The position numbers and the translations under genes were made by a program. From Caldisericia bacterium (GTDB lineage: Bacteria; Caldisericota; Caldisericia; B22-G15), in contig JASEFN010000002.1 in NCBI GenBank assembly GCA_030018355.1, positions 110,699-174,698 on the forward strand: a DNA stretch of 64,000 nt. Reading direction: 5' to 3'. This document shows positions 1 to 64,000 of this stretch, one piece after another. The notes beneath the pieces are model-generated. The model ran no database searches and was not told where the DNA came from. It saw only the letters and a list, made by a program, of their open reading frames with translations. Numbering within the stretch: position 1 is the stretch's first letter; every line of letters begins with the position of its first letter.

Positions 1-1587
1 TCTCTTGAACTTTTTGAGATTTATGAAGGAGATATATTATACAAAAAAGATACAAGTAAAATTCTCTATACATATTTTATAGAGGATAGAGATAGTTATT
101 ATAGAATTAATTTTTATTATACTGCAAATGATGAAACTAAAACATTTAAATTTGTTTATAAATTAAAAGGTGTAATTCATGTTTATGAAGATTATGGTGA
201 ATTTTATTGGAAACTTCAAGGAGAGGGTTGGGATAAAAAAATTGGCGAATTTGAATCAAATATAAGACTTGTTTCACCAATTCCAAAAGATGAATATTTT
301 ATTTGGGCTCATGGGCCACTTTGGGGAGAAATAAAAAAGATTGATGATAAAACAATCTATCTTTATGTTAATGATGTCCCTCCACATAAATTTGTTGAAG
401 TAAGAGTCCTAATTCCATCATCATATTTTACTGTTGAAACCATAAATAAAGGAAACATAAAAGAGAGTGTTATAAAAGAAGAGACAAGATGGGCAAATGA
501 GGCAAATAGAGAAAGAATTTTTGCAAAAATAAATATTTGGTTACCATTATTGGTTTTCTTTTTACTAATTTTTCTTTTAATTTATCAATATTTAAAATAT
601 GGAAAAGAATTTAATATTCCTAAAAATTATGAATATTTTAGAGAGCCACCAAGTGATATTAAACCAGCAATTTTAGGTCATCTTATCACTTTTGGTGCAT
701 TTCAAGAATCTTTTTTAAAAGCAACAATAATGGATTTAATTCATCAAGGAATAATAGATTTAGAAGAGAGTTCGTCTTCAACAAAAAATTTATCTTTTAT
801 TCTTGATAAAGGAAACTATCAAAAGAAAGAGAGTTTACTTTCAGAATTTGAGAAAATATTGATTGATAAAATTTTATTTGATAAGGGTGATAGATTTACA
901 ATAAAAGAACTTAATAATAAAATAAGAAAAAATAAAGAAAAATATTATTATAATTTTGAAAAATTCAAAGAAGAAATTAAAAAAGAATCTAAAAATTATG
1001 ATTTTTTTGATAAAGTTAGTGAAAAGAAAAGCGTATTCACTATTGGTTTAGGATGCATTATACCAGTCTTATCAATAATTTTAACAGTTTTATTTAGAAA
1101 CCTTTTTTATCTTATTTGGTTAATTTTATCCCCGATATACTTTATAACTGGGTTTTTTGCGATAAAAAGAAGATCTTTTAAAGGTAAAGAAGAGTTTGAT
1201 AAGTGGATGGCATTCAAAAGATTTTTAAGTGATTTTTCAAATTTAAAAGAGTATGGTCCAAAATCTATAGTTTTGTGGGAAAAATATTTAATTTATGGAA
1301 CAGTTTTGGGTGTTTCAAAAACTGTTCTTAAAGCACTTAAAATTATATTTCCTCAAATAGAAGATATTGAAAATGGAAGATTAATAGGGTTTGCTGGGAC
1401 TTCCCATTTTTCAAGTTTTAATAAGGGATTAAACTATATAAATTCTGCAATTACAAATATAGTTTCTGCAACATCTCACTCTTACAAAACTTCAAGAAGT
1501 TCATGGAGTTCTGGCGGTGGAAGAGGTGGAGGATTTTCAGGAGGTGGAGGGGGTGGAGGTGGAGGATCTGGTGGAGGTATGGGCTAA
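1..1587 (+). CDS. DUF2207 (YciQ-like) membrane protein, 5' truncated
   Basis: The reading frame is open from the first base of the window, so the N-terminus lies outside it. The visible 528 residues begin with a beta-rich extracytoplasmic region (Trp and Tyr rich, about residues 1-175) typical of DUF2207. A membrane helix follows (about 180-198), then a cytoplasmic part, two more hydrophobic segments (about 345-390), and a tail made almost only of Gly and Ser. The Gly-rich tail with His/Ser/Trp before it is characteristic of YciQ/DUF2207 proteins. Function in this family is not established; a membrane or envelope role is inferred. A TTG at 550 could be mistaken for a start, but the frame is open and conserved upstream of it. 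Confidence 0.85.
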   Translation, partial: SLELFEIYEGDILYKKDTSKILYTYFIEDRDSYYRINFYYTANDETKTFKFVYKLKGVIHVYEDYGEFYWKLQGEGWDKKIGEFESNIRLVSPIPKDEYFIWAHGPLWGEIKKIDDKTIYLYVNDVPPHKFVEVRVLIPSSYFTVETINKGNIKESVIKEETRWANEANRERIFAKINIWLPLLVFFLLIFLLIYQYLKYGKEFNIPKNYEYFREPPSDIKPAILGHLITFGAFQESFLKATIMDLIHQGIIDLEESSSSTKNLSFILDKGNYQKKESLLSEFEKILIDKILFDKGDRFTIKELNNKIRKNKEKYYYNFEKFKEEIKKESKNYDFFDKVSEKKSVFTIGLGCIIPVLSIILTVLFRNLFYLIWLILSPIYFITGFFAIKRRSFKGKEEFDKWMAFKRFLSDFSNLKEYGPKSIVLWEKYLIYGTVLGVSKTVLKALKIIFPQIEDIENGRLIGFAGTSHFSSFNKGLNYINSAITNIVSATSHSYKTSRSSWSSGGGRGGGFSGGGGGGGGGSGGGMG

Positions 1588-1592
1588 AAAAA

Positions 1593-1616
1593 TAATGATT
1601 TGCTCATTAATCATTA
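1593..1616. repeat. 8-bp inverted repeat after DUF2207 gene
   Basis: TAATGATT at 1593-1600 and AATCATTA at 1609-1616 are perfect complements around an 8-nt loop, 6 nt after the stop codon. The stem is all A/T except one pair and there is no T-run after it, so it would be at best a weak terminator. Confidence 0.35.
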
Positions 1617-1625
1617 ATATGTTAA

Positions 1626-1644
1626 TTTGGTGTCTGACACCAAA
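1626..1644. repeat. Perfect palindrome TTTGGTGTC-T-GACACCAAA
   Basis: Nine-base arms (1626-1634 and 1636-1644) match perfectly around one base. GGTGTC/GACACC palindromes of this kind recur in many bacterial genomes as REP-like elements. Here it sits just before a decayed gene. No second copy was noticed in this window. Confidence 0.5.
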
Positions 1645-1649
1645 ATAAC

Positions 1650-2163
1650 ATGAGGAGGATATTTACGGAATATAAATGGTATGAGGACGAAAATTTTTGG
1701 AAAACATTGCAACCAATATTTTTTAATGAAGATAGAATAAAGAATACTTCTCTTGAAGTAGATAAAAAATGGCTATAAAAAAGAGTAAAGAAGAGGGTTT
1801 GAATATAGAATTTATAAAAGAAGATATGAGAAATTTTTATAGGGAAAATTACTAATTGATTTAATAGGAAAAGAGATTCTTGCAAGAATATTTAGAGCAA
1901 GAGATTGGTATAAAGTGGGTGATTTTATTGTTTTAGAAGAGAGGAAAATTTTAGGGGATTTTGAAAGAATTGAATCAAAATGGATTATTATTAAAGATAA
2001 AAAAATCAAAGAGTTCACTATTAAATTAAGATTATACTCTGCTTTTGAAATAAAATCACTTTTAAAAGAGTGTGGTTTTAGAAAAGTAGAAATTTTTGGA
2101 GACCTAAATGGTTCTCCTTATGATTATAAGGCATCAAGATTGATTGTTGTTGGTACAAAATAA
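1650..2163 (+). pseudogene. Decayed class I SAM-dependent methyltransferase
   Basis: Three fragments read as one methyltransferase with pieces missing. From ATG 1650 the frame reads a typical N-terminus (TEYKWYEDENFWK...) up to a stop after residue 43. A second piece (about 1770-1854) holds the segment normally following motif I (NIEFIKEDMRNF) and ends in a stop. A third piece runs from about 1853 to the stop at 2163 and holds the conserved C-terminal half (LIDLIGKEILARIF, then a long intact tail). The glycine-rich SAM-binding motif I and the motif IV region are absent, so the product cannot bind SAM normally. The loss is by internal deletions rather than point stops alone. The best modern ORF starts at 1915 (82 residues), but no function is likely. 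Confidence 0.75.
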
Positions 2164-2164
2164 A

Positions 2165-4672
2165 TTAAATATAAGGATAAATTATTGTTATCTTTTTAAG
2201 TAGGTTGTCCCATAAAACTTTTGCATCTACAGCTTCAGCAATAAATCTTAATGGAACCATAACTCTTCCTGGTTTTACAATTATTGGAGAAGAATCCATA
2301 AAATATTCTTTGAAGTTAACTAAATAATTTTTCTTATCAACCCACATTAAAACAACTTTATCATAGAGAGTAAAAGAAATGCTTTTATCTATTTCATTAT
2401 AAGAAATATTTCCACCAAGTGCTTCTAATAAAAATCTTATTGGAACATATGTTCTTCCATTTAAGATGAATGGAGAAGTATCAATCTCTTTTTCAAATCC
2501 ATTTATAAATATTTTTTTACTACCTATAAAAAGTTCAACTGTTTTCTTTTCGACCTTATAAACTGTTTTTAATACAACAGTTTTATTTTTTGCTAAATCG
2601 TAAGTTTCAATATTTAATTTATTGATACCATCATTTAAAGGTATTTCTATTTCAAAATTATCACCTTCAAATAAACCATAATCAATACTATTTATATAAA
2701 TTTTCACCCTTTCATTAACTTTACCTTTTATAGTTAAAATATTAGAAGTTGTTTTAAAAACATCTTTAATATCAAAGTCAACTATAGGTGGTGTTAGATC
2801 GCAGACTATTTTTAGTAAATACTCTTTTGAATTTCCAAACTTATCTATTGCTTTAAATTTGATTTCATTTTCTCCTTCAATTAAATTTATATCAACAAAA
2901 AATTTTCCCTCTTCGTTTAATTTAATTTCATTTTCTAAAAAATAAACTCTTGCGTCTTTTTCAGTCTCTCCATAAATTGTTATGCTATTTTTATTTGTAA
3001 TAAAACCATCTTCAATATTAAATTTTATTTCTGGTGGGGTGCTATCTTTTACAAATTTAAATTTTATTAAAACTTCTTTTGTATCAGTTTTACCAATTAG
3101 TTTTATTATAAATTCATAATCTTTATCATAAATTGGATCTTCTATTTTTATATATCCACTTATTTTTTCTTTTCCTGAAAATTCATTTTTTGGTAAAATA
3201 ATTTCCTCTGGTGCTTCAATTATTCCTTCTCCTTCAACTTCAAATTGAAAAGGAATTTTCTCTTTATACTCTATCTCTCCAAAATCAATTAATTCTTTAT
3301 CTATTTTTATCTCACCTAAATTAATAAAGTATTCTGATACTTCTCCATTTTTAATACTAACTTTATATTTTCTTCCCTTTATTAAGATTGTATATTCGCC
3401 TTCCTCTAAAAAATAGTTAAAGAGACCCTTTTTTTGTGTTTTCTTTTTTAAATTTTTTTCTAAAATTGAAACCTCTCCTTCATAAGGATTTCCATCTTGA
3501 TCTACAATTTTTAATCTTAATAATCCTAATTTATCAACATAATTCATTGCTACAAAAAATATTCCTTTTGTTTGTTCCCAAGTTGGTTCGATTAATTCAG
3601 GTGGTGGATCAAAAAATTCCTGTACTGAATTTAGTTCTATAGTAAATGCAAGAGAACCCATCTCTCCATATAAAAAATCAGTAAGATCGCCACTTGTAGG
3701 ATAAAGAGAACTTGATTGCATAGGATAGTAATCATATGGTCCAGGATAATCATTATCATTTGGTGGACCAGTTGTTTTCGCCATTTCAACTGCTAAATTT
3801 TCAAAAAGTTCTTTATCTTGAGTTGGTTCAGTTGTATAACCCCATGGGTATAAAATAAGTTCTGAAAATGAGTGATATGATAGAGCAATTGAAGGGGGAT
3901 TTTCATAAACAAGATCTCTTATAGCCATATTTTCAAATTCTGAAAATGGTGCTTTTCCTCTATATGTTTCAGATGAAGGAATAGATGAAGAGCCATCCGA
4001 TAAACCCCACATAAATCCATAGTTTCTATTATTATCAACTCCTCTTGAGGAATCAAAATTTAATGTTCTATTTTTTCTCCACATTCTGTCATATTTAATA
4101 GAATATTCAAAACCATCTGGATTTAAAATTGGGATTACCCAAATTTCAAAATTTTCAATCCACCTTTTAACATCTTTATTTAATTCATAATTATTTAATA
4201 AATACTCTATAATTTTCATTGGAATTTCAACACTCATCCACTCTCTTGCATGATGGCAACCTACAATTAAAATAGTAGGTTTATCCTCTTTATCCTTTTT
4301 TGAAATTTTTAAGGCATAAATATCTCTATTTTCAAATGTTTTACCAATTGATTTTAATTCAGTAATATCATTATATTTCTCATGATAAAAATTTAATTTT
4401 TCTATTACATCGTTTAATTTATGGTATCCAATTGGGTCTTCTCTAATTACTCTTACAATTTTATATGGAACATTTATCCTCTGAGTTCCATTGTATAAAT
4501 ATAAAAAACCATCTTCTGTTTCTTTTATAAATTCTAAAGACGAAGGCTCTCTATCTAATTTATTTTCAAGTAATATAAGAAAATATGGATTTTTTGCTTT
4601 AACAAGAGAAATTAAGGGTATAAGTGAAAATATTATTAATAAAAGAATAAATCTTTTGATTATCCTTTTCAT
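2165..4672 (-). CDS. Secreted M14 zinc carboxypeptidase with C-terminal copper-amine-oxidase-N-like domain
   Basis: An 835-residue exported protein. It has a signal peptide (about residues 1-26, cleavage after VKA) and an M14 peptidase domain (about 75-395). The domain holds the HxxE zinc motif in GCHHAREW near residue 140, the third zinc ligand in YHSFSEL near 268 and the catalytic Glu in TIELNS near 345. Beta-sandwich, Ig-like or carboxypeptidase-regulatory repeats follow (about 400-715). The last 110 residues hold two copies of a FVPIRFLLEA / MVPLRFIAEA motif, which marks the copper-amine-oxidase N-like domain common on wall-associated proteins of thermophilic Firmicutes and relatives. It should hydrolyse C-terminal residues from extracellular peptides. 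The stop lies only 1 nt from the methyltransferase remnant; the upstream neighbour in its operon is the peroxiredoxin, overlapping by one base. Confidence 0.88.
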   Translation of the reverse strand: MKRIIKRFILLLIIFSLIPLISLVKAKNPYFLILLENKLDREPSSLEFIKETEDGFLYLYNGTQRINVPYKIVRVIREDPIGYHKLNDVIEKLNFYHEKYNDITELKSIGKTFENRDIYALKISKKDKEDKPTILIVGCHHAREWMSVEIPMKIIEYLLNNYELNKDVKRWIENFEIWVIPILNPDGFEYSIKYDRMWRKNRTLNFDSSRGVDNNRNYGFMWGLSDGSSSIPSSETYRGKAPFSEFENMAIRDLVYENPPSIALSYHSFSELILYPWGYTTEPTQDKELFENLAVEMAKTTGPPNDNDYPGPYDYYPMQSSSLYPTSGDLTDFLYGEMGSLAFTIELNSVQEFFDPPPELIEPTWEQTKGIFFVAMNYVDKLGLLRLKIVDQDGNPYEGEVSILEKNLKKKTQKKGLFNYFLEEGEYTILIKGRKYKVSIKNGEVSEYFINLGEIKIDKELIDFGEIEYKEKIPFQFEVEGEGIIEAPEEIILPKNEFSGKEKISGYIKIEDPIYDKDYEFIIKLIGKTDTKEVLIKFKFVKDSTPPEIKFNIEDGFITNKNSITIYGETEKDARVYFLENEIKLNEEGKFFVDINLIEGENEIKFKAIDKFGNSKEYLLKIVCDLTPPIVDFDIKDVFKTTSNILTIKGKVNERVKIYINSIDYGLFEGDNFEIEIPLNDGINKLNIETYDLAKNKTVVLKTVYKVEKKTVELFIGSKKIFINGFEKEIDTSPFILNGRTYVPIRFLLEALGGNISYNEIDKSISFTLYDKVVLMWVDKKNYLVNFKEYFMDSSPIIVKPGRVMVPLRFIAEAVDAKVLWDNLLKKITIIYPYI

Positions 4673-5142
4673 TATTTAAGTGATTTTAAAAAGTCAAAAA
4701 TTTCTATTAATTCTGGTAATTTACTCAATTCATATATTTTTATAAAAATAATATCCCCTTTTTCATTAATTAAAATATTTGCTCTTTCAGAAAAACCCTC
4801 TTTATCTCTAAACACACCATAAAGTTTTGAAATATCACCATGGGGCCAAAAATCTGAAAGTATTTTTAAATTTTTAAGTTTCATATGTTCTGCCCATGCT
4901 TTTTTAGTTGGTTGTGGATCAACACTTATTCCAAATGGTATTGTATTGAATTTTAAAAATTCGTCATAATTTTTCTCAAGATCCTTCATTTGTTGTTCAC
5001 ATATTGATGTCCAGGCAAGAGGATGAAATGAAAGAAGAACTCTTTTTCCTAAAAAATTTGATAAAGTTATTTTTTCTCCATTTTGATCTTTTAATGTAAA
5101 ATCTATAAATTTATTTCCTATCTTTAATGTTGTCGTTTCCAT
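4672..5142 (-). CDS. Peroxiredoxin (AhpC/TSA family)
   Basis: A 156-residue cytosolic thiol peroxidase that reduces peroxides through a cysteine. The hallmark P-x3-T-x2-C motif is present as PLAWTSIC, giving the peroxidatic Cys at about residue 48. No second conserved Cys is visible near the C-terminus, so it is probably a 1-Cys type or uses an external thiol. The start is supported by a GGAGGAAGAATT-type Shine-Dalgarno about 5 nt upstream. It overlaps the carboxypeptidase gene by one base (ATGA-type junction), so the two are likely co-transcribed. Confidence 0.85.
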   Translation of the reverse strand: METTTLKIGNKFIDFTLKDQNGEKITLSNFLGKRVLLSFHPLAWTSICEQQMKDLEKNYDEFLKFNTIPFGISVDPQPTKKAWAEHMKLKNLKILSDFWPHGDISKLYGVFRDKEGFSERANILINEKGDIIFIKIYELSKLPELIEIFDFLKSLK

Positions 5143-5173
5143 AATTCTTCCTCCTTTTATAATTGTTTTAATT

Positions 5174-8100
5174 TTAAACTAATTTGCCTTCATTGTAAAG
5201 TTCAATTAAAGCATCAACAACTTGAGGGTCATATAAAATTCCTTTATTTTCTTTTAACTCTTTTAAAGCATCCTCCACACTATATGCTGGTCTATATGGT
5301 CTATGTGAAGTCATTGCTTCAAAAACATCACAAACAGCAATTATTCTTGCTTCAAGAAGAATTTCATCATCTTTTAAACCAAAAGGATATCCTGAACCAT
5401 TTAACCTTTCATGATGTTGAAGAATTGCTAATTTTATCTCTTCAGGTAAATCAAAATCTTTAATAAGTTCATAACCATATCTTGGATGTTCTTTAATAAT
5501 TTCATACTCCTTTTCAGTTAGTTTTGATGGTTTTGTTAAGATTTCAAAGGGAAGAATTAGTTTTCCAATATCATGGATGAGCGATGCAATTTTTAAATTT
5601 TCAATTTCATCATGACTTAATTTTAACTTCTCACCTATTTGAACTGCAAGTTTATTTACCTTTTCTTGGTGTCCATGAGTATAGGGATCTTTTAATTCGG
5701 CAATTTTGTCAATTAAATGAAGAATTTGATTTAAAAATTTATTTACTTTTTCTAAATTTCTTATATTTTCAATTGCTAAACCTAATGATCCTGCAAGAAT
5801 TAATAATCTTTCTGCATCTCTTTGAGAAAACGCATTTTCTTTTTCACTTACTAATCTCAAAAAACCTATTACTTTATCCCCAACAATGATGGGGATATTC
5901 ATGAAAGACTTTATAATTGGTATTTTTACTAAACATGACAATGTTTTGTCTTTTGAGGTATCATTTATAATTAATGGTTTTTTATTTTCTAAAACCAAAA
6001 GATTTGAAGGAGAGTCGTTAATGTCAATTTCTAAATTTTTAATGAAATTTTCAATACCATATTTCTCAAACCCTTTATAAATTTTAGTTTTTACTCTCAT
6101 TCCTTCAATTAATGCAATATCTGAACAATCTGATTTAACAATATCTTCAATTTCCTTAATAAATAATTTTAATAATTCATCTAAATTCTTTTGAGAAATA
6201 AGCATGTTTATTATTTTTCTTATTTTATTTTGAATATACAACTCTTCATTTAATGCTCCAATTAAATTTTCAATTTCTTTCTCTTTCTGTTTTAATTGAG
6301 TTATATCTTCTGCAAAACCAGCAATACCTATTACATTTCCAGAATCATCAAAAATTGGAGATTTAGTTGTTCTGAATATATGAGTTTTGTTATTTATAGT
6401 TAAGACATCTTCTGTAGTTATTTTATTTTTACTTTCTATTACACTTTTATCAATTTCTTTAATTTTCTTTGCTTCATTTTCACTAAATAAATCAAAGTCA
6501 GATTTGTTAATTATTTCGTTTATAGGAAGATCAAACTTTTTTGAAAATGTTTCATTTACATATATATATTTTCCATTTATATCTTTTATAAAAATTATCT
6601 CATCAGATGTATCTAATATTTTATTTAATAGTTCTTCCTTTTCTCTTAATGCTTTTTGGAATTTTAACTCTTTTGTTATATCAATACCAGATGAGAGTAA
6701 TTTCTTTTCTCCTTTTTGATCCAATATAAAACTATTTTTCCATAAGATAATTTTCTCTTCTCCATTTTTTGATTTAATAGGATTTATATTAACTTTTACT
6801 TCTTCAATTTCTCCTTTTTTTAATTTATCATAAAATATCTTCAATTTATCTTTATAATATTCTGGTGTAAAATAATCAACCCAACTTTTCCCAATTATTT
6901 CCTCTCTTTCATACCCTAAAATCTCCTCTCCCTTTTTATTTATGTACAAGATATTACCATCTAAATCTTCAATCGTTACTATTGCTTCAATGTTATCAAG
7001 TAAAATTAATGAAAAGTCTTTCTCTCTTTTTAATTCATGAGTTAAAAATTTTTCTTTTGTTATATCGTTTATAGTGAGAAGATAGTAATATAAATTATAA
7101 TCTTTATCGAAAATTAGGTAAAAAGTTAAATTTAAAATTTTAATGTTTTCTTTATTTTTATATTCTATTTCTAATTTGTATTCGCTTAATTTATTTTCAA
7201 AAAATTCTTCTAACTTTTCATCATATTTAATGTTAAATAACTCTTTTATATCTTTCCCAATTATTTCCTCTCTTTCATACCCTAAAATCTCCTCTCCCTT
7301 TTTATTCACAAAATTTATTATTCTATTTTTTTCAAAAACAATTATTCCAATTGGAATATTATTGAAAATTGATTCAAATTTTCTCTCTATTTTTCTTGGT
7401 TCTGAAATTTTAGATTCAATATTTAACTCTTTTGAATAAAAAGAAAAAATATTTTTTCCAATAGATTTTGCATGATACATGGCCATATCTGCCTTCTTAA
7501 TCAGTTCATCCAATTCTTCTCCATCATCTGGATATATTGATATTCCAATATTCACTCCAGTATCAACTTTAATTTCATTTATAATTAGATTATCAAAAAT
7601 ATTGTTTATAAACCTTTTTGTAATTGATATTAAACAGTCTATATCTTTGATATTCGTTACGAGAATTAAAAATTCATCTCCACCTGCTCTTGCAATTAAA
7701 TCATATTTTCTTAAATTCTTTTCAAATTTTTTTGCAATTTCTTTTAAAACTATATCACCGAAACTATGTCCATACTTATCATTTATATATTTAAACTCAT
7801 ATAAATCAACAAATAAAATTGCAAGTTTTTCATTATATCTTTTTGCTCTTTCTTTTTCAATATTAAATTTTTCCTCAAAAAAGGCTTTGTTATATAAACC
7901 TGTAAGTGTGTCATGAGTTGAGAGAAATTTTAATTCTTCTTCTCTTCTTTTTTTCTCAGATAAATCAATATAAAGGCCAATGATTCCTTTTATTTCACCA
8001 TTTATAATAATTGGGGAACCAGATATAGAGACAGGAATAACTGTTCCATCTTTCCTTTTTCTTTTTGTTTCAAAATTTACATATCCAGTTTTTAGAGCAA

Positions 8101-8341
8101 TCTCATCAAGTTTTTTTCCTTCATCTTTCAACTCTTCTGGAACAAAAAAAGTATCATTTATATTTTTGCCTTTAAGATCATCTAAAGTAAATCCAAAAAT
8201 TTCAGTAAACTTTGGATTAATATCAATAATAAAACCCTTGTCATCAACAAAAACAAGTGCTTCAGGATGATTATAAAAAAAACTTTTAAACTTTTCAAAA
8301 CTTTCTTTTAAACTATCCTCAAACTTTTTCTTTAATTCCAT
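5174..8341 (-). CDS. PAS-GGDEF-PAS-PAS-PAS-GAF-HD-GYP cyclic-di-GMP regulator
   Basis: A 1055-residue soluble multidomain sensor. Order: PAS (about 15-135), GGDEF (about 138-300) with an intact GGDEF motif near residue 220, three further PAS domains (about 325-440, 445-565, 570-690), GAF (about 710-870) and HD-GYP (about 880-1055) with HDIGK near 923 and a GYP motif near 984. By family knowledge GGDEF makes cyclic-di-GMP and HD-GYP breaks it down, so both activities may be present and balanced by the PAS/GAF inputs. No transmembrane segment is seen. Two of the PAS domains share an identical 54-nt DNA stretch. The gene is divergent from the acyl carrier protein gene and shares its AT-rich promoter region; no clear Shine-Dalgarno precedes the ATG. 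Confidence 0.92.
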   Translation of the reverse strand: MELKKKFEDSLKESFEKFKSFFYNHPEALVFVDDKGFIIDINPKFTEIFGFTLDDLKGKNINDTFFVPEELKDEGKKLDEIALKTGYVNFETKRKRKDGTVIPVSISGSPIIINGEIKGIIGLYIDLSEKKRREEELKFLSTHDTLTGLYNKAFFEEKFNIEKERAKRYNEKLAILFVDLYEFKYINDKYGHSFGDIVLKEIAKKFEKNLRKYDLIARAGGDEFLILVTNIKDIDCLISITKRFINNIFDNLIINEIKVDTGVNIGISIYPDDGEELDELIKKADMAMYHAKSIGKNIFSFYSKELNIESKISEPRKIERKFESIFNNIPIGIIVFEKNRIINFVNKKGEEILGYEREEIIGKDIKELFNIKYDEKLEEFFENKLSEYKLEIEYKNKENIKILNLTFYLIFDKDYNLYYYLLTINDITKEKFLTHELKREKDFSLILLDNIEAIVTIEDLDGNILYINKKGEEILGYEREEIIGKSWVDYFTPEYYKDKLKIFYDKLKKGEIEEVKVNINPIKSKNGEEKIILWKNSFILDQKGEKKLLSSGIDITKELKFQKALREKEELLNKILDTSDEIIFIKDINGKYIYVNETFSKKFDLPINEIINKSDFDLFSENEAKKIKEIDKSVIESKNKITTEDVLTINNKTHIFRTTKSPIFDDSGNVIGIAGFAEDITQLKQKEKEIENLIGALNEELYIQNKIRKIINMLISQKNLDELLKLFIKEIEDIVKSDCSDIALIEGMRVKTKIYKGFEKYGIENFIKNLEIDINDSPSNLLVLENKKPLIINDTSKDKTLSCLVKIPIIKSFMNIPIIVGDKVIGFLRLVSEKENAFSQRDAERLLILAGSLGLAIENIRNLEKVNKFLNQILHLIDKIAELKDPYTHGHQEKVNKLAVQIGEKLKLSHDEIENLKIASLIHDIGKLILPFEILTKPSKLTEKEYEIIKEHPRYGYELIKDFDLPEEIKLAILQHHERLNGSGYPFGLKDDEILLEARIIAVCDVFEAMTSHRPYRPAYSVEDALKELKENKGILYDPQVVDALIELYNEGKLV
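6887..7306. repeat. 54-nt identical direct repeat within PAS-encoding DNA (6887-6940 and 7253-7306)
   Basis: The two 54-nt copies are identical base for base and start 366 nt (122 codons) apart, in the same reading frame. Both encode the NKKGEEILGYEREEIIGK segment of neighbouring PAS domains. Identity at silent positions suggests recent duplication or gene conversion between domains. Confidence 0.9.
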
Positions 8342-8351
8342 TTTTAAATTA

Positions 8352-8364
8352 ATTATATTATAAT
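8352..8364. promoter_or_regulatory. Overlapping divergent -10 boxes between GGDEF gene and acyl carrier protein gene
   Basis: TATAAT reads on the plus strand at 8359-8364 (26 nt before the acyl carrier protein ATG). TATAAT also reads on the minus strand at 8352-8357 and 8357-8362. No clear TTGACA was found at the right spacing, so this is suggestive only. Confidence 0.4.
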
Positions 8365-8390
8365 GTAAAATTAGTTTAAAGGAGGAGATT

Positions 8391-8651
8391 ATGAATAAAG
8401 AAAAAATTAAAGAAAAAATTCTTGATATTCTTATTAATGGTGTTCATATAAAAAGAGCAAAAGTTCTTGCAAAGGAAAATCCCAAATTTATTGAAGATCT
8501 TGAAATGGATTCATTAAATATCCTCGATTTGATTGAAAGGGTTGAAAAAGAGTTTAATATAGAGGTTATGGATGAAGATTTAGAAAAATTATCTGATTTG
8601 AATAGTGTTGTTGAGTATTTATATAAAAAAATTGGGGAACCCCATGGATAA
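8391..8651 (+). CDS. acpP: Acyl carrier protein
   Basis: An 86-residue helical carrier. The phosphopantetheine attachment motif is visible as EMDSLN with the serine at about residue 41, followed by the usual acidic helix (IERVEKEFNIEVMDEDL). It would carry acyl chains as thioesters for fatty acid or related synthesis. A strong Shine-Dalgarno (AAAGGAGGAGATT) precedes the ATG. No fatty acid synthesis genes adjoin it; it is a single-gene unit closed by a hairpin at its own 3' end. It could be a specialised rather than the main carrier protein. Confidence 0.85.
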   Translation: MNKEKIKEKILDILINGVHIKRAKVLAKENPKFIEDLEMDSLNILDLIERVEKEFNIEVMDEDLEKLSDLNSVVEYLYKKIGEPHG

Positions 8652-8675
8652 AAAACTCCAATAGGGTCCCCTTTT
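8634..8675. terminator. Hairpin terminator at end of acyl carrier protein gene
   Basis: GGGGAACCC (from 8634) pairs with GGGTCCCC (8664-8671) with one bulged base, followed by TTTT. The left arm overlaps the last codons of the gene. It lies between convergent genes (acyl carrier protein and hsp20) and may serve the plus-strand one. Confidence 0.5.
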
Positions 8676-8687
8676 AGATATTTTGAA

Positions 8688-9137
8688 TTATTTTAATTCA
8701 ATTTTCTTAATTTTTCTTTTAGCCTCTTCTTTTTTAGGCATTTTAATTTCTAAAACACCGTCTTTAAATTCTGCTTCTACTTTTTCTGGATCAACTTCTG
8801 CTGGAAGTGAGATAACTCTTTCAAATTTACCATAACAGATCTCTTTTCTTAAGTAATTCTCTTTTTTGGTTTCAGTTTCTTCTTTCTTTTCTCCTTTTAG
8901 ATGAACTTCATCCTCTGTTACTGTGATTTCAATGTTATCTTTCTTAAGACCTGGGAGTTCAGCCTTAAGAATTACTTCATTATCTGTTTCAATTAGGTCA
9001 ATACTGGGTCTGAAAGTAATTTCTCTTTCTCTTCTTAAAGGTATAAACTCTTCAAACATTCTATCAATTTCTCTTCTTAATTTTTCGAAGTCTGAAAAGA
9101 TATCAATGTCCCATGGTTCCCATCTTCTAATTGCCAT
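8688..9137 (-). CDS. Small heat shock protein, Hsp20/alpha-crystallin family
   Basis: A 149-residue holdase chaperone. The alpha-crystallin domain spans about residues 42-140, with the family's A-x-L-P-G-L motif (KAELPGLKKDNIEITV) and a second strand pattern (GKFERVISLPAEVD). The C-terminal end carries an IKKIEL tail resembling the I-x-I/V oligomerisation motif. The N-terminal arm contains RRWEPWDIDIFSDF. The start is placed at the ATG 8 nt after AGGAGG; an in-frame GTG and ATG further upstream overlap the Shine-Dalgarno. A clean sigma-A-type promoter lies upstream; no CIRCE element is seen there, so regulation differs from groESL. Confidence 0.93.
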   Translation of the reverse strand: MAIRRWEPWDIDIFSDFEKLRREIDRMFEEFIPLRREREITFRPSIDLIETDNEVILKAELPGLKKDNIEITVTEDEVHLKGEKKEETETKKENYLRKEICYGKFERVISLPAEVDPEKVEAEFKDGVLEIKMPKKEEAKRKIKKIELK

Positions 9138-9177
9138 AAACATCACCTCCTTTTATTAATTTTTATTATCAATTATT

Positions 9178-9205
9178 ATTATAATAAATAATTAAAATTT
9201 GTCAA
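9178..9205 (-). promoter_or_regulatory. Promoter of hsp20
   Basis: On the minus strand TTGACA (9205-9200) and TATAAT (9183-9178) are separated by 16 nt, matching the housekeeping-sigma consensus exactly in both boxes. It lies about 40 nt upstream of the hsp20 start. Confidence 0.7.
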
Positions 9206-9244
9206 GAGGTATGTATAGAAAAGTATATTAATAGGTTTTTTTAA

Positions 9245-10120
9245 TTATTGAGGGGGATTTATTTTTATATCTTTATTTATATCAGTTAAATTAAAAGTAA
9301 CTATTGTTTTAACATTTTTTCCTTCTTCATTTACACCAGTGTCTACAAACTCCATTTTAATTACAATATTATCTTTTTTTCTTAAATATATTTTTCCTTC
9401 TGATGTCGAAAAAAGATCTTCCCATTTAACATTAAATATTAAGGCATCTTCATTATTAACTTTTTCCTCTTTTAAAAATGAAAAAGAAGATGGAGTTGAT
9501 TTTATTGAGAAAAGTTCAAAGATATCTTTAAGTGTTAAAATTGGTATATTTTCTTGAAATTTCTCTTTCTCAATTTTTTCAAATTGTTTTGTTGAATTGT
9601 CTCTATAATAGATAAAATCTTTTAATATGTAAATTTCTAAATAAGATTCATTTTCTTTTTTTGAAATGAAATGATTTGCATCAATTGTTTGATAAAGTTC
9701 CATAGTCATTTTTTCGCTTGTTCCATCGACCTCACTCTGAATTTCATAAGTATAATGATAACTTTTAATTGTATTTAATTTATTTTTAAAATCTGAAAAT
9801 ATTTCGTCAAATGTGTATGGTTTTATTCCAATTTCTATTAATTGAATACCAAATTTTGCAGGAAAAACTTCAGAAAAAGTTTTATATCCACTTTTTTCAA
9901 CTGTTATCACTTTATTTAAAGGAGGAGAATAAGCCCTAAATCTTCCATCAATATCAGTTTTGAATTTTATTCCATTAATTGTAACTAATGCATCGCTAAC
10001 TCTTTTATTTGTTTGAGCATCATAAACAATACCCTCTATGTGGGTTCCAGTGAAAAATATAAACCCACCAATTAAAATTAATGCAATAATAATAATTAAT
10101 ATTATTATGCTTTTTTTCAT
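9245..10120 (-). CDS. Membrane-anchored protein with carboxypeptidase-regulatory-like domain and LolA-like C-terminal region
   Basis: Not assigned to a named gene. An N-terminal helix (about residues 5-25) anchors the protein. An Ig-like carboxypeptidase-regulatory fold follows (about 28-85, pattern IEGIVYDAQTNKRVSDALVTINGIKFKTDIDGRF). The rest (about 95-290) is a beta-rich domain whose pattern of short strands (ILKDFIYYRDNS, EGKIYLRKKDNIVIKMEF) resembles LolA/LppX-like lipid-binding proteins. The start is the ATG after GAGGG; it lies 1 nt from the stop of the upstream foldase gene, so the two are probably translated together. A role in envelope lipid or lipoprotein handling is inferred from the fold pattern only. 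Confidence 0.6.
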   Translation of the reverse strand: MKKSIIILIIIIALILIGGFIFFTGTHIEGIVYDAQTNKRVSDALVTINGIKFKTDIDGRFRAYSPPLNKVITVEKSGYKTFSEVFPAKFGIQLIEIGIKPYTFDEIFSDFKNKLNTIKSYHYTYEIQSEVDGTSEKMTMELYQTIDANHFISKKENESYLEIYILKDFIYYRDNSTKQFEKIEKEKFQENIPILTLKDIFELFSIKSTPSSFSFLKEEKVNNEDALIFNVKWEDLFSTSEGKIYLRKKDNIVIKMEFVDTGVNEEGKNVKTIVTFNLTDINKDIKINPPQ

Positions 10121-10121
10121 T

Positions 10122-11222
10122 TTAACTTCCCTCAAGTTTTTTTAAAAAATTATTCATTGTTTCTTTAATTTTATCCCATGTATTTCCAATTTTAATTCTA
10201 TTTTTATAAATTTCCCAAAGAGATTTATTAAACTCTTTTATCTTTTCTTCACTTTTTTGATAAAGCGCATCAATTTTTATAAGTTCCTTTATTTTCTCAA
10301 AATATTTTCTAATTTCTTCTTCTTCTTTTAAAGATGATAAATTTTCTGGAACAGAATCAGTAATTTTAAATATGTGAAATCCATATTGACTTTTAATAAC
10401 TTCTGAAATCTCATTTACTTTTAATGAAAAAACTGCTTTTGAGATTTCTGGGTCTGAAATTGTTCCTTTTCTAAACCAAAAAAGATCTCCATTTGCCTCT
10501 TTTGTTGATAAATCTTCAGAATATTCTTTTACTAAATCTTCAAATTTTTTTCCTTTTAAAAGTTCTTGCCTTATTTTTTTCATCTTTTCATATTTTGAAT
10601 TTATATCATCTATTGTATCTTTTTGCGTATTTATAGCAATAAATATATGAGATACTCTTCTTGCTCCATTATAAAAACTGACTCTTTTAATAAAATAGTC
10701 CCACAATTCTTCATCACTTATATTTAAGTCTTTAATAACTTCATAATAAACTTTATCTGCAAGAAGAGCACTTCTTACCATTTCATTAATATCTGATTCA
10801 AGAAGTTGATATTTACTCAATGCTTGTTTATAGATTTCATCTTCTGTAAGACCAGTATATTCTCTCATTCTTTGAATTTCATTTTTTACTTCTTCTTCAG
10901 TTACTACTATGTTATGCTCCTTTGCATATGTATCAAGTAGAACATCTTCAATAAGATCATTTAAAATTTGCTTTCTAATTGCATTAATTTCAATTTGTGT
11001 AAGATTTATATTATCTTTTTGATACTCTTTTATTTTTCTATTTACTGCTGCTTCAACTTGTGCTTTATAAATTTTTTCTCCACAAACCACAGCAGCCAAA
11101 TCTCTTTTAGTGTAAATATCAAATAAAAATATTCCTGATATTACAATGATTGCTATTGGTATTAAAAATATTTTAAAACTTCTTTTAAATTTAAATAGTT
11201 TTATCTTTTTAATCTTTTTCAT
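10122..11222 (-). CDS. Extracytoplasmic peptidyl-prolyl isomerase, PpiC/SurA type (one rotamase domain)
   Basis: A 366-residue protein with an N-terminal membrane anchor (about 15-33), a SurA-N-like helical chaperone region (about 40-190) and one parvulin rotamase domain (about 200-300). The rotamase shows the SHIFIAI strand, the EDLVKEYSEDLSTKEANGDLFWF segment and a YGFHIFKI ending. It should help fold exported proteins outside the membrane. It lies 9 nt after the larger two-rotamase paralogue, and the two form an operon with the downstream anchored protein. Confidence 0.85.
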   Translation of the reverse strand: MKKIKKIKLFKFKRSFKIFLIPIAIIVISGIFLFDIYTKRDLAAVVCGEKIYKAQVEAAVNRKIKEYQKDNINLTQIEINAIRKQILNDLIEDVLLDTYAKEHNIVVTEEEVKNEIQRMREYTGLTEDEIYKQALSKYQLLESDINEMVRSALLADKVYYEVIKDLNISDEELWDYFIKRVSFYNGARRVSHIFIAINTQKDTIDDINSKYEKMKKIRQELLKGKKFEDLVKEYSEDLSTKEANGDLFWFRKGTISDPEISKAVFSLKVNEISEVIKSQYGFHIFKITDSVPENLSSLKEEEEIRKYFEKIKELIKIDALYQKSEEKIKEFNKSLWEIYKNRIKIGNTWDKIKETMNNFLKKLEGS

Positions 11223-11231
11223 ATCTATCTT

Positions 11232-12779
11232 TTATGGCTTATTCTCATTATTATTAGATTCATTTGGAGTTGTAGTTGTTCCACTATTTTGTTGAATTGA
11301 ACTTCTCAATTTTGATATAACATTTTTGAGAGGATCTAAAAAAGTTTTCTTTAAATAATTTGTTGTTTCTGTCCAAATATTTCCATATTTTACACCAAAC
11401 TCATTTTTCTTTTCACTAAGCCACTGATTTCTTAATTCATTTCTTTTCTGATTTTCAAGAGTTTTTTTAATATCATCCTTTACATCCTCAAATTTAGCCT
11501 TTTTAAATGGAATCTTATCATAAACATATACAATTTCATATCCTTCATCTGTTTCAAATGGTTTTGAAAAACTCCCTTTCTTTAAATTAAAAACTATATT
11601 GTCCCAATTATCTCCTTTTGTACCTTTTGCAACCTCTCCTAAATCTCCTCCATTCTCTTTTGTATTTTCATCTTCAGAATACTCTTTTGCAAGACGAGCA
11701 AAATCTTCTCCTTTAAGTAATCTACTATAAATTTCGTCTGCCAGTTTTCTCTTTTTCTCAATTTCCTCTTGTGGTGCATTTTTATCAACTTTTATTAAAA
11801 TATGTTTTGCTTTAACTTTTTCTGGTTGATCATAACTTTCCCCTTTAGTTTTTGTCTCAAGAACTTGGATTATATGAAAACCATATTTTGTTTTTACAAC
11901 TTCACTAATTTCTCCTGGTTTTAAAGAAAAAGCAGCATCTTCAAATTCTTTTACCATCTGTCCTTTTCCAAAAAAGCCAAGATCTCCTCCTTTGTCTTTA
12001 GTTCCTTCATCTTCAGAATACTCTTTTGCAAGACGAGCAAAATCTTCTCCTTTTAAGATTCTTTGTCTAATTGACTCAGCGAGTTGTTTTTTCTCTTCAA
12101 TAGTTTTTTCATCAGCATTTTCATCAACTTTAATTAAAATGTGCCTTGCTCTCACCTGAGTTATTTCGTTGAAATATTTTAAAGCATCTTCATCAGTAAT
12201 TTTAATTTGAGAGTATATTTCTTGAAGCGCTTTTGCCTCTAAAATATCAGGTATAACATATTTTTTTAATTCTTCTCTTAGAGCCTCTTCAGTTTTAAAT
12301 CTTGATTGTTTAAGTGCATTTTGATATTCCTCTTCAGATTTAAAACCACTTTTAATATTTTCAATTTCTTTATCAACTCTTGTCTTTATCTCTTCATCTG
12401 TTGGTTTAATATTATTTCTTTTTGCATATTCTTCAAAAATTGCTTGATTAATTAATTCTTCTTTTACACTCTCTATAATTGAATCAAAAATTGACTTGTA
12501 TTGTGGATCTTCTGGATCTATTCCATAACTTTTATATTGATTTTTTACTGCTTCAATTCTTGAATTTAATTCACTATTTTTTATAACTGTTGAACCAACT
12601 TTTGCATAGATATCTCTATCTTTATATGCAATCAAAAATGTTATACCTAAACTTATTATTATTGCTATCAAAAATAAAGCGATTGATTTAATAATTATAT
12701 TTTTAATTTTATTTTTATCTAAAACTCCTTCCTTCTTAAGTCTTTTTCTCTCATCCTTAATCTTTTTGAGTCTTCCCAT
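11232..12779 (-). CDS. SurA/PrsA-like foldase with two tandem parvulin domains
   Basis: A 515-residue membrane-anchored foldase. It has a basic N-terminus, one helix (about 30-50), a SurA-N-like helical domain (about 60-200), and two parvulin-type rotamase domains (about 205-315 and 320-430). A Thr/Asn/Ser-rich C-terminal tail ends the protein. Each rotamase has the [10 protein letters not shown] / [10 protein letters not shown] strand and the motif [16 protein letters not shown]. It should catalyse proline isomerisation in exported proteins. The two rotamase repeats share a 48-nt identical DNA segment. It heads an operon with a single-rotamase paralogue. Confidence 0.88.
11667..12053. repeat. 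48-nt identical direct repeat in tandem rotamase domains (11667-11714 and 12006-12053)
   Basis: Two 48-nt copies are identical and offset by 339 nt (113 codons), encoding [16 protein letters not shown] in each parvulin domain. Identity extends over silent positions, while flanking domain sequence has diverged. Confidence 0.9.
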
Positions 12780-12825
12780 AAATAGTTACCTCCTTGTCCA
12801 TAAAATTATATCACATTATTTTTGT

Positions 12826-12831
12826 TAAAAT
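12826..12831 (+). promoter_or_regulatory. Possible -10 box for a leaderless archaemetzincin mRNA
   Basis: TAAAAT ends 6 nt before the ATG and there is no Shine-Dalgarno. If this is the -10 box, transcription would begin at or next to the start codon. No good -35 was seen. Confidence 0.35.
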
Positions 12832-12837
12832 ATTATT

Positions 12838-13353
12838 ATGATAAAGAAGATAAATATTATTCCTATAATTAATCCACCTTATTTTATTCTTGAAGATATT
12901 AAGGTTAATTTAGAAAAAATTTTTAATGTAGAAGTGTCTTTAGGAGATAAAATAACTCCAAAAGAAATACATAAAAACTTTGTAAGAAATCAATATTATG
13001 CAAGCAAATTGATTGACTACTTAAAAGAGATGAGGATCAATGATGCAGATAAAATTCTGGGAGTAATAAATGAGGATATTTTTGATGAAGGATATAATTT
13101 TTTATTTGGATGTGCAGAACTTAATGGTAAATATTCAATAATTTCTATTTATAGACTTTTTGATAAAAATTTAAATAAATTTAAAGAGAGATGCATAAAA
13201 GAAGCAGTTCATGAGATTGGACATACATTTGGATTGAATCATTGTGAAAATAAAAGATGTGTAATGAGTTTCTCCCTTTCCCTTTTAGAGGTAGATAAAA
13301 AAGAAAAAAATTTTTGTGAAATATGTGAAATGAAACTTAATGTGTTGAAATAA
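12838..13353 (+). CDS. Archaemetzincin-type zinc metalloprotease (family M54)
   Basis: A 171-residue soluble protein. The extended zinc motif HEIGHTFGLNH begins near residue 124. It is followed by the family-specific cysteine pattern C-x4-C-V-M-S-F-S and, further on, FCEIC, which in this family bind a second zinc. The N-terminal half matches archaemetzincins (a PPYF segment, NEDIF, F-G-C-A). Archaemetzincins are found in archaea, vertebrates and scattered bacteria; their physiological substrates are unknown, so only protease activity is inferred. No Shine-Dalgarno precedes the ATG and a -10-like box sits directly upstream. Confidence 0.85.
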   Translation: MIKKINIIPIINPPYFILEDIKVNLEKIFNVEVSLGDKITPKEIHKNFVRNQYYASKLIDYLKEMRINDADKILGVINEDIFDEGYNFLFGCAELNGKYSIISIYRLFDKNLNKFKERCIKEAVHEIGHTFGLNHCENKRCVMSFSLSLLEVDKKEKNFCEICEMKLNVLK

Positions 13354-13410
13354 GAGAATATTTTGATAAAATATATAAGTTGATTTAAACTTGAAAGGAG
13401 TAAAAGGAAG

Positions 13411-13665
13411 ATGGCAAAAAGAATTAAATCTGGAATAAAGAATGCTAAAAAGAGTTTGAAAAGACAAGCAAGAAATAAATATTATAAAACAAGAATTAAG
13501 AATTTGATAAAAGAGGCAATGAAGGCAACTACAAAAGAGGAATTTTTAGAAAAATCAAGAATTGCAATTTCTTTTATTGATCACGCTGTAAGCAAAGGTG
13601 TTCTACATAAAAATACTGCTGCAAGAAAGAAAAGCAAATTAATGAAAGAACTCTCAAGATTTTAA
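13411..13665 (+). CDS. rpsT: 30S ribosomal protein S20
   Basis: An 84-residue, very basic helical protein. It opens with MAKRIKSGIKNAKKSLKRQARN and continues with the usual IDHAVSKGVLHKNTAARKKSKLMK segment, matching S20 over its full length. It binds 16S rRNA in the small subunit body. A strong Shine-Dalgarno (AAAGGAGTAAAAGGAAG) precedes the ATG. It is convergent with holA, as is often seen since the two genes lie together in many bacteria. Confidence 0.96.
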   Translation: MAKRIKSGIKNAKKSLKRQARNKYYKTRIKNLIKEAMKATTKEEFLEKSRIAISFIDHAVSKGVLHKNTAARKKSKLMKELSRF

Positions 13666-13666
13666 A

Positions 13667-14635
13667 TTATTTTTTAATTAAATCAAGTTCTAATTTTTCT
13701 TTAATATAACTTTTGCTTAATTTAATACTTTTTTCAATTTCAAGTAAATCTTTTAAGAAGGAAAAAAGTTCTTCAAAAGAATATTCTTTTGATTCATTTA
13801 TCAAATTTGAAATTTGAAACGGAGTAAGTTTAAGGCTATCTTTTAAATTTTTTTCACTAATTCCTTTTATAGTTGCAACTTTAACATCAATTAAATTTAA
13901 AACTTTATTTAAGATAAGATAAAAAATTTTTTCAATTGGTTCTCCACTTTGAAGAAGATCAGAAAAAAGTGTTAAAAATTTTCTTTTTCTGCCTTTTAAA
14001 TAGGTGAATATGATTTCATAAATATTAGGAATATTAATTCTATAGCAGTAATTATCAATGTCTTCTTCTATTATTATCTCCTTTTGAAGAAGAGAGAGTT
14101 TCTCGATTTCAGTATATAATAAATCCAAATTTGACTGAAGTTCAAAAATTAATTTAAGTGCAATTCTCTCATCAATTCTTTTACCATTTTCTTCAAATTT
14201 TTTAATAACCCATTTTTTTAAGATATTCTCATCAATTGGTTCGTCTATAACATATTTAACTTTTTCTTCAAGATAAAGTGGTGGTGGAGGAAGAGTCCCT
14301 TCTTTTGATTCAAAAATTATAATTCTATTTTTTCTTGAATTAAAATCCTCCCACCTAAAATCTTGTAATTTATCTGCATCCTTTATATAAAAAAGAAGAG
14401 AAGAGAAGAAAAAAGATGGTGATTCAATTAAATCAAGAATCGTTTTTTTATCGGTTTCACCATCAATTATGTTAATTTTATCAACTTTAAGAACTCCTTT
14501 TAATTTTTCTATTAATTGATTTTTCAAATAGAAATTATTTCCTAATAAAATATAAAAGGGGAATAACTCCCCTTTTATAATTTCGTTTATTGTTTTAATA
14601 TAATTATCCCTGAGAGATACTTTCTTTTTCCTCAA
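13667..14635 (-). CDS. holA: DNA polymerase III subunit delta
   Basis: About 310-322 residues. The subunit opens the sliding clamp within the clamp loader. Sequence features match HolA: an N-terminal [20 protein letters not shown] strand-loop, a C-terminal helical collar ([28 protein letters not shown]) and a [22 protein letters not shown] tail helix. The start is uncertain. The frame is open from a TTG at 14635 inside clpC, which lacks a good Shine-Dalgarno. An AGGGA seven bases before an ATT codon (14594-14592) would fit a rare ATT start just before the conserved domain. Overlap with clpC suggests translational coupling. Confidence 0.88.
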
Positions 14636-17078
14636 TCTTTTTAAAAGTTAATGAATCTGAATCTTTATCAATTAGTATTGTATCTCCATCTTCAAATTCA
14701 CCTTTAAGCAATTTTTCAGAAAGAGGATTTTCAACTTCTCTAAGAATTGTTCTCCATAAATTTCTTGCTCCAAAATTCTTATCAAATCCTTTTTCAATTA
14801 TAAAATCTTTTGCATCTTCTGTAAGTTGAATTGTTATGCTTCTATCTTTTAATTCATCTTTTATTTTTTTCATCATTATATCGAGTATCTTTTTAACATC
14901 CTCTTTTGACAAATAGTTAAATATTACAATTTCATCTATTCTATTTAAAAACTCTGGTCTAAATGTATTTTTTAATTCAGAAAGAACTCTTTGTTTCATC
15001 TCTTTATAATCAATTTCATCTTCTTTAATAAATCCAAACTTCTTTGTTGAATCATAAGATGTACCAAGATTTGAAGTAAGAATTATTATTGTGTTTCTAA
15101 AATCAACAATATGTCCTTGACTATCAGTAAGTCTTCCAGTATCAAGAATTTGTAAAAGAATGTTAAAAACATCTGGATGTGCTTTTTCAATTTCATCAAA
15201 GAGCACTATTGAATATGGTCTTCTTCTAACTGCTTCAGTTAATTGTCCTCCTTCTTCATATCCAACATAACCTGGAGGTGAACCTATGAGTCTCGAAACA
15301 TTGAATTTTTCCATATATTCAGACATGTCAAGTCTAATTAAAGCATCTTCACTATCAAAAAGAATTTCTGCAAGTGCTTTTGAGAGTTCTGTTTTTCCAA
15401 CTCCAGTTGGTCCTAAAAATAGAAACGATCCAATAGGCCTATTTGGATCTTTAAGACCTGCTTTTGCTCTTCTTATTGCTTTTGCAACTGCTTCAACAGC
15501 TTCATTTTGATCAACAATTCTTTTATGAAGTTCCTCTTCAAGTCTTAAAAGTCTTTCTCTCTCTTCAACCATTAATCTTTTTACCGGAATTCCTGTCCAC
15601 ATTGAAACGACTTCAGCCACATCCTCTGGTTTTACTTCTGGCCATTCTGTTTCTCTTAATTTCTTTATGTTTTCCTTTACTTCCTCTAACTTTAATCTTA
15701 ATTTAGTCTCTTCATCTCTATATTTTGCTGCAAGTTCAAATTTCTGTTCACTTATTGCTTTCATCTTTTTTTCTCTTGCTTCTTTTATTTTATTTTCTAA
15801 TTCAATTATTTCTTGAGGTTTTGATGAGAGTCTTAATCTTACCTTTGCACTTGCTTCATCAATTAAATCAATTGCTTTATCAGGTAAAAATCTTGAAGTT
15901 ATATATCTTGTCGAAAGTTTAACTGCCTCAACTAGAGTTTCATCTAAAATTTTTACTTTATGATGTTCTTCATATTTGCTTCTTAATCCTTTTAGAATTT
16001 CAATGGTCTCTTCAGGTGTTGGTTCTTCAACAAAAACAGGTTGAAATCTTCTTTCAAGAGCAGAATCTTTTTCAATATATTTTCTGTAATCCTTTAATGT
16101 TGTTGCTCCAATACATTGAATCTCTCCTCTTGCAAGTTCTGGTTTTAAAATATTTGATGCATCAATTGCTCCTTCAGCACTTCCTGCTCCAACAAGAGTA
16201 TGTATTTCATCTATAAATAAAATTACTTCTCCTTGACTTCTTTTTATCTCTTGTAAAACTCTTTTCATTCTTTCCTCAAATTCGCCTCTATATTTTGTTC
16301 CTGCAACAAGAGAAGGCAAATCAAGTGCAATAACTCTTTTATTTTTAAGTGGTTCTGGTACATCTCCCTTAACAATTTTTTGTGCGAGTCCTTCAACAAT
16401 TGCTGTTTTTCCAACTCCAGGATCTCCAATAAGAACTGGGTTATTTTTTGTTCTTCTGGAAAGAATTTCTATAACCCTATTAATTTCTTTCTCTCTTCCT
16501 ATTACTGGATCAAGTTTATTTTGTTGAGCAAGAAGTGTAAGATCTCTTGAAAATTGATCAAGTGTTGGAGTTTTAGTTCTCTCTTTTGTTCTATCTCTTC
16601 TATCTTCTCCTCTCTTTCCATATTTTCTTTCTTCAATCAATTCATATATCTCTTCTTTTAATCTTTCAGGTTCAACTCCAAGTTCCTCAAGAACTTTTAT
16701 AGCCATTCCCTCCCCTTCTTCTATCATTCCTAAAAGTATATGTTCTGTATCCACATAATATTCACCAATTTCTTGAGCAATCATTTTCGATAACTCAAGA
16801 ATTCTTTTCACTCTTGGAGTAAGAATTATTCTTTTTGAAGAGTAATAGTCTTCATCAGTTGAAAGTCCAGAAACCATTTCTCTTATTTTTGATGCTAATA
16901 TTGAATAATCGATATTAAAACGTGTTAGAGCCTTTGCTGCTGTTGTATTTTCAAGTCTTATAAGTCCAAGCAAAAGGTGTTCAGTTCCAATATAATTATT
17001 ATTGAGTCTTTGGGCTTCCTCCTGAGCAAGGTAGAAAACCTGTCTTGAGTTATCTGTAAGATAATCCCAAAATTCCAT
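14604..17078 (-). CDS. clpC: ATP-dependent Clp protease ATP-binding subunit ClpC
   Basis: An 824-residue AAA+ unfoldase that feeds substrates to ClpP. The N-terminal double Clp-N repeat (about 1-145) is followed by the first AAA domain (Walker A GDPGVGKT near residue 215). A middle UVR-type coiled segment ([26 protein letters not shown], about 420-450) marks ClpC rather than ClpA. The second AAA domain has Walker A GPTGVGKT near 550, and a C-terminal ClpB-D2-small domain ends the protein. The start is the ATG 5 nt after GGAGG; an upstream in-frame GTG overlaps the Shine-Dalgarno. The usual mcsA/mcsB/ctsR neighbours are absent here, and holA follows instead. Confidence 0.95.
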
Positions 17079-17142
17079 ATTCACCTCCAGTTCTCAAGTT
17101 AATTATAACACTAATTAAATTTTTTAATCTTATAATTTGATT

Positions 17143-17409
17143 TTATAAACCTTTTTCGAGAGGATATATTGCTATAATATGATCTTTGTTAATTAAAGAG
17201 AAATCTCCTTTTCCAATTAAATTTTGATTTGAATCTAAAATTTCAAGTTCAATAACTGGGATAAATTTTGTTTCTTTTAAAAATTTATTTAAAGCGTCTG
17301 AAAATCTCATGTCTTCAGGAACAGATATTTTTCCTTTAATCATAAAATTAGAGGATGTTAAAATCATCACTCCTACTCTTCTTATTCTTGGTCCAATTGG
17401 CATACCCAT
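17143..17409 (-). CDS. Small conserved protein, DUF6812-like
   Basis: An 88-residue soluble protein, all-beta by pattern. An N-terminal basic stretch precedes VGVMILTSSNFMIKGKISVPEDMRFSDALNKFL, a pattern resembling DUF6812 proteins. Function is unknown. The start follows GAGGTGA by a short gap. It stands between clpC and the divergent DUF4388 gene, with its own short upstream region. Confidence 0.55.
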   Translation of the reverse strand: MGMPIGPRIRRVGVMILTSSNFMIKGKISVPEDMRFSDALNKFLKETKFIPVIELEILDSNQNLIGKGDFSLINKDHIIAIYPLEKGL

Positions 17410-17483
17410 TATTCACCTCATATTAATTTTTTAAATTTATTGTATAATAACATAAAAATGAAAAATTAAAAGGTGATTTAAAT

Positions 17484-18026
17484 ATGGAACTAAAAGGAGA
17501 TATTGGAGTTTTAGGTATTTTAGAGTTAATTCAGACTTTATCAAATATGGGTAAAACTGGAAAACTTGAAATCGTTTTACCCACAAAGGAGAAGGGTGAG
17601 CTTTATTTTAAGAATGGAAAACTTATTCATGCTCACTCAATTGATAATATTGGAAAAGAGGCTCTGATTGAGATATTAAATTGGAATAGAGGTTCATTTA
17701 GATTTGTTGAAAATATTATTCTTCCTGCTCCAACAATTGATGAAGATACATCGAAAACAGTTATTGAAGCAATCTCTCTTCAGGATGAGTTTAGAACAAA
17801 AGAAGATATGCTTAATTTTATTCCAATTTTAAATGATAAAATTGAAATGGAAAATATTTCTATCACTGTTGATGAATGGAGATTCTTAAATTTGATAGAT
17901 GGCAAGAAAAAATTATGTGATATAATTGAAGAGATAGGAACTGAAAAAATAAAAATGATTAATATTATTGAAGAATTATATAAAAAAGGTATAATTTCAC
18001 TTAGAAAGGAGAAGGATAATGGCTGA
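17484..18026 (+). CDS. DUF4388 (PatA-N-like) domain protein
   Basis: A 180-residue protein with an N-terminal DUF4388 domain (about 1-95: LKGDIGVLGILELIQTLSNMGKTGKLEI, GELYFKNGKLIHAHS, NWNRGSFRFVE). A C-terminal winged-helix-like part follows (about 125-178). DUF4388 proteins occur in gliding, polarity and two-component systems. It overlaps the next gene by 8 nt, and with the roadblock protein and MglA-like GTPase that follow it forms a three-gene module, so a role in controlling or reading the GTPase is inferred. Confidence 0.82.
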   Translation: MELKGDIGVLGILELIQTLSNMGKTGKLEIVLPTKEKGELYFKNGKLIHAHSIDNIGKEALIEILNWNRGSFRFVENIILPAPTIDEDTSKTVIEAISLQDEFRTKEDMLNFIPILNDKIEMENISITVDEWRFLNLIDGKKKLCDIIEEIGTEKIKMINIIEELYKKGIISLRKEKDNG

Positions 18027-18504
18027 AGGATTAAGTTCTGTTGTAATATCTGATGAAGATTTAAAAAGGGTAGATGATTATCTTGCTCAAACTCTTGCTG
18101 ATTCGCAAGCAAAACACATTTTGCTATCAGATAGATCAGGTCAAATTATTACAAAACATGGCTCTATTTCAAGAAGAGACGCATCGAATATATGTGCTTT
18201 GTCTGCTGGCCTTTTTTCAGCAACAAATGAACTTGCAAAACTCTTAGGAGAAAAAGAGTTTACAGTTACTTTTCACCAAGGGGAAGAAACAAATATACAT
18301 ATTTCACTTCTTGTCCCTCAGGTATTATTAATTATTATTTTCGATAATAATGCTCCTATTGGTGCAATAAGATTCTGGTCAAAGAAAATTCATTCTGAAA
18401 TTTCTCCATTCTTAAAGAATGTTACTACAGTTAAGGAAAAGAAGTTAGAAGAAAAAGAGGGACTTGAAGAAGAGATAGAAAATAAACTTGAAAATCTCTT
18501 CTGA
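18019..18504 (+). CDS. Roadblock/LC7 domain protein (MglB-like)
   Basis: A 161-residue protein whose central part (about 12-120) is a roadblock/LC7 fold. The pattern AKHILLSDRSGQIITKHG, then DASNICALSAGLFSATNELAKLLGEKEFTVTFHQGEETNIHISLL, is typical. A charged coiled tail follows. In Myxococcus and Thermus the equivalent MglB is the GTPase-activating protein of MglA. Placement directly before an MglA-type GTPase supports that pairing here. Confidence 0.88.
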   Translation: MAEGLSSVVISDEDLKRVDDYLAQTLADSQAKHILLSDRSGQIITKHGSISRRDASNICALSAGLFSATNELAKLLGEKEFTVTFHQGEETNIHISLLVPQVLLIIIFDNNAPIGAIRFWSKKIHSEISPFLKNVTTVKEKKLEEKEGLEEEIENKLENLF

Positions 18505-18520
18505 TATTTAAAACATATCA

Positions 18521-19099
18521 ATGGCACTAATTAATTATTCCACCAAAGAGATAACTTTTAAAATTGTTTATTATGGTCCTGCAATGAGTGGCAAAACAAC
18601 AAATTTAAGGTTTATTTATGAAAAATTACCACAGGACCTTAAAGGTAAATTTACATCTATTGCTACACAAGATGAAAGAACTCTTTTTTTCGATTTTTTA
18701 CCTCTTGATTTAGGAAATGTAAAAGGTTACACTATTAAACTTTCTTTATACACAGTTCCAGGTCAAGCAATTTATTCACTTACAAGAAAAACAATACTTA
18801 GAGCAACAGATGGAATTGTTTTTGTTGCTGATTCTCAAAAAGAGATTTTTGAAAAAAATTTAGAATCACTTAAAGATATGATTGAAAACATGAAAGAGTA
18901 TGGATTATCAATAGAAGATACACCCATCGTTTTTCAATACAATAAAAGAGATCTACCAAATATTGTGACAGTAGAAGATTTAAATAAAGTCCTCAATATA
19001 AATTCATTTCCTTATTTTGAAGCAGTTGCTGTTCAAGGAATTGGTGTTATGGAATGTTTGAAATTAATTTCAAAACTTGTTGTTAAAAAGGTTATTTAA
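18521..19099 (+). CDS. MglA-type small Ras-like GTPase
   Basis: A 192-residue GTPase. The P-loop is GPAMSGKT (residues 19-26), the switch II region has TVPGQ (the MglA form of DxxGQ), and the base-recognition motif is NKRD. Proteins of this family set cell polarity or drive surface motility together with a roadblock partner. No motility genes are in view. The start has no Shine-Dalgarno and lies 16 nt after the roadblock gene, so translation may depend on coupling. It ends convergent with the riboflavin kinase gene. Confidence 0.92.
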   Translation: MALINYSTKEITFKIVYYGPAMSGKTTNLRFIYEKLPQDLKGKFTSIATQDERTLFFDFLPLDLGNVKGYTIKLSLYTVPGQAIYSLTRKTILRATDGIVFVADSQKEIFEKNLESLKDMIENMKEYGLSIEDTPIVFQYNKRDLPNIVTVEDLNKVLNINSFPYFEAVAVQGIGVMECLKLISKLVVKKVI

Positions 19100-19101
19100 A
19101 T

Positions 19102-19464
19102 TTATTCAAAACCTTCAAACTCAACTGTTATTTTATCTCCATCTTTTAATTTACCTTTTTCTCTCAATGAAACATCTGAAATAATTTCAACTACATTTTT
19201 ATGTTTTGATTTTTCAGGAATTACAATATATCCATAAAATTCATTAACTTTACATGGTATTAAATAAATTGTTCCAAAACCATTAAATCCATCAATTTTA
19301 ATCTTATTTTTAAATTTTACATTTTTAATATCAATTTCTACCTTAAGGTTAAGTGTCCCCTCATAAGGATTTATTCCAATTGCTTTTTTTATTTTATCTT
19401 TATATATTTTCACATATTTTGAACCTTCCTTAAATCCTGATATTACAGTTCCAATGAGTTTCAT
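19102..19464 (-). CDS. ribK: Archaeal-type CTP-dependent riboflavin kinase (RibK, DUF120 family)
   Basis: A 120-residue protein that looks like a stand-alone RibK domain. It shows GTVISGFKEGSKYV, the signature GINPYEGTLNLKV (about 30-42), a GYIVIPEKSKH strand, and the C-terminal IISDVSLREKGKLKDGDKITVEF pattern. By family knowledge the enzyme makes FMN from riboflavin using CTP. The N-terminal winged-helix domain of many archaeal homologues is absent. It overlaps the GerMN gene by 4 nt (ATGA junction). RibK is chiefly archaeal; in bacteria riboflavin kinase is usually RibF, so this may be transferred or a replacement. Confidence 0.82.
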   Translation of the reverse strand: MKLIGTVISGFKEGSKYVKIYKDKIKKAIGINPYEGTLNLKVEIDIKNVKFKNKIKIDGFNGFGTIYLIPCKVNEFYGYIVIPEKSKHKNVVEIISDVSLREKGKLKDGDKITVEFEGFE

Positions 19465-20822
19465 AATGAATCTTTTGTAAAACTTTTTGTTAAATCTGTT
19501 CCAAATGGCAGTTTTATTTTTTTACCATTTATAGAAATATTTATCTCTTTTACATTCATTGAATCAAAATATGTTAATAAAATTTGTTTCATCATAAATT
19601 CTTCTTTCTCTTTAGAATCAATTTTTGATGGATCAAGAGCAATGTCTAAAGATAAAATTTCATTTTTAATTGAATAAGAATTTAATTTAGCACCATTTGG
19701 AATAAATGTTTCAAGTGGTTTAATAGGTGTAAGAAGTTTATCAAAAATAAGTTTTGCTTCATCTTTTTTATTGGTGAAAACAATTTGAGGAGAAATGAAA
19801 AATTTGTCATCTATTTTTAAAACGAAATAAATAGGATAACCATACATATTTTCAGGGGGTGGATTTAAATCATAATACCACCTTGTTATAGGTTTAAGGG
19901 TTTCAAAATTTCCACCAATTGTTTCTACAATCTTTCCATCAACAAGAAATTGCACTTTTTTAATACCTGGAATTTCTGTCATTGAAAGAGTTATCGAATA
20001 CATAAATGCTATTTCAGATGAAGATCCAAAACCCTTATAAGATAATATGTCTGGGCTAAAGTTTAAAATTACTTTATCTCCTTCAATTTTTATCTCTTTA
20101 AGAGTCGCAATATCTGGGATTGTTTTTGATAAATAATTTTCGTATATTGTTGGTGGTCCACTTTTTAATTTATCAAAAATTAGTTTTGCCCATTCAAGAT
20201 TATCTTTTGGTTCTTGAATCTCTGATTGGATTAATACTGGATATTCTAAATTTTTGTCATAATAATAAAGAAAAATTTTTTTACCAGAAGGAATTTTTGA
20301 TGAGAGAAATCCTAAAGGAGATGAAATTGATATTGATTCCCAATAAAAATTTTCTCTTTTATTCTCAATTAAAATATCAACACTTCTCAATGATGTATTT
20401 CCTATTATTGTATTTACAATTGAGTAAAGGGATGCAGCCTCACCTGAAACTCCTTCTAAAACTCTATTTTTTATATCTTTTGAGAAAGATATTATCACTC
20501 TATCTTTATCAATATCAATTGATAAAATTTTTGTATTTGGGTCAACAACTTTTTCTAAAGTTTCAGATTTTGGTCCTTTTATAACCTCTTCAACAAGCCT
20601 CTTTATTTTTTCAGTTAAATTTCTGTATTTTGGAATTACTCTTTTTTCAAAAACAAGTTCATTTGATTTCTTTTCGTAAAAATATATTTTTACATTTTCA
20701 TTTTGAGGATTAAAGGAAAAGAATCTTAACGAAAAAAGGAAGATTACAATAAATATTAGAATGAAAATTAAAGCAAACCTTCTTTCTTTATACACTCTTT
20801 TTTTAATTACTTTTTTTCTCAT
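19461..20822 (-). CDS. Membrane-anchored protein with three GerMN-like repeats
   Basis: A 453-residue protein with a basic N-terminus, one membrane helix (about 16-34) and three repeats of the GerMN domain (about 60-165, 195-300, 345-445). Each shows a pattern such as LVEEVIKGP...VVDPNTKILSIDIDKDRVIISFS or LIFDKLKSGPP...GDKVILNFS. GerMN domains occur in spore germination proteins but also in lipoproteins of non-sporulating bacteria; an extracellular wall-associated role is likely, and sporulation cannot be inferred from it. It overlaps ribK by 4 nt. Confidence 0.8.
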   Translation of the reverse strand: MRKKVIKKRVYKERRFALIFILIFIVIFLFSLRFFSFNPQNENVKIYFYEKKSNELVFEKRVIPKYRNLTEKIKRLVEEVIKGPKSETLEKVVDPNTKILSIDIDKDRVIISFSKDIKNRVLEGVSGEAASLYSIVNTIIGNTSLRSVDILIENKRENFYWESISISSPLGFLSSKIPSGKKIFLYYYDKNLEYPVLIQSEIQEPKDNLEWAKLIFDKLKSGPPTIYENYLSKTIPDIATLKEIKIEGDKVILNFSPDILSYKGFGSSSEIAFMYSITLSMTEIPGIKKVQFLVDGKIVETIGGNFETLKPITRWYYDLNPPPENMYGYPIYFVLKIDDKFFISPQIVFTNKKDEAKLIFDKLLTPIKPLETFIPNGAKLNSYSIKNEILSLDIALDPSKIDSKEKEEFMMKQILLTYFDSMNVKEINISINGKKIKLPFGTDLTKSFTKDSL

Positions 20823-20840
20823 CTAATTAATTATAAAACT

Positions 20841-22022
20841 TTAGAATATAATTCCAAAAGATTTTAAGACAAGATAAATTAAATACCCACCTAAAATGAA
20901 GAAAATTATTGAAGTTATTAATTTTATTTTTCCAACATTCTCTCTCATAAGTTTTCCAAGCGCTCTTTGAGATAGACCAAAATAGACTCCTAAGAATATT
21001 AAAATAAGTGGAAGAACAAACATAAAATTATAAATTATTAAATAAAGTAGACCTCTTGCTTTAAGTTCTGGAACTCCTATAATATAAACAATTGTAGGAA
21101 GATATGTTTGTCCTGTGCACAAAAATTCAATAATTGAAATTGGAAAAGCAACAAGAAATGCTGAAAGAGCAATAATAGATGTGTTTAAATTTCTTTTTAT
21201 CATATCTTTTGCAGTTTTTTTAAAAAAACCAGGAAGTTGGAGCACAATATCTTCGCCTCTTCCACTTTTTATCTTTAAATAATCTATATATGAAAGAACA
21301 GCAAATATTAAAACAAGGAGTGCTGTTAGAAGATACAATATTTTAGAAAATATTCCAACTATTGAATATTTTTGTATAACTCTAAATATTCCAACTCCTG
21401 AAAGAAGATATGCAATAAAAACTCCAAGAGTAAAAAAGAAGCCAACCTTTAAAATATCATCTCTTTTTCTTCCAGTTGCTAAAAGAAATGTAATAAAGAA
21501 TATTAAAACAGCAAATGCACATGGATTTACACCATCAATTAATCCTGCAAATAAAATTACAAACACTCCAAACTTTTCAAAATACTCTTTAATCTTTTCC
21601 TTACCAGAAATATCCTTTGATAATGCTTGAAGTAAGAAATTATTCTCTATATAATCAAAATTTTCTATTTTATCTCTTAAATTTTCAAAAATATCTTTTT
21701 CTCTAATAAAAAAACTTTTTCCAATAAAAATTGCAGGAACAACACCTCTTTTTTCATTTGGAACACCAAAGGCCTCATCAAGTTTTGCTCTTAACTCCTG
21801 ATTATCAACTTCAGCAATATTTAATTTTGTTATTTTTAAATTGTTATACCTTGCTTCAAGTGTTTCAAGAAAAGGTTTTACACGAGCACATTCAGGACAA
21901 CCTTCAATATAAAAATAGTAAATTAAAATTTCTTCGCTTTTAGAGAAGAGTACTTTTTTTGTTATAAAAGATAAAATAAAAAACAAAATTAAAAATAAAA
22001 AAATTATTTTTTTTATCTTCAT
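20841..22022 (-). CDS. Thioredoxin/glutaredoxin-like domain fused to a CcdA/DsbD-like membrane reductant transporter
   Basis: A 393-residue protein. A signal anchor (about 5-22) leads into a thioredoxin-like domain with the redox motif CPEC (Cys 42 and 45). A CcdA/DsbD-type membrane domain of about six helices follows (about 150-390), with the conserved Cys residues in DGVNPCAF and LCTGQ. It would carry reducing equivalents across the membrane to extracytoplasmic thiols. The downstream-acting partner is probably the TlpA-like protein encoded immediately upstream (one nt gap), so the pair forms a thiol-redox unit. Confidence 0.87.
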   Translation of the reverse strand: MKIKKIIFLFLILFFILSFITKKVLFSKSEEILIYYFYIEGCPECARVKPFLETLEARYNNLKITKLNIAEVDNQELRAKLDEAFGVPNEKRGVVPAIFIGKSFFIREKDIFENLRDKIENFDYIENNFLLQALSKDISGKEKIKEYFEKFGVFVILFAGLIDGVNPCAFAVLIFFITFLLATGRKRDDILKVGFFFTLGVFIAYLLSGVGIFRVIQKYSIVGIFSKILYLLTALLVLIFAVLSYIDYLKIKSGRGEDIVLQLPGFFKKTAKDMIKRNLNTSIIALSAFLVAFPISIIEFLCTGQTYLPTIVYIIGVPELKARGLLYLIIYNFMFVLPLILIFLGVYFGLSQRALGKLMRENVGKIKLITSIIFFILGGYLIYLVLKSFGIIF

Positions 22023-22023
22023 T

Positions 22024-23055
22024 TTACTTTAAAAATTCAGTTAATCTTTGTTCTATATCTTGTGAAGACGGAAAGTTATGGTAAACAATTGTTCCATCTA
22101 TATCAACAAAAAGAAGATCTGGTGTAAATTCAATCGTTAATTTTTCAAGAAGTTCTCTTGATGTATCTATAACTATTTTCATATTTTTATTTTGAGTTTT
22201 ATTTAAATATTCATTAACTGTTTTCTCTTTTCCAGTTTCAGAAATAAGTATATAATTAAATTTTTTATTTTTCCCTATTTTGTAAAGTAATTCATCAAAA
22301 GTATGTGTCTTTTCAATACATGACCCGCATGTTGCATTTGTTGAAATAATTATTGTTTTTTTACCTTTAATTGATTCACTTGAAATAATTTCGCCATTTA
22401 TATCAGTTGTTTCAAAGAAAGGAATTTTATCACCAATTTTGAGTCTTTTTGTCTCTGTTTCAGTTTGGGGAGGTTTTAAAGATGTATACGCCTCAACACC
22501 ATATTCACTTATGTATGAAATTGCAGCACTTTTTATTAATTTGTCCTTAAAAAGTGTTGCTAGTTCTCCATTTTCTGCAGGAAGAGGTATTACTATAGAA
22601 AGAAGATCTTTATAGTCCTTTCCTATAAATTTTGAGAAAAAGTCATCCCAATTAGTTGTCTTGTCTGTTTTTATATTGCTTAAACTTTTAATTTTAGATA
22701 TTTTTGCTTTATCATCAAACACAACCACAATTTTTACACTGTTATCTTTATTTTTAAGGGAGAGATCTTTTATTGAAAGAAGTGCATATTTACCTATAAT
22801 TGTTCCTTTTGAATTTACAACTGTATCAATAGATAAGGCAAAATTTGGATCATCTGGGAGTACATAACTTTTTGAGTCTAATACTTTATAATCTTTCCCA
22901 AAAATCTCTTTAAGAGCATTATCAAGAGAAATTTCTTTATTAGAAAGGCTTAAAATCGCAATAATTAAAAACAGTCCAACTATAATTAACCCTGCAATTA
23001 GAAAATAATTTCTTAAACCATTTTCTCTCTTTTTAAACTCTTTTTTCTTATCCAT
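22024..23055 (-). CDS. Membrane-anchored TlpA/ResA-like thiol-disulfide oxidoreductase
   Basis: A 343-residue protein with a membrane helix (about 15-35), an extracytoplasmic middle domain of unknown family (about 45-195), and a C-terminal thioredoxin-like domain (about 205-340). The last domain carries the active-site motif CGSC near residue 243 and a cis-Pro-type segment IEFTPDLLFVD. It likely reduces or exchanges disulfides outside the membrane. The start is the ATG 6 nt after AGGAGG; an ATG two codons upstream is too close to the Shine-Dalgarno. It is followed one nt later by the CcdA-like protein that could supply electrons. Confidence 0.85.
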   Translation of the reverse strand: MDKKKEFKKRENGLRNYFLIAGLIIVGLFLIIAILSLSNKEISLDNALKEIFGKDYKVLDSKSYVLPDDPNFALSIDTVVNSKGTIIGKYALLSIKDLSLKNKDNSVKIVVVFDDKAKISKIKSLSNIKTDKTTNWDDFFSKFIGKDYKDLLSIVIPLPAENGELATLFKDKLIKSAAISYISEYGVEAYTSLKPPQTETETKRLKIGDKIPFFETTDINGEIISSESIKGKKTIIISTNATCGSCIEKTHTFDELLYKIGKNKKFNYILISETGKEKTVNEYLNKTQNKNMKIVIDTSRELLEKLTIEFTPDLLFVDIDGTIVYHNFPSSQDIEQRLTEFLK

Positions 23056-23067
23056 TTTCATCCTCCT

Positions 23068-24234
23068 CTATCTATCTAAAAGGGTTTTAATTTTTACAAC
23101 CTCTCCATTTTTAATGTATACTCTTGGTACTCTTTTTCCTATTCTTGTAACTATTTCATAGTTAATTGTATTACATTTTTTTGCAATATCATCTGCACTT
23201 ATTTCCTCTTTGCCATCTTTACCCATTATTATAACATCATCGCCAACCTTAACATCTTTAAAGCGTGAGAGATCAATCATAACTTGATCCATTGTAACTC
23301 TTCCAACAACTTTTACTCTTTTCCCTTTATATAAAACAACTCCTTTATTTGACAAAATTCTTGGATATCCATCTGCATAACCAAAAGGAAGAGTTCCAAT
23401 TATACTTTCTTTCTTTGTTATAAATGTTCTTCCATAACTTATTGGAGTATTAGGTGGAACTTTTTTTAAAAATATAATTTTAGAATGCAAACTCATAACA
23501 GGATAAAGTTTTACATTTTTGACTTCCTGAGAAGGTTTTAATCCATAAAGAGAAATTCCACATCTTACTCCATCTAAAATATATTCTGGAAGGTCAATAA
23601 CTGTTGCTGAGTTTCCATGATGTTTTAAAGGAATTTTAATCTTCTCTTTTTCAAGTTCATCAACAACCTTCATAAATCTTTCAAATTGGATTCTTGAGAA
23701 TGTTTTATCCTTTTCATCTGCAGAAGAAAAATGTGCGTATAGGCCTTCAACATTTATATTTTTATATTTAAAAACTTCTTTTATAAAATCTACTGCTTCA
23801 TTCCAAAGAATACCAACTCTTCCCATTCCAGTGTCTATTTTTATATGAATATTCACCTTTTCTCTTGTTATTTCACAAATTTTATCTAACTCTTTTACAA
23901 AATCAATTGAATAAACCGTTGGAGTCAATGAGAAATTTATAATATAATCAACTTGTTTTGGAAAAATATATCCAAATATAAGAATTGGTTTTGATATACC
24001 TTTTATTCTTAATTCAATACCTTCTTCAAGGGTAGCGACTGCAAAATAGTCGCTACCCAAACTTTCAAGTTCACTCGCTATTTCTGGGGCACCATGACCA
24101 TATGCATCTGCTTTAACAACAGAAATTAATTTTTTATCTTTAACTACACTTCTTAAAAAAAGGTAATTTTTCTTTAAAGCATCAAGATTAATTTCGGCCC
24201 AAAAAGGCCTTAATAAGATATTTTCTTCACTCAT
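23068..24234 (-). CDS. alr: Alanine racemase
   Basis: A 388-residue PLP enzyme making D-alanine for peptidoglycan. The N-terminal barrel has the PLP-binding lysine in VVKADAYGHG (Lys 41). A YAHFSSAD motif and the R-x-G-I-S-L-Y-G segment follow. The C-terminal domain has the catalytic tyrosine in ISYGRTF (about 265) and a GRVTMDQVMID strand. Length is normal for the family. It overlaps the BpsA gene by 4 nt. The coding sequence contains a perfect 11-bp inverted repeat. Confidence 0.95.
   Translation of the reverse strand: MSEENILLRPFWAEINLDALKKNYLFLRSVVKDKKLISVVKADAYGHGAPEIASELESLGSDYFAVATLEEGIELRIKGISKPILIFGYIFPKQVDYIINFSLTPTVYSIDFVKELDKICEITREKVNIHIKIDTGMGRVGILWNEAVDFIKEVFKYKNINVEGLYAHFSSADEKDKTFSRIQFERFMKVVDELEKEKIKIPLKHHGNSATVIDLPEYILDGVRCGISLYGLKPSQEVKNVKLYPVMSLHSKIIFLKKVPPNTPISYGRTFITKKESIIGTLPFGYADGYPRILSNKGVVLYKGKRVKVVGRVTMDQVMIDLSRFKDVKVGDDVIIMGKDGKEEISADDIAKKCNTINYEIVTRIGKRVPRVYIKNGEVVKIKTLLDR
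24030..24058. repeat. Perfect 11-bp intragenic inverted repeat in alr
   Basis: GGGTAGCGACT (24030-24040) and AGTCGCTACCC (24048-24058) pair perfectly around a 7-nt loop. The arms are GC-rich compared with the surroundings. In the gene this encodes the LGSDYFAVATL segment. Confidence 0.9.
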
Positions 24235-25241
24235 GGCGTAACAACATAAGTATATTCATCAAAATATAACTCTCTTCCTAAATTTACACTTTCAACATAT
24301 TTTGGTTTTTTTACACCAACTACTTCAACTCTAAATAGGTGAGAGTTATACCAATGGAATGTAGGATTTTGAATATTAAATGGATTCTCTTTTACAATTA
24401 AAAGATCGCTATTTAAAATGTCATCACCAAGTTCATAAAAAGAGAAATTTCTAACAATGTCTGTTATAACAAGATTCATCTCATTCAGACTCTTTTGAAT
24501 CTTAAGCCACTTTTCTCCATTAGATTCAATTGATGTTAATCCAAAATAACCTGCATTCCCCTTCCCTTTTAGTGAGGCTAAAGTTCTAGAGACAAAAATA
24601 AGTAAACCTTCAACTGTTTCAACTGGATCTGTAAAGAATGTGTCAAATTTGTCAACAAATTTTTCTGGAAGTTTCTCTCTTGCATCATACTCATATGCAG
24701 TTAAATTATTCAATTTATACTCTTTTTTTATTTCATTTATAAAATCAACGATCCTCTTATCAATTTCAAGAACAACTATTTCATCTGTTATATTTGATAA
24801 AGAGAATAAAATTCCCATTAAATCATCGTCACCTAAAATTAGAATTTTCTTTTTATAAACATCCCCCCTAGTTAACATATATAAAAACCTTCCTATTGCA
24901 GTATCAGAATCAATGACACCCTGATCATATACTTGAACAGGGCGTGGCCTTAATTTAGCAATTTCCTCATATTTTTTCTTTAAATTACTCCATAATCCAT
25001 TTCTATCGTAAACCCTTCGCCCCCTGCATTTATCACATATAAAATCAGTAGATATCTTTACCTCTATTTTTTCTTTTAATTTAAAAACCCCATTCTTTTC
25101 TTCTATTAATCCCTCCGCTTTCATTTTCTTTAATTCATCTAAAACTTCTTTTGCAGTGAAATTGCTTTTAGATATGATTTCAAAAAAATCTGTATCTTTT
25201 CGAGAAAGAATAAAAAGAATCTCTTCTCTTAATCTTTCCAT
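24231..25241 (-). CDS. bpsA: N4-bis(aminopropyl)spermidine synthase (branched-chain polyamine synthase)
   Basis: A 336-residue aminopropyltransferase. An N-terminal winged-helix region (about 1-60) is followed by a CDKCRGRR cysteine motif. Then comes the substrate segment RPVQVYDQGVIDSDT, the GDDDLMG motif near residue 138, and the FFTDPVETVEGLLIFVSR segment, all characteristic of BpsA (DUF43). By family knowledge it adds two aminopropyl groups to spermidine to give a branched polyamine that stabilises nucleic acids at high temperature. Known producers are thermophilic archaea and bacteria, which supports a thermophilic host. It overlaps alr by 4 nt; no spermidine synthase is in the window. 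Confidence 0.88.
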   Translation of the reverse strand: MERLREEILFILSRKDTDFFEIISKSNFTAKEVLDELKKMKAEGLIEEKNGVFKLKEKIEVKISTDFICDKCRGRRVYDRNGLWSNLKKKYEEIAKLRPRPVQVYDQGVIDSDTAIGRFLYMLTRGDVYKKKILILGDDDLMGILFSLSNITDEIVVLEIDKRIVDFINEIKKEYKLNNLTAYEYDAREKLPEKFVDKFDTFFTDPVETVEGLLIFVSRTLASLKGKGNAGYFGLTSIESNGEKWLKIQKSLNEMNLVITDIVRNFSFYELGDDILNSDLLIVKENPFNIQNPTFHWYNSHLFRVEVVGVKKPKYVESVNLGRELYFDEYTYVVTP

Positions 25242-25281
25242 CTCTCACCTCCTTTTTGGTTTAAAGTCACCTTTTTTTATT

Positions 25282-26172
25282 TTAACCTATAAGTGCTTTT
25301 GATAAAATAGTTATTGTAATTGATGAAACAATTGTTGTTATTCCTACTGCTTTTGCAATAATTTTTTTATTTAAACCTATTTGAGATCCAAAAATGATTG
25401 TTGCCATCATTGTTGGCATCATAGATTGAAGTAGTGATACATTTTTGACCATTAAATTTGCCTTAAATAAATTAGAAATATAAAGTGTTATATAGGGTAA
25501 AAGGATAAGTTTTAAAAAAATTACAAGGATTAAATAAGATAAATCTTTTTTTGAAATATTAAGGTCAAGATTAACTCCAAGATATAAAAGAACTAAAGGA
25601 GTTACAGATTGTTTTAAAATATTAAGCGATTCAAATAAAATATTTGGCAAGATGAAATTTTTTAATAAAAGAGATATAAGAAAAGCAATAACAGGCGGGG
25701 TTATAAATGAATTCTTTAAGCCACTTTTTTCACTTTTGGAGATATAGGTTAAAAGAGGAAATATTAAAATAAGAAATGTATAAAAGTGAACTTGATCATA
25801 AAAAATTCCATAAGGAAGATTTTTTGATGTAAAAAATAATTCAACAAGTGGATATCCAAGAAATGCAGTATTTCCCATAACTGAAATCAAAATCAAAGTA
25901 GCGACCTCTTTTTTATCTTTAAAAAAAACTGAAGATAAAAAAAACGAAATTAAAAATTGAATAATCATTGTGGTTGGAACAATAAAGAAAATTTGATAGA
26001 AATCTCTAGTAAAATTTGATGATAGTATAGAATACATAACAAGAGAAGGAAGTGATACATTAAACAATATTTTTCTTAATAATTCTCCATCTCCCTCATT
26101 TAAAAATTTTATCTTTTTTAAGAAAAATCCAAGAAAAATTAAAATTAAAAAAGAAATTATTTTTGTGATCAA
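25282..26172 (-). CDS. AEC-family (auxin efflux carrier-like) transporter
   Basis: A 296-residue membrane protein with about ten hydrophobic segments. The opening ITKIISFLILIFLGFFLKKIKFLNE...GELLRKILFNVSLPSLVMYSIL matches the N-terminal AEC pattern, and the second half repeats the arrangement. A late SMMPTMMATIIFGSQIG segment matches the family's crossover region. These carriers export or exchange organic anions; the substrate here is unknown. The start overlaps the preceding gene by 4 nt. Confidence 0.85.
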   Translation of the reverse strand: MITKIISFLILIFLGFFLKKIKFLNEGDGELLRKILFNVSLPSLVMYSILSSNFTRDFYQIFFIVPTTMIIQFLISFFLSSVFFKDKKEVATLILISVMGNTAFLGYPLVELFFTSKNLPYGIFYDQVHFYTFLILIFPLLTYISKSEKSGLKNSFITPPVIAFLISLLLKNFILPNILFESLNILKQSVTPLVLLYLGVNLDLNISKKDLSYLILVIFLKLILLPYITLYISNLFKANLMVKNVSLLQSMMPTMMATIIFGSQIGLNKKIIAKAVGITTIVSSITITILSKALIG

Positions 26173-26690
26173 ATTTCTTTATCCTCTTTCTTTTTAATAA
26201 TATCTATCATAAATTTTGAAATTTCATCAAAGTTTAAATCAGTTAAATTTATTATTTCTACATTCTTATATTTAATTTTCATAAAATTTATCTCATCTTT
26301 AATCTTAAGCGCCTCTTCTTTTTTGAGAATAAATTTTGTTGATAAAATATATATTTTATTGTAATTTGAATTTATAGCGTTTTCTATAGAATTAATAAGG
26401 TCAGGTTCACAATAGTCTAAAAATGAATAAAAAGTTATAATTTTATAATTTAAAGTGATAAAATTACTTAAATCAATTAATGCATGATAATATTCATCAT
26501 TTCTAAAATTTCTATCCCAAGTGTTAAGTTTTATTTTAAGTTCTTCAAATCTTTTTCTTTCATCTTCATTTAAATAGAGGCTTGATAGAATTTTAGATTT
26601 AAGATTTAAAAATTCATATAAATCTCCTTTGGGAAAATCTGAGGGAATTCCACCTTCTCCAATAATTATAAGACAAGCCTCTTTATTCAT
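26169..26690 (-). CDS. CbiX/sirohydrochlorin-chelatase-like protein lacking metal-binding histidines
   Basis: A 173-residue protein. The opening CLIIIGEGGIPSDFPKGDLYEFL aligns by eye with the CbiX-type opening (VGHGG-P-D-P), and the later ITFYSFLDYCEPDLINSIENAI aligns with the family's YNEFCAP segment. The histidine of GHGG is Glu here, and the family's second His (in GG-HSE) is replaced by a Lys/Glu-rich run. Chelatase activity is therefore doubtful; a divergent or regulatory role is possible. It overlaps YjbQ by 8 nt and the AEC gene by 4 nt. The assignment is by pattern only. Confidence 0.5.
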   Translation of the reverse strand: MNKEACLIIIGEGGIPSDFPKGDLYEFLNLKSKILSSLYLNEDERKRFEELKIKLNTWDRNFRNDEYYHALIDLSNFITLNYKIITFYSFLDYCEPDLINSIENAINSNYNKIYILSTKFILKKEEALKIKDEINFMKIKYKNVEIINLTDLNFDEISKFMIDIIKKKEDKEI

Positions 26691-27087
26691 TTTTTAAAAT
26701 TTTTAAATATACTTTTCTTTCTCTTGGTCCATCAAATTCAAGAAAAAAGATCCCTTGCCATGTTCCAAGAATAACTCTTCCATCTTCTATTAAAAGTTGA
26801 TGAGATATTCCAAATATGGATGATTTTATGTGAGAATCAGCATTTCCTTCAAGATGCTTATAATTTGATGATCGTGGAACAAGTTCTGAGGCTTTATTTA
26901 AAATATCTTCAATAACACTTGGATCTGCATTTTCATTTATTGTTAAACCCGCTGTTGTATGAGGTACATAAATAAAAAGAACTCCATCTCTAACTTCACT
27001 CTCTTTGACAAATTCTAAAACTTGGTCTGTTATATCTATTGCTTCAACTCTTTTTCTTGATTTAATATACAAAACCTTCGTTTTCAT
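26683..27087 (-). CDS. YjbQ/UPF0047 family protein (secondary thiamine-phosphate synthase type)
   Basis: A 134-residue single-domain protein covering the full family length. It has VLYIKSRKR at the start, then FIYVPHTTAGLTINENADPSV, the SNYKHLEGNADSHIKSSI segment with conserved His and Asp residues, and a final GTWQGIFFLEFDGPRERKVYLKIL. Homologues show weak thiamine-phosphate synthase activity; the true role is unclear. The start lies inside the end of the upstream HD-GYP gene (26-nt overlap). Confidence 0.9.
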   Translation of the reverse strand: MKTKVLYIKSRKRVEAIDITDQVLEFVKESEVRDGVLFIYVPHTTAGLTINENADPSVIEDILNKASELVPRSSNYKHLEGNADSHIKSSIFGISHQLLIEDGRVILGTWQGIFFLEFDGPRERKVYLKILKNE

Positions 27088-27643
27088 CTTCTATTGTTTT
27101 TAAAACCTCTATTGCTTTGTTAACAATCTCTTCTTTAAATTTTATATTTTTAAGAGACTCTAACTCTTTTATAAGTGAAGAAATTGTTTTATTTGTTGCA
27201 TAATTTCTTCTATTTAAATTTGCTTCAATATAATCTGCAATAGAAACAATTTGTGCTTCAATAGGAATTTTGTCTCCTTTTAAACCAAAAGGGTAACCCA
27301 TACCATTTGCCCATTCATGATGTAATAATACATAATTTGCTATATCTTTTAATAATTCACTTCTTGAAATTATTTTATATCCAACCTCAGGATGTTTTTT
27401 TATTATTTCAAATTCATCTTCTCTTAATTTAGATGGTTTAAATAATATTTCCTCTTTTATTGAAATTTTTCCAATATCATGAAGAAGTGCTGCAATTTCT
27501 ATGTCTTTTATTTTATCTTCTTCGTTGAAAAATTTTGATGCGATTAATTTAGAATAAAAACTAACTCCTTTAGAGTGTTCAAATAGTTCTTCATCTTTTA
27601 CTTTTATAGTTTCAAGGAGCATTTTAATTAATTCTTCTTTCAA
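27062..27643 (-). CDS. HD-GYP domain phosphodiesterase (C-terminal part of a longer frameshifted gene)
   Basis: The 193-residue segment holds an HD-GYP domain: HSKGVSFYSKL, the metal motif LLHDIGK, EHP-like KKHPEVGY, LLHHEWANGMGYPFGL (the GYP element) and a final helix. By family knowledge it hydrolyses cyclic-di-GMP or a related nucleotide. The first canonical start is a TTG at 27643 without a good Shine-Dalgarno. The same frame stays open for about 100 codons further upstream and encodes plausible protein, so the real gene is probably longer (see the next entry). Confidence 0.85.
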   Translation of the reverse strand: MKEELIKMLLETIKVKDEELFEHSKGVSFYSKLIASKFFNEEDKIKDIEIAALLHDIGKISIKEEILFKPSKLREDEFEIIKKHPEVGYKIISRSELLKDIANYVLLHHEWANGMGYPFGLKGDKIPIEAQIVSIADYIEANLNRRNYATNKTISSLIKELESLKNIKFKEEIVNKAIEVLKTIEDENEGFVY

Positions 27644-27968
27644 TTGTATATTAGATTGAAATATTACTTTATCAAAACTATTGAGTGTGCTTGTATTTAA
27701 ATAACTTATATTTAAATCTTCATTCTCTGAATAAGAATCAAGAATTAATTTAACAAAAAACTTTAAAACAAAAAGTTCCTTTTCATTAAAATCTTCAACC
27801 CTTGATGCTTCAAAAAATGTATTTTCATCAATTTGAATTTTATATGTAAAAAAATTATTTAATTTTTCTCCAATAGTTATACTACCATTTTTTGTTTTAA
27901 TGGAGATGTAATCAAGTTCTAAAAATTTTTTTAAAGAATTTTGCCTCTCTCCTTAATATATCAATCAT
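27644..27968 (-). other. Probable N-terminal part of the HD-GYP gene, separated by a frameshift at a 7-base T/A run
   Basis: Upstream of TTG 27643 the HD-GYP frame reads on through residues such as KLNNFFTYKIQIDENTFFEA to an in-frame stop near 27953, with no ATG, GTG or TTG. An ATG at 27968 in another frame encodes MIDILRREAKFFKK and then meets a run of seven A (top strand T, 27926-27932). Removing one base there joins the two frames into MIDILRREAKFFKKFLELDY... and a continuous protein of about 300 residues. It may be a sequencing error, a true mutation or programmed slippage. The segment resembles no family I recognise. Confidence 0.55.
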
Positions 27969-28034
27969 ATCAATTAGTATCTACAACTTTTCATATTATA
28001 ACATAAAATTTTATAAAATGAATTTAGAGGAAAT

Positions 28035-29327
28035 ATGAAAGAAAATTTTAATATAGAAGATATAAAACTTACTTATAAATTATTAAATCATAAAGGTCCA
28101 ACTGAATTAAGGATGCTAAAAGAGACTTTATATCCAATTGTTAAATTTGTTAAAAGTGAAGAAAAGTTTTTAGAACTTTGTCTAAATTTCAATGAAAAAA
28201 GAAATATATATGTTGGTATTAGAGATAGAAGGGAAGATATTAGATATCCAGCAAAAAAAGAAGATATTGTTGGACTTAACTTAACAGTTATTGATATTGA
28301 TCCATTAAGACCAAAAAATTTACCCTCCAACGAAGAGGAACTTAATAGAGCAATTTTTTTATCAGAAAAAATAAAAAATTTCTTTATAAATTTAAATTTC
28401 AAACCTCCATTTAGAGCCATGACAGGAAATGGGGTATCTCTCTTTTTTGTTTTACCATATTTTTTTATAAATGATGAAAATAGATATGATGTTGAAGAGT
28501 CTCTTCTTTGGTTTGAGAATTTTATAAGAGATAAATTTAAGAAAGAAATAGAAGAACTCAATTTAAAAATTGATAATATGTATGATCTTCCAAGAATAGT
28601 TAAAGTTATTGGAACAAAAAGTATTAAAGGTATAGAAAGTGAAGATAGGCCCCATAGAGTATCATATTGGATTGATAAACCTTTTTCAAGAGATGAAGAT
28701 AGTTCTCTTTTAAATTTTATTTTAAACAGAGGGATAGAAAGGAAAGAGTTATTAAAACCAATTTGGCTTATGCAACCAATACCATATTTTGGTGAAAAAT
28801 TAAATGGTGAATGGATAGTTGAGCCAAAAATAGATGGATGGAGATTAGAGATAATTAAAGAAAAAGGAAAAGTTTTCTTTTTTGGTAGAAGATTGGAAAA
28901 AAATCCTGATTGGAGTAATAAATTAAAGATCTCGAAATCTCTTTTTGATAATATTCCTGATGGAACAATTTTAGATTGTGAACTTTATTCTGATAAAGGG
29001 AGAAGATATATTCCATCTCTTTTTTCTGGAACTAATAAAGCGAAGCCTATAATTTATGTTTTTGATATTATCTATTATAAATATGAATTTTTAGGAAATT
29101 TTCCTCTTTACAAAAGAAAAGAAATTCTTAATTGTTTAAATTTTGGTGAAGGAGTAGAAATTTTAAAGTATAAAAGACTCACTGATTTAGAAAAAGATTT
29201 AAGAGAAAGCATTATATCTGGAAATGAAGGGATTGTAATAAAAGAGATAAATAGTAGGTATATTGTTGGAAAAGATGGGCCAATTGCTACTTTATATTGG
29301 AAAAAAATAAAAGGAATAAGGAGGTAA
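28035..29327 (+). CDS. Primase-like domain fused to ATP-dependent DNA ligase adenylation domain
   Basis: A 430-residue fusion. The N-terminal part (about 50-235) resembles archaeo-eukaryotic primase-type folds of plasmids and phages: a NIYVGIRDRR segment, LTVIDIDP with paired Asp metal ligands, and FRAMTGNGVSLFFVLP. The C-terminal part (about 250-428) is a minimal ATP-dependent ligase nucleotidyltransferase domain. It has motif I EPKIDGWR near residue 265 with the adenylated Lys, motif III TILDCELY, motif IV EGIVIKE and motif V YWKKIK. No OB-fold domain follows. It could fill and seal gaps in DNA (LigD-like in concept), but the architecture differs from LigD and no Ku gene is near. Shine-Dalgarno AGAGGAAAT is good. 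The gene after it is translationally coupled. Confidence 0.72.
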   Translation: MKENFNIEDIKLTYKLLNHKGPTELRMLKETLYPIVKFVKSEEKFLELCLNFNEKRNIYVGIRDRREDIRYPAKKEDIVGLNLTVIDIDPLRPKNLPSNEEELNRAIFLSEKIKNFFINLNFKPPFRAMTGNGVSLFFVLPYFFINDENRYDVEESLLWFENFIRDKFKKEIEELNLKIDNMYDLPRIVKVIGTKSIKGIESEDRPHRVSYWIDKPFSRDEDSSLLNFILNRGIERKELLKPIWLMQPIPYFGEKLNGEWIVEPKIDGWRLEIIKEKGKVFFFGRRLEKNPDWSNKLKISKSLFDNIPDGTILDCELYSDKGRRYIPSLFSGTNKAKPIIYVFDIIYYKYEFLGNFPLYKRKEILNCLNFGEGVEILKYKRLTDLEKDLRESIISGNEGIVIKEINSRYIVGKDGPIATLYWKKIKGIRR

Positions 29328-29330
29328 AAA

Positions 29331-29834
29331 ATGGCAGTTGGAAGATTTCAAGTTATGGCAACACTTCAGGCAGCAAGAGCATATGTTTTGGGAAAAGACA
29401 TAAAAACCGCTAAAAGTTTTGGATTAAATAGAGCAATTTTTTATGCAGCAGCAAAAAAAGGTTTCAAGGGTGCAAAAGAGATAACTCCAACAGAAATTAT
29501 CCTAAAGAGAAAAAAAGTGAGTGAAGATAAATTAAAAAAGATAAGAGAATCTTTTAAAATTGATTCAATTGGAGATGAGATTGCTTATGCAGTAGAAATT
29601 GACGGAAGGGTTTATTACACAATTGGGGGAGAAGTTCAAACTGAAGAAGATTTTGAAAAAGAGATTGAAAGAAGATTTAAGGGTAAGTTTGAAAAAGCAT
29701 GGCAAGAGGCAATTGAAATTGTTTCATCTTATGACAAAGGGGTTCTTTTATCACAAAGATATTTTTTTGAAGTTGTTTATAAACCACGAAGAGATGAGTT
29801 AAGCAAAAAATGGAGTGAAATGATAGAAGAGTAA
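29331..29834 (+). CDS. Unknown protein coupled to the primase-ligase fusion
   Basis: A 167-residue soluble protein I do not recognise. It opens with MAVGRFQVMATLQAARAYVLGK, an alpha-helical stretch rich in Ala, and a NRAIFYAAAKKGFKGAKEI segment. A short beta region (EIAYAVEIDGRVYYTIGGEVQ) and a charged helical end follow. Its Shine-Dalgarno (AAGGAGGT) lies inside the last codons of the primase-ligase gene, and the gap is 3 nt, so the two are made together and may act together. The basic, compact character would fit nucleic acid binding, but that is a guess. Confidence 0.75.
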   Translation: MAVGRFQVMATLQAARAYVLGKDIKTAKSFGLNRAIFYAAAKKGFKGAKEITPTEIILKRKKVSEDKLKKIRESFKIDSIGDEIAYAVEIDGRVYYTIGGEVQTEEDFEKEIERRFKGKFEKAWQEAIEIVSSYDKGVLLSQRYFFEVVYKPRRDELSKKWSEMIEE

Positions 29835-29862
29835 AATAATAAATTTCTAAATATATAAACTC

Positions 29863-29890
29863 TTGACAAAAAAATATTCCTTTTTATAAT
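29863..29890 (+). promoter_or_regulatory. Promoter of groES-groEL
   Basis: TTGACA (29863-29868) and TATAAT (29885-29890) with a 16-nt spacer match the housekeeping consensus exactly. The CIRCE operator starts 13 nt downstream, so a repressor bound there would cover the transcription start. Confidence 0.85.
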
Positions 29891-29902
29891 TTTATAATAG
29901 AT

Positions 29903-29929
29903 TTAGCACTCTATATATTAAAGTGCTAA
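29903..29929 (+). promoter_or_regulatory. CIRCE operator (HrcA binding site)
   Basis: TTAGCACTC, nine bases, then AAGTGCTAA. The consensus is TTAGCACTC-N9-GAGTGCTAA, so one base of the right arm differs. It lies between the promoter and the groES start and indicates HrcA-type heat-shock repression; hrcA itself is not in the window. Confidence 0.93.
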
Positions 29930-29944
29930 TAAGGAGGTGAGTAT

Positions 29945-30232
29945 ATGAAGTTAAGACCAATTGGTGACAAGATTATTGTTGAGCCTGAAAAAGAAGAAGA
30001 AAAAACTAAATCAGGTATTGTTTTACCAGACACTGCAAAAGAAAAACCTCAAAAAGGTAAAGTTATTGCAGTTGGCCCTGGAAAAATTTTAGATAATGGA
30101 CAAAGAAGCCCTATGGAAGTTAAAGAGGGGGATATTGTTATTTACTCAAAATATGCAGGGACTGAAGTAAAAATTGATGATAAAGAATATTTGATCTTAT
30201 CTGATAGGGATGTTTTAGCAATTTTAGAGTAG
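29945..30232 (+). CDS. groES: Co-chaperonin GroES
   Basis: A 95-residue GroES. It has the opening [15 protein letters not shown], the mobile loop [22 protein letters not shown], the KVIAVGPG strand, the roof segment, and the ending [14 protein letters not shown]. It forms the seven-fold lid of GroEL. Shine-Dalgarno AAGGAGGTGAGT is strong, and groEL starts 11 nt after the stop. Confidence 0.97.
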
Positions 30233-30239
30233 GAGGTGA

Positions 30240-31856
<1,617 letters not shown>

Positions 31857-31882
31857 TAGAAAGTAAGAAATTTAAGATTTAA

Positions 31883-31916
31883 GGGCTCTGGAATTTTTAT
31901 CCAGAGCCCTTTTTTA
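31883..31916 (+). terminator. Rho-independent terminator of groESL
   Basis: GGGCTCTGG (31883-31891) and CCAGAGCCC (31901-31909) form a perfect 9-bp stem around a 9-nt loop, followed by a T6 run. Confidence 0.95.
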
Positions 31917-31934
31917 TTTTTTATTATTTTATGT

Positions 31935-31940
31935 TATAAA
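31935..31940 (+). promoter_or_regulatory. Possible -10 box for leaderless Yip1-like gene
   Basis: TATAAA ends 6 nt before the ATG, with no Shine-Dalgarno. This suggests transcription starts at the start codon. No good -35 is evident. Confidence 0.35.
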
Positions 31941-31946
31941 ATTTTT

Positions 31947-32501
31947 ATGGAAATCTTTCTTATTTTTTTAAATCCAAAAAAATGCTTTGAGGAGGTAAGA
32001 GATAAAAATTTACTTTTTAAACTTATTCCATTTTATTTTTTATTATTTATAATTTTAATTTTTTATTTGAATAGTTTTTTAAAAGAGAAAACTCTATTTT
32101 TCGGTTCAATTATTCAACTTTTGTTTAATATCATATTTATAATTTTTGTCTCTCTTTTTATAAAGGTTTTTATAAAAATTTTTGGAATAGATAGAAAATT
32201 TGCTTTTGCTATTAGTGATACATTGTTAATTTTTATACCTTCTTTTGTTCTTTTCTTTTTTATGGTTTTATTCTCCTATTCATACCTAAATAAATTCATG
32301 TATGGACTGATTTATCTTTTTTCTTACAATAATGAGATTCTTTTTAAAAAAGCACTTTTTTTCTTTTACTATCCACCTAGACTTCTTCTCTTTCTTTATA
32401 CATTTTTAGGTTTAAGATACCTTTATGGTTTATCTTTTAAAAGAAGTTCTTTAATTACATTGTTGATTTATTTTATAATTTTTATAATTTATCTTTTATA
32501 A
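31947..32501 (+). CDS. Yip1-family membrane protein
   Basis: A 184-residue protein with about five hydrophobic segments and very low charge. The opening FLIFLNPKKCFEEVRDK is typical of the bacterial Yip1 domain, whose members start with an N-P-x-x-x-F-E motif before the first helix. The function of bacterial Yip1 proteins is unknown. It stands alone after the groESL terminator, 9 nt before the amidohydrolase. Confidence 0.65.
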   Translation: MEIFLIFLNPKKCFEEVRDKNLLFKLIPFYFLLFIILIFYLNSFLKEKTLFFGSIIQLLFNIIFIIFVSLFIKVFIKIFGIDRKFAFAISDTLLIFIPSFVLFFFMVLFSYSYLNKFMYGLIYLFSYNNEILFKKALFFFYYPPRLLLFLYTFLGLRYLYGLSFKRSSLITLLIYFIIFIIYLL

Positions 32502-32510
32502 TTTATAGAA

Positions 32511-33998
32511 ATGATAAAAATTTTTTATAATGGACGAATTTATGATGAAAATTTTTCTTTAAAAAAGACTCTTGTAGTTTATGATGACAAAATTTTATAT
32601 TTAGGAGATGAAGATAACTTAAATTATCCATATAAAAAAGAGAAGATAGACCTTAAGGGAGATTTTATTTTCCCAACATTTTTTGATTCACATCTTCATC
32701 TTGGACTATTTTCAAAATCTTTATATGAAATAAACCTTTCTAATATAGATAATTTTGATTTAGTTTTAAAAAAACTTAAAGAAAGTAATAAAAAAGAAGA
32801 TATAATTTTTGGATTTGGATGGGATGATGAGAAGTGGAAAATTAAACCACATAAAAAATTTCTTGATGAAATATTTTTAGATAAATTCGTAATTTTAAAG
32901 AGAAGAGATGGACATTCAGTATGGGTAAATTCTAAGGTTTTAAATTATTTGAATATAATGAGCAATACAAAGTTTAAGGGTGGTAAAGTTGAAGTTGATG
33001 AGAATGGAGAGCCAAATGGAGTTTTGAGAGATAGAGCAGGTGAGTATGTGCTTGAGAAATTTAAAGATAAAATAGACTATAAAAATTATATTAAAAAAGG
33101 AATAGAAAAACTTTACTCATATGGTATTGGTTCTATATGTAATATGGATGGAGATATTATTGAATTTTTAATTAAGAGAAAGTATAGATTAAGAATCTTT
33201 AACGCAGTTCCAGTTAACAAATTTGAAGATTTTTCAAAGATAGGTCTTAAAAGTTTCTTTGGAGATGAATTTTTAAAAATTGGCGGAGTAAAAATTTTTA
33301 TGGATGGGTCTCTTGGTTCAAAAACTTCTTTTATGAAAGATGGTTTCTTAGATGAGCCACAAAACAGGGGATTATCATATTATGATTATAAAGAATTAAA
33401 AGAGTTAATAAAAGAAATAAATAGAAAAAATTTCTGTGTATGGGTTCATGCAATTGGAGATTTAGCAAATGAACTTGTTTTAAAATCTTTTTTAGAAGTA
33501 GGCAGCAATAAATTCAATAGAATTGAACATGCTCAAATTGTTTCAAAATCTTTTCTTGAAGATCTTAAAAAAGGGACATTCTTTTTATCTGTTCAACCAT
33601 CCCATATAATTCTTGATATTGATAAAATCGAGAAATTTTTAGGTGATAGAGGTAGATTTGTATATACTTTCAAGACATTTTTAGATTTAAATCAAATTCT
33701 ATGTTTTGGGACAGATGCTCCAATTGAGGACATAGATCCAATAAGGGGAATAAAAATTTCAATAAAAAGAGTTGTTAATGGAAAAGAATTTTTTAGAGAA
33801 GAGGAAATAGATCTTATCTCCTCTTTTAAAGCATATACAATAAATCCTGCAAAAAGTGTTAATGAAGATAAAAAAATTGGAAGTCTTAAAGAGGGGAAGT
33901 ATGCTGATTTTATTGTTTTTGAAGATGATCCTATGAAACTATCAGCAAAAATAAAAAAAGTTTATATAGGAGGTGAAAAAGTTTATGAAAGAGAGTAA
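32511..33998 (+). CDS. Amidohydrolase family 3 protein (YtcJ-like)
   Basis: A 495-residue metal-dependent hydrolase. The first metal site is visible as DSHLHLG. A GFGWDDEKW segment, the VHAIGD site, an IEHAQIV segment and the C-terminal FGTDAPIEDIDP with the metal Asp follow, then the closing KIGSLKEGKYADFIVFEDDP pattern of this family. The substrate is unknown; relatives act on amides or formamides. No Shine-Dalgarno is apparent before the ATG. Confidence 0.88.
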   Translation: MIKIFYNGRIYDENFSLKKTLVVYDDKILYLGDEDNLNYPYKKEKIDLKGDFIFPTFFDSHLHLGLFSKSLYEINLSNIDNFDLVLKKLKESNKKEDIIFGFGWDDEKWKIKPHKKFLDEIFLDKFVILKRRDGHSVWVNSKVLNYLNIMSNTKFKGGKVEVDENGEPNGVLRDRAGEYVLEKFKDKIDYKNYIKKGIEKLYSYGIGSICNMDGDIIEFLIKRKYRLRIFNAVPVNKFEDFSKIGLKSFFGDEFLKIGGVKIFMDGSLGSKTSFMKDGFLDEPQNRGLSYYDYKELKELIKEINRKNFCVWVHAIGDLANELVLKSFLEVGSNKFNRIEHAQIVSKSFLEDLKKGTFFLSVQPSHIILDIDKIEKFLGDRGRFVYTFKTFLDLNQILCFGTDAPIEDIDPIRGIKISIKRVVNGKEFFREEEIDLISSFKAYTINPAKSVNEDKKIGSLKEGKYADFIVFEDDPMKLSAKIKKVYIGGEKVYERE

Positions 33999-34884
33999 AA
34001 ATTACTTTTTTATAGTAAATCCCGTAGCTGGTGTTGGGAAGGCTCTTAAAGTTTGGAGTAAAATCAAAAAAGTCCTTGAAAATTTGAAAGTAAATTTTGA
34101 ATATATGATTACTGAATATCCAGGACATGCAACAGAGATAGCAAAAGAAGCAATTAAAAAAGGTTTTAAATATTTAATCTCCGTCGGTGGCGATGGTACA
34201 ACAAGAGAGATTGCTCAAGGAATCGAAAATAATGAGAGTGTATTAGGAATAATTCCAGCAGGAAGAGGAAGGGATCTTCCAAGAAGTTTAAACATTCCAA
34301 AAAATCCAATTAAGGCTCTTGAATTAATTTTAAATGATGGAAATATCGTAGAGATTGACCACCCAAAGTTAGATAGTACAAGGTTTTTAAATTTTTCTGG
34401 AATTGGACTTGATGCAGAAGTTGCTTATGTTGCAAATAAAAAATTCAGAGGACTTGGAATTTTATCATATCTTCTTGGGCTATTTTATGTTATCTATTAT
34501 TGGAAGATTCCTGAATTTATCTTAAAAATTGATGGAGAGATAAGAAAAGTTAAAGCATATTTAATAACAATTGCAAATGGAAAATATGGAGGAGGAGGAA
34601 TGCAGATTTCACCATTATCTGATATAAAAGATGGATTTTTAGATGTAATTATTTTCCATAAAATGCCAAAATTAAGATTTTTATATCACTTTCCAAAAGT
34701 TTATACTGGTGGTGGACATATAAAGATAAGTGGTGTTGAATGTTTAAAATGTAAAAAAATTGAAGTTCATGGAGAAAGTTTTGTAAAAACTCAAGCAGAT
34801 GGAGATCTATTTGGAGGTTTACCTAAGATTTTTGAGATTGATAATAAAAAAATAAAAGTTTTAACAGGACTTAATGTTAAATAA
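33985..34884 (+). CDS. Diacylglycerol kinase-like lipid kinase (YegS/DgkB family)
   Basis: A 299-residue soluble lipid kinase. The opening FIVNPVAGVGKA and the GGDGT nucleotide-binding motif at residues 68-72 are diagnostic. An IPAGRGRDLPRSL segment and a late HGESFVKTQADGDLFGG motif are also present. It would phosphorylate diacylglycerol or a related lipid. The ATG at 33985 is 11 nt after AGGAGG; an in-frame GTG at 33973 overlaps the Shine-Dalgarno and is less likely. The gene overlaps the amidohydrolase end by 14 nt. Confidence 0.88.
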   Translation: MKESKNYFFIVNPVAGVGKALKVWSKIKKVLENLKVNFEYMITEYPGHATEIAKEAIKKGFKYLISVGGDGTTREIAQGIENNESVLGIIPAGRGRDLPRSLNIPKNPIKALELILNDGNIVEIDHPKLDSTRFLNFSGIGLDAEVAYVANKKFRGLGILSYLLGLFYVIYYWKIPEFILKIDGEIRKVKAYLITIANGKYGGGGMQISPLSDIKDGFLDVIIFHKMPKLRFLYHFPKVYTGGGHIKISGVECLKCKKIEVHGESFVKTQADGDLFGGLPKIFEIDNKKIKVLTGLNVK

Positions 34885-35503
34885 AAATGAGTGTGAAATA
34901 AAAATTTACGATGATAAAATAGAGTTAATATCAAAAATAGAAGGGTTTGTAATAATTGATTTTAATCTATTTAAATCACAAATAGATGACAAAATAAAAA
35001 TAAAATTTTTTAAAGAAAATTTTGTTAAAGAGGGAGAAAAATTTTTTGAAATAGAAATAAATAAAGATAGTTCTTTATTAAAATTGAAAGTTATAAATTT
35101 AATTTTAAATAGTGATTTTATAAATTTAAGTAAAATAAAAGAGTCAATTTGTTCAATAATTTTAATAAAAGAAGAAATTGATATAGATGAAACAGATTCT
35201 ACATACCTTTTGAATTTGTTTAAAAAATATAAAATTTATGTAGATGAAATTAATATAACTATTCCAGAAGAAGATGAAATTTTATCATCAATAAACGATT
35301 TAATTGTTAAAAGTGATTTTATTTTAATTCTATTTGAAGAAAAACTTAAAGAAAGGGTAAAAAAATATTTAAAAGATTTTGGATCAATAGTTAAAATTTT
35401 AGAATTTTTTGTTTTAAAAAAACAAAATAAAAAAATAATTGTTACTTCAGTTGAGAAAATAGAAGATTTTTTGGATAATATTTTAAAGGAGGTATATTTA
35501 TAA
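34874..35503 (+). CDS. Unknown protein, possibly a degenerate molybdopterin-binding-like domain
   Basis: A 209-residue protein without a family I can name. The C-terminal half has a pattern (LLNLFKKYKIYVDEINITIPEEDEILSSINDLIVKSDFILILFEEKLKERVKK) that loosely resembles the molybdopterin-binding fold of MoaB/MoeA/CinA proteins: helix, IP-D/E-D-E-I turn, and a DFILI strand. The GG motif usual there is missing. Its neighbours are MocA-like and XdhC-like genes, which supports a molybdenum-cofactor link. It overlaps the lipid kinase gene by 11 nt and ends next to the MocA-like start. Confidence 0.55.
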   Translation: MLNKNECEIKIYDDKIELISKIEGFVIIDFNLFKSQIDDKIKIKFFKENFVKEGEKFFEIEINKDSSLLKLKVINLILNSDFINLSKIKESICSIILIKEEIDIDETDSTYLLNLFKKYKIYVDEINITIPEEDEILSSINDLIVKSDFILILFEEKLKERVKKYLKDFGSIVKILEFFVLKKQNKKIIVTSVEKIEDFLDNILKEVYL

Positions 35504-36117
35504 TGAAAATTTTTGGCATAGTTATATCTGCAGGAGAAGGAAGAAGAATGGAAGGGAGGATAAAACAACTTCTTCCTTGGAAAAATTCAACAATTCTTGG
35601 AACAATTATTGAAACTCTTAAAGATAGTGAATTAGATAAAATTTATATAATATTAGGATATGAAAAAGAAATAATATATAACTCCATAAAAGATCTTTTA
35701 ACTGATAAATTTGAAGTCATAATCAATGAAAATTATAAAAAGGGGATGGTGACATCAATTCAAGAGGCACTTAAAAAAGCACATACTGGTTTTGATGGAT
35801 TTATCGTTTTTTTAGGTGATCAACCATTTTTAAATAAAGAAACAGTAAATACTTTAATAAATGAGGCCAAGAAAGGTGAATATCCAATCATTGTTTCATG
35901 TTATAAAGGAGAAAGAGGTCATCCAACTTATATTTCTATGAAATTTAAAGAGAAAATTTTACTACTTGATCCTGAAAAAGAGGGTTTAAGAGATATAATT
36001 TATGATGCGAGAAATAAAAATCTTGTTCTTGATTTAGAAACAGGTGACCCTGATACTATAAAAGATATAGATACATATGAGATGTATTTAAAGGAGAAGG
36101 AGGAACACAATGCATGA
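35503..36117 (+). CDS. MocA/MobA-like nucleotidyltransferase
   Basis: A 204-residue nucleotidyltransferase. It starts with GIVISAGEGRRMEG (loop contacting the nucleotide triphosphate) followed by KQLLPWKNSTILG. Then come the VFLGDQPFLNKETVNTLI motif and the RGHPTYISMKFKE segment. The closest relatives attach CTP or GTP to molybdopterin to make cytosine or guanine dinucleotide cofactors. Shine-Dalgarno AAAGGAGGTATATTT is strong. It shares context with XdhC, so a molybdenum hydroxylase maturation role is inferred. Confidence 0.82.
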   Translation: MKIFGIVISAGEGRRMEGRIKQLLPWKNSTILGTIIETLKDSELDKIYIILGYEKEIIYNSIKDLLTDKFEVIINENYKKGMVTSIQEALKKAHTGFDGFIVFLGDQPFLNKETVNTLINEAKKGEYPIIVSCYKGERGHPTYISMKFKEKILLLDPEKEGLRDIIYDARNKNLVLDLETGDPDTIKDIDTYEMYLKEKEEHNA

Positions 36118-36874
36118 CTTTGAAATTTTTAAAAAAGGAAAAGAACTTTTAGAGGCTGGCGAAATTTTTTCAATTGTTACAATTGTTGAAGCACAAGGTT
36201 CTTCTCCAGGAAAACCAGGTTTTAAGATGCTTGTTACAAAAAATGGAGAAACAATTGGAACAGTTGGTGGTGGAACTCTTGAATATTTTTTAACAAAAGA
36301 AGCAATAAAAGCAATCGAAGAAGAAAAACCAAGAGTTATAACAAGAGAACTTAAAGAAATTGGAATGAAGTGTGGTGGAGGAGTAACTGCATTTATCGAT
36401 ATTATTGGTGTTAAAGATAGGGTCTATATTTTTGGTGCTGGACATGTTGGTTACTCTTTATATAAATTTTTAACTAATCTTCCTTTTCAAATCATTGTAA
36501 TTGATGATAGAGAAGAATTTGCTAAAGAGGAAAGATTTCCAAATGCAAAAGTATTTAAGGAAGATATGATTGAATTTGCAAGAAAAATGGAGATAAGAGA
36601 AAGAGATTTTGTAGTTGTTGTATCAAGAGCTCATACAATTGATTTTGGGGTTATAAAAGAGATTTTAAAAAAAGAAAAGGAGCCATTTTATTTAGGGTTA
36701 ATTGCAAGTAAAAATAAAGCAAAAGAGTTTAAAGAACAATTAAAAGAAGAGGGATACCCTCAAGAAAAAATAGACAAAATTCATTCACCAATTGGAGTAG
36801 AAATCAACGCTATAACCCCTGATGAAATAGCAATAAGTATTATTGCTGAGATAATAAAGGTTAAGAATTCTTAA
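36110..36874 (+). CDS. XdhC/CoxI-family maturation factor
   Basis: A 254-residue protein. The XdhC_CoxI part (about 15-95) has FSIVTIVEAQGSSPGKPGFKMLV and TVGGGTLEY, plus a conserved MKCGGG. The XdhC_C Rossmann part (about 105-235) has YIFGAGHVGYSLYK and LGLIASKNKAKEFK. XdhC binds molybdenum cofactor, promotes sulfuration and inserts it into xanthine dehydrogenase-type enzymes. No such enzyme is encoded in the window, so its client lies elsewhere. The start overlaps the MocA-like gene by 8 nt. Confidence 0.88.
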   Translation: MHDFEIFKKGKELLEAGEIFSIVTIVEAQGSSPGKPGFKMLVTKNGETIGTVGGGTLEYFLTKEAIKAIEEEKPRVITRELKEIGMKCGGGVTAFIDIIGVKDRVYIFGAGHVGYSLYKFLTNLPFQIIVIDDREEFAKEERFPNAKVFKEDMIEFARKMEIRERDFVVVVSRAHTIDFGVIKEILKKEKEPFYLGLIASKNKAKEFKEQLKEEGYPQEKIDKIHSPIGVEINAITPDEIAISIIAEIIKVKNS

Positions 36875-37847
36875 AAATAAATTTCGAAATATAATTAGGA
36901 GATTTAGAGATTATATAATATCTGATGATTGGTTTAAAAATTTTTATAAGATATTTTCTATAACTTAATGCTTTTTTTAAATCATTTATATAATCATTTA
37001 AATTTCTTTTTTGATAATTCAATAGTTTTTCACTCTCTTCAGTATCAAGAAAATCTACAGCAAAATACTCTTTACAAAAAAGAGTTTCTTCAAACATACC
37101 AATTCCAATTGCATCAAGTATCTTTGATACGAAATCTTTATAAAGATATTGACAACTTTTTCCACCACCAATATTAAATGTTTTGTACCATAAATCATCT
37201 CTTTCAATTGCATTTGCAATTGCAACTGCTATATCTTTAGGATGAACATATTCGATTCTATTATCAAGTGGTATTTCAAAAAGGTCTCTAATAAAATTAA
37301 CAATTTTAAGATCTAAAGTTATTGAAGCTCCTAATCTCATAATTATATATTTTAAATTTGATTCTTTTAACATTTTTTCACATAATAATTTATGATAAGA
37401 ATAAAGATCATTTGGATTTAATTCATCATCCACTTTTCTTGGAGGTGGAAGGTGTTGAGTTATTCCATAAACATGTACTGATGAAGTAAATATAATTTTA
37501 TCCGTAGATTTAACCTCTTTCATACACTCTATCAAATTTTTAGTTCCGTAAATATTTATTTTTTCTGCCAATTTTGGCTGTTTATTAATATCAAAATTAG
37601 TAGAAGAAATTTTTGGAATTATAAATGCAAGATGTACTACTACATTTATATCTTTTAAAGCATTAATAACATCTGATCTATTTGTGATATCTCCCCAATA
37701 GATTTCTATCCCCTTTAACCGTTTTGATAATTTTAAATTTTTCTTTGTTTTTAAATCTAAAATTCTAACACTTAACTTTCTATTGATTAATTCTTCAACC
37801 ACATACTTACCAATATTACCAAATCCACCCGTTACAAGAACTTTCAT
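36861..37847 (-). CDS. NAD-dependent epimerase/dehydratase family protein
   Basis: A 328-residue extended SDR. The N-terminal nucleotide-binding motif VTGGFGNIGKYV (G-x-x-G-x-x-G) is intact, and DITNRSDV and VVHLAF follow. The catalytic YxxxK is present as YSYHKLL, with a preceding TSSVHVYG serine. A YVHPKDIAVAIANAI segment is typical of sugar-nucleotide epimerases. The substrate is unknown. The gene is translationally coupled to a TetR repressor upstream (ATGA overlap), so it is likely under that regulator's control. It ends convergent with the XdhC gene, overlapping by 14 nt. Confidence 0.87.
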   Translation of the reverse strand: MKVLVTGGFGNIGKYVVEELINRKLSVRILDLKTKKNLKLSKRLKGIEIYWGDITNRSDVINALKDINVVVHLAFIIPKISSTNFDINKQPKLAEKINIYGTKNLIECMKEVKSTDKIIFTSSVHVYGITQHLPPPRKVDDELNPNDLYSYHKLLCEKMLKESNLKYIIMRLGASITLDLKIVNFIRDLFEIPLDNRIEYVHPKDIAVAIANAIERDDLWYKTFNIGGGKSCQYLYKDFVSKILDAIGIGMFEETLFCKEYFAVDFLDTEESEKLLNYQKRNLNDYINDLKKALSYRKYLIKIFKPIIRYYIISKSPNYISKFIFKNS

Positions 37848-38449
37848 AAAGTTTGCCTCCCTAAAATTGAATTAAAAATAAAGTCAAATAATTCTTTATA
37901 TAAATTCACTTTGTTATATTTAAAGAGAGATTTTCTTAAAATCATTCCAATTGATAACAAAACAATTAAAGAAGAGAAAAATTTTGTATTAATCTCTCTT
38001 TTTATACTACCTTCTATTTTACCTTTTTCAATAAGATTTTCTAAATAATTTTCGAACTTATTAAATTGGTTTGAAAGAATTTTCATAATTTCTTCATTTT
38101 TTTCTGCTTTTTTTATAAATTCAAGAAATATTGTAAAGTTGTTCTCAGATATGACAAAAATTTCTTCAAGAATTTTTGTCATATCAATCATTGCTTGAGT
38201 GACATTTTTTGAATTTTTTTCAATTTCTCTCATCCTTTTATCCAATTTTTCTAAAAAATCATTTAAAATTTCAAGGAATAAGAACTCTTTAGTAGGGAAA
38301 TGATGAAAAAATGCTCCTTTGCTAACTCTTGCTTTTTCACATATTTCTTGTACACTTGTGTTCTCATAACCATTTTCATTAAATAGAAAAGTTGCAGCCT
38401 CTATAATTTTTCTTTTAGTAATCTCTCCTTTTGTTTTTTTGTTTATCAT
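37844..38449 (-). CDS. TetR-family transcriptional repressor
   Basis: A 201-residue regulator. The N-terminal helix-turn-helix (about 8-55) has TKRKIIEAATFLFNENGYENTSVQEICEKARVSKGAFFHHFPTKEFLFLEI in family order. The C-terminal part is a helical ligand-binding and dimer domain. The start is put at the ATG 6 nt after AAGGAG; a further ATG at 38467 lies within the operator side. It should repress its own promoter and the coupled epimerase gene; the inducing ligand is unknown. Confidence 0.88.
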   Translation of the reverse strand: MINKKTKGEITKRKIIEAATFLFNENGYENTSVQEICEKARVSKGAFFHHFPTKEFLFLEILNDFLEKLDKRMREIEKNSKNVTQAMIDMTKILEEIFVISENNFTIFLEFIKKAEKNEEIMKILSNQFNKFENYLENLIEKGKIEGSIKREINTKFFSSLIVLLSIGMILRKSLFKYNKVNLYKELFDFIFNSILGRQTL

Positions 38450-38467
38450 TTCTATCTCCTTCAACAT

Positions 38468-38487
38468 TATACCGACTAGTTGGTATA
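38468..38487. promoter_or_regulatory. Palindromic operator of TetR-epimerase operon
   Basis: TATACCGACTAGTTGGTATA is a near-perfect 20-bp palindrome with one mismatched pair. It sits directly between the -10 box and the coding region, as expected for a TetR-family autorepressor. Confidence 0.8.
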
Positions 38488-38516
38488 ATTATAATAAAAA
38501 ATAAAAATTTTGTCAA
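38488..38516 (-). promoter_or_regulatory. Promoter of TetR-epimerase operon
   Basis: On the minus strand TTGACA (38516-38511) and TATAAT (38493-38488) lie 17 nt apart, an exact consensus. The operator abuts the -10 box, so a bound repressor would block initiation. Confidence 0.88.
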
Positions 38517-38534
38517 TAGATTTAATAATTTAGT

Positions 38535-39890
38535 TTAAAACATTTTATCTTTTAATCCAATTGATTCTATAAGGAGTTTTTTTGATGCATCTCTGTATAA
38601 TTTTGATATTGTTCCGATGCTTGAAAAAATATAGTTTTTATCAATTAAAATTTTCGGATTTTTTGGAACAAGAATTCTTTCATCAATTATTCCTTTAAAA
38701 ATATCTTCCATCACTTTTTTCATTGAAGGTATTTGTGTTAATACCCCACCTGTTCCAATTACATACCTTATATTTCTTAAATCTTTTCCATAAATTGCTT
38801 TAAGTTTTCCAGAAGGTGTATATAAAAATCTAATTTCGCCAACATGTCTTAAAAGAGAGGTTTTAAGACACATCTCGCCTAATTTTTTTGTTATGTAAAT
38901 TTCATATTTTGTTTTAGGAATAGGTTTTATGTGCTTTATATATTTACTTAACTTTTCTTTTTCTAATTCTGAAAATAAAGATAAAACATTTTGACTTGAA
39001 ACATAAACTCCAAGATCTCCTTCAACTGTTCTCTTGTTTAATGGTTCAGGGTAAATAACAATTGAATCTTTTTCAATTTTTCCTTCTGTTACAGAATGAA
39101 CATCTGTTGTTGCACCACCTATATCAAATCCCATAACATCTCCAATTTCTTCATATAAAAGAATAAATGAGTTCATTACAGCACCAGGAGTAGGAATAAT
39201 TTCTCCTTCAAGGAAGTTTCTTATTTTTTCCATTCCAGGGGCATGAACAATATGCTCTTCAAAAACTTTTTGGATTACTCTTCTTACTGGTTCAATATTT
39301 AATTTATCTATTTCAGGATAAACATTTTCTGTTAAGTATATTTTAAAATTTTTCTCCTCAAAAATTTTTTTAACTTCTTCTTGAATAGCAATATTTCCAG
39401 CATAAATAATTGGTGGCTTAATATTTAGGGTAGAGAGCCTCTTTGCATTTTCAAGCACAATATCTTTTTCACCAAAGTCAACTCCACCAGAAAGTAGTAT
39501 TATATTTGGTTTTATTTCTTCAATTTTTTTTAAATCATATTGAGATATAAGCCCTGCAGTCACCATTTTTGTAATTGCTCCAGCACCAAGGGCCGCTTCT
39601 TTTGCTGCTTTTGCAGTCATTTCTGGGACAAGGCCATGTACAGTCATTTTAAGTCCACCAGCTGCTGAGGAGTTTCCATACATGTGTGACCAAGTTAATT
39701 TTTTAGTATTTAATTTATTCTTAAGATCTTCAATTGCTCTATTAAGACCAATTGTTATATCTCCTTCATTGACTGTTGTATAAGAAATTCCCTTGCCGAG
39801 ATAGACTGGATTTTTCGATTTGATTTTGTGAAAAGCATTTACTTTTGTTATTGTTGATCCAATTTCAACAACTATTAAATCGATTTTCAT
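38535..39890 (-). CDS. GlmL/MutL-family ATPase (glutamate mutase accessory type)
   Basis: A 451-residue ASKHA-fold protein. It opens with VVEIGSTITKVNAF (phosphate-1 motif), has GNSSAAGGLKMTVHGLVPEMTAKAAKEAALGAGA, then IILLSGGVDFGE, PTPGAVMNSF, and DVMGFDIGGATTDVHSV (phosphate-2 motif). In clostridia GlmL is encoded with glutamate mutase, possibly to reactivate a B12 enzyme. No mutase subunit lies nearby, so the client is unknown. It is a single gene. Confidence 0.85.
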   Translation of the reverse strand: MKIDLIVVEIGSTITKVNAFHKIKSKNPVYLGKGISYTTVNEGDITIGLNRAIEDLKNKLNTKKLTWSHMYGNSSAAGGLKMTVHGLVPEMTAKAAKEAALGAGAITKMVTAGLISQYDLKKIEEIKPNIILLSGGVDFGEKDIVLENAKRLSTLNIKPPIIYAGNIAIQEEVKKIFEEKNFKIYLTENVYPEIDKLNIEPVRRVIQKVFEEHIVHAPGMEKIRNFLEGEIIPTPGAVMNSFILLYEEIGDVMGFDIGGATTDVHSVTEGKIEKDSIVIYPEPLNKRTVEGDLGVYVSSQNVLSLFSELEKEKLSKYIKHIKPIPKTKYEIYITKKLGEMCLKTSLLRHVGEIRFLYTPSGKLKAIYGKDLRNIRYVIGTGGVLTQIPSMKKVMEDIFKGIIDERILVPKNPKILIDKNYIFSSIGTISKLYRDASKKLLIESIGLKDKMF

Positions 39891-39981
39891 ATTTTAAAAT
39901 TATATCACATTAAAATTTCTAATTTTTGTTAAAATTTTAACAATAATGATACCTTGAGTTTTTAAAAATTTCATTTAAAAT

Positions 39982-39987
39982 TATAAT
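39982..39987 (+). promoter_or_regulatory. Possible -10 box for leaderless uvrB mRNA
   Basis: An exact TATAAT ends 7 nt before the uvrB ATG, with no Shine-Dalgarno. Transcription from it would begin at or next to the A of ATG. Confidence 0.45.
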
Positions 39988-39994
39988 TGCATTT

Positions 39995-41998
39995 ATGAGT
40001 GAAGAAAACTTTAAACTTATCTCTCAATATAAACCAAAAGGAGATCAACCTCAAGCAATTGAGAAGTTAGTTGAAGGAATAAAAAAAGGGTATAGATTTC
40101 AAACTCTCCTCGGAGTAACTGGTTCAGGAAAAACATATACAATGGCAAATGTAATTGCACAAGTTAATAAACCTACCCTTATTATTTGTCACAACAAAAC
40201 TCTTGCAGCGCAACTCTATTCAGAATTTAGAGATCTATTTCCTTATAATAGAGTTGAATATTTTGTAAGTTATTATGATTATTATCAACCAGAAGCTTAT
40301 GTTCCTCAAAATGATCTTTATATAGAGAAAGATGCAGATATAAATGAAGATCTTGTAAAGTTAAGACATAAAACATTAAGAAGTTTAATGGAAAGAAGAG
40401 ATACTATTGTTGTTTCCTCTGTTTCATGTATTTATGGTTGGGATGATCCTACTGAATTTTTAAAAGGATTAATTGAAGTGAAAGTTGGAGAGAAACTCTC
40501 AAGAAAAGAGTTAATTAAAAATTTAGTTATGCTTCAATATGAAAGAAATGATATAGATTTTTCAAGAGGAAAAATAAGAGTAAGAGGGGATATTGTTGAT
40601 GTTTACCCAATTGATACTGATTATGCGGTAAGAATTGAGTTTTTTGGAGATACTGTTGATAGAATCTATTTAATTGATCCACTTTTATCAACAAAGGTTG
40701 AAGATCTTAAGAGTTTTATTTTCTTTCCAGCAAAACAATTTTTAACAACAGAAGAAAGAATTTTAAGAGCAGTTGAAAGCATTAAAAAAGAATTAAAGGA
40801 GAGAGTTGAATATTTTCTTTCACAAGGAAAGTATCTTGAAGCAGAAAGACTTACACAAAGAACAAATTTTGATATTGAAATGTTACTTGAAACTGGTTAT
40901 GTTAAAGGAATTGAAAATTATACAAGACATCTTTCAGGAAGGAAACCTGGTGAACCACCATATACGATTATTGATTATTTTCCATCAGATTTTTTAATCT
41001 TTATTGATGAATCTCACATAACAGTTCCACAGTTAAGAGGTATGTATAATGGTGATAGATCAAGAAAAGAAACTTTAGTTGAATATGGATTTAGATTACC
41101 ATCATGTCTTGATAATAGACCACTTAAATATGAAGAGTTTTTAGAGAAAGCAAATCAAATAATTTTTGTATCAGCAACACCCTCAGATTATGAACTTTCA
41201 ATTTCAGAACAAGTTGTTGAGCAACTAATAAGACCTACTGGATTAATTGATCCAGAGGTTGAGGTAAGGAAAAGTAGTGGACAAATTGAAGATTTAATAA
41301 AAGAAATTAATGAAAGAGTGAAGAAAAATGAAAGAGTTTTAGTTACAACTCTTACAAAAAGAGTTGCAGAAGATCTTGCAACATATCTTTATGAGAGGGG
41401 AATAAGAGTGAGATATCTTCATGCTGATATAGATACAATAAAAAGAGCAGAAATAATAAGAGACCTTAGAAAAGGAGAGTTTGATTGTCTTGTTGGAATA
41501 AATCTTCTTCGAGAAGGATTAGATCTTCCAGAGGTTTCTCTAGTTGCAATATTAGATGCTGATAAAGAAGGATTCTTAAGGTCTCATACTTCTTTAATTC
41601 AAATGATTGGAAGAGCAGCAAGAAATGTTAGTGGAAAAGTGATAATGTACGCTGATGAGATCACAGAATCAATGAAAAAAGCAATTGATGAGACAAATAG
41701 AAGAAGAAAAGTTCAGATGGAATATAATTTAAAACATGGTATTAAACCTGAAACTGTAAGAAAAGCAGTTAAAGAACTTATCGATCTTCCATATAAAGAA
41801 AAGGAAGAGTTTGAGAGTTTTGTAAAAGAGAGTGAAAAATATATGAGCATAGAAGACATTGAGGCTCTTATAACTCAACTTGAAGAGGAGATGTATCTTA
41901 AGGCTGAAACTCTTGAATTTGAAGAGGCTGCGAGAATTAGAGATAAAATTTTTGAATTAAAGAAAAGGTTAAGAACATTAGCCAAAAAGGAGAGATGA
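39995..41998 (+). CDS. uvrB: Excinuclease ABC subunit B
   Basis: A 667-residue DNA repair helicase-like protein. Walker A is [10 protein letters not shown] near residue 43. The beta-hairpin region [12 protein letters not shown], the DEAD-like [16 protein letters not shown], and helicase motifs V and VI ([39 protein letters not shown]) follow. A C-terminal UVR domain ends the protein ([23 protein letters not shown]). It verifies damage and loads UvrC in nucleotide excision repair. It heads a run of genes ending with the FolK-BirA fusion; the next start lies 4 nt after the stop. Confidence 0.98.
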
Positions 41999-42002
41999 TG
42001 CT

Positions 42003-42914
42003 ATGATACTATCTGTTATTTTAAACCCCTTTGTTGAAGAAAAAGTAAATGTAAAAAAATTTCAATTTGGTGGAAAAAATCAATTAGAGATTATAAGTAA
42101 AAAGCCAAGCGGAAGGGGAATAAACGCAGCAAGATATATAAAAGAACTTGGAGGAAATGTCTCTGTTTTGAGTATAATTGGGGGAAAAAATGGAGAGTTT
42201 ATAAAAGAGTCAATGCTATCTGAAAAAATTGATTTTGATTACATAATTTCAGATGAGGAAAATCCAATTCATCTTGAAGTTTTTGATGAAAGAGGTATTG
42301 AGACAGATTTTTATGAAAAAGATCCTGTTATTTCCCCAATTGATGTTAAAAATTTTGAAAATAAATTTAGAGAAAAGGTAAAAGATTATGACATAATTCT
42401 TTTGACTGATGGAACTCCAAATGGAATATGTAAAGATATATTTAAACATTTGATCCAAATTTCAAAAGATAAGGATAAATTAGTAATTTTTGATGCAAAA
42501 GGTGAAATGCTTAAAGAAGGATTAAGAGCAGAACCATATATTGCAAGAATTGATAAAGAAGATTTTGATTATCTCACAGGTTCAAATTTTATTTCTCTCA
42601 CTAAAAGATTTAAAAGTTATAATGAAATTAAACCCGAATATTTTATAATTTCAATTGATAAAGGAAATATAATATTTAATTATGAAGATAAATTTTTTAA
42701 TCTTCTTTCAAAAGTTATTTTAAAAGAGAACCCTTATGAATTTATTAAAGATACCTTTATTGCTTCACTATCATATTATCTTGATGAAGGAGTAAACTTT
42801 TTTGATAGTTTAAAATATGCTTTTTATATTTCAACAAAAAGCACCATTAACAAGATTGAAAAACCGAAAAATATTGTTGAAGTTGAAAAGGAGATTCTTT
42901 TAAGAGAAATTTAA
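42003..42914 (+). CDS. PfkB-family sugar kinase, divergent
   Basis: A 303-residue kinase with the early GRGINAARYIKELGGNVSVLSIIGG segment of the FruK/LacC branch, which acts on fructose-1-phosphate or tagatose-6-phosphate. The late motif, normally GAGD with the catalytic Asp, reads EFIKDTFIASL: the Asp is kept but both glycines of the anion hole are gone. Activity may be reduced or changed. The middle is conserved in outline only. The gene follows uvrB directly and stops one nt before folK-birA. A tagatose-type aldolase lies 4 kb downstream, which may or may not be related. Confidence 0.7.
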   Translation: MILSVILNPFVEEKVNVKKFQFGGKNQLEIISKKPSGRGINAARYIKELGGNVSVLSIIGGKNGEFIKESMLSEKIDFDYIISDEENPIHLEVFDERGIETDFYEKDPVISPIDVKNFENKFREKVKDYDIILLTDGTPNGICKDIFKHLIQISKDKDKLVIFDAKGEMLKEGLRAEPYIARIDKEDFDYLTGSNFISLTKRFKSYNEIKPEYFIISIDKGNIIFNYEDKFFNLLSKVILKENPYEFIKDTFIASLSYYLDEGVNFFDSLKYAFYISTKSTINKIEKPKNIVEVEKEILLREI

Positions 42915-44150
42915 ATGGAAATTTTTCTATCTCTTGGAAGTAACATTGAGCCTAAAGAGTTTTTTTTAAAAAAGGCAATTTTTTATTTAAGAGAAAAAAT
43001 AAAAATTAAAAAGATCTCTTCTCTTTATGAGACTGAACCATGGGGTTATAAAGAACAAGATAAATTTTTAAATATTGTTATTCAGGGCGAAAGTGAGGAA
43101 GATCCAGATAATTTAATTAAATTTATAAAAAATGTTGAAAAAAAAGTTGGAAGAAGTGAAAATTTTAAATGGGGACCAAGAGAGATTGATATAGATGTAA
43201 TTTTATATGGAGATAAAATAATTGAAAAAGAGAATTTGATTGTTCCACATAAATTTTTTGAAGATAGAGGATTTGTTGTAATTCCACTATTTGAGATAAA
43301 TAAATATATTATAAATCCAAAAAGTAAAAGAAAAATTGATGAAATATATGAAAGAGTTGATAAAAAAGGGGTTAAAAAAATTGAAAGTGAAGATTTTTTT
43401 AAAGATATTTATTCAGAAGTTAATATTAATCTTTTAGATGAAAAAGATTTTGAAATAATTAATTTAGAAAGTATAAATTCTACTCAAGACTATTTAAAGG
43501 AAAATTTTTCTTTAAATCGTCTAGTAATTTCAAAAATTCAGACAAAAGGTAGAGGAAGAAAAGGAGCATATTGGGTTTCAGAAAAAGGCGGTTTATTTTT
43601 TTCATTCTCATTAAAACCATTTAACTACATTTATTTTTTACCAATACTTGTAACTTACTCTATGGCAAATGCTTTAAAAAAATTGATTGATTTAAATTTA
43701 AAAATAAAAATTCCAAATGATTTATATTTAAACAATAAAAAAGTTTGTGGAGTAATCTCCGAGGGATATTTTAAGGATATTGTTCTTCAAGGAGAAATAA
43801 TAGGTGTTGGATTAAATGTGAATCAAAATAAAAGAGATTTTCCTCAGGATTTAATTGAGAAAACAACTTCTTTATATATAGAAACAAATAAATTTTTCTT
43901 TATTGATGAGATTTTAAAACTTTTTTTATATGAACTTAAGAGAAATTTAGTAGATTATGAAAATGAAAATTTAAATCACATCATCAAAGATTTAGAGGAA
44001 AATTTTAAAATTTTTGAAGACCCATTTATTGTTAAATTTAATGAAAAAGAAATTAAAGTTTATGGAGAAAAATTTATTGATTATAAAAATTTAAAAGTAA
44101 AAGACTTAAATGGTGAGGGGCATGTTGTTTCTTTACACAATATACCTTAG
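42915..44150 (+). CDS. FolK (HPPK) fused to biotin protein ligase (BirA)
   Basis: A 411-residue fusion in one open frame. Residues about 1-150 are a 6-hydroxymethyl-7,8-dihydropterin pyrophosphokinase: LSLGSNIEPKEFFLKKAI, YETEPWGYKEQDKFLNIV, and the WGPREIDIDVILYGD motif. Residues about 175-411 are a biotin ligase: ESINSTQDYLK, the biotinyl-AMP loop GRGRKG near 212, PNDLYLNNKKVCGVISE, GVGLNVNQ and a C-terminal cap. The first part makes the folate precursor; the second attaches biotin to carboxylase carrier proteins. The BirA DNA-binding domain is absent. I know of no standard fusion of these two enzymes; a loss of the stop between neighbours would give this layout. Confidence 0.85.
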   Translation: MEIFLSLGSNIEPKEFFLKKAIFYLREKIKIKKISSLYETEPWGYKEQDKFLNIVIQGESEEDPDNLIKFIKNVEKKVGRSENFKWGPREIDIDVILYGDKIIEKENLIVPHKFFEDRGFVVIPLFEINKYIINPKSKRKIDEIYERVDKKGVKKIESEDFFKDIYSEVNINLLDEKDFEIINLESINSTQDYLKENFSLNRLVISKIQTKGRGRKGAYWVSEKGGLFFSFSLKPFNYIYFLPILVTYSMANALKKLIDLNLKIKIPNDLYLNNKKVCGVISEGYFKDIVLQGEIIGVGLNVNQNKRDFPQDLIEKTTSLYIETNKFFFIDEILKLFLYELKRNLVDYENENLNHIIKDLEENFKIFEDPFIVKFNEKEIKVYGEKFIDYKNLKVKDLNGEGHVVSLHNIP

Positions 44151-44158
44151 GAGGAGAT

Positions 44159-46018
44159 ATGAAATTAAAGGAAATTATTTCAAATGAAATCCAAAAGAGG
44201 GTATTTCTTCTTGGAAATGAAGCATTTGCAAGAGGTTTTATAGAAGGAGGAGGAAAATTAGCAACAACATATCCAGGAACTCCTTCATCAGAAATAGGAA
44301 ATGTATTAAGTAAAGTTGCAAAAGAAGTGGGATTTTATTTTGAGTTTTCTACCAATGAAAAGACTGCTTTTGAAGTTGCTGCATCTAGTTCATTATCTGG
44401 TTTAAGAAGCATGACTTTTTTCAAACATGTGGGTCTTAATGTTGCAATGGACTCTTTTATCACTTCTGCTTATATTGGAACAATTGGTGGTTTTGTAATA
44501 ATTTCCTGTGATGATCCAAATATGTTTTCATCTCAAAATGAGCAAGACAATAGAATTCTTGCAAAGTTTGCTGGTTTACCTATTCTTGAACCAAGAAATC
44601 CAGATGAAGCAAGGAAAATGGTAAAATATGGTTTTTTATTATCAGAAAAATATGGGATTCCAGTTTTTATTAGATCAACAACAAGACTATCTCATATGAG
44701 AGGTATTGTCCAGTTAGAAGAGATTGAAAGAGTTAAAAGGAATCAATATTTTAATAAAAATCCAAATAGATTTGTGCCAATTCCTGCAAATGCAAGAGTA
44801 CTTCATAAGAATTTAGTTGAAAAAATTAAAGAGATTGAGAGTGAGTCGGAAATTTCAGATTTTAATTTTATTATTAAAAATGGTAGATCATATGGAATAA
44901 TAACCTCAGGAATCTCGTCAAATTATGTAATTGATATAGTTATAAAATATAATCTTCCATTTGATATTTTCTCAATTGGATTTTCAAATCCCATTCCAAA
45001 AGATAAAATTAAAAATTTTCTTGAAAGTTATGAAAATATAATTGTTGTTGAAGAATTAGAACCTGTTATAGAGAATGAGGTTAGAGTTTTAAAAGAAAAA
45101 AATAATTTAAAAACAAATATATTCGGAAAAGATGACAATATTTTTTCAACTCTTTATGAATATAATCCAGATAGAGTAAAAAATTATCTATTCAAATTTT
45201 TAGGAAAGGAAAAGGAAAGGAAGATTTTCAAAATAGAAAATATAACACCGCCCTTAAGGCCACCAGTTCTCTGTCCTGGTTGTCCTCATAGAGCAACATA
45301 TTATGCTGTCTTTAAAGTTTTAAGAAAGTTAAAAATAAAAGATGCAATATTTCCATCAGATATAGGATGTTATACACTTGGAATAGGAAAACCTTTTGAT
45401 ATGGCTGATACATGTTACTCTATGGGAAGCTCAATAGGAGTTGCCTGTGGTTTATCTAAATCAACTCAACAAAAAGTGATTGCTTTTATAGGAGATTCAA
45501 CCTTTTTTCATGCAGGAATTCCTCCTTTAATTAATGCTTTCTACAATAAAAATGATTTTTTACTTTTTATTCTTGATAATGGAACAACTGCAATGACTGG
45601 ACATCAACCAAATCCAGGAGTTGGATTTGACGGTATGGGTGAAGTTGCTCCAATAGTAAAAATTGAGGACCTTGTAAAAGGTATAGGAATAAAATTTGTT
45701 AAGGTTGTTGATCCATACAATTTATCTGAAACTATGAATGCAATAGAAGACGCTTTAAAACAAGAAGGGGTTAAGGTTATTATTGCAAGAAGAGAATGTG
45801 CATTGATAAGAGATGATAGATTAAGAAAAGAAGGAGTTATAATTAAATATTTTATTAATGAAGATAAATGTAGAAATTGTTTAATTTGTGTAAGACAATT
45901 TTCATGTCCTGCAATTTATATTGAAAATGATAAAGTTAAAATTAATGAAGTTTTATGTGATGGTTGTGGAGTTTGTAGTGAAGTTTGTCCATTTAATGCA
46001 ATAGAGGTGATAAAATGA
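44159..46018 (+). CDS. iorA: Indolepyruvate ferredoxin oxidoreductase alpha subunit
   Basis: A 619-residue thiamine diphosphate enzyme. The N-terminal pyrimidine-binding part has TTYPGTPSSEIGNVL. The TPP-binding part has GDSTFFHAG...LDNGTTAMTGHQPNPG. A CPGCPHRATYYAV motif is present. The C-terminus has two ferredoxin-like clusters: CRNCLICVRQFSCP, then CDGCGVCSEVCP, which would bind two [4Fe-4S] centres. It oxidises aryl pyruvates to acyl-CoA with reduction of ferredoxin, a step in anaerobic amino acid catabolism. Shine-Dalgarno TAGGAGGAGAT is strong. It overlaps iorB by 4 nt. Confidence 0.95.
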   Translation: MKLKEIISNEIQKRVFLLGNEAFARGFIEGGGKLATTYPGTPSSEIGNVLSKVAKEVGFYFEFSTNEKTAFEVAASSSLSGLRSMTFFKHVGLNVAMDSFITSAYIGTIGGFVIISCDDPNMFSSQNEQDNRILAKFAGLPILEPRNPDEARKMVKYGFLLSEKYGIPVFIRSTTRLSHMRGIVQLEEIERVKRNQYFNKNPNRFVPIPANARVLHKNLVEKIKEIESESEISDFNFIIKNGRSYGIITSGISSNYVIDIVIKYNLPFDIFSIGFSNPIPKDKIKNFLESYENIIVVEELEPVIENEVRVLKEKNNLKTNIFGKDDNIFSTLYEYNPDRVKNYLFKFLGKEKERKIFKIENITPPLRPPVLCPGCPHRATYYAVFKVLRKLKIKDAIFPSDIGCYTLGIGKPFDMADTCYSMGSSIGVACGLSKSTQQKVIAFIGDSTFFHAGIPPLINAFYNKNDFLLFILDNGTTAMTGHQPNPGVGFDGMGEVAPIVKIEDLVKGIGIKFVKVVDPYNLSETMNAIEDALKQEGVKVIIARRECALIRDDRLRKEGVIIKYFINEDKCRNCLICVRQFSCPAIYIENDKVKINEVLCDGCGVCSEVCPFNAIEVIK

Positions 46019-46614
46019 ATGAATTTAACATTTTAATTGTTGGAGTTGGAGGGCAAGGGGTTTTAAAACTTGCTGAAATGATTTGTGAAGTTTCTTTACT
46101 TGAAAATAAAAATGCATTAATGAGTGAAATTCATGGTATGGCACAAAGAGGTGGGTCTGTTTTTTCTGAAGTTAGAATTGGAGATGTCTTAAGTCCAATT
46201 TTTGAAGATGGTGAAGGAGATTTAATGATTTCATTAGAACCTTCTGAGGTTTTAAGATATATTCATAAATTAAAAAGAAATTCCTTCATATTAATAAATG
46301 ATAGTGAAATAATTCCTTTTACTGTTTCTTTAGGAATTTCATCATATCCAAAGAAAGAAGAAATTTATAAATCTTTAAAAGATTTAACAGATAAACTTTA
46401 CATAATTAATGGAACAAAATTATTAGAAGAAAAGAGCATCGCTTATACTTTAAACTCTTTTATGTTTGGAGTTTTCTCATATTTAAATCCGTTAAACTTT
46501 TCTTTAGACAATTTTTATAAAGTTCTTGAAGATAACTTTAAAGGAAAAAATTTAGAGTTAAATAAAATCTCATTTGAATTCGGAAGAGAAAAAATAAAAG
46601 AGTTTAAGATATAA
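46015..46614 (+). CDS. iorB: Indolepyruvate ferredoxin oxidoreductase beta subunit
   Basis: A 199-residue subunit of the pyruvate-ferredoxin oxidoreductase gamma fold. Visible are VGVGGQGVLKLAEMI and the SEIHGMAQRGGSVFSEVRIG segment. It pairs with IorA, whose gene it overlaps by 4 nt (ATGA). The set matches the two-subunit IorAB type. Confidence 0.93.
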   Translation: MNEFNILIVGVGGQGVLKLAEMICEVSLLENKNALMSEIHGMAQRGGSVFSEVRIGDVLSPIFEDGEGDLMISLEPSEVLRYIHKLKRNSFILINDSEIIPFTVSLGISSYPKKEEIYKSLKDLTDKLYIINGTKLLEEKSIAYTLNSFMFGVFSYLNPLNFSLDNFYKVLEDNFKGKNLELNKISFEFGREKIKEFKI

Positions 46615-46637
46615 TAAATTAAAAAGGAGGATTAATG

Positions 46638-47774
46638 ATGGAAAAAAGATTTTTAACTCCTGGAAAATTTAAAGGATTAAAGAGACTCGCAGATGAGAGT
46701 GGTAGATTTAGAATGCTTGCAATAGACCAAAGAGGCTCTTTAAGAAAAATGCTTTCAAAGGCAACTGGGAAAGATACAAAAGAGATAAAATATGAAGATA
46801 TGGCTTTAGCAAAAAGACTTGTTATAGAGTATCTTTCTCCATATTTTTCTGCAACTTTAACTGATCCGCAATATGGACTTCCCGAAGGAATAAAATTCCT
46901 TGATAGAGATTCAGCACTTCTTCTTGCAATTGAGGAGAGTGGAACAAAAGAGGGAGGATATAAGAATAGAGAAAAATTAACGCCTATTCTTGAAGGTTGG
47001 AGTGTTGAGAAAATTAAAAGAGCAGGAGCAGATGCTGTGAAACTTCTTTTATATTATAGACCTGATTCTTCACCAGAAATAAAAGAACATCAAGAGAACA
47101 TCGTAAGAATGGTTGGTAATGAAGCAAAAAGATTAGATTTTCCATTTGTTTTAGAGCCGATGAGTTATCCATTTAAAGATGATGAGGTTGAAAATGAAAC
47201 AAATTTTATTAGAAGAAAACCAGAAATTGTATTAAAAACAGTTGAAGAATTTTCAAAAGAAGAGTATGGAGTTGATATTTTAAAACTTGAATTTCCAGTA
47301 GATTTAAAATTTGTAGATGATTTTTCATGGGGAGCTTTTGATGGAAAGGAGAGAGACGCTGTTTTTACAATTGATGATGCATATGAATTTTGTGAATCAA
47401 TAACAGAAACTTCCCGTGTTCCTTGGGTTATTTTATCAGCAGGAGTAGATATTGAAGAGTTTTTAATTAATGTTGAAATTGCAAGTGAGTCTGGAGCAAG
47501 TGGTTTTCTAGCGGGAAGAGCGGTTTGGAAAGAATTTACAAAATTTTTCCCCGATTCATCAAGTATGAGTTTGTGGCTTAAGACTACTGGTGTTGAAAGA
47601 TATTATAAACTTGTTGATGCATCAGCAAAGGCTGTGCCTTTCTTTGAGCATCCATATTTTGAAAGTTTCGCAAATATAAGAATTGAAGATGAGGGCGAGA
47701 GTTGGTATTTAAAATATAAAGATTTTAAAGGTGAAGACTCAAAAGAGATTAAAAAAGGAAAGGAAGAATATTAA
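46638..47774 (+). CDS. Tagatose-1,6-bisphosphate aldolase-like class I aldolase
   Basis: A 378-residue LacD-like aldolase. It shows MLAIDQRGSLRKML at the start, the YFSATLTDPQYGLPEG segment, KRAGADAVKLLLYYRP with the likely Schiff-base Lys, and PWVILSAGVDIEEF. LacD enzymes cleave tagatose-1,6-bisphosphate; many relatives act on other sugar phosphates. Two ATG codons are adjacent; the second is 7 nt after AGGAGG and is preferred, though 46635 is possible. It follows iorB by about 20 nt and is closed by a hairpin. Confidence 0.85.
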   Translation: MEKRFLTPGKFKGLKRLADESGRFRMLAIDQRGSLRKMLSKATGKDTKEIKYEDMALAKRLVIEYLSPYFSATLTDPQYGLPEGIKFLDRDSALLLAIEESGTKEGGYKNREKLTPILEGWSVEKIKRAGADAVKLLLYYRPDSSPEIKEHQENIVRMVGNEAKRLDFPFVLEPMSYPFKDDEVENETNFIRRKPEIVLKTVEEFSKEEYGVDILKLEFPVDLKFVDDFSWGAFDGKERDAVFTIDDAYEFCESITETSRVPWVILSAGVDIEEFLINVEIASESGASGFLAGRAVWKEFTKFFPDSSSMSLWLKTTGVERYYKLVDASAKAVPFFEHPYFESFANIRIEDEGESWYLKYKDFKGEDSKEIKKGKEEY

Positions 47775-47786
47775 AGAAAAAAGAGA

Positions 47787-47817
47787 TTAAGGGAGGTGTA
47801 TTTAGCACCTCCCTTAA
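47787..47817. terminator. Bidirectional hairpin after aldolase gene
   Basis: TTAAGGGAGGTG (47787-47798) and CACCTCCCTTAA (47806-47817) form a perfect 12-bp stem around a 7-nt loop. T/A-rich flanks on both sides suit termination from either strand. It ends the aldolase transcript and could also end the small minus-strand ORF. Confidence 0.75.
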
Positions 47818-47858
47818 TTGTGATTTATTTATTAACACCTAAATTTTAAAATTGTATA

Positions 47859-47903
47859 TTATTCAGCCTGATCATTTGTGACTATAAATTTCTTTTCTGT
47901 CAT
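47859..47903 (-). CDS. Candidate 14-residue small ORF with strong Shine-Dalgarno
   Basis: On the minus strand AAGGGAGGT precedes an ATG by 5 nt, and the frame encodes MTEKKFIVTNDQAE then TAA. It lies alone between the aldolase gene and the livJ promoter, with the hairpin downstream of it. It might be a true microprotein, a leader, or the surviving 5' end of a lost gene. No homologue is known to me. Confidence 0.35.
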   Translation of the reverse strand: MTEKKFIVTNDQAE

Positions 47904-47982
47904 AAAATACCTCCCTTAAATTATAAAAATTAATCTACATCACACAAACAATGATATTTTTTCTTTTTTTCCATATAAAATA

Positions 47983-48010
47983 TTGACAATAAGATTTTCT
48001 ATGATAATAT
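47983..48010 (+). promoter_or_regulatory. Promoter of liv operon
   Basis: TTGACA (47983-47988) and TAATAT (48005-48010) with a 16-nt spacer, 32 nt before the livJ start. An alternative TATAAT begins 3 nt further on with a 19-nt spacer. Confidence 0.7.
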
Positions 48011-48042
48011 AATTAATTTAATACCTAAGTAAGGAGGGCACC

Positions 48043-49188
48043 ATGAAGAGGTTAACTTTAATTTTAGTAGTTTTAATGTTATTAGTAGGTATTGCAAGTT
48101 TTAACTCTGCTTGCAAACCAAAACCACAGGTTCAAGGAGAGATTAAAATCGGTGGAGTTGGACCAATTTCAGGTGAGGCTGCAACATTTGGTCTTTCAAC
48201 AAGAGAAGGTGAAGAGTTAGCAGTTGAGGAATGGAATGCAAAGGGTGGAGTTTTAGGTAAAAAAATCAAACTCATTTTTGAAGATGATAAAGGTGATCCA
48301 ACAGAAGCAGCAACAGTTTATACAAAATTAATTGAACAAGACAAAGTTGTTGGGATTGTTGGAACAGTAATGAGCAAATGTTCTCTTGCTGGTGCGCCAA
48401 TTGCTCAAGCCAAAGGTGTTCCAATGATTTCACCAACATCTACAAATCCAAAAGTTACAGAAGTTGGTGATTACATTTTTAGAGCATGCTTTATTGACCC
48501 ATTCCAAGGAACAGTCGGTGCTAATTTTGCTTATAACGATTTAGGAGTTAGAAAAGCAGGATGCATTTTTGATATCGGAAACGATTATACAAAAGGTTTA
48601 GCAGAATTCTTTAGAGATCAATTTATAAAACTTGGAGGTCAAATTGTTGGATTTGAATCACATCCAACAGGAGCAACAGATTTTAAGGCACAATTAACAA
48701 ATCTTATTAAAGCAGGAGCAGAACTTATTTACATCTCTGATTATTACAATGATGCAGGACTAATTATGAAGCAAGCAAGAGAACTTGGTTTTAAGGGCTA
48801 TTTCTTAGGTGGTGATGGTTGGGATTCTCCAAAGTTAGTTGAGATTGGTGGTCAAGCAGTGGAAGGTGGTTTCTTCACTAACCACTTCTCAAAAGATGAC
48901 CAAAGACCAGAAGTTCAAGAATTTGTAAAGAAATATAGAGAAAAATATGGAAAAGATCCAGATGCTTTAGCCGCTCTTGCTTATGACGCAATGAATATTA
49001 TGCTTACAGCCATTCAAACCGCTGGATCAACTGATGGTGCAAAGATAAGAGATGCAATGAAGAGTCTTACATTTAAGGGTGTTTCTGGTGTAATTAAATT
49101 TGATGAAAAGAGAAACCCAGTAAAGTCAGCAGTTATTATTGAAATTAAAAATGGCCAACAAGTTTATAAGACAACTGTAAATCCATAA
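48043..49188 (+). CDS. livJ: Branched-chain amino acid ABC transporter substrate-binding protein
   Basis: A 381-residue solute-binding protein. An N-terminal signal with a lipoprotein-like Cys at residue 24 (FNSAC; the -3 residue is Asn, which is unusual for a lipobox) is followed by the type I periplasmic fold: IKIGGVGPISGEAATFG, a GGVLGKKIKLIFEDDKGDP segment, and later GGDGWDSPKLVEI. Peptides or amino acids (Leu, Ile, Val) are the likely ligands. Shine-Dalgarno AAGGAGGGCACC is strong. It heads livJHMGF; a hairpin after it likely sets its higher expression. Confidence 0.93.
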   Translation: MKRLTLILVVLMLLVGIASFNSACKPKPQVQGEIKIGGVGPISGEAATFGLSTREGEELAVEEWNAKGGVLGKKIKLIFEDDKGDPTEAATVYTKLIEQDKVVGIVGTVMSKCSLAGAPIAQAKGVPMISPTSTNPKVTEVGDYIFRACFIDPFQGTVGANFAYNDLGVRKAGCIFDIGNDYTKGLAEFFRDQFIKLGGQIVGFESHPTGATDFKAQLTNLIKAGAELIYISDYYNDAGLIMKQARELGFKGYFLGGDGWDSPKLVEIGGQAVEGGFFTNHFSKDDQRPEVQEFVKKYREKYGKDPDALAALAYDAMNIMLTAIQTAGSTDGAKIRDAMKSLTFKGVSGVIKFDEKRNPVKSAVIIEIKNGQQVYKTTVNP

Positions 49189-49202
49189 AATTTATTTAGA
49201 TT

Positions 49203-49228
49203 AGGAGGGGCAAGAAGCCCCTCCTTTT
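49203..49228 (+). terminator. Intra-operon hairpin between livJ and livH
   Basis: AGGAGGGGC (49203-49211) and GCCCCTCCT (49217-49225) form a perfect 9-bp stem with a 5-nt loop followed by TTT. It lies between the binding protein and the permease genes, where partial termination commonly yields excess binding protein. Confidence 0.8.
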
Positions 49229-49241
49229 ATTAAGGAGAGTT

Positions 49242-50150
49242 ATGGAAAAGATATTTAATTTACAACAGTTAATTAATGGAATTCAACTTGGAAGCATTTA
49301 TGCATTAATTTCTCTTGGTTATACAATGGTATATGGTATAGTAAGGCTCATTAACTTTGCGCATGGCGACTTTTTTATGATTGGAGCATTTGCAGCATAT
49401 TTCACTGTTGTTCTTTCTTCAGCCAAAGGATTAAATATTCCAGTTTTTCTCGTTTTTCTTATAAGTATGGCCTCAGGAGCAGGAGTTGCAGCACTTGCAA
49501 ATCAAGTTGCATATAAACCTTTAAGATATAAACCAAGGCTCTCTGCTTTAATTACAGCAATTGGAGTTTCTATGTTTATTGAGTATATTTTTTCTGCTCT
49601 TCCATTTATTGGGCCATCATATAGGGCTTTTCCTAATAATCAATTAATAAAAAGTAAAATATTTGAATTTGGAACATTTACATTATCGAATTATGCTATT
49701 ATTGATGTCCTTGTAAGTATTGGTTTAATGTTGTTTTTAACCTACCTTGTTAAATATACAAAAGTTGGAAAAGCAATGAGAGCAGTTTCTCAAGATAAAG
49801 ATGCAGCAAAACTTATGGGAATTGATATTGAAAAAATAATAATGATAACATTTATTGTTGGTGGAGCATTTGCAGGAGCAGCAGGAATTTTAACTGGAAT
49901 TTCATATCCAAGAATTTTTCCATATATGGGAATTCTTCCAGGTCTTAAGGCTTTTATTGCAGCAGTTTTGGGTGGTATTGGAAATATCCCAGGTGCAATG
50001 CTTGGAAGTTATATAATGGGCATATCAGAAACTTTTGCTACTTCATACAATTCACTTCTTGGCGAAGGTATTGCATTTGCAATTTTAATTATTGTATTGA
50101 TCTTTAGACCTCAAGGACTTCTTGGTGAAACAATTGCAGAAAAGGTTTAG
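49242..50150 (+). CDS. livH: Branched-chain amino acid ABC transporter permease LivH
   Basis: A 302-residue inner-membrane permease with about eight helices. It has LINGIQLGSIYALISLGYTMVYGIVRLINFAHGDFFMIGAF, the family's opening signature, and the coupling segment MRAVSQDKDAAKLMGIDIEKIIMITF. It forms the translocation channel with LivM. Confidence 0.95.
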   Translation: MEKIFNLQQLINGIQLGSIYALISLGYTMVYGIVRLINFAHGDFFMIGAFAAYFTVVLSSAKGLNIPVFLVFLISMASGAGVAALANQVAYKPLRYKPRLSALITAIGVSMFIEYIFSALPFIGPSYRAFPNNQLIKSKIFEFGTFTLSNYAIIDVLVSIGLMLFLTYLVKYTKVGKAMRAVSQDKDAAKLMGIDIEKIIMITFIVGGAFAGAAGILTGISYPRIFPYMGILPGLKAFIAAVLGGIGNIPGAMLGSYIMGISETFATSYNSLLGEGIAFAILIIVLIFRPQGLLGETIAEKV

Positions 50151-50159
50151 GAGGATAGA

Positions 50160-51161
50160 ATGAGACTTTCAAGAAATCTCAAATTAATTTTTTATGCCTT
50201 GATTTTTTATCTTTTTATTTTTTTAACTCATAGATTTCAAATTTTAATAAATGATTATCTTCTTCATATAATAAATGTTTCACTTATATATGTTATTCTT
50301 ACTGTTAGTTTGAATTTAATTAATGGTTTTACAGGTCAATTTTCAATAGGACATATGGGTTTTGCAGCAGTTGGTGCATATATTTCAGGAATTTTAACAA
50401 CTCTTATATGGAAAATTCAACCTAATAGTATATATAATTATATACTTTTTATAATTGCAATGATAATTGGTGGAATAAGTGCTATGGTAATAGGATATCT
50501 TATTGGACTTCCAACCTTAAGATTAAGAGGAGACTATCTTGCAATTGTTACTCTCGGATTTGGTGAAATAATAAGAACAATTATTAATAATGTCGATTAT
50601 GTTGGTGGTCCAAGAGGTCTTCTTGGTATTCCAAAATTTTCGAACTTTACAATAATTTTTGTAATAACATTAATTTCAGTAATAGTAATGAGAAATATTG
50701 TTTATTCAACACATGGAAGAGCATTTAAATCAATCAGAGAAGATCAAATTGCTTCAGAACTTGTTGGTGTAAATACCACAAAATACAAAGTTATGATATT
50801 TACAATTGGTTCATTTTTTGCTGGAATTGCTGGTGCTCTTCTTTGTCATCTTCTTCAAATTGCACATCCAACTCAATTTGGATTTATGGGTACAATTTTA
50901 GTTCTTGTTATGGTCTATGCTGGTGGAATGGGAAGTATTTCTGGTTCAATAATTGCAGCGTTTGGCTTAACATTTATGTCTGAAGGATTGAGGCTTGTTT
51001 TAAGACAACTTGATGAGATGACACCAACAATATCAATTGGAATTGAATGGAGAATGGTAGTTTATTCTTTACTATTAATTCTAATAATGCTTTTTAGAAC
51101 AGAAGGTCTTATGGGGAAAAGAGAGTTAAAAATTCTTGTACCAGAAGAGGAGGAGAGATAA
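50160..51161 (+). CDS. livM: Branched-chain amino acid ABC transporter permease LivM
   Basis: A 333-residue permease with about nine helices. It shows the LNLINGFTGQFSIGHMGFAAVGAYISGIL signature, and the GRAFKSIREDQIASELVGVNTTKYKVMIFTIGSFFAGIAGAL coupling segment. It pairs with LivH; Shine-Dalgarno AGGAGGATAGA precedes the ATG. Its end overlaps the alternative upstream start of livG. Confidence 0.95.
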   Translation: MRLSRNLKLIFYALIFYLFIFLTHRFQILINDYLLHIINVSLIYVILTVSLNLINGFTGQFSIGHMGFAAVGAYISGILTTLIWKIQPNSIYNYILFIIAMIIGGISAMVIGYLIGLPTLRLRGDYLAIVTLGFGEIIRTIINNVDYVGGPRGLLGIPKFSNFTIIFVITLISVIVMRNIVYSTHGRAFKSIREDQIASELVGVNTTKYKVMIFTIGSFFAGIAGALLCHLLQIAHPTQFGFMGTILVLVMVYAGGMGSISGSIIAAFGLTFMSEGLRLVLRQLDEMTPTISIGIEWRMVVYSLLLILIMLFRTEGLMGKRELKILVPEEEER

Positions 51162-51162
51162 A

Positions 51163-51936
51163 ATGGACATAGTTCTTTCGCTTAAAAATGTAACTCATTA
51201 CTTTGGTGGTTTAAGAGCAGTTAGCAATTTTAATCTTGATTTACCTAAAGGTGCATTATGGGGTTTAATTGGGCCAAACGGTGCTGGAAAAACAACAATA
51301 TTTAACTTAATAACTGGTGTATATACACCAACTCAAGGAAAGATAATTTTTGAAAATGAGGATATAACAGGTTTAAAATCTCATTTAATAATTGAAAAAG
51401 GAATTGCAAGAACATTTCAAAATTTAAGAATTTTTAATGAACTTACAGTACTCGATAATATTAGAGTTGCGAGGCACTTTAGAACTAATTATTCAATTTT
51501 TGATTCTATACTTAGAACCAGAAAATATTTTGAAGAAGAAAAAAGAATAAAAGAAGAAGCACTAGAATTACTTGAATTATTTGGCTTAAAACACAGAGCA
51601 AATGATTTAGCAAAACACTTACCTTATGGTGAATTGAGAAAACTTGAAATTGCAAGAGCACTTGCAACAAAACCAAAACTACTTCTTCTTGATGAACCAG
51701 CAGCAGGTATGAATCCAAAAGAGGTTGGAACGCTTATGGAATTAATTCATTCAATAAGAGATACATTTAAAGTTACAATTCTTCTTGTTGAACATCAAAT
51801 GAGAGTTGTAATGGGAATTTGTGAAAGAATTAAAGTTATGGATTTTGGTGAAACAATTGCTGAAGGTACTCCAGATGAAATAAAAAATGATAAAAGAGTA
51901 ATTGAGGCTTACCTTGGAAGCGAAGGAGGAAGATAA
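51163..51936 (+). CDS. livG: Branched-chain amino acid ABC transporter ATP-binding protein LivG
   Basis: A 257-residue ABC ATPase. Walker A GPNGAGKT is at residues 37-44, an IARTFQNLRIFNELTVLDNI Q-loop follows, then signature LPYGELRKLEIARALA, Walker B LLLLDEPAAGMNP, and the switch His in LVEHQM. The ATG at 51163 follows GAGGAGGAGA; an earlier ATG at 51136 lies within livM and is less likely. Only one nt separates it from livF. Confidence 0.95.
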   Translation: MDIVLSLKNVTHYFGGLRAVSNFNLDLPKGALWGLIGPNGAGKTTIFNLITGVYTPTQGKIIFENEDITGLKSHLIIEKGIARTFQNLRIFNELTVLDNIRVARHFRTNYSIFDSILRTRKYFEEEKRIKEEALELLELFGLKHRANDLAKHLPYGELRKLEIARALATKPKLLLLDEPAAGMNPKEVGTLMELIHSIRDTFKVTILLVEHQMRVVMGICERIKVMDFGETIAEGTPDEIKNDKRVIEAYLGSEGGR

Positions 51937-51937
51937 G

Positions 51938-52642
51938 ATGCTTGAAGTTGTAAATCTTGAAGTAAGTTATGGAGCAATAAAAGCACTTAAAGGAATATCA
52001 TTTAAAGTTAAACCAGGAGAAATTGTAACACTTATTGGAGCAAATGGTGCTGGAAAAACAACCACTTTAAGAACAATAAGTGGATTAATTAAACCTTCAA
52101 AAGGAAAAATATATTTTAAAGGTCAAGATATCACAAATCTTGACGCACATAAAATTGTTGAACTTGGAATCTCACATGTCCCTGAGGGAAGAAGAGTTTT
52201 TGCAACATTAACAGTTATGGAAAATCTTGAACTTGCTGCATGGACAATTAAGGATAAAAAAATAAGAAATGAGAGATTTGATATGGTTTTTGAAATTTTT
52301 CCAAGACTTAAAGAGAGAAGAAAACAACTTGCAGGAACTCTCTCAGGTGGTGAACAACAAATGCTATCTGTTGCAAGAGCATTAATGATTGGTGGAGATA
52401 TTATGCTTCTTGATGAACCATCAATGGGTCTTGCTCCAATTCTTGTTGATGAAATTTTTGATATTCTTGAAAAAATAAATAAACAGGGAACAACAATTTT
52501 ACTTGTTGAGCAAAATGCAAGAAAAGCACTTAATCTGGCTAATTATGCTTATGTTCTTGAAGTTGGAACAATTGCTCTTGAAGGAGATGCAAAAGAATTG
52601 CTTAATGATCCACGAGTAAAAGAGGCATACCTTGGAGGATAG
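51938..52642 (+). CDS. livF: Branched-chain amino acid ABC transporter ATP-binding protein LivF
   Basis: A 234-residue ABC ATPase. Walker A GANGAGKT is at 34-41, then a HVPEGRRVFATLTVMENL Q-loop, signature LSGGEQQMLSVARALM, Walker B IMLLDEPSMGLAP, and LVEQNARKAL. With LivG it powers uptake. The ATG at 51938 follows GGAGGAAGATAAG. It ends convergent with the transglutaminase-like gene, with no clear hairpin between them. Confidence 0.95.
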   Translation: MLEVVNLEVSYGAIKALKGISFKVKPGEIVTLIGANGAGKTTTLRTISGLIKPSKGKIYFKGQDITNLDAHKIVELGISHVPEGRRVFATLTVMENLELAAWTIKDKKIRNERFDMVFEIFPRLKERRKQLAGTLSGGEQQMLSVARALMIGGDIMLLDEPSMGLAPILVDEIFDILEKINKQGTTILLVEQNARKALNLANYAYVLEVGTIALEGDAKELLNDPRVKEAYLGG

Positions 52643-52646
52643 GAAT

Positions 52647-53864
52647 TCATATAGAAAAATTTTCGAGAACTAAACCTTCTCCAGGCTCATATAAATCTAT
52701 TAACTCTCTTTCTTTGTATAAATAAATTCTTAATTTAAAAAACTTTTTATTATCTTTTTCAGAAAATTTTTTTGTATCAATTTTAATTAAAATAGAGCCT
52801 TCACCAAAATTAAAAAATAAATTTTTTATAAAAATATCACCAACTTTTTTCTCATTTAAACCATCTAATATAATAATAGAAATTGATTTATTGGTATAGT
52901 TAAACAAAGACCACCTCATTTTTATTTTTAAAAAATAAAAAGAGTCAATTTTAACACCACTTATTCCTGTTATTGTTATATTTTCTTTTAAATATTTATC
53001 ATTAAGAATCTCTTCATATGGATATATTGACTCAAAATAATTTTTATTTTTTTTGAAATCCAATCTTACACCAGCATGAAAAGATTGTAATGTTGTAAGA
53101 TTTCTCACCTCTTTTTCGTAATATCCATTATATTTATCAAAATAACCATAAGTTGGGTCTAAATTTATCCATTTTCCGCCTACAAAAGATTCAACAAATG
53201 TGTGATCAACTGGAAAACCAGATGCAAAAATAAGTCGTGATGGAATTCCCAAACTTCTTAATAAAGAAAGAAGAACAATAGATCTTTCTGAACATACTCC
53301 ATAAATTGAACCCTCTTTTTCAAATTTTTCAATATAATAATAATCTGGATAATCACCAGTAAAAGTAACATTAATTCCTGAGGCAAAAACTTTCATAACG
53401 AAATTTAATATCTCTTTTGAGGTTTCAAAATCATCATCCTTTTTTAATTTTTCAACAAAATATTTTATTTTTTCATTATATGGGTGAATTCCACCTTCTT
53501 TTTCAAGAAGCGGGGTTGTAATTCCATATTCAAAATTATATCCAACAATGTAAGGTATTAAATCTTTATTAGTAGTATTAAAATGGAAATTTTTAACAGT
53601 TCCAATAATTATTTTTAATTCATAAGGTCTAAAATAGTGAACAAAAGTTAATTTTCCAGTATAAACTCCTTGTAAAGAATTTGTTTTTATTTTCAGTTTT
53701 AAAAAAATTTCTCTTTTTGGAAGAACTCCATCAATATGATAATATCCATTTTCATAAATTGGTTTTATCCAGTTAAATTTATTATTTTCTCTTTCTCTTT
53801 CACCCATTGCCCACTCAATTATTTCTATATTTGCATTAAGAGGATTTTCAATCTTTATCTTCAA
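52647..53864 (-). CDS. Transglutaminase-like protein with probable upstream membrane segment
   Basis: A 405-residue protein from TTG 53864. The transglutaminase-like domain has a Cys-His-Asp triad in VCSERS (about residue 184), DHTFVES (about 219) and NLDPTYG (about 235). A beta-rich region sits on each side. The frame stays open about 75 codons further upstream to an in-frame TGA near 54096, and this stretch encodes a basic start and a Tyr/Leu/Phe-rich membrane helix. No canonical start codon lies there, so the true start may be a rare ATT or ATA codon, or a small frameshift could exist. A peptide cross-linking or protease-like activity outside the membrane is inferred from the family. Confidence 0.8.
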   Translation of the reverse strand: MKIKIENPLNANIEIIEWAMGERERENNKFNWIKPIYENGYYHIDGVLPKREIFLKLKIKTNSLQGVYTGKLTFVHYFRPYELKIIIGTVKNFHFNTTNKDLIPYIVGYNFEYGITTPLLEKEGGIHPYNEKIKYFVEKLKKDDDFETSKEILNFVMKVFASGINVTFTGDYPDYYYIEKFEKEGSIYGVCSERSIVLLSLLRSLGIPSRLIFASGFPVDHTFVESFVGGKWINLDPTYGYFDKYNGYYEKEVRNLTTLQSFHAGVRLDFKKNKNYFESIYPYEEILNDKYLKENITITGISGVKIDSFYFLKIKMRWSLFNYTNKSISIIILDGLNEKKVGDIFIKNLFFNFGEGSILIKIDTKKFSEKDNKKFFKLRIYLYKERELIDLYEPGEGLVLENFSI

Positions 53865-54079
53865 ATTAAAACTGTAATCTCTCTCGAAATAAAGTTTATC
53901 TATTATTTCAAATTCACTATCTATTTTATAATAGTGAATAATTGGAAATGGTAATTCTTGAGGATTGCCTAAAAGTGATAAAAAGTAAATATAATTATAA
54001 TATATGAGCCATATAAAAAATAGAGATATAAATAAAAATAGATAACTCTTAAAGTATTTTTTAATGTGTCTTTTTATCT

Positions 54080-54790
54080 TTAAATATTTTTCAATAACTT
54101 TTCAAATTCCTCTAACCTCTCGTTTATAACCTTAACTTTAACTTCTTTAATCAAGGAAGTAGCGATAGAAAAATCTCCAACATAATAGGAAAAATGAGCA
54201 TCTGAAGATATAAAAATTTTTACATTATATTTTTCACAAAGATATAACATATCTTTGTAATAATTAATCCAGATCTCTCCTCTTTTAAGAACATTGTTAT
54301 TTAATTCTAAAAATTTGCCCAAATCAGATGCTGCTTTAACTACCTCTTCAAGATTTATAGGATATGGAAAATATGGATCACCTGGATGAGCAACTCCTTT
54401 TATATAACTTTTTTTAAGAGCCCTTATCATACTTTTCGTATTTTTCTCTTTCGAATTTGAAGAGTATGGAGTTTGGTTATGAAATGCAATTATATTGAAA
54501 TCTAAATTTTTTAAAATTGATTCAGGAAGATCAACATCTCCCTCATCAGAAATTATATTTAATTCAACACCTGTAAAAATTTTTATACCATCAATATATT
54601 CAGGAAGATATCTAGAAGCAAGCATCTTAAAATATTCTATACTTGGACTATCTGGTCTAAATGGTCCATGATCTGTTATACAAATTCCTTTTAAACCAAC
54701 TTTTTTGGCCTGATTAACATTTTCAATTAATGTTGAGAAAGCATGACCTGTTAAAATTGTGTGAGTATGGGCATCAACTTCGATTTTCAT
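54080..54790 (-). CDS. PHP-domain phosphatase (YcdX type)
   Basis: A 236-residue metal-dependent phosphoesterase. The first metal motif DAHTHT, then ITDHGP, GVELNI, IIAFHNQTPYS, GVAHPGDPYFPY, and a closing SSDAHF supply the PHP metal site residues. The YcdX branch usually cleaves small phosphate substrates; the true substrate is unknown. It overlaps YitT by 4 nt and follows in the same operon. Confidence 0.87.
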   Translation of the reverse strand: MKIEVDAHTHTILTGHAFSTLIENVNQAKKVGLKGICITDHGPFRPDSPSIEYFKMLASRYLPEYIDGIKIFTGVELNIISDEGDVDLPESILKNLDFNIIAFHNQTPYSSNSKEKNTKSMIRALKKSYIKGVAHPGDPYFPYPINLEEVVKAASDLGKFLELNNNVLKRGEIWINYYKDMLYLCEKYNVKIFISSDAHFSYYVGDFSIATSLIKEVKVKVINERLEEFEKLLKNI

Positions 54791-55659
54791 CTTTTAGATT
54801 CCTCAATTGGAATAAATCCTTCACCCAATACTTCTCTTGCATCACCAATAATTACAAATGCTTTTGGATCTTCTTCATGAATTATTTCTTTTAATTTTGA
54901 AATCTCTCTTTGATGAACCACACAAAGAAGTGCTTTCTTTTCAACACCTGTATATGCACCTGTAACCGAGAGTTCAGTTACTCCTCTTTCAAGTTCATCC
55001 ATAATTCTTATTTTAATTTTGTCAACTGCATTTGAAATTATAAATACAGTTTTTGCTGTTAAAAAACCTTCTTGAACTGCATCTACTACTTTTGAAGAAA
55101 TAAAAAGAGAAAGCATTCCATAAAGTGAATATTCAAGTGCTTTAAAAACAATTCCTGCAATAAGCACTATGGTTGTGTCAAGAATGAACATTGATGTCCC
55201 AAAAGAGAGACCTGTATAACTATAAATAATTTGACCTAAAAGATCAGTGCCACCAGTACTACCCCAGTTTTTAAAGACAATTCCTACTCCAATGCCAACA
55301 AGTACTCCACCATAAATTGCCGCAAGAAGTGGATTTGATGTTAGAGAAGAGAAATAAATTGAGAAAAAATCAATAAAAAATGAAGATGTTATAACTCCAA
55401 AAAGAGTCAATCCTATAAAATTAAAACCCCATTTTTTACCAGCAATTATAAATAGTGGAAGATTTAGAATAAAATACATTGTTCCAACTGGAAAGCCTAT
55501 TAAGTGATAAATTATGATTGATAAACCAGAAAATCCACCTGGTGCAATTTTATTTGGTGATAAAAATAAAACAATACCAAAGGCTTGTATTATTGATCCT
55601 AAAGTTATTCCTAATAATCTTTTAATTAATTTCTTTATTGGTGTTTTTATCTTTTTCAT
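54787..55659 (-). CDS. YitT-family membrane protein (DUF161/DUF2179)
   Basis: A 290-residue protein with five to six N-terminal hydrophobic segments (about 10-205) and a cytoplasmic DUF2179 domain (about 210-285). The membrane part has the glycine-rich SPNKIAPGGFSGLSIIIYHLIGFPVGTMYFILNLPLFI typical of the family, then the VGIGVGIVFKNWGSTGGTDLLGQI segment. Function is unknown. Its start lies inside the end of prfB (38-nt overlap). Confidence 0.92.
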   Translation of the reverse strand: MKKIKTPIKKLIKRLLGITLGSIIQAFGIVLFLSPNKIAPGGFSGLSIIIYHLIGFPVGTMYFILNLPLFIIAGKKWGFNFIGLTLFGVITSSFFIDFFSIYFSSLTSNPLLAAIYGGVLVGIGVGIVFKNWGSTGGTDLLGQIIYSYTGLSFGTSMFILDTTIVLIAGIVFKALEYSLYGMLSLFISSKVVDAVQEGFLTAKTVFIISNAVDKIKIRIMDELERGVTELSVTGAYTGVEKKALLCVVHQREISKLKEIIHEEDPKAFVIIGDAREVLGEGFIPIEESKR

Positions 55660-56761
55660 CCTTTATATATTTTAAATAACTCCATATAAATTCATCAATA
55701 TTTCCAGAAATTACTTCTTCAACATTATATATTTCTAAACCAGTTCTGTGATCTTTAACAAGTGTATATGGATGAAAAACATAACTTCTAACTTCATAGC
55801 CCCATGAAGCAGAAACAAAACCTCCCTTAAGTTCATAAATTTTTTTTTCTTTCTCTCTTCTTTTTAATTCAATTAATTTCGCCATAAGTATTTTCATTGC
55901 AGTTTCCTTATTTTTTAATTGAGATCTCTCATTTTGACAGGTTGCAGTTATTCCTGTTGGTAGATGAACAATTCTTACTGCGGAATCAGTTTTATTAACA
56001 TATTGACCTCCATGACCACTTGCTCTAAAAACATCAATTCTTAATTCATCTTCAGAAATTTTTAACTCTTCATCTTCAATTTCTGGAATTACTTCAACTA
56101 AAGCAAAAGATGTGTGTCTTCTTCTATTTGCGTCAAAAGGTGAAATGCGTACTAATCTATGAACTCCACCTTCTCCTTTAAGAAGACCATAAGCATATTT
56201 TCCTTTTACAAGTATTGTTGCACTTTTTATACCAGCTTCTTCTCCATAAGATACATCAACAACTTCAGTTTTAAAACCTTTTTTGTCGCACCATCTCAAA
56301 TACATTTCAAAAAGAATTTGAGTCCAATCCATAGCATCAACTCCACCAGCACCTGAGGATAAAGAAAGAATTGCGTTTTTATCATCATATTCACCTGAAA
56401 GAAAATAGATCTTTTTGTACTCTTCAAGATTCTCGATTAATTTCCTTATATTTTCTCTTAACTCTTCTCTTAAACTCTCGTCTTCTTCTTTTTCAAGAAG
56501 TTCAACAATTATTTCACTCTCTTTTAACAATGAAATAATATTATCACCTCTCTCTTTCTCTTCTTTTAGTCTTTCAAGATCAGATAATATTTTTTTTGCC
56601 TCTTCACTACCCCAATCTTTTATAATAAAAGTTTTTTCTTCAAGTTCTTTTATTTTTAAATTTATCCTAAGAAGTTCCTCTTTAAGAGAGAGGTTTTCAA
56701 ACTCAATTTTTAGTTTTTTTAAGTTCTCTTCTTCTTTCCTCTCTATTCTTTTTTCGTTCAA
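55622..56761 (-). CDS. prfB: Peptide chain release factor 2
   Basis: A 379-residue release factor. The recognition motif is SPF ([14 protein letters not shown]), marking RF2, and the GGQ tripeptide is in [16 protein letters not shown]. The N-terminal region is a coiled helical domain. The normal bacterial prfB carries an in-frame UGA near codon 25 with +1 frameshifting for autoregulation; here the frame is uninterrupted from a TTG start, with a GGAG seven bases upstream. The start lies inside secA, with a 59-nt overlap, so the two are coupled. It recognises UAA and UGA stops. Confidence 0.95.
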
Positions 56762-59180
56762 TTGTTATCTCCACTCTAAATAAGAATTTAATCCAATCTT
56801 CTCTTATTGATTTCAACATTGATTGAAATAGTTCAAATCCTTCAAGTTGATATGCAATTAATGGTTCCTCATGTCCATATGCTCTAAGACTAATTCCTTC
56901 TTTAAGGTGATCCATATTATATAGGTGATCTTTCCATTTATTATCAATTATTCTTAATAAAAGATATCTTTCAATTTCTCTTAAAGGATCTTCTCCAAAA
57001 GAGTTTTTTATTTCTTCAATATTTTTAGAAAGTTCTCTAAGTTGATTCTCTTTTTCAATATATCTTTTTTGAGCAATATCAAATAAAACTTTTTTAACTT
57101 CACTCTCTTTTATTTTTGAGAGTTCTTGAGGAGGTATGAGAATTTGAGTTAAGTCTAAAAATGCCTTAGATAGCCCATCATAATCTTTTTCTTCAAGAGT
57201 TTTTGATAAATGTATTTCACAGATTTCATTTAAAATCTCATCTAAAAATTTAAATACATCTTCTCTTAGATTTGCTTTTTCTAAAATTCTTCTCCTTTCT
57301 TTATATATAATCTCTCTTTGTTTATTCAAAACATTATCATACTCAAGTAAATGCTTTCTTATTTCAAAGTGATAGGCTTCAACCCTTTTTTGAGCATTTT
57401 CAATAGTTTTTGAAAGAAGAGGATGTTCAAGAGGGGTTTCATCCATTTTAAAGAAATCCATAAGTTTTTTTATCATATCTCCACCGAATATTCTTAAAAT
57501 TTCATCTTCAAGTGAAAGATAAAATCTTGAACTTCCTGGATCTCCTTGTCTTCCTGCTCTACCTCTCAACTGATTATCTATTCTTCTTGATTCATGTCTT
57601 TCTGTTCCAATTATGTGAAGTCCACCTAACTCTTTTACCCCTTCACCTAAAACAATATCAACACCACGACCAGCCATATTTGTTGCTATTGTAACCATTC
57701 CCTTTTCTCCAGCATGTTTTATTATTTCTGCCTCTTTTTCATGATATTTTGCATTTAAAACTTGGTGTGGTATTCCTTCTCTTTTTAGCATTGAAGATAA
57801 AATCTCAGATTTTTCGATTGATCTTGTTCCAACAAGAACAGGTCTCCCAATTTTATACCACTCTTTTATCTCCTCAACAATTTTTTTAAATTTTATTTTT
57901 TCTGTTCTATATACAACATCTGGATAATCTATTCTTATCATTGGTTTATTTGTTGGAATTACAATAACAGGAAGACCATAAATTTCTATAAATTCATCCT
58001 CCTCTGTTTTTGCAGTTCCTGTCATTCCTGCGAGTTTCTTATACATCCTAAAATAATTTTGAAAAGTTATTGTAGCAAGTGTTTGACTCTCTTCTTTTAC
58101 TTTTAAACCCTCTTTTGCTTCGATTGCTTGATGAAGTCCATCAGAATATCTTCTTCCAAACATTAGTCTTCCAGTAAATTCATCAACAATAATTACTTCA
58201 CCATCTTTAACAATATAATCTACATCCTTTTTGAAATGAACAAGTGCTCGTAATGCTTGAATCACATGACTAACAAGTTCAACATTTTCACTTGCATAAA
58301 GATTTTCTACTCCAAAAAATTTTTCAACTTTTTTAACACCAGATTCAGTTAAAGTTACATTTTTTTCTTTCTCATCTGATGTATAATCTTCATTTATTTT
58401 TAATTGTTTTGCAATTTGCGCTGCTTTGTAATAGATTTGAGTACTTTTTTCACTTGGTCCAGATATAATAAGAGGTGTTCTTGCTTCATCTATTAAAATT
58501 GAATCAACTTCATCAACAATTGCATAAAAAAGTTCTCTTTGAACTATTTGATCAAGAGAAATTGCCATATTATCTCTTAAATAATCAAAACCAAATTCGT
58601 TGTTGGTTCCATATGTTATATCAGCGAGATATGCATCTTTTCTTGAACATGGTACAAGTTTAACAGTAAATTTTTGAGGATCATCCCATTCAACAAGGAA
58701 AGACGCTTCATGTTGGATAACACCAACACTTCTTCCTAAAAATTTATAAATTGGTCCCATCCATAAAGCATCTCTTTTTGCAAGATAATCATTAACTGTT
58801 ACAAGATGGACTCCTCTTCCTAAAAGTGAATTTAGATATATTGGAAGAGTTGCAACAAGGGTTTTTCCTTCACCTGTTTTCATTTCTGCAATTTTTCCTT
58901 CATGAAGTACAACTCCACCCATAAGTTGAACATCAAAATGTCTAAGTCCTATTGTTCTTTTTGAAACTTCTCTCACAACTGCAAATGCTTCATATAAAAG
59001 ACTATCAAGACTTTCTCCATTTTCTATTCTTTTTATGAATTCATTGGTTTTATTTTGCAATTCATCATTTGTTAATTTACTAATATCTTCTTCAAGAGAA
59101 TTTATCTTTTCAACATATGTAGATAATCTTTTTAATTCTTTTTCTTCTCCTGAAAATAGTTTTTTTAAAAAATTTGCCAT
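56703..59180 (-). CDS. secA: Protein translocase subunit SecA
   Basis: An 825-residue motor ATPase. Walker [11 protein letters not shown] near residue 102, the [18 protein letters not shown] motif, a preprotein cross-linking region, the helicase-type [12 protein letters not shown] motif, and the scaffold and two-helix finger segments are all present. The C-terminal zinc-binding tail (C-x-C-x8-C-H/C) is absent; the protein ends in a basic helical tail instead. It drives export through SecYEG. It forms an operon with hpf, the DUF4330-like gene and prfB. Confidence 0.97.
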
Positions 59181-59181
59181 A

Positions 59182-59622
59182 TTACTCCTTGTCTAATGAT
59201 AAAATTACTCCTACAAATCTTACTTTTGGAGTTTCGAATATAATTTTACCCCCAACCCTTACTGTTACTCTATTATATGATAATACTAACTTCTTTGATT
59301 TGTTTACACTTTTTACAGTTAAAATCATACTTTTAAAAATTGGATGTGGTGATTTAACAATCTCACCAGTTGAAGTTTCTACAGGATGTTCTGCATCTTT
59401 TACTACTTTATCAATAATTACAAAAATTTTGTTTCCACTACTATCAATTAGATAATCTCCAATATTTACATTGTCACAAACTTCTTGAAGTACATTTGAA
59501 ACTGACATTTTAACTACAACATAAAAAGAAGTCTCCTTTCCTTCAGAATATTTTCTTAATACAAGAAGAATTGAAAAAAGGATTATTAAAAAAATTAGTG
59601 TATAAAAAATAAATTTTTTCAT
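59182..59622 (-). CDS. DUF4330-like membrane-anchored protein
   Basis: A 146-residue protein with one N-terminal helix (about 3-22). A beta-rich part follows, with [28 protein letters not shown], a turn rich in Asp/Glu, [28 protein letters not shown] and a final VGVILSL. The pattern resembles DUF4330, whose function is unknown. It lies between hpf and secA with 1-2 nt gaps, so it may be linked to export. Confidence 0.6.
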
Positions 59623-59624
59623 AA

Positions 59625-60158
59625 TTATTCAGGTTCTATTAATCCATAATTTCCATCATTTCTTTTATAAACTACATTTATCTTGTCTGTGTTTGAATTT
59701 AAAAAAACAAAAAATGTGTGACCAAGAAGTTCCATTTGCATAATTGCCTCTTCTTCGTCCATTGGTTTTAAAACAAATCTTTTAACTTTTACAATTTTTG
59801 GAAACTCCTCTGTTATTACAGAGGAAGATGCTGCTTCTTCTGTTTTTTCTAAAAATTTCTTTGTTTCTCTTCTTCTCTCAACAAAACTCTCTTTATATTT
59901 TTTAATCTGTCTTTTAATTTTATCAAGAACATCATCAATTGAAGAATAAATATCTTGCGTTTTACTTTCACCTCTAATTACAGTTCCAGACATAGAAATT
60001 GTTACTTCTGATTTAAAAAGCCCCCTTTCTTTTGAAATTAAAAGATTTACATCTTGAATATTTTCAAAAAATCTTTCAGCAGTTGCAAATCTCTTTTCTG
60101 CATAGTTAATAATATCATCTGTTAAGTTTAATCCTTTTCCTTGAACAATAAGTTTCAT
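59625..60158 (-). CDS. hpf: Ribosome hibernation promoting factor, long form
   Basis: A 177-residue factor. The N-terminal HPF/YfiA domain (about 1-95) has the opening KLIVQGKGLNLTDDIINYAEKRF and IYSSIDDVLDKIKRQIKKYKE. The C-terminal dimerisation domain (about 120-175) has IVKVKRFVLKPMDEEEAIMQMELLGHTFFVFLN. The long form pairs 70S ribosomes into inactive 100S dimers in slow growth. It heads the hpf-secA-prfB operon. Confidence 0.95.
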   Translation of the reverse strand: MKLIVQGKGLNLTDDIINYAEKRFATAERFFENIQDVNLLISKERGLFKSEVTISMSGTVIRGESKTQDIYSSIDDVLDKIKRQIKKYKESFVERRRETKKFLEKTEEAASSSVITEEFPKIVKVKRFVLKPMDEEEAIMQMELLGHTFFVFLNSNTDKINVVYKRNDGNYGLIEPE

Positions 60159-60281
60159 ATTATCCTCCTAAATGTTTATATTAAATATAAAAATCAAATT
60201 CAACTTTTAATTAGTATAATATTATTTCTACTTTCTGTCAAATTATTGAAATTTAAATTATTTTATAATTTTCTTAGAAGA

Positions 60282-61579
60282 TTAATATAAAGTAGTCAAT
60301 TGATTATAAGTACATATTTTTTTAATTTCTCCATTTTCAAGGACCACAATTCTATCTGCAATTTTAAAAGTTGAAGGTCTATTTAAAAAATGCTCTTGCT
60401 AATGCAATTCTTTGTGCCTCACCTGCAGATAAATTAATACCACCTTCTCCTATAATTGTATTAAGTCCATAAGGCAATTTATTAATAAAATCAATATGAG
60501 CATTTATTAATGCATTTTCTAAATCATCTATATTTATATTAGTTGCTCCATAGGTTAGATTATCATATAGAGTTCCATTAAATACAAAATTTTCATGTAA
60601 AATTAATAAAATAGACTTTCTAAGAGAAAGTAATTTAATATCTTTAATGTTAATTTCATCTAAAAATATCTCGCCTTCTTGAGGATCAAAAAATCTTACA
60701 ATCAATTTTGCAAGAGTTGTTTTACCTGCGCCAGTAGGTCCTATTATTGCAGTAATACTATTAGGAGGAAATTCAATATTAATATTTTTTAAAACTTTTT
60801 TTGAATTATAATAAAAAGATACATTTTTAAAAATTATTTTTCCTTCTTTAGGGATATAATCTATTGCATCCTTTTTTTCTATAACATCTGATTTAATGTC
60901 CAGATATTTCTTTATTTATTAATTCTTTTAATTTATTTAAAAAAATTTTTTGTTCCAAATTTTCAGTTGATAAAGATTTGATCAATTGAATTTTTTTAAA
61001 ATGTTCTACAGTATAACTATTTATTTCTTGTGCCTTAATTTTTGTTTTTTTAATATTATAAAGAATTGGGTTTCTAAACTTTGTAATTATATATGATTGA
61101 ATAATAAGTATTATAAAAGCGAAAATTGCTAAAACAATATTCCATTTAATCATAAAAATAGCACTGATTAAAAGAATTAATTGCATTGGAATTTGAATAA
61201 GAAATTCTCGCCAAGAGTCAACAAGTGATTCTGTATCACTATGAATTCTATATGTTATACCACCACTTGTCTCTTTTTCAAAAAATTTGAGTGAAGCATA
61301 TTGTAAATTTTTAAAAATGTCCAATTTTAAATATTTTGATAGGTATGATGTTAATAAAAAGGTTATTAATACTAAAACTGAAATAATAATTAAAGGTTTA
61401 AAATATGAATAATTTTTACCAATTAAAACAAAATCCATCAAATATCTAGATAGTAAAGGAGAGATAAGAGTGCATATTTCTGCTATGATACCTAAAATTA
61501 TTCCAAAAAATATTTTTGTCCATTTACCTTTTAAATATAATAGGAGTAATAAAAAATAATTTTTTATATCTTTTATCAT
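60282..61579 (-). pseudogene. Decayed ABC exporter (MsbA/ABCB-like) with two internal deletions
   Basis: Transcribed from 61579. The first 228 codons encode the permease start with about four membrane helices, ending in a stop at 60893. The last permease helices and the linker (roughly 100 residues in intact relatives) are missing. A second open stretch (from about 60908 in another frame) starts at the ATPase domain with GPTGAGKTTLAKLI, a Q-loop region, and LSAGEAQRIALARAFF, then stops at about 60379. The Walker B/D-loop region is missing, and a third frame resumes at about 60388 with RPSTFKIADRIVVLENGEI, ending at 60282. Two deletions with frameshifts mean it cannot be a working transporter. 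Its position in the peptide locus suggests it once exported the peptide. Confidence 0.85.
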
Positions 61580-61612
61580 TGTAATTTAATTATAATATCT
61601 TTAGTTATTTTA

Positions 61613-62131
61613 TTATTGATATTGATTCACTCTTTTCTTTAATTCATTTATAAAATCATCAATTTTGTATGGAGAAATTCCATATTTTCTATCATTTGTG
61701 TATAATAGAAGGACATTTTTTAATGATGAAGTCGAATACATTCTAACAATACCTAAATCTGAATATAACACATCTTTTAAGGCAAACCCAGGAAATCTAA
61801 AACTTGCTAAAATATTTAATTTTAAATCTCTAATTTCCCATTTTTTAATGTCTTTACAATTTATTATATCTTTATAAGGACCACATGAAAGGATAAGATT
61901 ATTTTCTGAAAATATATATTTCATTGTATGATAAATTGAAATGTTAAATATCATATGTCCAATAAGGAACAAAACTACTACTAAAAGTAAATATTGAATA
62001 AAAAGAGGTTTTGTTCTTTTTCTTATTGCTTTTATAATATAATAAAAGAAAATTATAAGGATTAAGATAATTATTGAAAAAATTATATAGGTAAAAATAT
62101 TTAACCTTGGATAAAATATCAATTCATTCAT
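61613..62131 (-). CDS. PH-domain membrane protein, copy 2
   Basis: A 172-residue protein with two N-terminal membrane helices (about 15-35 and 43-67) and a bacterial PH-like domain (about 75-168). The latter has YIFSENNLILSCGPYKDIINCKDIKKWE, then SFRFPGFALKDVLYSDLGIVRMYSTSSLKNVLLLYTNDRKYGISPYKIDDFINELKKR. It is clearly a paralogue of the preceding gene, with the same order and motifs. PH-domain membrane proteins of this shape include self-immunity proteins in other peptide systems, so an immunity role is inferred. Shine-Dalgarno AAGGAGG is good; the start overlaps the previous stop by 4 nt. Confidence 0.7.
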   Translation of the reverse strand: MNELIFYPRLNIFTYIIFSIIILILIIFFYYIIKAIRKRTKPLFIQYLLLVVVLFLIGHMIFNISIYHTMKYIFSENNLILSCGPYKDIINCKDIKKWEIRDLKLNILASFRFPGFALKDVLYSDLGIVRMYSTSSLKNVLLLYTNDRKYGISPYKIDDFINELKKRVNQYQ

Positions 62132-62670
62132 TTCACTTCCTCCTTAATTTCTTTAACTCTTCTCTCAAGTTCTTTTACAAATTCTTCTTCATTTTGTGGA
62201 GTTAAACCATATTTTCTTTTTTTAGTATATACCAATAAAATTTTACTACCCATTGATGTTGCAAACATTCTTACTTTTCCTTCATTTGCAAAGTAACAAT
62301 TAAATAAAGCAATTCCAGGCATTCTTAAACTTGAAAGAGGATTGAATTCAAGGTCTTTGTTCTCCCAAGAAACAATATCTTTATAAAAAATTTTATCTTT
62401 AAAAGGTCCATATATTAAAAGAAGGTGATTATCTTTAAATTCATATCTTAAAGTATGATATGTTAAAATCAATATTAAAAAAAGTATTGAAAAGGAAATC
62501 ATAATAATTAGTATTATTAATAATATTATTGTTATATGAAGTTCAGTTGCGATAATACCATAATCTTTAATTAACATTATTGATGCTATAAAAAAAGTAA
62601 GAAATACTATTAATAATGAAATATATGCATAAAATTTATATCTTGCTTTAAAAATTTTATTATTTTTCAT
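62128..62670 (-). CDS. PH-domain membrane protein, copy 1
   Basis: A 180-residue protein with two membrane helices (about 13-33 and 45-72) and a PH-like domain (about 75-170). The domain has RYEFKDNHLLLIYGPFKDKIFYKDIVSWE, then RMPGIALFNCYFANEGKVRMFATSMGSKILLVYTKKRKYGLTPQNEEEFVKELERR, close to the bacterial PH family used by some small membrane proteins. It is paralogous to the next gene. The ATG at 62670 is 7 nt after AAGGAG; a TTG two codons upstream is less likely. It belongs to the peptide-locus operon and an immunity or helper role is inferred. Confidence 0.72.
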   Translation of the reverse strand: MKNNKIFKARYKFYAYISLLIVFLTFFIASIMLIKDYGIIATELHITIILLIILIIMISFSILFLILILTYHTLRYEFKDNHLLLIYGPFKDKIFYKDIVSWENKDLEFNPLSSLRMPGIALFNCYFANEGKVRMFATSMGSKILLVYTKKRKYGLTPQNEEEFVKELERRVKEIKEEVK

Positions 62671-62875
62671 GCTCAATCTCCTTATTTAAAATTATTTTTC
62701 TAATTTTTTTATTTGATGCAAGAGTTGGCACAACTAATAACAATGCTGCATAAAAAACTGCAACTGCAATGACATCAACAAGCACATATCCCCATGCTAA
62801 AAACCATGTTTCAGTTTTATACTTTAACAAAATAAGTGAATAAAATAAGTAAATAAAATAGATACTATAATCCAC
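62660..62875 (-). CDS. Small two-helix membrane protein
   Basis: A 71-residue ORF with two hydrophobic segments (about 3-17 and 24-52) and a basic C-terminus (SNKKIRKIILNKEIEHEK). Its start (a GTG) lies inside the end of the SdpI-family gene and its Shine-Dalgarno is weak, so the start is uncertain. I recognise no family. In the context of the peptide locus it could be a helper, an accessory immunity protein or a second peptide; the sequence does not decide. It overlaps the next gene's start by about 11 nt. Confidence 0.5.
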   Translation of the reverse strand: MDYSIYFIYLFYSLILLKYKTETWFLAWGYVLVDVIAVAVFYAALLLVVPTLASNKKIRKIILNKEIEHEK

Positions 62876-63522
62876 CCTAAAATAATTATTAAATAAATTG
62901 GGATATATTTTAGAACAATTTTTGTTTTTTGAATATCATCCTTCTTTAAAACTTTAAGAAACAAGGTTGTGAATATTATACCAATTATAATAAAACCAAT
63001 TCCTGAAAAAGTATTTGCTAATTTCCAAACTCTTTGGTCTTCAAATGTTTTTGCAATCCTTATACCAAATAAAAAATTTTGAGGAATAAATGGTGTAATT
63101 AGTCCGGTTATTATTAAAATGATAGAAAAGATTATTAAAATATAAATTAAACTATTCTTAATAATAAATTGCTCCTTTTCTTTTTTATTTTCTATTGAAT
63201 TTCTTTTAGCATAAATATGAGCATAGATACTAGAAATAATTGTAATTAATACTAACGCAAATAGAAATATGTACACAAGATTGTTTAATAATAAATAATT
63301 TTTATATAAATAGGCAAGAATATTGATAATTGATAGTATTGCTCCAGCAATTATTAAAAGAATACCTGCAAATTTATTAGATTTTATCCAAACTTTTTCA
63401 TTTGATAATGTATCAGTAGTTCTTAAACCTATGATATAGTTAGGTTTTTTAATAAACAACATTGCAATTCCACCAAATATTAATATTAAATTTAAAATTA
63501 AATTACCAATTAAATATTTCAT
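62824..63522 (-). CDS. SdpI-family membrane protein with two SdpI motifs
   Basis: A 232-residue protein of about six membrane helices. The SdpI pattern occurs twice: in the first half as KKPNYIIGLRTTDTLSNEKVWIKSNKFAG (about 26-55) and in the second half as NFLFGIRIAKTFEDQRVWKLANTFSG (about 149-175). In Bacillus subtilis SdpI gives immunity to the SdpC toxin and also acts as a signal receptor. By analogy this may protect against the neighbouring peptide; the similarity is at motif level. Shine-Dalgarno TAGGAGGAAT is strong. A partial homologue lies on the other side of the peptide gene. Confidence 0.78.
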   Translation of the reverse strand: MKYLIGNLILNLILIFGGIAMLFIKKPNYIIGLRTTDTLSNEKVWIKSNKFAGILLIIAGAILSIINILAYLYKNYLLLNNLVYIFLFALVLITIISSIYAHIYAKRNSIENKKEKEQFIIKNSLIYILIIFSIILIITGLITPFIPQNFLFGIRIAKTFEDQRVWKLANTFSGIGFIIIGIIFTTLFLKVLKKDDIQKTKIVLKYIPIYLIIILGWIIVSILFTYFIHLFC

Positions 63523-63543
63523 TTTAATTCCTCCTAATTATTT

Positions 63544-63762
63544 TTAAATATTAACATCATAATTATAATTTGATGTTGCTGAAGAATTATAATCAACAAA
63601 AGGTGTGTATACAGCACCAACAATAGCAATTGCACCTGCTGCAACATATAAAGCAGCTAAAAGAAATACAGCTAAAATTGCTATAGGTACAACTGTTTGT
63701 GGCTCTATATGATTTGCTAGTCCTCCTGCCACCTCAATTGTTGGAGATTCATAATTTTGCAT
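63544..63762 (-). CDS. Candidate bacteriocin-like peptide precursor
   Basis: A 72-residue peptide. Its first 14 residues (MQNYESPTIEVAGG) form an acidic segment ending in Gly-Gly, like leaders of exported peptides cut after a double glycine. Cutting there would leave about 58 residues: a hydrophobic stretch (about 22-52) rich in Ala, Val, Ile and Leu, and a polar tail with many Asn, Tyr and Ser. No cysteine is present, so no thioether or disulfide modification is expected. It lies between two SdpI-family genes. The Shine-Dalgarno is weak (AAGAGA). The function is inferred from context and shape. Confidence 0.6.
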   Translation of the reverse strand: MQNYESPTIEVAGGLANHIEPQTVVPIAILAVFLLAALYVAAGAIAIVGAVYTPFVDYNSSATSNYNYDVNI

Positions 63763-63788
63763 TTTTTATCTCTTTTCTTTGTTCTTTT

Positions 63789-64000
63789 CTAAATAAAATA
63801 TGCAAGCAATACAGAGATTATAGTCCACCCAATAATTAGTAAGATAAAAATTGTTGCAAATTTTACAAAGAGTTTAGTTCTTTCACCTTCTTCTTTTTTT
63901 ACAATATTGAAAAATAGAAGAGTAAATATTAATCCAATTATTATTAAACCTATACCAGAAATTGTATTAACTTTTTTCCAGATAGCAGGATCTGAAAATG
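63789..64000 (-). CDS. SdpI-family membrane protein, C-terminal part (cut by window edge)
   Basis: The frame is open from the window edge to a TAG at 63789, giving 69 residues. It begins FSDPAIWKKVNTISGIGLIII, the second SdpI motif, and ends with a membrane helix (LLIIGWTIISVLLAYFI). It closely parallels the end of the SdpI-family protein encoded downstream in the same direction (FEDQRVWKLANTFSGIGFIII; IILGWIIVSILFTYFI), so the two are paralogues. It is followed by the peptide gene. Confidence 0.75.
   Translation of the reverse strand, partial: FSDPAIWKKVNTISGIGLIIIGLIFTLLFFNIVKKEEGERTKLFVKFATIFILLIIGWTIISVLLAYFI

Follow-up and report, generated by a model that had tools for sequence, protein, structure and literature searches.

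The window, a 64,000-nucleotide stretch of contig JASEFN010000002.1 from the genome of a heat-loving Caldisericia bacterium, contains on its forward strand an open reading frame (ORF) at positions 28035-29327 whose 430-residue product combines, in one chain, a phage-type archaeo-eukaryotic primase (AEP) domain and the adenylation domain of an ATP-dependent ligase. An earlier note on this DNA had described such a single primase-like and ligase chain, and the ORF was recovered at exactly these coordinates. The AEP-like N-terminal half (28035-28739, forward strand, residues 1-235) was recognised by tblastn, alignment, invariant Asp residues, AF2 modelling and viral fold matches, and the ligase adenylation domain, which is OB-less (28758-29324, forward strand, residues 242-430), by Pfam, invariant motifs and Foldseek. 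A second gene (29331-29834, forward strand), encoding a 167 aa protein that was modelled with AF2 and is referred to here as the partner, starts 3 bp past the fusion stop codon with a strong ribosome-binding site, and adjoins the ligase gene in Caldisericota and in many phyla.

Behind the partner gene, a CIRCE-like inverted repeat (TTAGCACT...AGTGCTAA, 29903-29929) separates a perfect TTGACA-16-TATAAT promoter from groES (29945); with its own promoter and this repeat, groESL is separately promoted, and from these elements it looks HrcA-regulated. Opposite the fusion, an HD-domain gene (27062-27990, reverse strand) encodes 193 aa in the window versus 333 aa in the orthologue of the Caldisericota genome G003; the N-terminal region of the window gene displays a same-frame match up to stops near its start, and the likely start (MIDIL) is found in another frame, which suggests that the gene carries a small frameshift. 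The HD protein is adjoined by a UPF0047 family protein (PF01894, 9.9e-43) at 26683-27087 (reverse strand).

Of the genomes searched, only seven from Caldisericota (G000, G003, G018, G033, G047, G051 and G053) and one MAG labelled Aminicenantes (L022) carry the AEP-ligase fusion. This search for the architecture together with its downstream gene had been proposed in the earlier note as a check, and it revealed that the partner gene is conserved beside the ligase. Structure prediction, also proposed there, was carried out with AF2 over the full fusion chain and yielded a mean pLDDT of 91.5 and a pTM of 0.65. Comparison with the closest relative gave a dN/dS of 0.22 in the AEP half and of 0.17 in the ligase half, thus selection acts on both halves of the fusion. 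In Caldisericum sp. CG2_30_36_11 (G033; L004, L012 and L017), the first ~60 codons of the fusion gene are out of frame, a change that from the sequence is either a frameshift or an assembly error. In the part of the literature covered, neither an AEP-ligase fusion nor an OB-less cellular ligase has been described before.

The AEP half has no match in Pfam. Searches with tblastn related it to phage primase-helicase genes (E = 1e-10), the best of which encodes an AEP-half-like domain followed by a DnaB_C helicase, and alignment of the AEP half with these proteins revealed a common pattern consisting of D-x-D, GNG, D..R...GT..KG and RPxRxS. The AF2 model is confident in this region (pLDDT >90 across most blocks), and its viral Foldseek matches include, besides many ligases, an AAA-domain protein, 'Replication protein B' (RepB) and DUF927 proteins; in the PDB, all 50 matches listed for the fusion model were ligases, with no solved AEP among those listed, and the A5 profile retrieved chance matches only (gasdermin). 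Taken together, the tblastn homology, the shared motif pattern and the fold matches indicate that the AEP half is of the archaeo-eukaryotic primase type, and of the phage kind, not the LigD kind; the LigD POL family (PF21686) gave no significant match, with a best E of 0.12 in one of eight AEP members, which rules out the AEP half as LigD POL. The earlier note had been prepared to give up its primase reading if the N-terminal half adopted another fold, or if metal ligands were missing in homologues; the half finds its fold matches in phage replication proteins, and the ligands are invariant.

Since the nearest relatives of the AEP half are phage primase-helicases and the distribution is patchy, the locus could be read as what remains of a replication module from a mobile element, and the AEP half is indeed also related to an AEP-ATPase replication protein (L209) that has no ligase beside it. 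We nevertheless regard this origin as very improbable: searches of 2.9 million viral contigs returned one relative of the partner and none of the ligase or the AEP half, groESL adjoins the unit both in the window and in G003, and the genes are under purifying selection and display a host-like GC3. On the viral contig counts, a viral origin of the whole unit was rejected. Furthermore, the AEP half had no relatives in plasmids, and phage AEP queries found no matches in the viral contigs.

Motif I of the AEP half corresponds to VIDIDP (D87, D89), motif III to IDNMYDLPR (D180), and the flange RPHRVS is a candidate motif IV. The earlier description of this half as primase-like and metal-binding, which rested on VIDIDP and TGNG, stands for the metal ligands and requires correction at motif II. 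The three ligands D87, D89 and D180 are invariant in 8/8 fusions, and all eight stand-alone AEPs keep the motif III Asp and have a readable motif I DxD. At motif II, TGNG is followed by S, C or A and the His of AEPs is gone: the window sequence is TGNGVS, the fusions share TGNG[VTA][SCA], and the stand-alone copies carry C, A or Q at this position, so that the His is replaced by S/C/A/Q in 16/16 AEP members (8 fusions and 8 stand-alone), with the phage relatives L106 and L107 retaining it (SGNG[YF]H). This loss leaves the polymerase activity of the AEP half uncertain. It is therefore possible, and to us the less favoured reading, that the AEP half is a degenerate module for recognition of DNA ends or gaps, which targets the ligase and has no polymerase function, the system only sealing nicks; besides the missing His, this would agree with the lack of an AEP in most genomes that carry ligase and partner. 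Against such degeneration, the three metal-binding Asp residues are invariant and the half evolves at a dN/dS of 0.22. Moreover, the motif II His is a family-specific feature among AEPs, and some active AEPs such as PolpTN2 function without it, the motif IV Arg being essential there (PMC5862659). R208 of the fusion, which is invariant and followed by a hydrophobic residue, is a candidate counterpart of that Arg.

The C-terminal half matches Pfam DNA_ligase_A_M (PF01068) at 5.3e-20 over residues 255-415, and harbors motifs I (K265-x-D-G-x-R, here K265IDGWR, with K265 as nucleophile), Ia, III (D314-x-E316), IIIa (F343-D344), IV (E398-G...K403) and V (K424-x-K426), all invariant across 33 aligned homologues, in full agreement with its earlier description as a ligase adenylation half. 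The chain stops four residues past motif V, so that an OB domain, and motif VI with it, is missing, as had been claimed; the OB-less ligases found as stand-alone ORFs (about 190-230 aa) likewise stop at motif V in all phyla in which they were found. The fusion thus lacks the OB domain of core ATP-dependent DNA ligases, NT and OB domains being regarded as common to all DNA ligases (PMC8455567). The host genome also encodes a separate NAD+ LigA, which makes it unlikely that the fusion acts as the replicative ligase. Some RNA ligases are without an OB domain and AEPs often use rNTPs, and the ligase half does display a weak match to Pfam RNA_ligase (2.2e-5, below the cut-off); all of this could suit an RNA or RNA/DNA-hybrid ligase system for RNA repair, in which ribonucleotides would be added by the AEP and RNA bound by the partner. 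We consider such a role unlikely, given that the match to DNA_ligase_A_M is far stronger, that the nearest structures among the Foldseek matches listed are DNA ligases (3gde, E=4.6e-11), and that no RNA-processing gene recurs in the neighbourhood.

By sequence comparison, the most conserved element of the AEP/ligase/partner set is the partner encoded downstream of the fusion, a point missed in the earlier note. Its identity among relatives reaches 64-88% versus 46-78% for the fusion, and its dN/dS is 0.055. Two motifs, GRFQVM..LQAAR and SFGLNRAIFYAAAK, characterize the protein, and GRFQVM..LQAAR and S.GLNRAIFYA.AK are invariant and kept across bacteria and archaea. No meaningful match was found for it in Pfam, NCBIfam or PHROGs, nor any PDB match by sequence, and its confident AF2 model (pLDDT 91.1) retrieved no PDB structure at E <= 0.001 with Foldseek. 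The partner was also considered as an OB fold or a Ku-like protein, and both assignments were rejected, as no PDB fold match and no sequence match was obtained.

In order to place the partner in its genomic context, 84,980 genomes were scanned, which gave 230 matching stretches, and 80 loci were read. At 34 of the 41 bacterial partner loci an OB-less ligase was present, and for three more it was located elsewhere in the genome; in many bacterial phyla the ligase adjoining the partner is AEP-less and usually a stand-alone ORF. Within the 147 genomes of the WOR-3 phylum, 33 carry the ligase, 37 the partner and 32 both (Fisher p = 6e-26, uncorrected for phylogeny), and these pairs lie within 1.5 kb in 24 cases and are non-neighbours in 8, so that the coupling is not merely that of one operon inherited together. 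Stand-alone AEPs of the same family as that of the fusion occur in 7 of these 147 genomes, all ligase-positive (p = 1.7e-5, uncorrected for phylogeny), and one is also carried by G104, a genome outside this WOR-3 set. The evolutionary coupling of ligase and partner is thus well supported. Furthermore, the finding of AEP, ligase and partner in fused, adjacent or scattered form points to one set, with the ligase-partner pair as core and the AEP as an optional component; as most genomes with ligase and partner are devoid of the AEP, the core function must be something other than gap filling by the AEP.

In the tree of partner sequences, the fusion rows form one clade (92/88), and L006, a ligase-only version from the family to which the window itself belongs, groups apart from it. 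Beyond synteny within close relatives, no third recurring neighbour of the ligase-partner operon was found, and no glycosylase gene recurs nearby; directly after the stand-alone AEP of L198 comes an ORF (L198:2193-2801) with an HhH-like segment, GIGPVTTNIFLREL, for which Pfam gives no glycosylase match. In genome G064 (L037, contig C13, 17545-17742), a short, stop-containing remnant of an OB-less ligase accompanies the partner, and it is possible that in this genome the ligase was lost and the partner retained.

In archaea the partner occurs in a different setting. At 15 loci from Thermoproteota, Nitrososphaerota and their relatives, it forms the C-terminal domain of proteins of 450-515 aa, which begin with a PriS-like AEP that retains the WDID, SGxGxH and D motifs intact (L074-L097). 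This AEP, which matches PF01896 weakly (6e-4), is frequently found fused to the partner, has unfused relatives that are common in the same archaeal lineages, and appears to represent a family unnamed in Pfam. The archaeal fusion resembles the bacterial set in its partner domain, and differs from it in its intact WDID / SGxGxH motifs and in having no OB-less ligase. Direct profile-profile comparison of the bacterial AEP with the partner-fused archaeal AEP was insignificant, which indicates different AEP branches; to judge from these sequences, the archaeal fusion is an independent link between partner and AEP. Other archaea carry the partner alone, some with a related AEP elsewhere and many with neither an OB-less ligase nor a related AEP, their ligases being ordinary full-length enzymes, so that the partner may have other roles.

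With the integration of these findings, the AEP/ligase/partner set has the appearance of a DNA-sealing repair system not described before. The reading that we favour, with a probability of about 0.5, is a Ku-independent system for sealing DNA nicks or gaps, with the OB-less ligase and the partner as core and the AEP as an optional addition. According to its motifs, the ligase half would self-adenylate on K265, activate the 5'-phosphate and seal the nick, and the partner would bind nucleic acid or the ligase, doing the job usually carried out by the OB domain, although its predicted fold, which Foldseek indicates is not OB, speaks against the partner as an OB substitute. The AEP half would hold the 3' end or the gap and, if active despite the lost His, would add a few nucleotides before sealing, by analogy with LigC/Prim-PolC. 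A further-reaching proposal, which we advance only tentatively and hold to be rather doubtful, is that of a split DNA ligase, whose OB-less adenylation domain works only with the novel-fold partner closing around the nick, the partner also serving archaeal primase-polymerases and thereby acting as a general 3'-end or nick cofactor across both domains of life. A widespread clade of OB-less cellular ligases with a strongly conserved partner of unmatched fold would constitute a different solution to nick sealing. The ligase-partner set occurs for the most part in uncultured lineages that lack Ku and are often thermophilic, and through the partner, bacterial ligases are connected with archaeal primase-like enzymes, which provides a testable handle on a protein family without a name in the libraries searched.

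The earlier note had taken domain order and, by implication, the missing phosphoesterase (PE) to set the fusion apart from LigD, but mycobacterial LigD, too, begins with POL. Neither feature by itself separates the two, as the domain order of LigD varies and B. subtilis LigD is without PE (PMC8656161). The absences themselves, as claimed, were corroborated, the host genome encoding neither LigD_N phosphoesterase (PF13298) nor Ku, the latter also being absent from 30 of the 31 partner-bearing genomes searched (present in 1). The fusion resembles the LigD of NHEJ in carrying AEP and ligase in one chain, and is set apart from it by a phage-primase-like AEP, an OB-less ligase and a dedicated partner of novel fold, together with the lack of PE and Ku. 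A derived LigD acting in double-strand break end joining, with the small dedicated partner in the place of the missing Ku, would also account for the combination of AEP and ligase, and we judge it quite unlikely in view of the lack of a significant PF21686 match, of a phosphoesterase and of an OB domain on the ligase, and because the partner fold is unlike any PDB entry, Ku included.

The favoured nick- or gap-sealing system is closest in its proposed activity to the mycobacterial pair of Prim-PolC, which fills short gaps using ribonucleotides, and LigC, which seals them (PMC5663958). Both associate an AEP with an ATP-dependent ligase, are Ku-independent and are proposed to fill and seal short gaps, the mycobacterial system in BER gap repair; however, LigC possesses an OB domain, Prim-PolC belongs to the LigD-POL type and carries the His, and no such partner accompanies them. 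By the features tested, the fusion is thus a member of neither LigD nor LigC. With minimal ATP-dependent DNA ligases such as LigE and Chlorella virus ligase it shares a small size and the adenylation core, whereas both of these retain the OB domain that is absent throughout the ligase clade of the fusion. Finally, its AEP is homologous, by the four-part pattern described above, to that of phage AEP-DnaB primase-helicases, and loss of the motif II His is also known among PrimPol-PV1 AEPs, a likeness that does not establish PV1 membership; unlike either group, the fusion carries a ligase in place of a helicase, and belongs to a cellular genome, not to a mobile element.
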